This document shows positions 1 through 23,060 of a stretch of DNA of 23,060 nucleotides, piece after piece. This DNA comes from a virus: IMG/VR virus record IMGVR_UViG_3300005914_000110, positions 1-23,060 of that record; one strand, given 5' to 3'. The notes beneath the pieces are model-generated. The model did not search any database. It saw nothing but the letters and a program-made list of their open reading frames with translations, and was not told where the DNA came from. The number at the start of each line of letters is the position of its first letter. The stretch's first letter is position 1. Made by a program: the position numbers and the translations under genes.

Positions 1-334
1 AGTTACTGAATGTCACCTCTGCATTAGGGAGTCCGGTAATGGTATCTGCCCAGGTTGTGCCGTTGAAATACTGTACCTTGCCCTCTGTACCGTCCCACAC
101 CTTACGGAATCGAACTGAAGTACCATCTGTCTTGAAACCCGTGTGCTCTGCGAGTACACGACCTGTGAGGCCCTCTGCGCCTTGCGCTTGGCGACCGTAC
201 ATTAGCTCAATACGCGCGTCCTTAGTCAACCAGCCCAAAGACTCCGATGCAGCATCGTTTGGGATTAGTTCATCGCTGAGCAAGTTGTGTGTGCCAGAAA
301 TGAAGGCTGGGATGTCTCGGCGGTCTTTAGCCAT
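1..334 (-). CDS. Virion structural protein, C-terminus cut off by window edge
   Basis: Open frame from an ATG at 334 running off the left edge, 111 codons visible. It begins MAKDRRDIPAFIS and contains YGRQAQGAEGLTGRVLAEHT and VQYFNGTTWADTITG, a soluble, beta-rich composition without membrane segments. The start lies 2 nt past the stop of the adaptor-like gene, so the two are almost certainly co-transcribed. There is no Shine-Dalgarno sequence. Position directly after capsid and adaptor genes suggests a head-completion, stopper or tail-tube protein, but I do not recognise the family. That this is a virion protein is inferred from gene order. Confidence 0.7.
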   Translation of the reverse strand, partial: MAKDRRDIPAFISGTHNLLSDELIPNDAASESLGWLTKDARIELMYGRQAQGAEGLTGRVLAEHTGFKTDGTSVRFRKVWDGTEGKVQYFNGTTWADTITGLPNAEVTFSN

Positions 335-336
335 AA

Positions 337-960
337 TTAAATTTGCACCAATTGGCTATTCCACAATTTAGCGTTGTTAAGGATGTCTAGGGCTGCGTTA
401 GTGTTCTCGGCAGCATAACTTTTCATCTTTGGGGCCTGCTGGATCATGAAATCATCTGCGGCCATAAAGTGAAATAGACCGTCATGGTACTCAGCTGGGA
501 ACCACGGGGTGTCTGTTAGAGCCAAGTCTGCTTTTTGAGCATGATAATCGTATTCGATTGCTTCTACCTTAGTAGGAGTAGCTGTAAAAGCTAGAGTTGA
601 GTTAGCGTAGTCGATGTACGCGTAGTTGTTGTTGTTTCGATATTGCCGTCGGTCTGACCACGATACAACTTTAATTGGTGCGTAGTCTGTTCCACGAAAC
701 ACAACTGGACGTCCAGCTTCTTCAGAAGCATCAGTGAAGTTGTTGTTGGCTGTGAGGTACAGGAAATCAGCCGGGAGGGCTACTGTTGCTACAGATGTAG
801 AGGTTGTCCCAGAGAATTCTGATTTGGTTCCTTCCCATGTATGGGCTGAATTCCAGAACCGGTAAACCTTGTTTAACAAGTCAAGCTCCTCCTGGGTAGA
901 AAGCTCGGTTGTGTCGTCGAGATATAGCTCGAACTTCTTGATGATTTCTGCTGCTGTCAT
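337..960 (-). CDS. Head-tail adaptor (connector-like) protein, putative
   Basis: 207 aa. The N-terminal half is helical (MTAAEIIKKFELYLDD, then LDLLNKVYRFWNS). A beta-rich middle follows, and a helical C-terminus ends in LWNSQLVQI. Length, helical start and position immediately downstream of the major capsid gene match phage adaptor or connector proteins that seat below the portal. No single motif proves it. The start is set by an extended -10 box at 967-975 lying exactly 6 nt before the ATG, so the message should begin at the start codon. It therefore has its own promoter in addition to any read-through from the capsid gene. The stop is followed 2 nt later by the next ATG. Confidence 0.65.
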   Translation of the reverse strand: MTAAEIIKKFELYLDDTTELSTQEELDLLNKVYRFWNSAHTWEGTKSEFSGTTSTSVATVALPADFLYLTANNNFTDASEEAGRPVVFRGTDYAPIKVVSWSDRRQYRNNNNYAYIDYANSTLAFTATPTKVEAIEYDYHAQKADLALTDTPWFPAEYHDGLFHFMAADDFMIQQAPKMKSYAAENTNAALDILNNAKLWNSQLVQI

Positions 961-966
961 ATCACT

Positions 967-975
967 ATTATACCA
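967..975 (-). promoter_or_regulatory. Extended -10 promoter, leaderless type
   Basis: The minus strand reads TGGTATAAT followed by 6 nt and then the ATG of the adaptor gene. That spacing places transcription initiation at or next to the A of the start codon. No convincing -35 box is seen. Confidence 0.6.
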
Positions 976-1027
976 TTTATCGAGTACCCATCCCTAACCC
1001 CAGAAGGGTCAGAGTGGAAAGTCGATG

Positions 1028-2218
1028 TTAGACAGCGATTTTCACTTGAACAAATTTCTTTGCTCCATCTGCGAAAGTCTTGATACCAGCTAGGTATGAA
1101 GAGAATACTACAGTTGCTCGTTGTCGAGATTCAGTTCGCATATCAACTGGTGATAGGTCCTGAACTACAAGGTCGATAGCTCCTTTCTTACCGAAGTAAC
1201 AGTTTAGCCATTCAACTACAGCACCTGACATATCAGTTGTGAACTCTAGTCGTCCAGCTCCTGTGATAGTAAGTGTGTCTGTTGCATCTACATAAGTAGC
1301 TACGACTCCAGCTTCAGTTAGGATAGCTCGGTCAGCTGCTGATACTTCATAGTATCCAGCAGCTGTGTCTTGTCCTGTTGCTGCACCGTTAATCATGTTA
1401 GCCATGATAGCTCCTTGTGCGTCTGCTGAACCTGCAATGTCAAATTCACCTGCTGTTGCTGGAGTTGCTTTCGCTGTGAAAGTAACACCTAGGATAGTTA
1501 CAACTTCGTCAGCTGTAGCTACGTCAACAACTTGTGTGACTTCACCTGTTAGGTTTTCTGAGATGTACATAACAGCATTTCGTACAACACCTGCGTATCC
1601 GTTCTTGAATACTGAACCAGCGATATCGATGTCCTTGCCCATCAAGTACTGTTCGATGTCAGCAGCAGCATATGAATCGACAACTAGTGCCATGTTCATT
1701 GATACTTCTTGGTTTTCTTTTCGTCGTAGTTTTGCAGCCATTCGAGTCGTCATCTGCGGTACAGTTGTAGCAGATAGTGTGATTGGAGTTCCTGTAGATA
1801 CAAGAGAAGTCAAGTCACCACTGTCGAATGTGTTTGCCGCGTTTCGTACTTCAGCGAAACATTTGAAGTCAAGATCTTGTGCAACTTTGTGCGCAACGTC
1901 TTGTCCAATGTTTTCTCCGGGGTTAAGTGGTCCAGCTTGTGTTACTTCACCGTCAGAGATACGGAATACAGCTTCTTTTTCAAGGTTGATAGTCAACAGT
2001 TCTGAACTATCTGAGATAGTGTCGATTGTTGAATCAGCTCCTCGGGTTACGTCTCGCACTACGATACCTGATGTATCGAACGCGACTCGTTCTACGCTTG
2101 CTCCAAATTTAAGAGTTGGTTCAAAACGTGTGTTCATAATTTCCTTAGACACTAGAGTCTTTAGGAAGGTGTCCTGGTATGAGTTGTCAAACTCAGGACG
2201 AAAGTCAGTTAATGACAT
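1028..2218 (-). CDS. Major capsid protein with an inserted domain
   Basis: 396 aa. Residues about 1-224 and 334-396 read as a coat protein: MSLTDFRPEFDNSYQDTFLK, then a long amphipathic region (GQDVAHKVAQDLDFKCFAEV), and at the end RATVVFSSYLAGIKTFADGA. Residues about 225-333 look like a separate beta-rich domain. It holds VVTILGVTFTAKATPATAGE and DTLTITGAGRLEFTTD, a pattern I associate with accessory domains in phage virion proteins of the type 'V.I.G.TFTA...A.AGEFDI'. Position after the scaffold-like gene and abundance of acidic and alanine residues fit the capsid role. The start ATG has no Shine-Dalgarno; 35 nt separate it from the scaffold stop. The adjacent terminase, portal and scaffold genes make the call firm, although fold subtype (HK97 or P22-like coat) cannot be fixed by eye. 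Confidence 0.85.
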   Translation of the reverse strand: MSLTDFRPEFDNSYQDTFLKTLVSKEIMNTRFEPTLKFGASVERVAFDTSGIVVRDVTRGADSTIDTISDSSELLTINLEKEAVFRISDGEVTQAGPLNPGENIGQDVAHKVAQDLDFKCFAEVRNAANTFDSGDLTSLVSTGTPITLSATTVPQMTTRMAAKLRRKENQEVSMNMALVVDSYAAADIEQYLMGKDIDIAGSVFKNGYAGVVRNAVMYISENLTGEVTQVVDVATADEVVTILGVTFTAKATPATAGEFDIAGSADAQGAIMANMINGAATGQDTAAGYYEVSAADRAILTEAGVVATYVDATDTLTITGAGRLEFTTDMSGAVVEWLNCYFGKKGAIDLVVQDLSPVDMRTESRQRATVVFSSYLAGIKTFADGAKKFVQVKIAV

Positions 2219-2253
2219 GATATTTAGGGATTAGGTCTATAATCCCCGCCCGT

Positions 2254-2886
2254 TTAGCGACGGTTATCGTTGTATTGTTTTTTCAAATCGGGATCCGCTA
2301 AGACCTCTCTTCGATATTCAGTATCTTTCGATGCCCGTTGCATGTCTACCTTCGTGTCTGCGGTTCCACCTTTAGGTACGGTGGTCTCCGTGGTGCGCTT
2401 ACCAGGGATGGCGTTACCATACGCCTCGTCGAGTAGTTCCGGGAAAGTCTTTGCCTTATTAGCAGGGTTTAGGGCCATTTGCTTAATTAGAGCAAGGTTG
2501 GCAATGTCCTTGTATTCAGGTGCGTTTTCCAGAGCTTTATTCAGAGCAGCCGTTAGCTTCACATCCTGCGAGGCTCGCCTTTCGTTCTCTTCGATTTTTG
2601 CTAGCTTAGCAGCAAGTTGTTTAACTTCAGAATCTGAATCGGTATCAGATACGGTTGTATCCGAATCCTTCTCTGCTCGCAATTCCGCAAGCTCAGCTTC
2701 GAGGGCCTTTCGACGTCCGATTTCTTTATCGAGTCGTGCTTTGGGAATGTTGTCAGAACCTTTGTTTTCTGTAGTTGTTTCCTCCTGAAAGTCACCAGCG
2801 GTAACTTCAGTTTCTTGCTCATCATTTACAGTTTCTTCTGACTGAACGACCTCTTCAGTGGGAGTAGTAGTGTCTTCTTGTGACAT
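2254..2886 (-). CDS. Scaffold-like head morphogenesis protein
   Basis: 210 aa, very acidic, Thr/Glu-rich and probably disordered in residues 1-45. A charged coiled-coil-like stretch follows (KARLDKEIGRRKALEAELAE and VKQLAAKLAKIEENERRASQ), and the C-terminus is basic and ends KKQYNDNRR. Acidic N-terminus, central coiled coil, basic C-terminal helix and location directly upstream of the capsid gene are the usual signature of a scaffolding protein that co-assembles with coat and leaves or is digested. A putative promoter at 2953-2961 drives it together with the capsid gene. The leader is about 60 nt and lacks a clear ribosome-binding site. Confidence 0.75.
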   Translation of the reverse strand: MSQEDTTTPTEEVVQSEETVNDEQETEVTAGDFQEETTTENKGSDNIPKARLDKEIGRRKALEAELAELRAEKDSDTTVSDTDSDSEVKQLAAKLAKIEENERRASQDVKLTAALNKALENAPEYKDIANLALIKQMALNPANKAKTFPELLDEAYGNAIPGKRTTETTVPKGGTADTKVDMQRASKDTEYRREVLADPDLKKQYNDNRR

Positions 2887-2952
2887 ATTTAAAACCTAAT
2901 TTTTAACTCCATAGTAGAGTAGGGGTGTTACCGCTTCCTAGCCGTATACTTA

Positions 2953-2961
2953 ATTATACCA
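2953..2961 (-). promoter_or_regulatory. Extended -10 promoter for scaffold-capsid unit
   Basis: The minus strand reads TGGTATAAT, identical to the boxes at 967-975 and 5727-5735. It sits just downstream of the long inverted repeat 2980-3029, so termination or processing followed by re-initiation would boost scaffold and capsid expression relative to the upstream genes. Confidence 0.6.
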
Positions 2962-2979
2962 CGCCATATAAATAATGGT

Positions 2980-3029
2980 GTGTGTAGTCTATCTAAGCGG
3001 GCGGGGAGATACTTAGATAGACTACACAC
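2980..3029 (-). terminator. Perfect 18-bp inverted repeat between head genes (terminator, processing or binding site)
   Basis: Positions 2980-2997 are the exact reverse complement of 3012-3029, with a 14-nt loop at 2998-3011. The hairpin begins 4 nt beyond the stop of the 105-aa gene (3034) and is followed on the minus strand by an A/T-rich stretch without a clean U-run. It could be an intrinsic-like terminator, an RNase III processing site or a protein-binding palindrome; the sequence does not decide between these. Confidence 0.6.
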
Positions 3030-3033
3030 CTCA

Positions 3034-3351
3034 CTATTGTGAGAGTGCTTCTTGTAGCTGTTCGAGCAAGAAGTCTTCGTCTGCCCGAGCTGCGTTAAGC
3101 AACTTAACCAAACTTAACTTAGTGTCTATGTCTGCTGCATACGACTGAAACTCAGCTAGTGTGTTTACACTTCGCCCTGATCGAATCTTATGGACAGCAT
3201 CTACAGTGTCCTTTAACAATAAAGACACTAGCTTTTTACCACCCGGTGTGTCGGCTAGGGCTTTAATATCTTGGAGGGCATCGATTTGTTCTGCCAGAAT
3301 GACAGCCTCTTCGTTTCCTCCTTCTTTGATTGTCTTACTCTTTAAGGACAT
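3034..3351 (-). CDS. Small phage protein of unknown function in head operon
   Basis: 105 aa, almost wholly helical. It starts MSLKSKTIKEGGNEEAVILA and ends LLEQLQEALSQ, with no cysteines and no membrane segment. Its first 17 nt overlap the end of the upstream 141-aa gene, which indicates translational coupling, and there is no Shine-Dalgarno. Placement between portal and scaffold suggests a minor head or assembly factor. I do not recognise the family. Confidence 0.7.
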   Translation of the reverse strand: MSLKSKTIKEGGNEEAVILAEQIDALQDIKALADTPGGKKLVSLLLKDTVDAVHKIRSGRSVNTLAEFQSYAADIDTKLSLVKLLNAARADEDFLLEQLQEALSQ

Positions 3352-3760
3352 CAGGGTCGATAGTTATTGCTTGTTCACTTGGTACAAAACCAAACTTTTG
3401 ATACATTCCGTCAATGAGCTCTGCGTACTTGGCTAGCTGCTCGTCGACTTGTACTAGTTTAGGCTCTGCTTCGTTTACGATGTTTTGATTCTCAAACGCC
3501 ATCCATACGCTGTGCTTTTCTTCGTCTGACATCTCAGCTACGTGTGGGTGGTTTCGTTCGATGTTATCAATCGTAGCCCGACATAGAGAAACCTGAGCTG
3601 ACAGCTCTTTTTTTAGTTTCTGTAAATCAGTCTGGTGATTCTCAATTAAATCAATCGTAAATTCAGTAACGACATTTTTCCGTTCGATTACTGAGTCTTT
3701 AAAGTTCTCTTCGTTCAGTTCTTTCAGCTCGAAATCATCGAGGTTTAGTTTATCTGACAT
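3335..3760 (-). CDS. Coiled-coil protein of unknown function in head operon
   Basis: 141 aa, acidic and helical. It runs from MSDKLNLDDFELKELNEENF through a heptad-like stretch (LIENHQTDLQKLKKELSAQV) to a C-terminus with YAELIDGMYQKFGFVPSEQA. It overlaps the portal stop by 11 nt at its start and the next gene by 17 nt at its end, so three genes are tightly coupled. The function is unknown; a structural or assembly role is inferred only from position. Confidence 0.7.
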   Translation of the reverse strand: MSDKLNLDDFELKELNEENFKDSVIERKNVVTEFTIDLIENHQTDLQKLKKELSAQVSLCRATIDNIERNHPHVAEMSDEEKHSVWMAFENQNIVNEAEPKLVQVDEQLAKYAELIDGMYQKFGFVPSEQAITIDPDVLKE

Positions 3761-5684
3761 TTTGTTGAATTACATCTTGTAGTGGCTGCGCCGGTCCTGG
3801 CTGACGTAATTGAGCTGGCCTTTGTGCTCCCCCGCCTGCTAGTGCCGCCTCTTGTTCTTGTCGTGCTTGGTCTTGTGCAGCTCGCGCTGTGTTAGAAACA
3901 ATTACTTCATCAAGAGTTCCCAGATATTGTAACATGGTGTCTACTTGGTCATTATCCATGTCTTCCTCGTGATCAAGGATGTAGTCTACGAAGCGTTGCT
4001 TGTAGGCTGCGTTAGCCATTCGGTTCGGTCGGATGTTCTTGCCATCAAGGATAGATTCAATATCTCGCTCTGCCTCAGTCATAATCTTAGAGTTGCCATA
4101 CCGGTCGATATCCAATAGCTGACGAATAGTATCTGGGTCTTCGCCTGCGATTGCTCCGAGTCGCTCAACAATAACCTTTTGGTTCACTAGTCCTTGTTGT
4201 CCCAGTAGAGCTGAGTAGAACGCTCCAGCTGAACGCTTACGGTTGTCTGACAGTGCCAGCTCTGAATTAGATTGCTCAGTCATAACAGCAAACTCGTCAT
4301 TCTTCCTAAAAATGTCTCGACGGGAGATATCCTTCACTTCAATTCCTTCTGGACCAATGATGTCTACGGCAATCTTCTTACTCAAGTGCTCTCGTACGCC
4401 GTGCTCAAACAGAACAGCAAAGCGCTTGTACCCAAATGAGTACGACTTGTTGAATAGCCCGAAGCGGTCAGCCACGTTTTGTTGGTTCCCTTCATAAATA
4501 GTCGCTCGTCCGTCTGTGTCCTCTACCCCTTTAGCTCCGGCTGTGACACCTGATGCTGAGGCTTTGATACTCTCAAGCGTTGCAAACACTTTGAGAGGTG
4601 TCTCAATAGATGGTGTCTCCTGAATCTTAATCGCGTTAGCGGCCATACCTTGAGCAGACTTAATGTATCCGTCCTTACGATACTTTAGCTCAGCTAGGTT
4701 GCTGACCGCTGATGTGTCCACTACGCGCATCGGGCGGTTCACTCGCTCAGCGTTATCAAGCATCTGGTTGATAGACACTGACTGCGCCATAATAAGCTCG
4801 CGCACGTAGTCACACGGAGATGGTGTCCAAAACTCAGTCAAGTCAGGGATGGCAGCAAACGTCCAAAATGGCCACAGCTCGCTTTCAAACAGTTCCTTTA
4901 GAGGCTCTACCCGAATAGCTTTGCCACCACTCTCAGTTAACAGTAGGTAATACCGTTCACCCTCATACGTGGTGTACCACTCCCAAAATACAAACTTGTC
5001 CTTGTTGGACATGTTCTTTTCGCTAATCTTATGTTCATTAGCATATGTCCGGTTGTTCTTATTGTTCTTTTCGTGACTAGACTCATCAGCGTTACCACTC
5101 CCAGCCGCCAATTCCTTCACCACCGTCTGGATATAGGCACTGTCCTTCTTCATGTCGTTAATGTCCTTAACTACACCATAGCGTCCCATGTATCGCCCAC
5201 GCTCTAAGTCAATCCCGCCAGCATCCGGATCAATCAAAAAGTCATACACATCGACGTTATCGAGGTGCGGCTGGTAGCCAGCTTTATCTGAACTAGCGGC
5301 GTAAGCATAAATAGCTCGTCCGTAAATAATACACTGCTTCTTGCCAGCAATATCCTTGATGTCCCAGTAGTTCCGATTAGTATCAAAGTCCTTGAGAGCG
5401 TTGAGCCGATCGACTCGCGGCCCTTGCGCCTCTTTACGCTTCATAAACTTAAACGTCAATGGAGAATCAATCTTGCTCAACAAAGTGTGCACGTGCTCTT
5501 GCATCTGTCCTAGGTCTACGTTTGCTCGTGACTCTTCGGTTTTAACCTTCTTGCCGTAGTAAAGGTTCTCATTCTTCTGCCAAGACGCAACTCGTCCTTG
5601 CTTATATCGCCGTGCGTGCAGGATTTCTTGCAATGCTTGTACGACAATCTTGTCTCGCTTCTCTTTTTTAATAATTTTTGCCAT
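3750..5684 (-). CDS. Portal protein
   Basis: 644 aa, the size range of larger portal proteins. The N-terminus is basic and helical (MAKIIKKEKRDKIVVQALQE) and is followed by NENLYYGKK, a pattern typical of portal starts. The central part has a conserved-looking WTPSPCDYVRELIMAQSVSI and a helical stem segment. The C-terminal about 50 residues are Gln/Ala/Pro-rich (QARQEQEAALAGGGAQRPAQ), as in other portals where this part forms a flexible barrel or tail. It follows the large terminase in transcription order. A TGGTATAAT box at 5727-5735 lies about 40 nt before the ATG, so it has its own promoter. The family assignment rests on order, size and composition rather than on a catalytic motif. Confidence 0.85.
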   Translation of the reverse strand: MAKIIKKEKRDKIVVQALQEILHARRYKQGRVASWQKNENLYYGKKVKTEESRANVDLGQMQEHVHTLLSKIDSPLTFKFMKRKEAQGPRVDRLNALKDFDTNRNYWDIKDIAGKKQCIIYGRAIYAYAASSDKAGYQPHLDNVDVYDFLIDPDAGGIDLERGRYMGRYGVVKDINDMKKDSAYIQTVVKELAAGSGNADESSHEKNNKNNRTYANEHKISEKNMSNKDKFVFWEWYTTYEGERYYLLLTESGGKAIRVEPLKELFESELWPFWTFAAIPDLTEFWTPSPCDYVRELIMAQSVSINQMLDNAERVNRPMRVVDTSAVSNLAELKYRKDGYIKSAQGMAANAIKIQETPSIETPLKVFATLESIKASASGVTAGAKGVEDTDGRATIYEGNQQNVADRFGLFNKSYSFGYKRFAVLFEHGVREHLSKKIAVDIIGPEGIEVKDISRRDIFRKNDEFAVMTEQSNSELALSDNRKRSAGAFYSALLGQQGLVNQKVIVERLGAIAGEDPDTIRQLLDIDRYGNSKIMTEAERDIESILDGKNIRPNRMANAAYKQRFVDYILDHEEDMDNDQVDTMLQYLGTLDEVIVSNTARAAQDQARQEQEAALAGGGAQRPAQLRQPGPAQPLQDVIQQNVR

Positions 5685-5726
5685 AAGTGGGACCCGCCAC
5701 TGAACAAATTGATTTAATACCTGTAA

Positions 5727-5735
5727 ATTATACCA
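5727..5735 (-). promoter_or_regulatory. Extended -10 promoter for portal operon
   Basis: The minus strand reads TGGTATAAT, starting 4 bp from the terminase stop (5739) in the terminase-portal gap. The predicted 5' leader before the portal ATG at 5684 is about 35 nt. A TTGACG lies upstream, but at 20 bp it is too far away to be a normal -35. Confidence 0.55.
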
Positions 5736-5738
5736 CGA

Positions 5739-7355
5739 CTAGATACCGATATCGTCAAACAGTGGGGGTTCCACCTCTATTTCCTCGTATTGTTCGGTAA
5801 ATCGCGCCTGTTTACGCATCTGCCATCCGATAGTTGCAGCCAGAAGTAAATCGAAATGTCTGGTAGCCATACCAATCTTACTATCGGTCATATCCATAGT
5901 CGTATAGCCCCGCATTTCCTTCAACAAGTTCTTGTCGTATATCTTAATCTTGCCGTCGTTGTAGGCTTTACGGAACTCGAAGAACATTAAAGGCTTACTC
6001 TTACGCGTAGTGTGCCAGCCGAGCTTCTCAGTTCGCTTAATCGTGCGACTGCCCTCGTTCACCTGAGTATAGATATTGTTGTACCCGCGCATAGCAGCTA
6101 AGGTAGCGTGCCCGGTGTTGTTGGCTTCTGGCCCGATAATACATTTACCGTACTCGTTGCCGATACGAACCAGCTCGTTACCAAACAAGTCGGGTGGGAT
6201 GCGGTTATTAAAGTAGGTAGCAATTAGCACAGCTACGTCGTCGTCAAATGTCCCAAAGTCATATAGGGCTAGCGTGTTCGCGTCGCGACCTATCCCTTCG
6301 CTCGTATCAGCCCCAATACCGTACTTGTGGTGTGGCTGGTATTTACCCCAGTACTTTACCCCAGCGCTTTCCTCGTGGGGCTGGGTAGCAGCAGCAATGT
6401 CCCGATCAACAAATATACGATCAAAAAAGGCTGTATCGGCCCGGGACGGGTCGCACATATACTCGCCATAGAAATCCTCGGCATCGGACTTTATACTCTC
6501 TATCTTAGCTTTGTTGTAGCGCTCAGGCCACGTTGGTTCACCATCCTCATCCATGATAGCGATTTTATCAACCACGATGTCCGACTTGTTTAAAAACCAC
6601 TGGATGACCCCTTCATCCGAAATATAGTTCCCGTTGCACATATAGTTCCCGTCAGCCGACAAAGAACTAATCGCCTCATCGATCCGAAAGATAGTCGCCT
6701 CGGTAGTGGTCAAAGATCCAATCGACTCCCGGTCTTCCACGTCGTCAAAGATAATCCAGTCAGGCCGGTTAGCATCCTGAATGTGCCCACGCTGGGTCTG
6801 CCCAATCGTACCAGCCAACAGCTTACGCCCGTCGCGGGTGGTAAAACTACCCATCGTCTCCTCGCGCTTCTTGGCATCATCCTTTACAAAGATGTCGCCG
6901 TATATCGCACGCATCTCAACGCACATGTTAAACACGTCCGTTACGATCTGCTTGGCGTTACCGAGGTTTCTGGTCAAAACCTTAATGTACTTACGTGACA
7001 TATCGCGGTCGTTCAATATAACAAAGGCGATAAACAACTTAGTGAACGATGTCTTAGCGCACCCGCGAAATCCTAAGTTAAGATACTTGCTACGCCCGTA
7101 GTAGCTATCGATCATATGATCAATAAACTGATCGTGAAATTTGGCTTCCGGTGACTTGAAGTACCGGTTAAACATAAACTTACTAAATATTTCAAACTTC
7201 CAGTGTATGTAGCGCGTCGTGTCTTGGTCGCTGGAAAACGAAAAAAGCGAGTACATATCCTCGCGGGTCCCAGTCTGGAGTATATTGACGGCCATAGCCA
7301 TCAGCTTGTCGTCGTATTTCCCTTTAGGAAAGGGGTTGTGTACTTCGTCTTTCAT
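5739..7355 (-). CDS. terL: Terminase large subunit
   Basis: 538 aa. This is the packaging motor ATPase and headful or site nuclease. Residues 95-103 (GFRGCAKTS) form the P-loop, an unusual Walker A in which Gly-Cys-Ala precedes Lys-Thr. Residues 200-208 (WIIFDDVED) are the Walker B with the catalytic acidic pair. The RNase H-like nuclease domain shows the expected three acids: D350 in IGADTSEG, E410 in IIGPEANN, and D502 in ATRHFDLLLAA. It is full length for the family. The promoter TGCTACAAT at 7362-7370 is exactly 6 nt before the ATG, giving a probably leaderless message. The gene lies directly downstream of the large structured RNA region. Confidence 0.95.
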   Translation of the reverse strand: MKDEVHNPFPKGKYDDKLMAMAVNILQTGTREDMYSLFSFSSDQDTTRYIHWKFEIFSKFMFNRYFKSPEAKFHDQFIDHMIDSYYGRSKYLNLGFRGCAKTSFTKLFIAFVILNDRDMSRKYIKVLTRNLGNAKQIVTDVFNMCVEMRAIYGDIFVKDDAKKREETMGSFTTRDGRKLLAGTIGQTQRGHIQDANRPDWIIFDDVEDRESIGSLTTTEATIFRIDEAISSLSADGNYMCNGNYISDEGVIQWFLNKSDIVVDKIAIMDEDGEPTWPERYNKAKIESIKSDAEDFYGEYMCDPSRADTAFFDRIFVDRDIAAATQPHEESAGVKYWGKYQPHHKYGIGADTSEGIGRDANTLALYDFGTFDDDVAVLIATYFNNRIPPDLFGNELVRIGNEYGKCIIGPEANNTGHATLAAMRGYNNIYTQVNEGSRTIKRTEKLGWHTTRKSKPLMFFEFRKAYNDGKIKIYDKNLLKEMRGYTTMDMTDSKIGMATRHFDLLLAATIGWQMRKQARFTEQYEEIEVEPPLFDDIGI

Positions 7356-7361
7356 CTATGT

Positions 7362-7370
7362 ATTGTAGCA
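7362..7370 (-). promoter_or_regulatory. Extended -10 promoter for terL, leaderless type
   Basis: The minus strand reads TGCTACAAT, then 6 nt, then ATG. It overlaps the 3' edge of the structured RNA region, so the RNA and terL can be separate transcription units. Confidence 0.6.
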
Positions 7371-7858
7371 TGGGGGTGCTGTGCTTTGCCCTATAACCTA
7401 GATGAGAGCGACTCACCTCCACCATAGCTTTTCAGGGACTACAGTCTTCGGTTACAGGGCGGAACACACCATCTATACATTAAGGACTAAGGTGAGAGTT
7501 TGAGGTAAGGATTTGCCGAGATGTTTTTATTTGCTGTACAACAAACTTGATAACACTGTTCTAGAACGGGGTCGAAACCCCCTAGACATCTACTCGTATA
7601 GTCAGCCTTACATAGTAAAGGTTAAGCTTCTGCTGTTCTTTACAGCCACTCAAACCCTCGCTTTAATTCTCAATGTACTGTGATGACAGGCTAAATGGAC
7701 GGTATCACTTTTCTGGGAGCTACCCATCGCTTGGCACCTTGTATACAAGTGTGTGACATACCGTTAGGTCGAAACCAACCGTCCATTTAACCAACCATCT
7801 TGTACTGTGTAAGGGGCAGGTGGGGAAAAGTACTTTTCGTGCGGCTAATACGTCTATT
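7371..7858 (-). ncRNA. Large structured non-coding RNA candidate upstream of terL
   Basis: No ORF fills this stretch, but it folds extensively on the minus strand. Helices, in plus coordinates: 7845-7849/7856-7860; 7825-7829/7834-7838; a three-way junction made of 7692-7700/7781-7789, 7763-7769/7774-7779 (tetraloop) and 7701-7708/7753-7762, with 7780 as the only unpaired junction base; inside its third arm 7735-7742/7745-7751 and 7714-7717/7723-7726; 7494-7504/7649-7659 continuing into 7505-7510/7606-7611; 7519-7524/7586-7591; 7561-7572/7577-7585; 7530-7535/7540-7545; 7388-7398/7450-7460; 7401-7406/7412-7417. Four helices contain a position that is A-C if read on plus but G-U on minus (7393/7455, 7402/7416, 7497/7656, 7534/7541), and I saw no clear opposite case. 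A TATAAT at 7865-7870 would start it near 7858. Length and phage context resemble the ROOL and GOLLD RNA classes, but I cannot match their consensus by eye. Confidence 0.75.
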
Positions 7859-7864
7859 AGTTAG

Positions 7865-7870
7865 ATTATA
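7865..7870 (-). promoter_or_regulatory. -10 box for the structured RNA
   Basis: A perfect TATAAT on the minus strand in an intergenic position, with a predicted start about 7 nt downstream at the edge of the first RNA hairpin. No clear -35 or TGN extension is present. Confidence 0.5.
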
Positions 7871-7906
7871 ACCTCCTAAGTGATAACACGTTCCCCCATC
7901 TACCTC

Positions 7907-8107
7907 TTACAAATATATGTTTTCTAACGTTTTTCCGTATACGTTTAGTTTTATTTGTTCTTCGTTGGTTAATTTAGTGCCGTTTATTTGTTTTACTAAT
8001 AACTCTGTTACAACTTCTGCCATTTCTGTTAAAGAACTATTAAAAGACAAGTCTGCTGGTATTAATTTTGTTGTAAGCGTTTGCTTGTTTATCTTTATTT
8101 TGTCCAC
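7907..8107 (-). CDS. Small hypothetical protein, GTG start
   Basis: 66 aa, begins (GTG)DKIKINKQTLTTKLIPADLS and continues with a helical MAEVVTELLVKQ. The function is unrecognised. The GTG start looks odd alone, but TGGTAGTAT at 8114-8122 lies exactly 6 nt before it, the same geometry as the terminase and adaptor genes, which supports both the start and the gene. A nearby ATG at 8115 is out of frame and closes at once. Confidence 0.55.
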   Translation of the reverse strand: MDKIKINKQTLTTKLIPADLSFNSSLTEMAEVVTELLVKQINGTKLTNEEQIKLNVYGKTLENIYL

Positions 8108-8113
8108 ACTTTC

Positions 8114-8122
8114 ATACTACCA
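8114..8122 (-). promoter_or_regulatory. Extended -10 promoter, leaderless type
   Basis: The minus strand reads TGGTAGTAT, 6 nt before a GTG start codon. Confidence 0.5.
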
Positions 8123-8164
8123 CTAACCCTCTTTATTACAATGGGAGTTGTCCACAGTTATTGT

Positions 8165-8353
8165 TCATACACGTCCAAATCTATTCTCATAATCGTCTCC
8201 AACCAACACTCGACCTGACCATCGCCCGACTCGCTTGTCACACTCTGTACAGGTAATCTCGCTAATCCCGTCGTAGCGTTCAGGGTGGGGGTAGCCGTAT
8301 TCTATTAGCAGCATTTTACTTTCTGGGCAAGGGCAGTTTAGTTGTTCTTTCAT
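8165..8353 (-). CDS. Small zinc-ribbon-like protein
   Basis: 62 aa. Two cysteine pairs, CPC at residues 7-9 and CTEC near residues 35-38, are about 26 residues apart and could bind one zinc ion. The C-terminus is basic and ends DDYENRFGRV. Such mini zinc ribbons are common in phages and are usually of unknown role. A GAGAGGA just upstream of the ATG may act as a ribosome-binding site, one of the few in this window. A TATAGT lies 8 nt before the ATG, so leaderless initiation is also possible. Confidence 0.65.
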   Translation of the reverse strand: MKEQLNCPCPESKMLLIEYGYPHPERYDGISEITCTECDKRVGRWSGRVLVGDDYENRFGRV

Positions 8354-8361
8354 ATCCTCTC

Positions 8362-8367
8362 ACTATA
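8362..8367 (-). promoter_or_regulatory. -10 box before zinc-ribbon gene
   Basis: The minus strand reads TATAGT preceded by GTG, 8 nt before the ATG. It is similar to, but 2 nt further out than, the leaderless promoters elsewhere in the window. Confidence 0.4.
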
Positions 8368-8423
8368 CACCTCTGGGGGAGTATTGGTAGTTAGGTTGTC
8401 CCCATATAACTTATAAGTTATAT

Positions 8424-8651
8424 CTAAAAGACCAGATACCAGACTTCCTCAAACTTCTTATACCAGCCGTGATCTGACACATCTCCTTTGTATCTTCTTA
8501 GCTTTCGGTTGGCTTGCTTGCGATAATATTTTGCACTATGCCCGTTGCCGTAGTGGAACCACGTCTTGTACTTGATTCCTAACTCGTTGACTCGATAATC
8601 TTTTCGGGGGTAATACCTTCGGTGTAGACGTCTTGCTTTTCCATAGATCAT
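8424..8651 (-). CDS. Small basic hypothetical protein
   Basis: 75 aa, strongly basic and rich in Arg, Lys, Tyr and Trp (ARRLHRRYYPRKDYRVNELG; KYYRKQANRKLRRYKG). The composition suits nucleic-acid binding, but I know no family match. It follows an extended -10 box (8709-8717) with a leader of about 50 nt. No Shine-Dalgarno is seen. A weaker TGGTAGTTC sits close to the start. Confidence 0.55.
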   Translation of the reverse strand: MIYGKARRLHRRYYPRKDYRVNELGIKYKTWFHYGNGHSAKYYRKQANRKLRRYKGDVSDHGWYKKFEEVWYLVF

Positions 8652-8708
8652 TGTGAACTACCACAAGTGTCTTAATCGTTTGCTCTTGGTAGTTACATAT
8701 TACCTATA

Positions 8709-8717
8709 ATTATAGCA
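8709..8717 (-). promoter_or_regulatory. Extended -10 promoter
   Basis: The minus strand reads TGCTATAAT and overlaps the stop codon of the helix-turn-helix gene. It would transcribe the small basic gene at 8424-8651 and possibly the genes below it. Confidence 0.55.
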
Positions 8718-9300
8718 CTATTTGCTTGTGTCTCTTATACCCCCGTTCCTTCTTTATTATACGTCCGACGTACTGATTGCTAATCCGGTACATTTTGGCT
8801 ATCTTACTTTGCGTCAAGCCAACATCTGCCAGCTCTCTAATATGTGCGTTGCGCCCTTCCATAAATTTCATAGTAATAGCTTTCTCTGATTCTTTGTGTA
8901 TGTCTATACTAGCTGGAATAAGTTTGGAACCTGTCCCAAAAAAGGCTTTCTTCTTGGTCATCTTCAAATCAATTGGTGGGACTAGACCCTCATCAATAGC
9001 TTTTATCACCCTATGATAGTTCATGGTACTTAGATTATTTTCTCTACACCATTCCTCTAGCACACGTTTATCCTCTTCTGGGAGTTCTGCCATAGCCACT
9101 TCCGGTACATCTCTAAGTACTATAACTTGACCTGATGAGGCTGTAAGCTTTTGGGTATTATTCTTAATGAGCAAGTCTGTGATCCTTTGGATAATCGCGG
9201 CGCGTTGTTTAGCGATTTCCTTTATCTCATACATTAAAAAAGAGGCGCGAGCCACCAATAAGTCAAAATCCTCTAAGGAATCTTCGTTTTTTTTATTCAT
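8710..9300 (-). CDS. Helix-turn-helix DNA-binding protein
   Basis: 196 aa. Residues 1-50 are helical and charged. The C-terminal part carries a clear helix-turn-helix: VGLTQSKIAKMYRISNQYVG followed by RIIKKERGYKRHK, of the kind found in sigma-70 region 4-like and resolvase-type domains. Residues 60-120 contain a central segment (VPEVAMAELPEEDKRVLEEW). It probably binds DNA as a regulator, and its targets might include the palindromic sites in the preceding intergenic region (inference). Its start has no ribosome-binding site and is preceded by a roughly 150-nt leader that forms stable hairpins. A small-terminase role is less likely because the next gene upstream fits that better. Confidence 0.7.
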   Translation of the reverse strand: MNKKNEDSLEDFDLLVARASFLMYEIKEIAKQRAAIIQRITDLLIKNNTQKLTASSGQVIVLRDVPEVAMAELPEEDKRVLEEWCRENNLSTMNYHRVIKAIDEGLVPPIDLKMTKKKAFFGTGSKLIPASIDIHKESEKAITMKFMEGRNAHIRELADVGLTQSKIAKMYRISNQYVGRIIKKERGYKRHKQIVL

Positions 9301-9326
9301 TTGGTAGATTTATATTTTATAATCTG

Positions 9327-9464
9327 TCTTATAGCCCCTTTAACCCTCCAAATCCGACAGGTTTAGTGGGGGATATGGGTTAAAGTAACTATAAGATATA
9401 GGGTCGGTACGCCATATCGCTTGCAGGCTTGCAAGCAATCTGGCGTTACCCTCTAATCTTATAG
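9327..9464 (-). promoter_or_regulatory. Structured leader with mutually exclusive helices
   Basis: Three copies of one 7-8 nt arm alternate in orientation: 9327-9334, 9389-9396 and 9457-9464. The middle arm can pair with either neighbour. Pairing left also joins 9339-9346 to 9377-9384 (8 bp); pairing right encloses a very stable hairpin 9406-9425/9430-9450, plus 9400-9404/9448-9452 as a competing helix. Position 9418/9437 is C-A on plus but G-U on minus, so the RNA is most likely minus strand, the leader of the helix-turn-helix gene. The layout resembles an attenuator or switch; no ligand motif is recognised. Confidence 0.55.
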
Positions 9465-9484
9465 CAACCTTACTCAAAAGTCAA
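9458..9484 (-). promoter_or_regulatory. Promoter for helix-turn-helix gene leader
   Basis: On the minus strand TTGACT (9484-9479), a 15-bp spacer, then TATAAG (9463-9458) with TGC directly before it (extended -10). Initiation would fall near 9452, at the base of the stable hairpin. The -10 overlaps the outermost arm of the inverted repeat, so DNA-level and RNA-level readings of that repeat compete. Confidence 0.5.
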
Positions 9485-9599
9485 GAGCTTTTTATATATT
9501 GCGCGATGCCTTAGCGCGTTTGTCAAATTACCTTTTCAAAAATTGGGAATATTTTGGCGCAGGGATATAGTATCTAGCCGCCAGAAAATAAAAAGAACA

Positions 9600-9613
9600 C
9601 CCCCCCCACCCCC
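9600..9613. repeat. C8-A-C5 homopolymer tract (G-rich on minus strand)
   Basis: Eight C (9600-9607), one A, then five C (9609-9613). On the minus strand this is G5-T-G8, able in principle to form a two-layer G-quadruplex. It lies in the intergenic stretch 9301-9754, which otherwise holds hairpins, a promoter and a terminator but no convincing gene. Confidence 0.8.
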
Positions 9614-9640
9614 GTTGCGAGGTGCGCGGCGTGGCGTGTT

Positions 9641-9683
9641 TATACAGTAACTGAGTATAATAAGCATTATACCCAGTTGTATA
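9641..9683 (-). promoter_or_regulatory. Long imperfect palindrome containing a -10-like box (operator or hairpin)
   Basis: Positions 9649-9661 pair with 9666-9678 (13 positions, one of them G-U on minus and A-C on plus) around a 4-nt loop; 9641-9645 pair with 9679-9683 after a 3-nt bulge. The minus strand carries GGTATAAT inside the arm, so this can be an RNA hairpin or an operator overlapping a promoter. Confidence 0.45.
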
Positions 9684-9696
9684 ACATGCACATAGC

Positions 9697-9728
9697 GTTA
9701 AAAACAAGGCTACATTGCGCATGTAGCC
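9697..9728 (-). terminator. Intrinsic terminator after the small-terminase-like gene
   Basis: 8-bp stem 9708-9715/9721-9728 with a 5-nt loop. On the minus strand it is followed by a T-rich tail (TTGTTTTTAA). It lies 26 nt beyond the stop of the gene at 9755-10273, in the right orientation. Confidence 0.75.
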
Positions 9729-9754
9729 GTGTATTGTGTGTATGTCAATAGATG

Positions 9755-10273
9755 TTACTCGCTTGCTTGATCCTCGATGGTGTAGACAGGCGTGTCACCT
9801 TGTGGTGTAGTGCCTAGCGCATCGCGCATCGTAGCTTGGAGCGCTTGTACTGTGTTGTCTGATACTAGCGCCACGTGCACCGTATTAAGCGCCATTTGCT
9901 TGGAAAACGTAGCCTTGCCCACAGTCTCAGCTATAAACGTAGTAGTCTTATTGCGCAGCGCGCGCATCGTAGGGCCTTCATCATCTGTTATATCCAGGTC
10001 CTTTTGTAGGTTTTCTTCAGCCTTTGCCAGCATCTTCTCATGTTTAGTAGCTTGTGCGATGATGCGATTCTCCTTCTGGCTGATTTTCTCACTAATCAAC
10101 GGGACTAGCCGGCGATGCGCATGGCTTTGAGCATACGACAAAGTATATCCAGCGCGCACAGCACTTTGCACAGCGTTACTATAGGTATCGCTTGAGGGGC
10201 TGGTGTAGTTTTTGATAAAGTCGAGCTGCATTGGTTTGAGCCGTCGACGCTTTGAGTCTTGCATTTTTGCCAT
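9755..10273 (-). CDS. terS: Terminase small subunit, putative
   Basis: 172 aa from the ATG at 10273 (MAKMQDSKRRRLKPMQLDFI). Residues about 15-55 fit the small-terminase DNA-binding helix-turn-helix: MQLDFIKNYTSP, then NAVQSAVRAGYTLSYAQSHA. A helical oligomerisation segment follows, then an acidic C-terminus. It would recognise the packaging site and load the large subunit. An upstream in-frame ATG at 10285 overlaps the TATAAT box (10284-10289), so 10273 is the better start. It is separated from terL by about 2.4 kb containing small genes and structured RNA, which is unusual. A terminator follows at 9697-9728. Confidence 0.65.
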   Translation of the reverse strand: MAKMQDSKRRRLKPMQLDFIKNYTSPSSDTYSNAVQSAVRAGYTLSYAQSHAHRRLVPLISEKISQKENRIIAQATKHEKMLAKAEENLQKDLDITDDEGPTMRALRNKTTTFIAETVGKATFSKQMALNTVHVALVSDNTVQALQATMRDALGTTPQGDTPVYTIEDQASE

Positions 10274-10283
10274 AGTTCCCATC

Positions 10284-10289
10284 ATTATA
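10284..10289 (-). promoter_or_regulatory. -10 box for small-terminase gene
   Basis: The minus strand reads TATAAT, 10 nt before the ATG at 10273, giving a leader of only a few nucleotides. Confidence 0.5.
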
Positions 10290-10390
10290 CATCATATCAA
10301 GCGCTTACAATCGAACACAGCGCGCCACTTTCAACCAGTTGCCGGCTTTTGTGCAGCTTTTGCATTGTCCACAGTTATACAGATTACCTA

Positions 10391-10418
10391 TTGACACGCG
10401 TAACACATGCTGTATATT
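10391..10418 (+). promoter_or_regulatory. Near-consensus sigma-70-type promoter of the plus-strand early genes
   Basis: TTGACA (10391-10396), a 16-bp spacer and TATATT (10413-10418) with TG directly before the -10. This is the best full promoter in the window. It faces away from the small-terminase promoter, so the 170-bp gap 10274-10453 is a divergent control region. Predicted start is near 10425, with a leader of about 30 nt. Confidence 0.75.
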
Positions 10419-10453
10419 TACCTTATAGCCAGTAACAAAGCTATTCAATATAT

Positions 10454-10627
10454 ATGATTCATTACATCAACAACAAACCACACAAGAACATCCGACTACA
10501 AAAAGCCAAGCGCCATGCAATGGCAGGCTACCGGCATGACCAGCGGGTCTACTGGCTCAAAGGCGTAGCGATCTTTGCAGCGATCACAGTAGTATGTACA
10601 TTAGTAGCACTAGCAATCACCGCATAA
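10454..10627 (+). CDS. Small single-pass membrane protein
   Basis: 57 aa, begins MIHYINNKPHKNIRLQKAKR. A basic, histidine-rich first half is followed by one hydrophobic span of about 20 residues (VAIFAAITVVCTLVALAITA) that runs to the C-terminus. This predicts a membrane protein with a cytoplasmic basic N-terminus. It is the first gene after the strong promoter, and its stop is one base from the next ATG, so it heads the early operon. The role is unknown; early membrane proteins of phages often act in superinfection exclusion or host takeover, but nothing here shows that. Confidence 0.65.
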   Translation: MIHYINNKPHKNIRLQKAKRHAMAGYRHDQRVYWLKGVAIFAAITVVCTLVALAITA

Positions 10628-10628
10628 C

Positions 10629-11255
10629 ATGCAAACAAAAACATACACCGTATACAAATACGACGAATTAACAAAAGAACAGCAGCAGAAAGCATTGGAT
10701 AACTATCGAGATACAAATGTAAACTTCGATGACTGGGACTCGTGGGTATTAGATGACAGAATCGCCAAACTAGAAGCGTACGGATTTCAAGATCCCAAAA
10801 TCCTATATTCAGGCTTTTGTAGTCAAGGTGACGGCGCGTGCTTCACCGCAGAATTAGACAATGGCGGACTGCTGGAGTTTATAAAAAAAGATAAAACACT
10901 AAAAAAGTACAAAACATTAGTCAAAGCTATAAACAATTGTGATATCTACGTGAACATTAGAATTACTCACAATGATAGGTACATGCACGCTTATAGCACA
11001 ACAATAGAAGACTATACAGAAATGCAAAGCAATGAGGAACTTGAGGGGAAATTACTAGAAGAGTATACAGCGTGGTATGAATCATTTTTTGATCGTGACT
11101 CACAAAATGGCCGTATTGGCTGGTATATCGAAGAGTGCAACGATATCTATAGAAACCTAGAGACAGAACACGAGTATCAAACAAACGACTGCGCTGTTAT
11201 TGAGTCATTACAAGCCAACGACTACGACTTTACTATTGACGGCAAAATCGACTAA
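10629..11255 (+). CDS. Conserved phage protein of unknown function
   Basis: 208 aa. The N-terminus YTVYKYDELTKEQQQKALDN and the segment ILYSGFCSQGDGACFTAEL match a widespread phage family I know only as a hypothetical protein. The 'SGF.SQGDGA.F' motif is its hallmark (about residues 60-75). It is soluble and acidic. It is co-transcribed with the preceding membrane protein and has no Shine-Dalgarno. After it comes 150 bp with a hairpin 11274-11280/11286-11292 and no gene. Confidence 0.75.
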   Translation: MQTKTYTVYKYDELTKEQQQKALDNYRDTNVNFDDWDSWVLDDRIAKLEAYGFQDPKILYSGFCSQGDGACFTAELDNGGLLEFIKKDKTLKKYKTLVKAINNCDIYVNIRITHNDRYMHAYSTTIEDYTEMQSNEELEGKLLEEYTAWYESFFDRDSQNGRIGWYIEECNDIYRNLETEHEYQTNDCAVIESLQANDYDFTIDGKID

Positions 11256-11408
11256 AACGCCACTACATAGCCCACACAATCCAGTATTGTGTCGGCCATT
11301 GTGGGAACGTCCCGCCAGCACATTGACAACCTAGCAGCAAACAAAACGCGACCCCTTACACGGCGACCCGCGCGGTGTTTGCATTACTTACATATAAACT
11401 AAAGAAAA

Positions 11409-11804
11409 ATGATTAAGACAATTAACGTATACGATTTTAGGCAAGCGTTTAGAAATTATGAGGACAGACGCGACACGTTTAGCTACGGCGCCCTTGAATC
11501 AATTTTCGACTACCTAGAAGACACAGAAGACGAAACCAACCCGACAGAGTTAGACGTTATATCAGTATGTTGTGATTTCACAGAATACGACAACGCATGG
11601 GACGCAATGATGCAATACCAACCAGAAGATATGCCTGTTGAGGGTGTTGAGGGTGATGACTTGCTAGAAATAGCAGAAAAAAATGAGCAAGCTGCACTTG
11701 AATGGTTACAGGAACGTACCACAGTGTTAGACGTTGAAAACATCAACCTAGAAGCGCCACTAATGGCGCCAATGCTTACAAGTATCGTAATCGCTAACTT
11801 CTAG
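11409..11804 (+). CDS. Acidic phage protein of unknown function
   Basis: 131 aa, strongly acidic. The recognisable stretches are YDFRQAFRNYE, then FSYGALESIFDYLEDTEDET and LDVISVCCDFTEYDNAW, which recur in small early phage proteins of unknown role. The high negative charge might indicate DNA mimicry or binding to a basic host factor, which is speculation. The stop is followed almost immediately by the next ATG at 11806. Confidence 0.65.
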   Translation: MIKTINVYDFRQAFRNYEDRRDTFSYGALESIFDYLEDTEDETNPTELDVISVCCDFTEYDNAWDAMMQYQPEDMPVEGVEGDDLLEIAEKNEQAALEWLQERTTVLDVENINLEAPLMAPMLTSIVIANF

Positions 11805-11805
11805 T

Positions 11806-12003
11806 ATGACTAAAAAACACTACGAAGCTATAGCAGCCATTCTAAAAAGCTACGACATGTACACTGAGGAGGAGATGTACACCGCGCAAAGTATAGCGCG
11901 TGGACTCGCGGATTATTTTGCAACCGATAACAAGAATTTCAACCGTCGAATGTTCCTCACAGCCTGTGGGATACCCAACTACAGTTTAGACCTAGAGGAA
12001 TAG
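11806..12003 (+). CDS. Small phage protein of unknown function
   Basis: 65 aa, MTKKHYEAIAAILKSYD with a C-terminal half GLADYFATDNKNFNRRMFLT then ACGI. This pattern recurs in small phage proteins of unknown function, often near early genes. It starts 1 nt after the upstream stop, so is translationally coupled. A terminator follows at 12047-12074. Confidence 0.65.
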   Translation: MTKKHYEAIAAILKSYDMYTEEEMYTAQSIARGLADYFATDNKNFNRRMFLTACGIPNYSLDLEE

Positions 12004-12046
12004 AGTTAAGCAGAACCACCCACGCGAGACGTGAAGTGAGTCAGAG

Positions 12047-12074
12047 AACCACCAACTAACATTGGTGGTTTTTT
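12047..12074 (+). terminator. Intrinsic terminator of the first early operon
   Basis: 9-bp perfect stem 12047-12055/12062-12070 with a 6-nt loop, followed by TTTT. It is correctly oriented for the genes 10454-12003. The 185 bp after it hold no gene, only weak hairpins such as 12149-12172, before the next promoter. Confidence 0.85.
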
Positions 12075-12239
12075 GTTTGTCAAAATCACCAGCCCGGGGA
12101 CTAAAGGAACTACACAGGTGAGTCATAACCCTATACTCACAGCAGAAACCATTTTTATACAATAAAAACTGAGACGGGAGTCGGACATTGCTTTACAGAT
12201 CACGACTGGGGATAACGCACTAGTGTAAACAGCTAAAAG

Positions 12240-12248
12240 GTGTATAGT
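12240..12248 (+). promoter_or_regulatory. Leaderless-type promoter
   Basis: GTGTATAGT followed by 6 nt and ATG (12255). A possible upstream GTG start at 12240 lies inside this box and is therefore rejected. Confidence 0.55.
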
Positions 12249-12254
12249 AAACTT

Positions 12255-12608
12255 ATGACAACATTAAAAAAAGGCTACCTGATAAAAAACCAAGATGGAG
12301 AAACTCAGAAAATTCTCGAAGTATGCGGAGAAATATTGTTTATTTCTTATTACGGCGACAAGAATAAATATGGCTTCACCTCCGATGAACCTCGTCTAAA
12401 AGACTTGGGCTACACCTGGGACACACCAGCGTGGAAGCCTGCACTTTGGGAGACGTACTGGTATATTGATGGACTAGGTCAAATTGTCTCGTCTATTTGG
12501 CAAAACCACCAATGCGACCATGCTCGCATAGACCTGCTAGGAACTTACCAGACCAAAGAACTAGCCAAGGCAGCGTTATTAGAAATCAGACGTAAGCTGG
12601 GGAAGTAA
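12255..12608 (+). CDS. Phage protein of unknown function
   Basis: 117 aa. The N-terminal half is a small beta-rich unit (KKGYLIKNQDGETQKILEVC). The C-terminal half reads WKPALWETYWYIDGLGQIVS and ends LLGTYQTKELAKAALLEIRR, a pattern seen in small phage proteins where a Trp/Tyr-rich sheet precedes a terminal helix. The start is fixed by the leaderless promoter at 12240-12248. No enzymatic residues are apparent. Confidence 0.65.
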   Translation: MTTLKKGYLIKNQDGETQKILEVCGEILFISYYGDKNKYGFTSDEPRLKDLGYTWDTPAWKPALWETYWYIDGLGQIVSSIWQNHQCDHARIDLLGTYQTKELAKAALLEIRRKLGK

Positions 12609-12656
12609 CCGCTAACTTATGGTAAACCGCAGTAACAATAATAACTTATAACACCT

Positions 12657-13094
12657 ATGACACAACTAACAGACAAGATGGACTGGAGAAGTGCCCTTAT
12701 CGAAGTTGGTGCAGAAATAACAACCCACCAAGACGCTGATGCTTTTCTACAGTCGTTTACTTTTAATGAAGCTCAATTACTAGCTTTTTTAGAACTAGTC
12801 AAAGCCGAAGCAGTGGTGGCGGGGGATTGGGAGGCTGAGATAGAAAAATACAAAGAGCCGACAGAATTGAATGGAACAGTTTACTATCAACTACCTATAA
12901 ACAAACTTACTCACCTTCTCACCGCCGAACGTGAAGCAGGGGCTAGGGAAGCTGCAGTAGAAAAATACCAAGCAATCAGTACGATAATGAACAACTTATT
13001 ATCCAGTGATGTGACTAAAATTGCTAGAGACATTTATAATTATCGGGACAGAGCTGATAGCCAGCTTGAGGTTCTAACCCCACCCACTAAATAA
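12657..13094 (+). CDS. Hypothetical protein
   Basis: 145 aa, helical and acidic, starts MTQLTDKMDWRSALIEVGAE and has a central EAQLLAFLELVKAEAVVAGD. No family is recognised and no membrane segment is present. A TATAAC lies 4 nt before the ATG, so initiation may again be near-leaderless. It is followed by a chain of very small ORFs overlapping or abutting one another. Confidence 0.55.
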   Translation: MTQLTDKMDWRSALIEVGAEITTHQDADAFLQSFTFNEAQLLAFLELVKAEAVVAGDWEAEIEKYKEPTELNGTVYYQLPINKLTHLLTAEREAGAREAAVEKYQAISTIMNNLLSSDVTKIARDIYNYRDRADSQLEVLTPPTK

Positions 13095-13096
13095 CT

Positions 13097-13207
13097 ATGA
13101 CAGCAAAAGTAACCCTAGTCGTCCTATGTACCCTGCACAACTACATGATAAGTAATTGTGTACCGCTAGAGCTATTACCAATGGAAGTAATGACGTGTGA
13201 GTTATGA
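13097..13207 (+). CDS. Very small ORF, possible protein
   Basis: 36 aa, MTAKVTLVVLCTLHNYMISN with a hydrophobic start. It begins 2 nt after the preceding stop and ends in an ATGA overlap with the next ORF. The tight packing argues for translation, while the size and composition leave doubt. No function is suggested. Confidence 0.35.
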   Translation: MTAKVTLVVLCTLHNYMISNCVPLELLPMEVMTCEL

Positions 13208-13332
13208 ACAAAAAAGAGTGGAAGGAAGTCACAGAAATACGAATTAGAATACAAGAAGAAAACTTTAGTTGGTCATTTCCGATTAAATGTCCAAGGTGGC
13301 TATTTAACATTTTAAGTAAATTAGAACTATGA
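13204..13332 (+). CDS. Very small hypothetical protein
   Basis: 42 aa, MNKKEWKEVTEIRIRIQEEN then WSFPIKCPRWLFNILSKLEL. The start overlaps the previous stop as ATGA, and its own stop overlaps a further 15-codon ORF (13329-13376) in the same way. The alternating charged and hydrophobic pattern looks protein-like. The function is unknown. Confidence 0.45.
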   Translation: MNKKEWKEVTEIRIRIQEENFSWSFPIKCPRWLFNILSKLEL

Positions 13333-13392
13333 AACCCCACCTGGGGATAAAGCCGTTGACGCCAATTACTAGATAAGTTACATTAAGAACGT

Positions 13393-13596
13393 ATGGAAAA
13401 CGAAATACAAAAATACGGGGACATGGTGCGCCAAGCGCCAGTCAAGCGGCAAATCCGCAAAGACTGGCAAGCCGGGCGCGCCGTACAAATGGCCAAGCAA
13501 TACTTCGACGAGGGCATGTCCATGCAGTCGATCGGGGATGAGCACAGCCTGTCTAGGCAACGTGTCCATAACATTATAAATAGTTTAAAGAAATAG
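13393..13596 (+). CDS. Small helix-turn-helix protein
   Basis: 67 aa. Residues about 30-65 form a helix-turn-helix: AKQYFDEGMSMQSIGDEHSL followed by SRQRVHNIINSLKK, like sigma region 4 or resolvase C-terminal domains. The N-terminus is basic. It is probably a DNA-binding regulator acting early. Its stop is 1 nt from the next gene's ATG. Confidence 0.65.
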   Translation: MENEIQKYGDMVRQAPVKRQIRKDWQAGRAVQMAKQYFDEGMSMQSIGDEHSLSRQRVHNIINSLKK

Positions 13597-13597
13597 T

Positions 13598-13783
13598 ATG
13601 TTCAATAAAGATTTAAAGCAGCGGATGAGTATGTTGGAGTTTCAGTTTGGGTCTGTCCTGAGGGCAACGACTGAATTGATGGAAGCCTTAGAAGAAGCGG
13701 AAGAGGAAGATGAACGAGTCGACCTGCGCATCTCGCCTCGCACCGGGAAGCCAGTGCGCGAGTATCTAAAGCGCAAAGCCTAG
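13598..13783 (+). CDS. Small charged coiled-coil protein
   Basis: 61 aa. Heptad-like residues 1-35 run into an acidic patch (TELMEALEEAEEEDERVDLR), and the C-terminus is basic (GKPVREYLKRKA). It is coupled to the helix-turn-helix gene 1 nt upstream and followed by a terminator at 13800-13826. The function is unknown; a partner protein of the regulator is possible. Confidence 0.55.
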   Translation: MFNKDLKQRMSMLEFQFGSVLRATTELMEALEEAEEEDERVDLRISPRTGKPVREYLKRKA

Positions 13784-13799
13784 TCCAAACGCACTTATC

Positions 13800-13826
13800 A
13801 ACACCTCGCCCAGCGCGAGGTGTTTT
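13800..13826 (+). terminator. Intrinsic terminator
   Basis: Perfect 10-bp stem 13800-13809/13815-13824 with a 5-nt loop and a short T tail. It ends the 12255-13783 unit and is immediately followed by the promoter of the primase gene. Confidence 0.85.
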
Positions 13827-13831
13827 GTGTG

Positions 13832-13840
13832 TGGTAAACT
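13832..13840 (+). promoter_or_regulatory. Leaderless-type promoter of the replication operon
   Basis: TGGTAAACT followed by 6 nt and ATG (13847), the same geometry as at terL, the adaptor gene and the metallophosphoesterase gene. Confidence 0.55.
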
Positions 13841-13846
13841 TCCAGT

Positions 13847-14815
13847 ATGCAATCGAATAGTCCAAGTAACCACATGATTGACTTCATGCACCGCCGAGGC
13901 ATCACTGACGAAGTGATTGCCCTTTTTAATATTAGTATCTACGACCACCCGCAGATTGGTGAGTGCATCAAGATACCTTACAGCGACGAGCATAGCAAGT
14001 ACCGACGTGATCCAATGTCAGACATGAAGCCTAAGTACCTGTATGACGCCGGTGGCAAGGTGACGTTGTATGGGGCCGATGTGCTACTCGAAGGGCAGCC
14101 AGCGACAGCGCAGCCGCTACTGAAGCAATCAGTAGTCATCACAGAAGGAGAACTCGACACCCTTGTCTGCTGGTCAGCGAACATTCCAGCCGTGTCATCT
14201 ACTGGTGGAGCGATGAGCTTCCAGGAAGAGTGGGCTGTTACCCTCGCACCCTACGATGTATACCTCTGCTTCGACAACGACGCAGCCGGGGCTGAGGGCA
14301 TGGTCAAGGTCCTGAAGTACATCCCAGACGCCAAGGTCATCCTGTTCCCTAACATCACCGGCGTCAAGGACGTGTCGGACTACGTAGCGCTAGGCAAGGA
14401 CTTCCGAGCGCTCATGCAGTCAGCTAAGAGCTACGCATCAATCGAGGAGGTGATAGCAGACAAGCAGTCGCGTGACGCTGTTATGCTGCCGACCATCTTT
14501 CACGAGAAGTACATCGAAAAGGCACAGGAGGCACACCAGCGCGCGAATCGACCCGTGCCCACGTCTGACAAGACTGACGCCGTACTACGCGCGAAGGACT
14601 ACCCGATGGACAATATCATCAAGTTCGGCAACGACAGGAAGGCTAGGTGTCTGTGGCACAGCGAGGATTCAGGAAGCCTACATTACTACAATAAGACCAA
14701 CAGCTCTTATTGTTTCGGACAATGCGGCAAATCTTATGACAGCATTGATGCTTACATGCACGTACACAACATGGGTTTTGTAGAGGCTGTAAAGGAACTA
14801 AATAAATTAGTATGA
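13847..14815 (+). CDS. DNA primase-like protein, Toprim domain before a CHC2 zinc finger
   Basis: 322 aa. Residues 10-85 resemble the DnaG-type region leading into Toprim (RRGITDEVIALFNI; KPKYLYDAGGKVTLYG). The Toprim core is residues 95-180, with E100 in ITEGELDTL and the acidic cluster FDNDAAGAEG at 142-151. Residues 255-315 form a CHC2-type zinc finger: C268-x2-H271, C289, C293 within YCFGQCGKSYDSIDAYM. In DnaG and related primases the zinc finger is N-terminal, so here the order is reversed, and one extra residue separates the last two cysteines. It would synthesise primers with the AAA+ ATPase downstream. Its stop overlaps the next start (ATGA). An alternative is a Toprim protein with a DNA-sensing finger but no priming. 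Confidence 0.85.
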   Translation: MQSNSPSNHMIDFMHRRGITDEVIALFNISIYDHPQIGECIKIPYSDEHSKYRRDPMSDMKPKYLYDAGGKVTLYGADVLLEGQPATAQPLLKQSVVITEGELDTLVCWSANIPAVSSTGGAMSFQEEWAVTLAPYDVYLCFDNDAAGAEGMVKVLKYIPDAKVILFPNITGVKDVSDYVALGKDFRALMQSAKSYASIEEVIADKQSRDAVMLPTIFHEKYIEKAQEAHQRANRPVPTSDKTDAVLRAKDYPMDNIIKFGNDRKARCLWHSEDSGSLHYYNKTNSSYCFGQCGKSYDSIDAYMHVHNMGFVEAVKELNKLV

Positions 14816-15201
14816 TTAAATCCTGCCAACTATGCACTAAGGAGTTTAAATCATTTCCTAGCCGGAACAGGATTTACTGTGGTAAGACCTGTAGCAATAG
14901 GGATAAAGAAGGGACTTTTGAAGTGGGTCACGAGTGGCTACCAAGGCCTCTAGTGGAGAAGAGGAAGCACAGCGCGGGTTATGTTGAGATATATACACCC
15001 TACCACCCATTCAGGAGTGTACGCAACTCGGTCTTAGAGCACCGCCTGGTTATGGAGGAGATTTTGGGTAGGTACCTGACAAAAAAAGAAGTGGTACACC
15101 ACAAGAATGAGATTAAAGATGACAACAGGATAGAAAACCTGGAGTTGTTCTCCTGCCAATCGGATCACATCAAGTACGGGCATAATAAAGCTATTATATG
15201 A
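14812..15201 (+). CDS. HNH homing endonuclease
   Basis: 129 aa. The N-terminal zinc knuckle has C5, C8, C23 and C27 (SCQLCTKEF; YCGKTC). The C-terminal HNH nuclease has LEHRLVMEEILGR then VVHHKNEIKDDNRIENLEL, carrying the catalytic His pair and Asn residues of the HNH_3 type. It is free-standing between primase and AAA+ ATPase genes and overlaps both by 4 nt, as expected for a selfish endonuclease that slipped between conserved replication genes without breaking them. No intron is evident. Confidence 0.85.
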   Translation: MIKSCQLCTKEFKSFPSRNRIYCGKTCSNRDKEGTFEVGHEWLPRPLVEKRKHSAGYVEIYTPYHPFRSVRNSVLEHRLVMEEILGRYLTKKEVVHHKNEIKDDNRIENLELFSCQSDHIKYGHNKAII

Positions 15202-16373
15202 CGCGCGACGAACTACACGAGCAGCTCGGTCAGCTGCTCTACATCGAAGACAAAGGTATTGTTGATGTGGTGTGTGCCTCGATTATTGCCAACAGCATGA
15301 AGCTAGGCGACCCAGTGTGGCTGACTCTCATCGGTCCTTCATCTGGCGGGAAGAGTCAAATCATCCGTCCCTTTGCTGCTGCCACTAAAATCATCACCCG
15401 TATCGACGACATGACACCCAACACGCTTATGTCGGGTACCCTTGGTGCGGAGAACTCATTGCTCGGGAGGATTGGCGCGCACGGTATCATCTCCATGGAT
15501 GACTTGACTGTGTTGTTTAGCAAGAACGCCGAGGCGCGAGGTGAGATTCTATCCCAGTTCCGTATGCTGTACGACGGGCGCTTTGCCAAGAGCTCAGGTA
15601 ACAGGAAGGAGGAGATGGTATGGGAGGGCTATCTAGGTATGATCAGTGGCTCTACCCCTAGTATTTATCGCTACTTCGCAGAGGTAGCAGACATGGGTGA
15701 ACGGTTTATTAACTACCGGATGAAACCCTTTGACAAGCACAAGGCCGTAGCCTTCATCAGTAACAACAACCTAACCTCAAAGGACCTGGATGCTCGAATA
15801 GCCGTCATCCTAGAGGAGTTTCTGGCTGAACGGTTGCAGGACGACAAGCAGTACTGTGAGCTGTCCGATGAGGTAAAGGCAGTCATTGCCAACATCAGTG
15901 AACACTCGACCCTCATGCGTACCTCTGTCCACGTTGACGAGCGCTCTGGCTTTGTTGATGAGTTCCCGGAGCCAGAGATGCCGTTCCGTGTGATGAAACA
16001 GCTGACCAAGATAGCCGAGGCGCTACAGGTAGTGAACCGAGGACCGCTAACAAAGGAGCTGATTGCCACACTAGAGTGGACTGGCTGGAGCCTAGCTAAC
16101 GACAAGCGCCGGGCGTATATGCGTCACCTAGTCGGGCTAGAGGACAGCGGTAAGCCCCTAACGAGTCGCAACATCAGTGCCTGCACGGGGCTAGAGACGA
16201 GTATCGTTAAGAAAGGGTTAGACCACTTGCAGGCCTTGGACGTTATCCGACTCAAGGATGAAGATGCAGCCGGGCAGAAGCGCTGGTACATCCACAACAA
16301 GGAGATAGCCAAAGTGGTGCGGCGCTTAGACCCACCCGATTATGACCAGTTAAAACTAATTGATGACGTATGA
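15198..16373 (+). CDS. AAA+ ATPase, probable MCM-like replicative helicase
   Basis: 391 aa. Walker A GPSSGGKS at residues 46-53, Walker B IISMDD at 97-102, a sensor-1-like GMISGSTP at 147-154 and a candidate arginine finger in DMGERF (R169). The last about 90 residues look like a winged helix (LTSRNISACTGLETSIVKKG). This ATPase type sits beside primase genes in many phages and may unwind DNA in place of DnaB. No RecA-type DnaB-like helicase is present in the window. It overlaps the HNH stop by 4 nt and the next ATG by 4 nt. The ATPase call is firm; helicase function is inferred. Confidence 0.8.
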   Translation: MTRDELHEQLGQLLYIEDKGIVDVVCASIIANSMKLGDPVWLTLIGPSSGGKSQIIRPFAAATKIITRIDDMTPNTLMSGTLGAENSLLGRIGAHGIISMDDLTVLFSKNAEARGEILSQFRMLYDGRFAKSSGNRKEEMVWEGYLGMISGSTPSIYRYFAEVADMGERFINYRMKPFDKHKAVAFISNNNLTSKDLDARIAVILEEFLAERLQDDKQYCELSDEVKAVIANISEHSTLMRTSVHVDERSGFVDEFPEPEMPFRVMKQLTKIAEALQVVNRGPLTKELIATLEWTGWSLANDKRRAYMRHLVGLEDSGKPLTSRNISACTGLETSIVKKGLDHLQALDVIRLKDEDAAGQKRWYIHNKEIAKVVRRLDPPDYDQLKLIDDV

Positions 16374-16603
16374 TCTACTCTAAAAAAGAAACAGACGACA
16401 ACTGGGCGTTCATGCAGGCTGGCGACGACAACAATGTGTACTTCGAGGATGGCACTAAAGAGCGCCTAACCAGAGGGCATTACATGATAGACTTCGGTAG
16501 TCAGTACAAGGGCACCACCTTGGACAACCTGGACGACGAGTGGTGGCTCAAGATGCTAGGCGAGAAGAACGACTGGTTCATTAACAAGTGTTTGAGTTTA
16601 TGA
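16370..16603 (+). CDS. Small acidic hypothetical protein
   Basis: 77 aa, MIYSKKETDDNWAFMQAGDD with a Trp/Asp-rich C-terminus (LDNLDDEWWLKMLGEKNDWF). It overlaps the ATPase stop by 4 nt and ends in an ATGA overlap with the next gene. No family is recognised. Confidence 0.6.
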   Translation: MIYSKKETDDNWAFMQAGDDNNVYFEDGTKERLTRGHYMIDFGSQYKGTTLDNLDDEWWLKMLGEKNDWFINKCLSL

Positions 16604-16902
16604 AGGCAATTAGAGTTGGTAACATTCTTATAACACCCCACGCCAAGAGCCGCATTGACGAGCGCATTGGTATATCTGATAGAAAGTTGGGTAAATTTGT
16701 GCGCAAGGCTTTGGAGCGACCCGATTCAGACTCACCTAAACTGAATCGCAAGGTGTACAACACGCAGATGCACCATAAACCTCAGTCAGTTGAGAGAGAC
16801 GGAAAAAGAATCATTAAAGAATTGATGGGATTTATCTTCATCTTTTGTATGAAAACAAGAGAAGACGGTCGTACAGAATTCCACTTAATAACAGTTTTAT
16901 GA
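16600..16902 (+). CDS. Small basic hypothetical protein
   Basis: 100 aa from the ATG at 16600 (a GTG at 16588 is possible but the ATGA overlap favours 16600). MKAIRVGNILITPHAKSRID is followed by RIGISDRKLGKFVRKALERP, and the C-terminus is a beta-hairpin (LMGFIFIFCMKTREDGRTEF). The shape, a small alpha-beta protein with a basic helix, recalls RelE/DUF4258-like folds. That is only a resemblance, and there is no antitoxin gene beside it. Confidence 0.55.
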   Translation: MKAIRVGNILITPHAKSRIDERIGISDRKLGKFVRKALERPDSDSPKLNRKVYNTQMHHKPQSVERDGKRIIKELMGFIFIFCMKTREDGRTEFHLITVL

Positions 16903-17009
16903 GCTACCCACAAATTAACGAAGATGACATGACAGCTAAGGAGTTGGCTGACATGCACATGAATGAAGAATTATGGACAAATTACGGCCATCCAGAAAAT
17001 GTGTATTAA
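16899..17009 (+). CDS. Very small acidic ORF
   Basis: 36 aa, MSYPQINEDDMTAKELADMH then MNEELWTNYGHPENVY. It starts in an ATGA overlap with the upstream gene. It is acidic with several methionines, and the function is unknown. Confidence 0.45.
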   Translation: MSYPQINEDDMTAKELADMHMNEELWTNYGHPENVY

Positions 17010-17012
17010 ATG

Positions 17013-17021
17013 TGCTAGTAT
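17013..17021 (+). promoter_or_regulatory. Leaderless-type promoter before HNH gene
   Basis: TGCTAGTAT followed by 6 nt and ATG (17028). The selfish gene thus carries the same promoter type as the phage's own genes. Confidence 0.5.
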
Positions 17022-17027
17022 TGTCAC

Positions 17028-17501
17028 ATGACAAATCATTCAGCTGGAGGACTCTCTAAAAAAGAAAAATTCTTTACCTTGTTTAACAACGCTAGGTGCA
17101 GAGTGACAGATCCTACAAACCCTAACTACCCTCGCTATGGCGCTAGGGGTATTAAGTTTTTGTGGACTAATTATTTAGACTTTAAAAAAGACATGTGCGA
17201 TTCTTATGTTCGACACCAAGAAGAAAACGGTCCGAACAACACAACTTTAGAGAGAATAGATAACGACGGTCCCTACTCTAAAGAGAACTGTAGGTGGGCG
17301 ACGTGGGCTGAGCAAGCTAAAAATCGCCGCACAAGCAGATATTTGACGTATAAGGGCGAAACAATGATAATCGCTGATTGGGCAAGGAGACTAAATACAA
17401 GTCGTCAAACCATAAGGAACCGAGTCGAGTCTGGTTGGGAAATAGAAGATATTATCAATACTTCAATAAGTTATGCCAATAGAAAAAGTCCTAAAACTTA
17501 G
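17028..17501 (+). CDS. HNH-family homing endonuclease with DNA-binding tail
   Basis: 157 aa. The nuclease core is in residues 15-100, with YPRYGARGIKF and the signature TTLERIDNDGPYSKENCRW. The C-terminal about 50 residues (YKGETMIIADWARRLNTSRQ then TIRNRVESGW) form a helix-turn-helix specificity domain of the kind common in phage homing endonucleases. The final 29 nt overlap the start of the SF2 helicase gene, so insertion here did not interrupt that gene but probably replaced its original upstream region. Confidence 0.85.
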   Translation: MTNHSAGGLSKKEKFFTLFNNARCRVTDPTNPNYPRYGARGIKFLWTNYLDFKKDMCDSYVRHQEENGPNNTTLERIDNDGPYSKENCRWATWAEQAKNRRTSRYLTYKGETMIIADWARRLNTSRQTIRNRVESGWEIEDIINTSISYANRKSPKT

Positions 17502-18636
17502 ACCCCACCAACAAAGATTTATGGAGGAAAATCCAAACAAGGCTTTTCTTATGTGGGAATGTCGAACGGGTAAATCATTGCCAGGAAAGTTATGGAGCGA
17601 ACACCCTATAAGGAATCGAAGTGTTGTGGTAGTTTGTCTTAAAAGCAATAAAACTGAGTGGGAGGAGTTGTGCCCAGACGCTAAGGTCTACTCTAAAGAG
17701 GAATTTAAGAAACATATAAAGTATATTACCTCAACGAAACCTTCAGCTATTGTTGTGGATGAGGCTCACAACTTTGCTGCCCCTCTTTTCATCGCTAAAA
17801 AGCGTAGTGCTTTAGCTGAATCTTTTTATAGTCTGGTAAAAAAGTTCCCTGAGATGCATATACTGCTACTAACAGCCACCCCTTTAACTAACGACCCGGC
17901 GTCGCTACACACACTACTCACCTATCTAGGTAAGTACAGCGAATGGAAGAACTACCAGTCACGCTTTTATAATTTAGAATACAAACCCTTCCTACCTCGC
18001 CCTGCGTGGTTCCCTAAAGATGGATGGAGAGGAGAAGCGAACAAAATACTAATTGAACATGCTAACATTGTTTCATTAGCTGATTGTGTAGATTTCCTGC
18101 CCCCGGTTACACACGAGGTAATAGTTATTAAGACAGGTAAGCGCCCCTATGAGGAGGATGAGGAGTACCACTGGACCAAGGACCACCTACATGAGCAGAG
18201 CAAGAAGCTACCAGAGATACGGCAGATTGGTAACGGGTTTCGTAAGGTGATCCTCGTGTGTCACTACACTGAGCAGATCGATGCGCTAGCGAAGCAATTA
18301 AAGAAGGACCGGCCAGTATTTATACTTGACGGCAGGACCAAGGACGCAGCTAAGGTGAAGCGCGAGGCGCAGGGGGCCTCTGACTGCTACCTAATTGTGC
18401 AGGCCAAAATGGGTTTGGGCTGGGACGGCTATATGTTTAGTTGTATGGTGTTTGTCTCATCTGCCCACCGCCAGATAGACTACACGCAGATGCTGGGGCG
18501 CTTAACGTCTGTCGACCATGGCAAGCCGATGCTGTACTTTCACCTGATTGGTGGTAAATGGGACAAACTCATCCATGATACACTGGTGGCAGGAGAAGAC
18601 TTTAACCCCCATCGACATGCAAACCAGAATAGTTAA
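17473..18636 (+). CDS. SF2 DNA helicase (SNF2/DEAD-like)
   Basis: 387 aa. Q-motif-like LRPHQQRFM at residues 9-17, motif I ECRTGKS at 29-35 (a Cys-Arg variant of the usual G-x-GK), motif II DEAH at 96-99, motif III TATP at 134-137 and motif VI MLGRLTS near residue 345. Phage helicases of this compact form act in replication, recombination or as UvsW-like branch-migration enzymes. It is flanked by an HNH gene upstream and a resolvase-like gene downstream, supporting a recombination or replication role. The start overlaps the HNH gene and lacks a ribosome-binding site. The last 20 nt overlap a small hydrophobic gene. Confidence 0.9.
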   Translation: MPIEKVLKLRPHQQRFMEENPNKAFLMWECRTGKSLPGKLWSEHPIRNRSVVVVCLKSNKTEWEELCPDAKVYSKEEFKKHIKYITSTKPSAIVVDEAHNFAAPLFIAKKRSALAESFYSLVKKFPEMHILLLTATPLTNDPASLHTLLTYLGKYSEWKNYQSRFYNLEYKPFLPRPAWFPKDGWRGEANKILIEHANIVSLADCVDFLPPVTHEVIVIKTGKRPYEEDEEYHWTKDHLHEQSKKLPEIRQIGNGFRKVILVCHYTEQIDALAKQLKKDRPVFILDGRTKDAAKVKREAQGASDCYLIVQAKMGLGWDGYMFSCMVFVSSAHRQIDYTQMLGRLTSVDHGKPMLYFHLIGGKWDKLIHDTLVAGEDFNPHRHANQNS

Positions 18637-18757
18637 TCAGTGGACAGAAGGTAATGAATTTTTCTTATTAGGAATAATGTTTCATAGTTGTGATTTATGC
18701 TCAGGCTTTGAATTTTTCTTTTTTGGAATAGGATTCGGTTTTCGAGTTGGGCTATGA
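18617..18757 (+). CDS. Very small hydrophobic, Phe-rich protein
   Basis: 46 aa, MQTRIVNQWTEGNEFFLLGI then MFHSCDLCSGFEFFFFGIGF. Phe, Gly and Leu dominate after residue 13, and a CDLC pair could bind metal. It overlaps the helicase end by 20 nt and meets the next gene in an ATGA overlap, both typical of real genes in this operon. Longer forms starting inside the helicase gene (18548) are unlikely. The function is unknown; membrane association is possible. Confidence 0.5.
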   Translation: MQTRIVNQWTEGNEFFLLGIMFHSCDLCSGFEFFFFGIGFGFRVGL

Positions 18758-19086
18758 CACTACCAGAACTACCACGCAAGAATAAGCGTATCGAAGCCAA
18801 GGTGGACAGCCTGGTGGCAGCAAAGCTGGTTAAGCTACATGCGCATCGCAACTGGGCACTAGAGGTAAAGATTAAAGGTGGCAGGCTCAAACAGCATCAG
18901 ATTGTTGCCTTGAAGCAAGTTGAGAATGGTATATTTAAGCCGTACAAGATACCTGACATGGGTCAAAAGAATCCGTTTGACTTCTTTTACCTTGGAGACG
19001 CCGACGCGATAGTCTGTGTTGCCGAAGGGCGAAGCGTGACGTGCGAGGTGAATAGTGGAGTGATAAAATACGAGTTTAAGATATAA
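18754..19086 (+). CDS. Holliday junction resolvase-like PD-(D/E)XK nuclease
   Basis: 110 aa. The motif order fits a RecU-related resolvase: ALEVKIKGGRLKQHQIVALK supplies the E-x-K and the HQ pair (about residues 35-54). IPDMGQKNPFDFFYLGDADA then matches the 'KPFD.F.L..A.A' block that follows in that family. The protein is shorter than typical RecU. It would cleave branched replication or recombination intermediates before packaging. Its stop codon lies inside the perfect terminator 19081-19121. An alternative is another small PD-(D/E)XK nuclease without junction specificity. Confidence 0.65.
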   Translation: MTLPELPRKNKRIEAKVDSLVAAKLVKLHAHRNWALEVKIKGGRLKQHQIVALKQVENGIFKPYKIPDMGQKNPFDFFYLGDADAIVCVAEGRSVTCEVNSGVIKYEFKI

Positions 19087-19121
19087 CAAAAGGCCACCTG
19101 ATAGGTGGCCTTTTGTTATAT
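19081..19121. terminator. Perfect bidirectional terminator between convergent genes
   Basis: 19-bp perfect stem 19081-19099/19103-19121 with a 3-nt loop and A- and T-rich flanks inside the stem (AAAA / TTTT), so it works in both directions. It includes the resolvase-like stop codon and lies 10 nt from the SSB-like stop. Confidence 0.95.
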
Positions 19122-19130
19122 CTCTATACC

Positions 19131-19598
19131 TTAGTTAAAGGGTACGTCTTCTTTTGGTGCCTCTTCTTCGTCTCCGACTCCAAGTGCCTTCATGTCTTTC
19201 GCCTCTAGTTCCTTCACTGTCGGGTTGCCTGCATTTTCTGGAAGTGTGCCTGATGTGAAAGTAAAGATTTTAGCGGGATGGTTTCCTTTTTCTTTTGGTT
19301 CTCGCAGTTCAGTCAGCTCAACTGACAGCAAGTCACCAATCTTTACTTCGTTGGTTGAACGAACAGCAAAGTACGGGTCACGTTTGATAGCTACATTCTT
19401 GAGTGTTCCGTCAGCCAGTTCTAGTGTGAACCCTCGCTGGTGTTTAAACTTCCCTTCTGCTGCTCGGTAGTACGCATCTTTTAGGATACCTTGGAACTTA
19501 TCACCAACCTTTTCGAATGTTGCGAAGCCGTTGCCCCAAGCAGCATCCATCGGTCGAGTAAGTTCTTGTGTTTCGAATTTTGAGAAATCGTTTGTCAT
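19131..19598 (-). CDS. ssb: Single-stranded DNA-binding protein-like
   Basis: 155 aa. The body is beta-rich as in an OB-fold (FATFEKVGDKFQGILKDAYY; GDLLSVELTELREPKEKGNH). The C-terminus is acidic and ends EEEAPKEDVPFN, close to the bacterial SSB tip (D-D-I-P-F), which recruits partner enzymes. Here one Asn follows the Phe that is normally terminal. It is the only gene on the minus strand within the replication block, so it can be expressed independently. Promoter TGCTATACT at 19638-19646 gives a 30-nt leader. The SSB role is inferred from tail, length and neighbours; the OB-fold is not proven. Confidence 0.65.
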   Translation of the reverse strand: MTNDFSKFETQELTRPMDAAWGNGFATFEKVGDKFQGILKDAYYRAAEGKFKHQRGFTLELADGTLKNVAIKRDPYFAVRSTNEVKIGDLLSVELTELREPKEKGNHPAKIFTFTSGTLPENAGNPTVKELEAKDMKALGVGDEEEAPKEDVPFN

Positions 19599-19637
19599 GT
19601 ATTGTTTATTTATTGTGCGTATCCCGCACCTGTGGAT

Positions 19638-19646
19638 AGTATAGCA
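19638..19646 (-). promoter_or_regulatory. Extended -10 promoter for SSB-like gene
   Basis: The minus strand reads TGCTATACT. The same bases on the plus strand hold a weaker TATAGC box pointing at the exonuclease gene, so this short divergent gap may serve both. Confidence 0.5.
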
Positions 19647-19679
19647 CCTGTTGGGAGGTCAGCATGTTACTATCAACAG

Positions 19680-20306
19680 ATGAGAATAATCAACGTAGAG
19701 CAGGGGACTGAGCAGTGGCTAAAGATGCGAATTGGCATGATTACCGGTACTCGATTGAAAGGTGTAATGGGTAGTAAAGTGGTGCAAAAGACGCTAATGA
19801 ATGAGCTTATAGCAGAACAGATGACAGGTTTACCAAAACAAATCTTTGTAAATGCCGCGATGAAGTGGGGGACAGACAATGAAGAGTTTGCGGTCTGGGC
19901 TTACGAGCATAAGTACAAGCGCACTACACAGGAGGTAGGGTTCTGCATCAGTGATGAATTTCCTTATTTAGGTCTATCTCCGGACCGGCTTATTATGACC
20001 AGCAACAAGTATCGACGAGCGGTTGAAGTTAAGGCGCCTATGACAGAAACCGTGGTAAAGTATATATTAGATGGAGGTATTCCCCCGGAGTACAAATGGC
20101 AAGTCGTTAATTACTTTTTAGTGTGCGAAGACCTTACTCACTTAGACTTTGTAATCTACGACCCTAGGATCCGCGACGTAGAACGGAAGCTAACCAAGAT
20201 TGAAGTGACGAGGAAGGATGTGGCCTCAGACATAGCCGCAGCCAAGGAGCGCTTAGTAGAATTTAGAATTAACTGGGAGGAAAAGTTAAAACAATTAGGA
20301 CTATGA
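19680..20306 (+). CDS. YqaJ/lambda-exonuclease-type recombination nuclease
   Basis: 208 aa from the ATG at 19680. WLKMRIGMITGTRLKGVMGS at residues 13-32 is the family opening. Catalytic residues are D102 in LSPDRLI, E116 and K118 in VEVKAP, and Q141 in WQVVNYFLVC. It would degrade one strand of duplex DNA 5' to 3' to feed strand annealing with the SSB-like protein. An upstream in-frame start at 19602 would add residues with no family resemblance. A 15-codon ORF at 19664-19711 has a good GGGAGG Shine-Dalgarno and overlaps the start, so it may be a leader peptide coupling translation. The stop overlaps the kinase start by 4 nt. Confidence 0.85.
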   Translation: MRIINVEQGTEQWLKMRIGMITGTRLKGVMGSKVVQKTLMNELIAEQMTGLPKQIFVNAAMKWGTDNEEFAVWAYEHKYKRTTQEVGFCISDEFPYLGLSPDRLIMTSNKYRRAVEVKAPMTETVVKYILDGGIPPEYKWQVVNYFLVCEDLTHLDFVIYDPRIRDVERKLTKIEVTRKDVASDIAAAKERLVEFRINWEEKLKQLGL

Positions 20307-20842
20307 TAATCGGAATCGTCGGATTTAAGCAAGTAGGCAAGAGTACTGCCGCCAAGTATTTAGAAGACAAGTACGGCTTTGCCCGTCACAACTTTAAAGA
20401 CGCACTGGTGCAGGAGCTAAAAGATAACTTTCCTGATTTGCTGAAAGAAATTGCTTACACTAGAGACTGGGACAACGGAATGGAAAGCGCAATCGAAGAC
20501 TTGTTTATAAAGAAGCCACCCCTCATGCGTGCCTTAATGATTAACTACGGGACAGAGGTAAGGCGTAAAGATAATCCGCATTACTGGACAGGGCAATGGT
20601 CACAGGCTTTATGTCCTGAACTAGATACCGTAACCGATGACGTTCGTTTCTTAAATGAAGCCGAGGCAATAAAGATAGAAGGTGGCATCATCATCCGCCT
20701 CACCCGCCCCGACCTGCTCACTGGAGGCGACCACGTAAGCGAAACAGAGCAGTTAGAGATAGTAGCCGACCACACCATCGAGTGTGACCCTGGCGACCTT
20801 GTAAACTTGTACCGTCAGCTCGATGATATGGTCAGGTTTTAG
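20303..20842 (+). CDS. Deoxynucleoside monophosphate kinase
   Basis: 179 aa. The P-loop GFKQVGKST is at residues 7-15, directly after the first strand, as in phage dNMP kinases and guanylate-kinase-like enzymes. The later TDDVRFLNEAEAIK matches the conserved 'TDVRF.NE...I' substrate and LID region. It would phosphorylate dNMPs from host DNA breakdown to dNDPs for replication. It overlaps the exonuclease stop by 4 nt. It is slightly shorter than T4 gp1-type kinases. Confidence 0.85.
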   Translation: MIIGIVGFKQVGKSTAAKYLEDKYGFARHNFKDALVQELKDNFPDLLKEIAYTRDWDNGMESAIEDLFIKKPPLMRALMINYGTEVRRKDNPHYWTGQWSQALCPELDTVTDDVRFLNEAEAIKIEGGIIIRLTRPDLLTGGDHVSETEQLEIVADHTIECDPGDLVNLYRQLDDMVRF

Positions 20843-20907
20843 GTAACGGTGCGGTCAACCAGATGTATGAAGAACCTGTGAATAACTCAAGAAACAACTA
20901 GCGGAGG

Positions 20908-20916
20908 TGGTATAGT
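20908..20916 (+). promoter_or_regulatory. Leaderless-type promoter
   Basis: TGGTATAGT followed by 6 nt and ATG (20923). A GGAGGTG overlaps the box but is too far from the ATG to act as a normal ribosome-binding site. Confidence 0.6.
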
Positions 20917-20922
20917 TGTGGT

Positions 20923-22173
20923 ATGTCCACATATAAAGACGAGATTGAAGCGTACGTCAAAGCAAACCCTGGCTTATTTACCCGCCAGCAAATAGCAAAA
21001 CATTTCAATAAACCCTATGACCGAGTTAGAAAAATAGCTACTGAGCGCAATCTTAGTAGCTTTTTTGATAGTGGTATAATTATGAAGGAAAGCTCATTAA
21101 CACAGGAGGCTGTAATGACTGAACCAACTCGGGCGGATGTCAACAGGCTCCGTCAAATATGTGAAGAACGCGGATTACCCTTCGAGAAGTGGGGCATCTG
21201 GTGGGACAAGACCAAAGATTCTTCCATCGCTTTCTATAACAAGGAAGCGAAGGAAATCGAGGAAAAGTCCCAAGAAGAATTCTTGAAACGAATATCTAAA
21301 GCTGCACCTCGCATAAAGAAATCGCCTGTACCGACAAAGACACTGGCGATTGCAGCGAGCTTCGATGTACATATCGGCAAACATTGTGAACTGATACGTA
21401 CTGGTCGCGAATATACGCCTGACATGGCCGTTAAGCAAGTCCTTGAAGGGCAAGCTGCATTGTTTGGACTCACTAAGCCGTTTGGTGTCACTGACATCTT
21501 GCTGCCAATGGGCAACGACGTTGTACACGTTGACGCTAACAACTCCAAGACTACTGGTGGCACACCACAAGACGTATACGGGTCTATCGAATCACAGATG
21601 CTACTGGCAACTGAGATGTATATCCGTTCTATCGAAGGGTTTGCCGTCAATCACAACGTCTGGCTGTGTCACGTACACAGTAACCACGATCGGGTAGCTG
21701 GCTGGAGCGTTAGCCAGATGGTCGCTCGATACTTCCACAACCACCCACGAGTACATGCGGCTATTCCATCTATTGGACAGCATCACCGCAAGTACTTTGT
21801 GTTTGGTGACAGTCTTATCATGTTCCATCATGGTGAGGCGAAAGAAGAAAAGCTGCTCGGCGTAATAAAGGCAGAGGCAGGATTTGCCCTTGCTCAAACC
21901 AACCGAGTGTACGTCTACCAAGGTCACACGCATCACAAAACACTGAGTAAGCGTGGCTTAAATACCGAAATGGGTGTAGAAAAAGACCACTCATCTATGA
22001 CGGTAATCAAGGCGGGTAATGGTGCAGTTAATCAAATGTATGTGGAGACTGTACGCTCTCCATCCCCAGCAGATGATTGGCACAGTCAGAAACTGTTTCT
22101 TAACATGCCCGCTGTAGAAATGTTCATTCACAGCGACAAAGCCCAGTTTGCAAGGTTTACACACTGGATGTAA
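20923..22173 (+). CDS. Calcineurin-like metallophosphoesterase with N-terminal DNA-binding helix-turn-helix
   Basis: 416 aa. Residues 1-45 read as a small helix-turn-helix (FTRQQIAKHFNKPYDRVRKI). Residues 140-345 hold the two-metal phosphoesterase motifs: SFDVHIGK (D148, H150), MGNDVVHVD (about 197-204), HSNHDR (N254, H255, D256), MFHHGE (302-303) and GHTHHK (H335, H337). Phage versions may act as nucleases or DNA phosphatases in replication. A second promoter (21072-21080) and a canonical AGGAGG 5 nt before M65 (21115) suggest a shorter product of 352 aa without the helix-turn-helix. The terminator at 22181-22209 ends it. Confidence 0.85.
   Translation: MSTYKDEIEAYVKANPGLFTRQQIAKHFNKPYDRVRKIATERNLSSFFDSGIIMKESSLTQEAVMTEPTRADVNRLRQICEERGLPFEKWGIWWDKTKDSSIAFYNKEAKEIEEKSQEEFLKRISKAAPRIKKSPVPTKTLAIAASFDVHIGKHCELIRTGREYTPDMAVKQVLEGQAALFGLTKPFGVTDILLPMGNDVVHVDANNSKTTGGTPQDVYGSIESQMLLATEMYIRSIEGFAVNHNVWLCHVHSNHDRVAGWSVSQMVARYFHNHPRVHAAIPSIGQHHRKYFVFGDSLIMFHHGEAKEEKLLGVIKAEAGFALAQTNRVYVYQGHTHHKTLSKRGLNTEMGVEKDHSSMTVIKAGNGAVNQMYVETVRSPSPADDWHSQKLFLNMPAVEMFIHSDKAQFARFTHWM
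21072..21109 (+). promoter_or_regulatory. Internal promoter and Shine-Dalgarno within the phosphoesterase gene
   Basis: TGGTATAAT at 21072-21080, then AGGAGG at 21104-21109, then 5 nt and in-frame ATG at 21115. This is the only textbook Shine-Dalgarno and spacing ahead of a long frame in the window. Confidence 0.5.
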
Positions 22174-22180
22174 AACTTAA

Positions 22181-22209
22181 ACCCCCCTCTTTGGAGGGGG
22201 GTCTTTATT
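22181..22209 (+). terminator. Intrinsic terminator
   Basis: 9-bp G/C-rich stem 22181-22189/22194-22202 with a TTTG loop and a T-rich tail, 8 nt after the phosphoesterase stop. Confidence 0.92.
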
Positions 22210-22226
22210 TGTTTCTGATAATGGGG

Positions 22227-22232
22227 TATACT
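22227..22232 (+). promoter_or_regulatory. -10 box before third HNH gene
   Basis: TATACT, 9 nt before the ATG at 22242. The resulting leader would be at most a few nucleotides. Confidence 0.4.
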
Positions 22233-22241
22233 AGAGGGTAT

Positions 22242-22787
22242 ATGAAATGGAAACAAATACCACAAGTAGGAGGAAACTATGAATGTAATACAAACGGGGA
22301 AATCCGTAGGGTTCTAGGAATTGTAAAGTTCGGTAAACAAACAAGAAAAGTAGGAGGAAACGTTTTAAAGCCTAAGACTAAAAAAAATGGTTATCTTGAA
22401 GTTAACTTAACTGTAAGCAACACATCTAAAAGCTTTTACGTTCACAGGTTGATAGCTGCGGCTTGGTTAGATATGACTACAAATAACTTGCAGGTAAACC
22501 ATAAAGATGGTGACAAAAGTAACAACACAATTAGAAATCTTGAGGTTGTGACGCAGAGTCAAAACATGGTTCATGCGTATAAATTAGGTTTGATAAAACC
22601 TAGAAACTTTAAAGGTTCGAATCACCCAAACGCTAGAACTAACGAGGAAGAGGTTGTTAAAATAAGGCACGAACATACAAACCACCATAGTATAAAAAGA
22701 TTGTTAATTGACTACCCGCATTTAACAAAACCTATTCTTACTAAGATAGTGTACCGCGAAAGCTGGAAGCATGTGATAGTGCTATAA
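22242..22787 (+). CDS. NUMOD4-HNH homing endonuclease
   Basis: 181 aa from the ATG at 22242. An NUMOD4-like start (MKWKQIPQVGGNYECNTNGE) is followed by the HNH core YVHRLIAAAWL and VNHKDGDKSNNTIRNLEVV with the catalytic His and Asn residues. The C-terminus is a DNA-binding segment (ARTNEEEVVKIRHEHTNHHS). An in-frame ATG at 22191 lies in the terminator hairpin and is rejected. It sits as a single cassette between the phosphoesterase terminator and the next promoter, typical of a mobile endonuclease. Confidence 0.88.
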   Translation: MKWKQIPQVGGNYECNTNGEIRRVLGIVKFGKQTRKVGGNVLKPKTKKNGYLEVNLTVSNTSKSFYVHRLIAAAWLDMTTNNLQVNHKDGDKSNNTIRNLEVVTQSQNMVHAYKLGLIKPRNFKGSNHPNARTNEEEVVKIRHEHTNHHSIKRLLIDYPHLTKPILTKIVYRESWKHVIVL

Positions 22788-22788
22788 T
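22780..22788 (+). promoter_or_regulatory. Extended -10 promoter
   Basis: TGCTATAAT overlapping the HNH stop codon, 26 nt upstream of the next ATG (22815). Confidence 0.55.
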
Positions 22789-22814
22789 TGTAAGTTCAAT
22801 CTTAATTTACTTTT

Positions 22815-22988
22815 ATGTTCATCGGCAACCGTATCAAAATCACCTCAGAAGAAACAACTAACTACGTGATACGGGACATACAGACCCAGGACCAGCTAGA
22901 CAAGTACCGAGGGTTGGAGGGTTACGGTATAGAGGTGCTGCCAGTTATCCACAACAACATGGCAGAGTGTGAGTCTTGCTCCGCTTAG
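22815..22988 (+). CDS. Very small hypothetical protein
   Basis: 57 aa, MFIGNRIKITSEETTNYVIR then DKYRGLEGYGIEVLPVIHNN and a terminal ECESC cysteine pair. No family is recognised. It has its own extended -10 promoter. After its stop, GTGTATAGT at 22991-22999 suggests another transcript leaving the window, but no start codon follows at 6 nt and the remaining 72 bp hold no identifiable gene. Confidence 0.55.
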   Translation: MFIGNRIKITSEETTNYVIRDIQTQDQLDKYRGLEGYGIEVLPVIHNNMAECESCSA

Positions 22989-23060
22989 TAGTGTATAGTG
23001 TTAGTAACCCAGTAGTGGTGTGTTTAACAGGCGTATGATGTATTAAGTCACCGTATGGTG

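Follow-up and report, generated by a model that had tools for sequence, protein, structure and literature searches.

The large ornate RNAs of phages are still poorly understood. GOLLD, found in phages and prophages, is a large structured RNA with a conserved and a variable region, and phage tRNAs are sometimes located in its linker (PMC12286853). ROOL is phage-encoded, has a length of about 600 nt with many helices, is often found near tRNA genes and assembles into an RNA-only nanocage (PMC12286853). The structures of both RNAs have been solved and their function is not known. Nested palindromes also occur in some mitochondrial genomes, in repetitive hairpin-forming elements that are found as intergenic insertions (PMC2800124).

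The DNA analysed here, referred to as the window, comprises positions 1-23,060 of the IMG/VR record IMGVR_UViG_3300005914_000110. A sequence-only reading of positions 7371-7858 had proposed a single ornate RNA of about 490 nt. The structure proposed there is upheld by folding (z -4.3), but its extent is not: the minus strand of 7375-7903 (about 530 nt) holds an array of four long hairpins in tandem, designated units 0, I, II and III. It is likely that this array, in its anatomy and in its function as RNA, is a modular structured RNA that heads the late genes. It would add to GOLLD and ROOL a class with a different building plan.

Anatomy, folding and covariation of the array

The array is flanked by the gene of the terminase large subunit, terL (5739-7355, minus; PHROG 38, E 1.3e-26), and by a 66-aa ORF (7907-8107, minus), which is taken from the ORF list, has no PHROG match and lies between a promoter-like sequence and the array. 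No ORF of note is found inside, as had been claimed. Each unit examined folds into a hairpin, and the base helix closes it. Unit 0 (7801-7903, minus) is a divergent unit I hairpin, recognised by its fold, by a homologue in contig L082 and by a match to the covariance model of unit I (7805-7913, 20.4 bits, E 0.014). Unit I (7678-7802, minus), defined by homologues in three other contigs and by covariation, consists of a base helix of 21-22 bp with the frame sequence AGAUGGUUGGUUAAAUG ... CUUAGCCCAUCAUCACAG and a branched payload, which contains a hairpin of 5 bp and a 7-nt loop, GUAUACA. Unit III (7375-7477, minus), identified from its homologues, is closed by the base helix UAGAUGGUGUG / CACAGCACC and also contains a stem of 11 bp, GCCCUGUAACC/GGUUAUAGGGC. 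Across the arrays its frame is UAGAUGGUGUG ... CACAGCAUCACC; a single G.G mismatch is usual and is replaced by a C-G pair in L043.

Unit II (7474-7679, minus) has the base helix GUACAUUGAGAAUUAAAGCGAGG / CCUUAGUCCUUAAUGUAU, kept in five other contigs, and its frame across the arrays is GUACAUUGAGAAUUAAAGCGAGG ... CCUCACCUUAGUCCUUAAUGUAU. It carries payload X (7498-7655, minus), the same helices of which are present in a free-standing copy in L043. Payload X is formed by an acceptor-like stem GUUUGAG/CUCAAAC (7649-7655 with 7498-7504), a second stem GUAAGG/CCUUAC (7605-7610 with 7505-7510), a stem CGAG/CUCG and a nested hairpin at 7561-7585. The helices named in the sequence-only reading are present in this fold and its nested arms broadly match the description; the continuous strand 7494-7510 does pair with two separate partners, 7649-7657 and 7605-7610.

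The minus strand of 7356-7906 folds with -178.4 kcal/mol and a z-value of -4.3 against dinucleotide shuffles, compared with -3.0 for the plus strand. For units I-III the values are -5.3 for the sense and -3.8 for the antisense strand. Across the seven arrays described below the z-values range from -3.3 to -8.0, and the sense value is below the antisense value in all seven; the antisense folds are likewise stable. The sequence-only reading had also relied on four positions with A-C on the plus and G-U on the minus strand (7393/7455, 7402/7416, 7497/7656 and 7534/7541). All four letter pairs are correct, but the statement that there is no clear counter-example is false. Direct reading of the sequence gives three positions, 7485/7668, 7491/7662 and 7493/7660, with A.C on the minus and G.T on the plus strand, all of them in the longest helix (7475-7504 with 7649-7678). 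In the conserved base helices of all arrays, 13 distinct positions have G.U in the sense strand versus 7 with A.C, so that the G.U argument, offered as evidence of a selected minus-strand RNA, is suggestive only. The acting strand is probably the sense (minus) RNA, judging from the folding values and this tally.

Compensatory changes in homologues, on which the sequence-only reading had staked its RNA, are present in the base helix of unit I. Six of its 22 pairs have changed on both sides with pairing kept, each measure is reached by at most two of 500 shuffles, and sliding the helix abolishes the signal. The alignment has six rows, two of which are units of L042 with other payloads, and therefore most of the double changes come from L042. 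The 5-bp hairpin with the 7-nt loop shows two compensatory pairs (CACUU/AAGUG to CAGAU/AUCUG). In the helices of payload X there are four double changes, from two distinct sequences only, and 30 of 500 shuffles do equally well. For units II and III the base helices are too invariant to allow such a test. The covariance model of unit I (R1), built from four arrays, recovers the two L042 units outside its training set with 38.5 and 23.4 bits. The compensatory changes come from few independent sequences; together with the folding they support a large structured phage RNA, probably of the minus strand.

Homologous arrays and the exchange of payloads

A search of IMG/VR for relatives of terL gave L001 and L002, which are near-identical contigs, and L003. 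The terL of L003 is 93% identical to that of the window; a block of 184 nt is 97% and a block of 60 nt 98% identical, and the sequence between and after them differs. A search with conserved words gave L024, L042, L043, L044, L045 and L082. Matches to the first 17-base word in L018-L023 and L025-L039 lie mostly in unrelated genes and were rejected. Arrays are present in seven phage contigs (the window, L003, L024, L042, L043, L045 and L082), and L044 contains only the 3' end of a unit III. The order of units is 0-I-II-III in the window and L082, I-II-III in L003 (cut by the contig end), I-II-III-III-III in L024, I-I-II-III in L042, II-III after a degenerate unit I in L043, and III-III in L045. 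Since L045 is without units I and II, no single unit is essential everywhere. Homologues of unit I are found in L003, L024 and L082, and twice in L042 with other payloads. The unit II base helix is kept in L003, L024, L042, L043 and L082 with different payloads, and unit III occurs with other payloads in L003, L024 (three), L042, L043, L045 (two) and L082.

Most of the phages that carry the array differ in their genes. With the window, L043 has no ORF in common; L024 and L042 each have one distant ORF, L045 two and L082 five. The terminase belongs to phrog_38 in the window, L045 and L082, and to phrog_2 and its allies in L024, L042, L043 and L044; by these assignments the array is common to phages with unrelated terminases. 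No relatives of the array were found in GenBank phages or PLSDB plasmids by blastn, or in GTDB contigs by the frame pattern, and a terL profile search of the GTDB contigs gave no match. Frame motifs and model matches are also absent from terL relatives of 65-67% identity. As a control, two different frame motifs never clustered in 1.2 Mb of non-member loci on both strands. Among isolates, the relatives of terL are too distant and too mixed for a host to be named. The contigs L004, L005, L042 and L044 start inside the array or right at its end. It is as if assemblies were interrupted at this point, and the array may be under-represented in contig collections.

On the aligned sequences, the base helices are nearly invariant and the apical payloads are replaced, reordered and duplicated between phages. 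Unit I is 97% identical between the window and L003, while the adjacent terL shows 51% identity at its four-fold degenerate sites. This suggests either strong constraint or recent exchange, and the high identity could come in part from recent exchange between co-occurring phages. The frames are identical while the payloads differ, and this favours constraint on the frames or recombination at them. The payloads of unit III occur in the order b-a-c in L024, a-b in L045 and c in L043. In L024 the payload of unit II is a tRNA (Rfam RF00005, 42 bits), the acceptor stem of which runs on into the array helix, and in other arrays unit II has other branched domains. In L042 the loop of unit III holds a gene for a 156-aa HNH_3 endonuclease (443-913) that has a -10-like sequence of its own. 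With bases conserved and tips freely swapped, the arrays amount to a natural experiment, in which their comparison reveals which parts matter.

Some details of the payloads were also observed. In the tRNA payload of L024 (1168-1251) the anticodon arm measures 14 nt (UUGUU-GGCC-AACAA) and a free CCA end is absent; the payload is missed by ARAGORN at default settings. Payload X and the other payloads gave no Rfam tRNA match even at E <= 10 on short stretches. A resemblance of payload X to tRNA-Leu, noticed by eye, gained no support from the Rfam test, and a group I intron as an insert in its loop has no Rfam support and would be far too short. A lone copy of payload X at L043:12130-12300, outside the array, is enclosed by a perfect outer stem of 20 bp and cuts short a gene of which L024 has an intact version (1741-2085). 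The window has two further HNH_3 endonuclease genes (14812-15201 and 22191-22787, plus), one of them with a NUMOD4 motif.

Genomic position and possible function

A promoter-like sequence of about 45 nt, CTGTGGACAACTCCCATTGTAATA...TAGTGGTAGTATG (8113-8157, minus), is conserved upstream of the array. It occurs once per genome in the window, L024, L045 and L082, and each copy is located upstream of the array in the sense direction. The first unit comes immediately after it in L024 and L045, unlike in the window, where the 66-aa ORF lies between. A generic sigma-70 consensus scan does not list this sequence, so we infer from its position and conservation that it acts as the promoter of the array. 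The late genes are located downstream of the array in the same direction. Directly before terL there is an extended -10-like sequence, TGCTACAATACA (7359-7370, minus), conserved as TGCTATAATACA in L003 and L004, which would be the terL promoter.

The distance from the array to terL is 19 nt in the window, about 0.2 kb in L003, 0.6 kb in L044, 2.6 kb in L045, 3.1 kb in L082, 4 kb in L042 and 5.5 kb in L024; in L043 there is no terL downstream of the array within the contig as given. This variable distance makes a packaging RNA tied to the window terminase unlikely. The idea of such an RNA, raised in the sequence-only reading, is weakened because the adjacency to terL is peculiar to the lineage of the window. 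As far as gene order can tell, the feature common to all array positions is the head of the late region.

Other sequences in similar positions may be mentioned. The motif GACTAACACCCTATG precedes the start codons after the array (L024:1729, L042:1177, L043:12050 and L045:781), with no obvious Shine-Dalgarno sequence. Unrelated tandem hairpins (z -4.9) are found at the same site upstream of terL in L008, a relative of 66% identity (980-1430; also in L009); this region contains two near-copies of GTTTAATGT..GTCAAGCGTTCCAAACGAGGGCTAATCTTAGTCAAAAACATTGAC..ATTAAAC. In the window, a long nested hairpin at 9301-9540 (minus, z -4.8) lies directly upstream of a sigma-70 region 4-like gene (8710-9300).

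The modular RNA that we favour would be transcribed as one RNA from the conserved upstream sequence and would act as the sense strand. The array could be cut from the late transcript or accumulate as its stable 5' part. In each unit the base helix would be the conserved functional frame, and the apical loop would tolerate change, with payloads (branched domains, tRNA, nested hairpins, the HNH gene) gained, lost and exchanged there. The base helices would form a core on which the payloads are displayed, and the units would be shuffled by recombination between near-identical frames. The most likely mechanism, proposed tentatively, is that of a trans-acting structural RNA with a way of working comparable to that of GOLLD and ROOL. 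It is rather unlikely, but conceivable, that the array is a combinatorial RNA cassette system, in which structured domains (tRNA-derived and others) are swapped via the hairpin bases and expressed as one late RNA, with a repertoire that changes quickly, for example under RNA-targeting host defences.

A purely cis-acting role is somewhat unlikely but is the strongest of the alternatives. The array would then be the 5' untranslated leader of the late genes, acting in antitermination, in protection of the 5' end or through RNase III stems. It does lie between the conserved promoter-like sequence and the late genes, in the same direction, in several phages, and a short conserved tail runs directly to the start codon in most arrays. 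However, exchangeable payloads or a tRNA are not obviously needed by a leader, an ORF separates the promoter-like sequence from the array in the window, and terL of both the window and L003 has its own promoter-like sequence. The earlier statement that the RNA is not simply the terL leader holds to the extent that terL has this leaderless promoter-like sequence, but the array does follow a promoter-like sequence toward the late genes.

The tRNA of L024, with its 14-nt anticodon arm and its acceptor stem continuous with the array helix, could also mean that tRNA-derived payloads serve as decoys for host enzymes that act on tRNA, or evade them, and that the rapid turnover of payloads stems from an arms race. 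Evasion of host anticodon nucleases has been proposed for phage tRNAs in which the anticodon loop is altered (PMC10264068), which is an analogy and not a test. This explanation is improbable, as only a single payload is recognisably a tRNA, payload X and others have no match at the permissive threshold given above, and the payloads of units I and III are not tRNA-like. Equally improbable are selfish hairpins, palindromic mobile elements that nest by inserting themselves into one another's loops and have no function for the phage. Hairpins nested in loops, the gene truncated by the free-standing payload X in L043 and the HNH gene in the loop of L042 would fit such elements, and comparable ones are known in mitochondrial genomes (PMC2800124). 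However, there is a single array per contig and the copies are not dispersed, the order I-II-III is constant after one conserved upstream sequence, and the bases are far better conserved than neutral sites. A signal at the DNA level, such as the start point of packaging, an origin of replication or a site of recombination, or else a packaging RNA that serves the adjacent terminase, is very unlikely: the array abuts terL in the window and is upstream of packaging genes in most contigs, but its distance to terL varies from 19 nt to about 5.5 kb among unrelated terminase families, and the invariant G.U pairs of the base helices and the lower sense z-values in seven of seven arrays point to RNA.

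Comparison with known RNAs and elements

No Rfam family matches the window at the gathering score, and none matches positions 7300-8450 at E <= 5. At the same E-value the six homologous contigs gave no ROOL or GOLLD, and only the L024 tRNA was accepted. Membership in ROOL or GOLLD, suggested in the sequence-only reading, is not supported. Matches of MIR397 to payload X of L043 were rejected, since they are below the gathering score, occur on both strands and are caused by the long perfect stem. A sub-threshold match to the abiF RNA was seen at L045:2440-2475 (30.3 bits against a cut-off of 37). ARAGORN at default settings found no tRNA in the window or in the homologues scanned; the calls made with its intron option overlap each other, are of low quality and were distrusted.

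The presence of a tRNA in one unit II, that of L024, resembles GOLLD, a resemblance insufficient for membership. GOLLD has a universally conserved 3' region in its Rfam model, and the array has no match to this model. GOLLD is one fold, while the array consists of tandem exchangeable hairpin units. The array is similar to ROOL in being phage-encoded, of comparable size and rich in helices as predicted. Unlike ROOL, it has no Rfam match and no tRNA gene in the window, and it is built of modular units whose payloads are swapped.

Phage tRNA arrays also have tandem structured units, and one payload here is a tRNA. However, most payloads are not tRNAs by Rfam and ARAGORN, long conserved helices close the units, and one payload in one array scores RF00005 and no other unit does. 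The packaging RNA of the phi29 type is tied to one kind of packaging motor and forms a ring on the portal or ATPase. In the window the array is likewise encoded near packaging genes, but elsewhere it is far from terL and occurs with unrelated terminase families. Integron attC cassette arrays are shuffled serial units with conserved ends and variable centres, and the units of the array are shuffled in series in the same manner. In contrast to integrons, there is no integrase among the proteins examined, and the payloads are inside hairpins and mostly non-coding. The mitochondrial elements share nested palindromes with the array. Unlike these dispersed elements, it is one ordered array after one conserved upstream sequence, kept across phages, and its frame motifs cluster once per contig, with a lone payload X in L043.

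The kinds of payload found (tRNA, branched domains and a gene) are relevant to the open question of why RNAs of this sort are kept near tRNAs in phages. A new RNA class, which the sequence-only reading had allowed, is judged the best reading. By its sequence and building plan, the array is probably a new class within the large structured phage RNAs to which GOLLD and ROOL belong.
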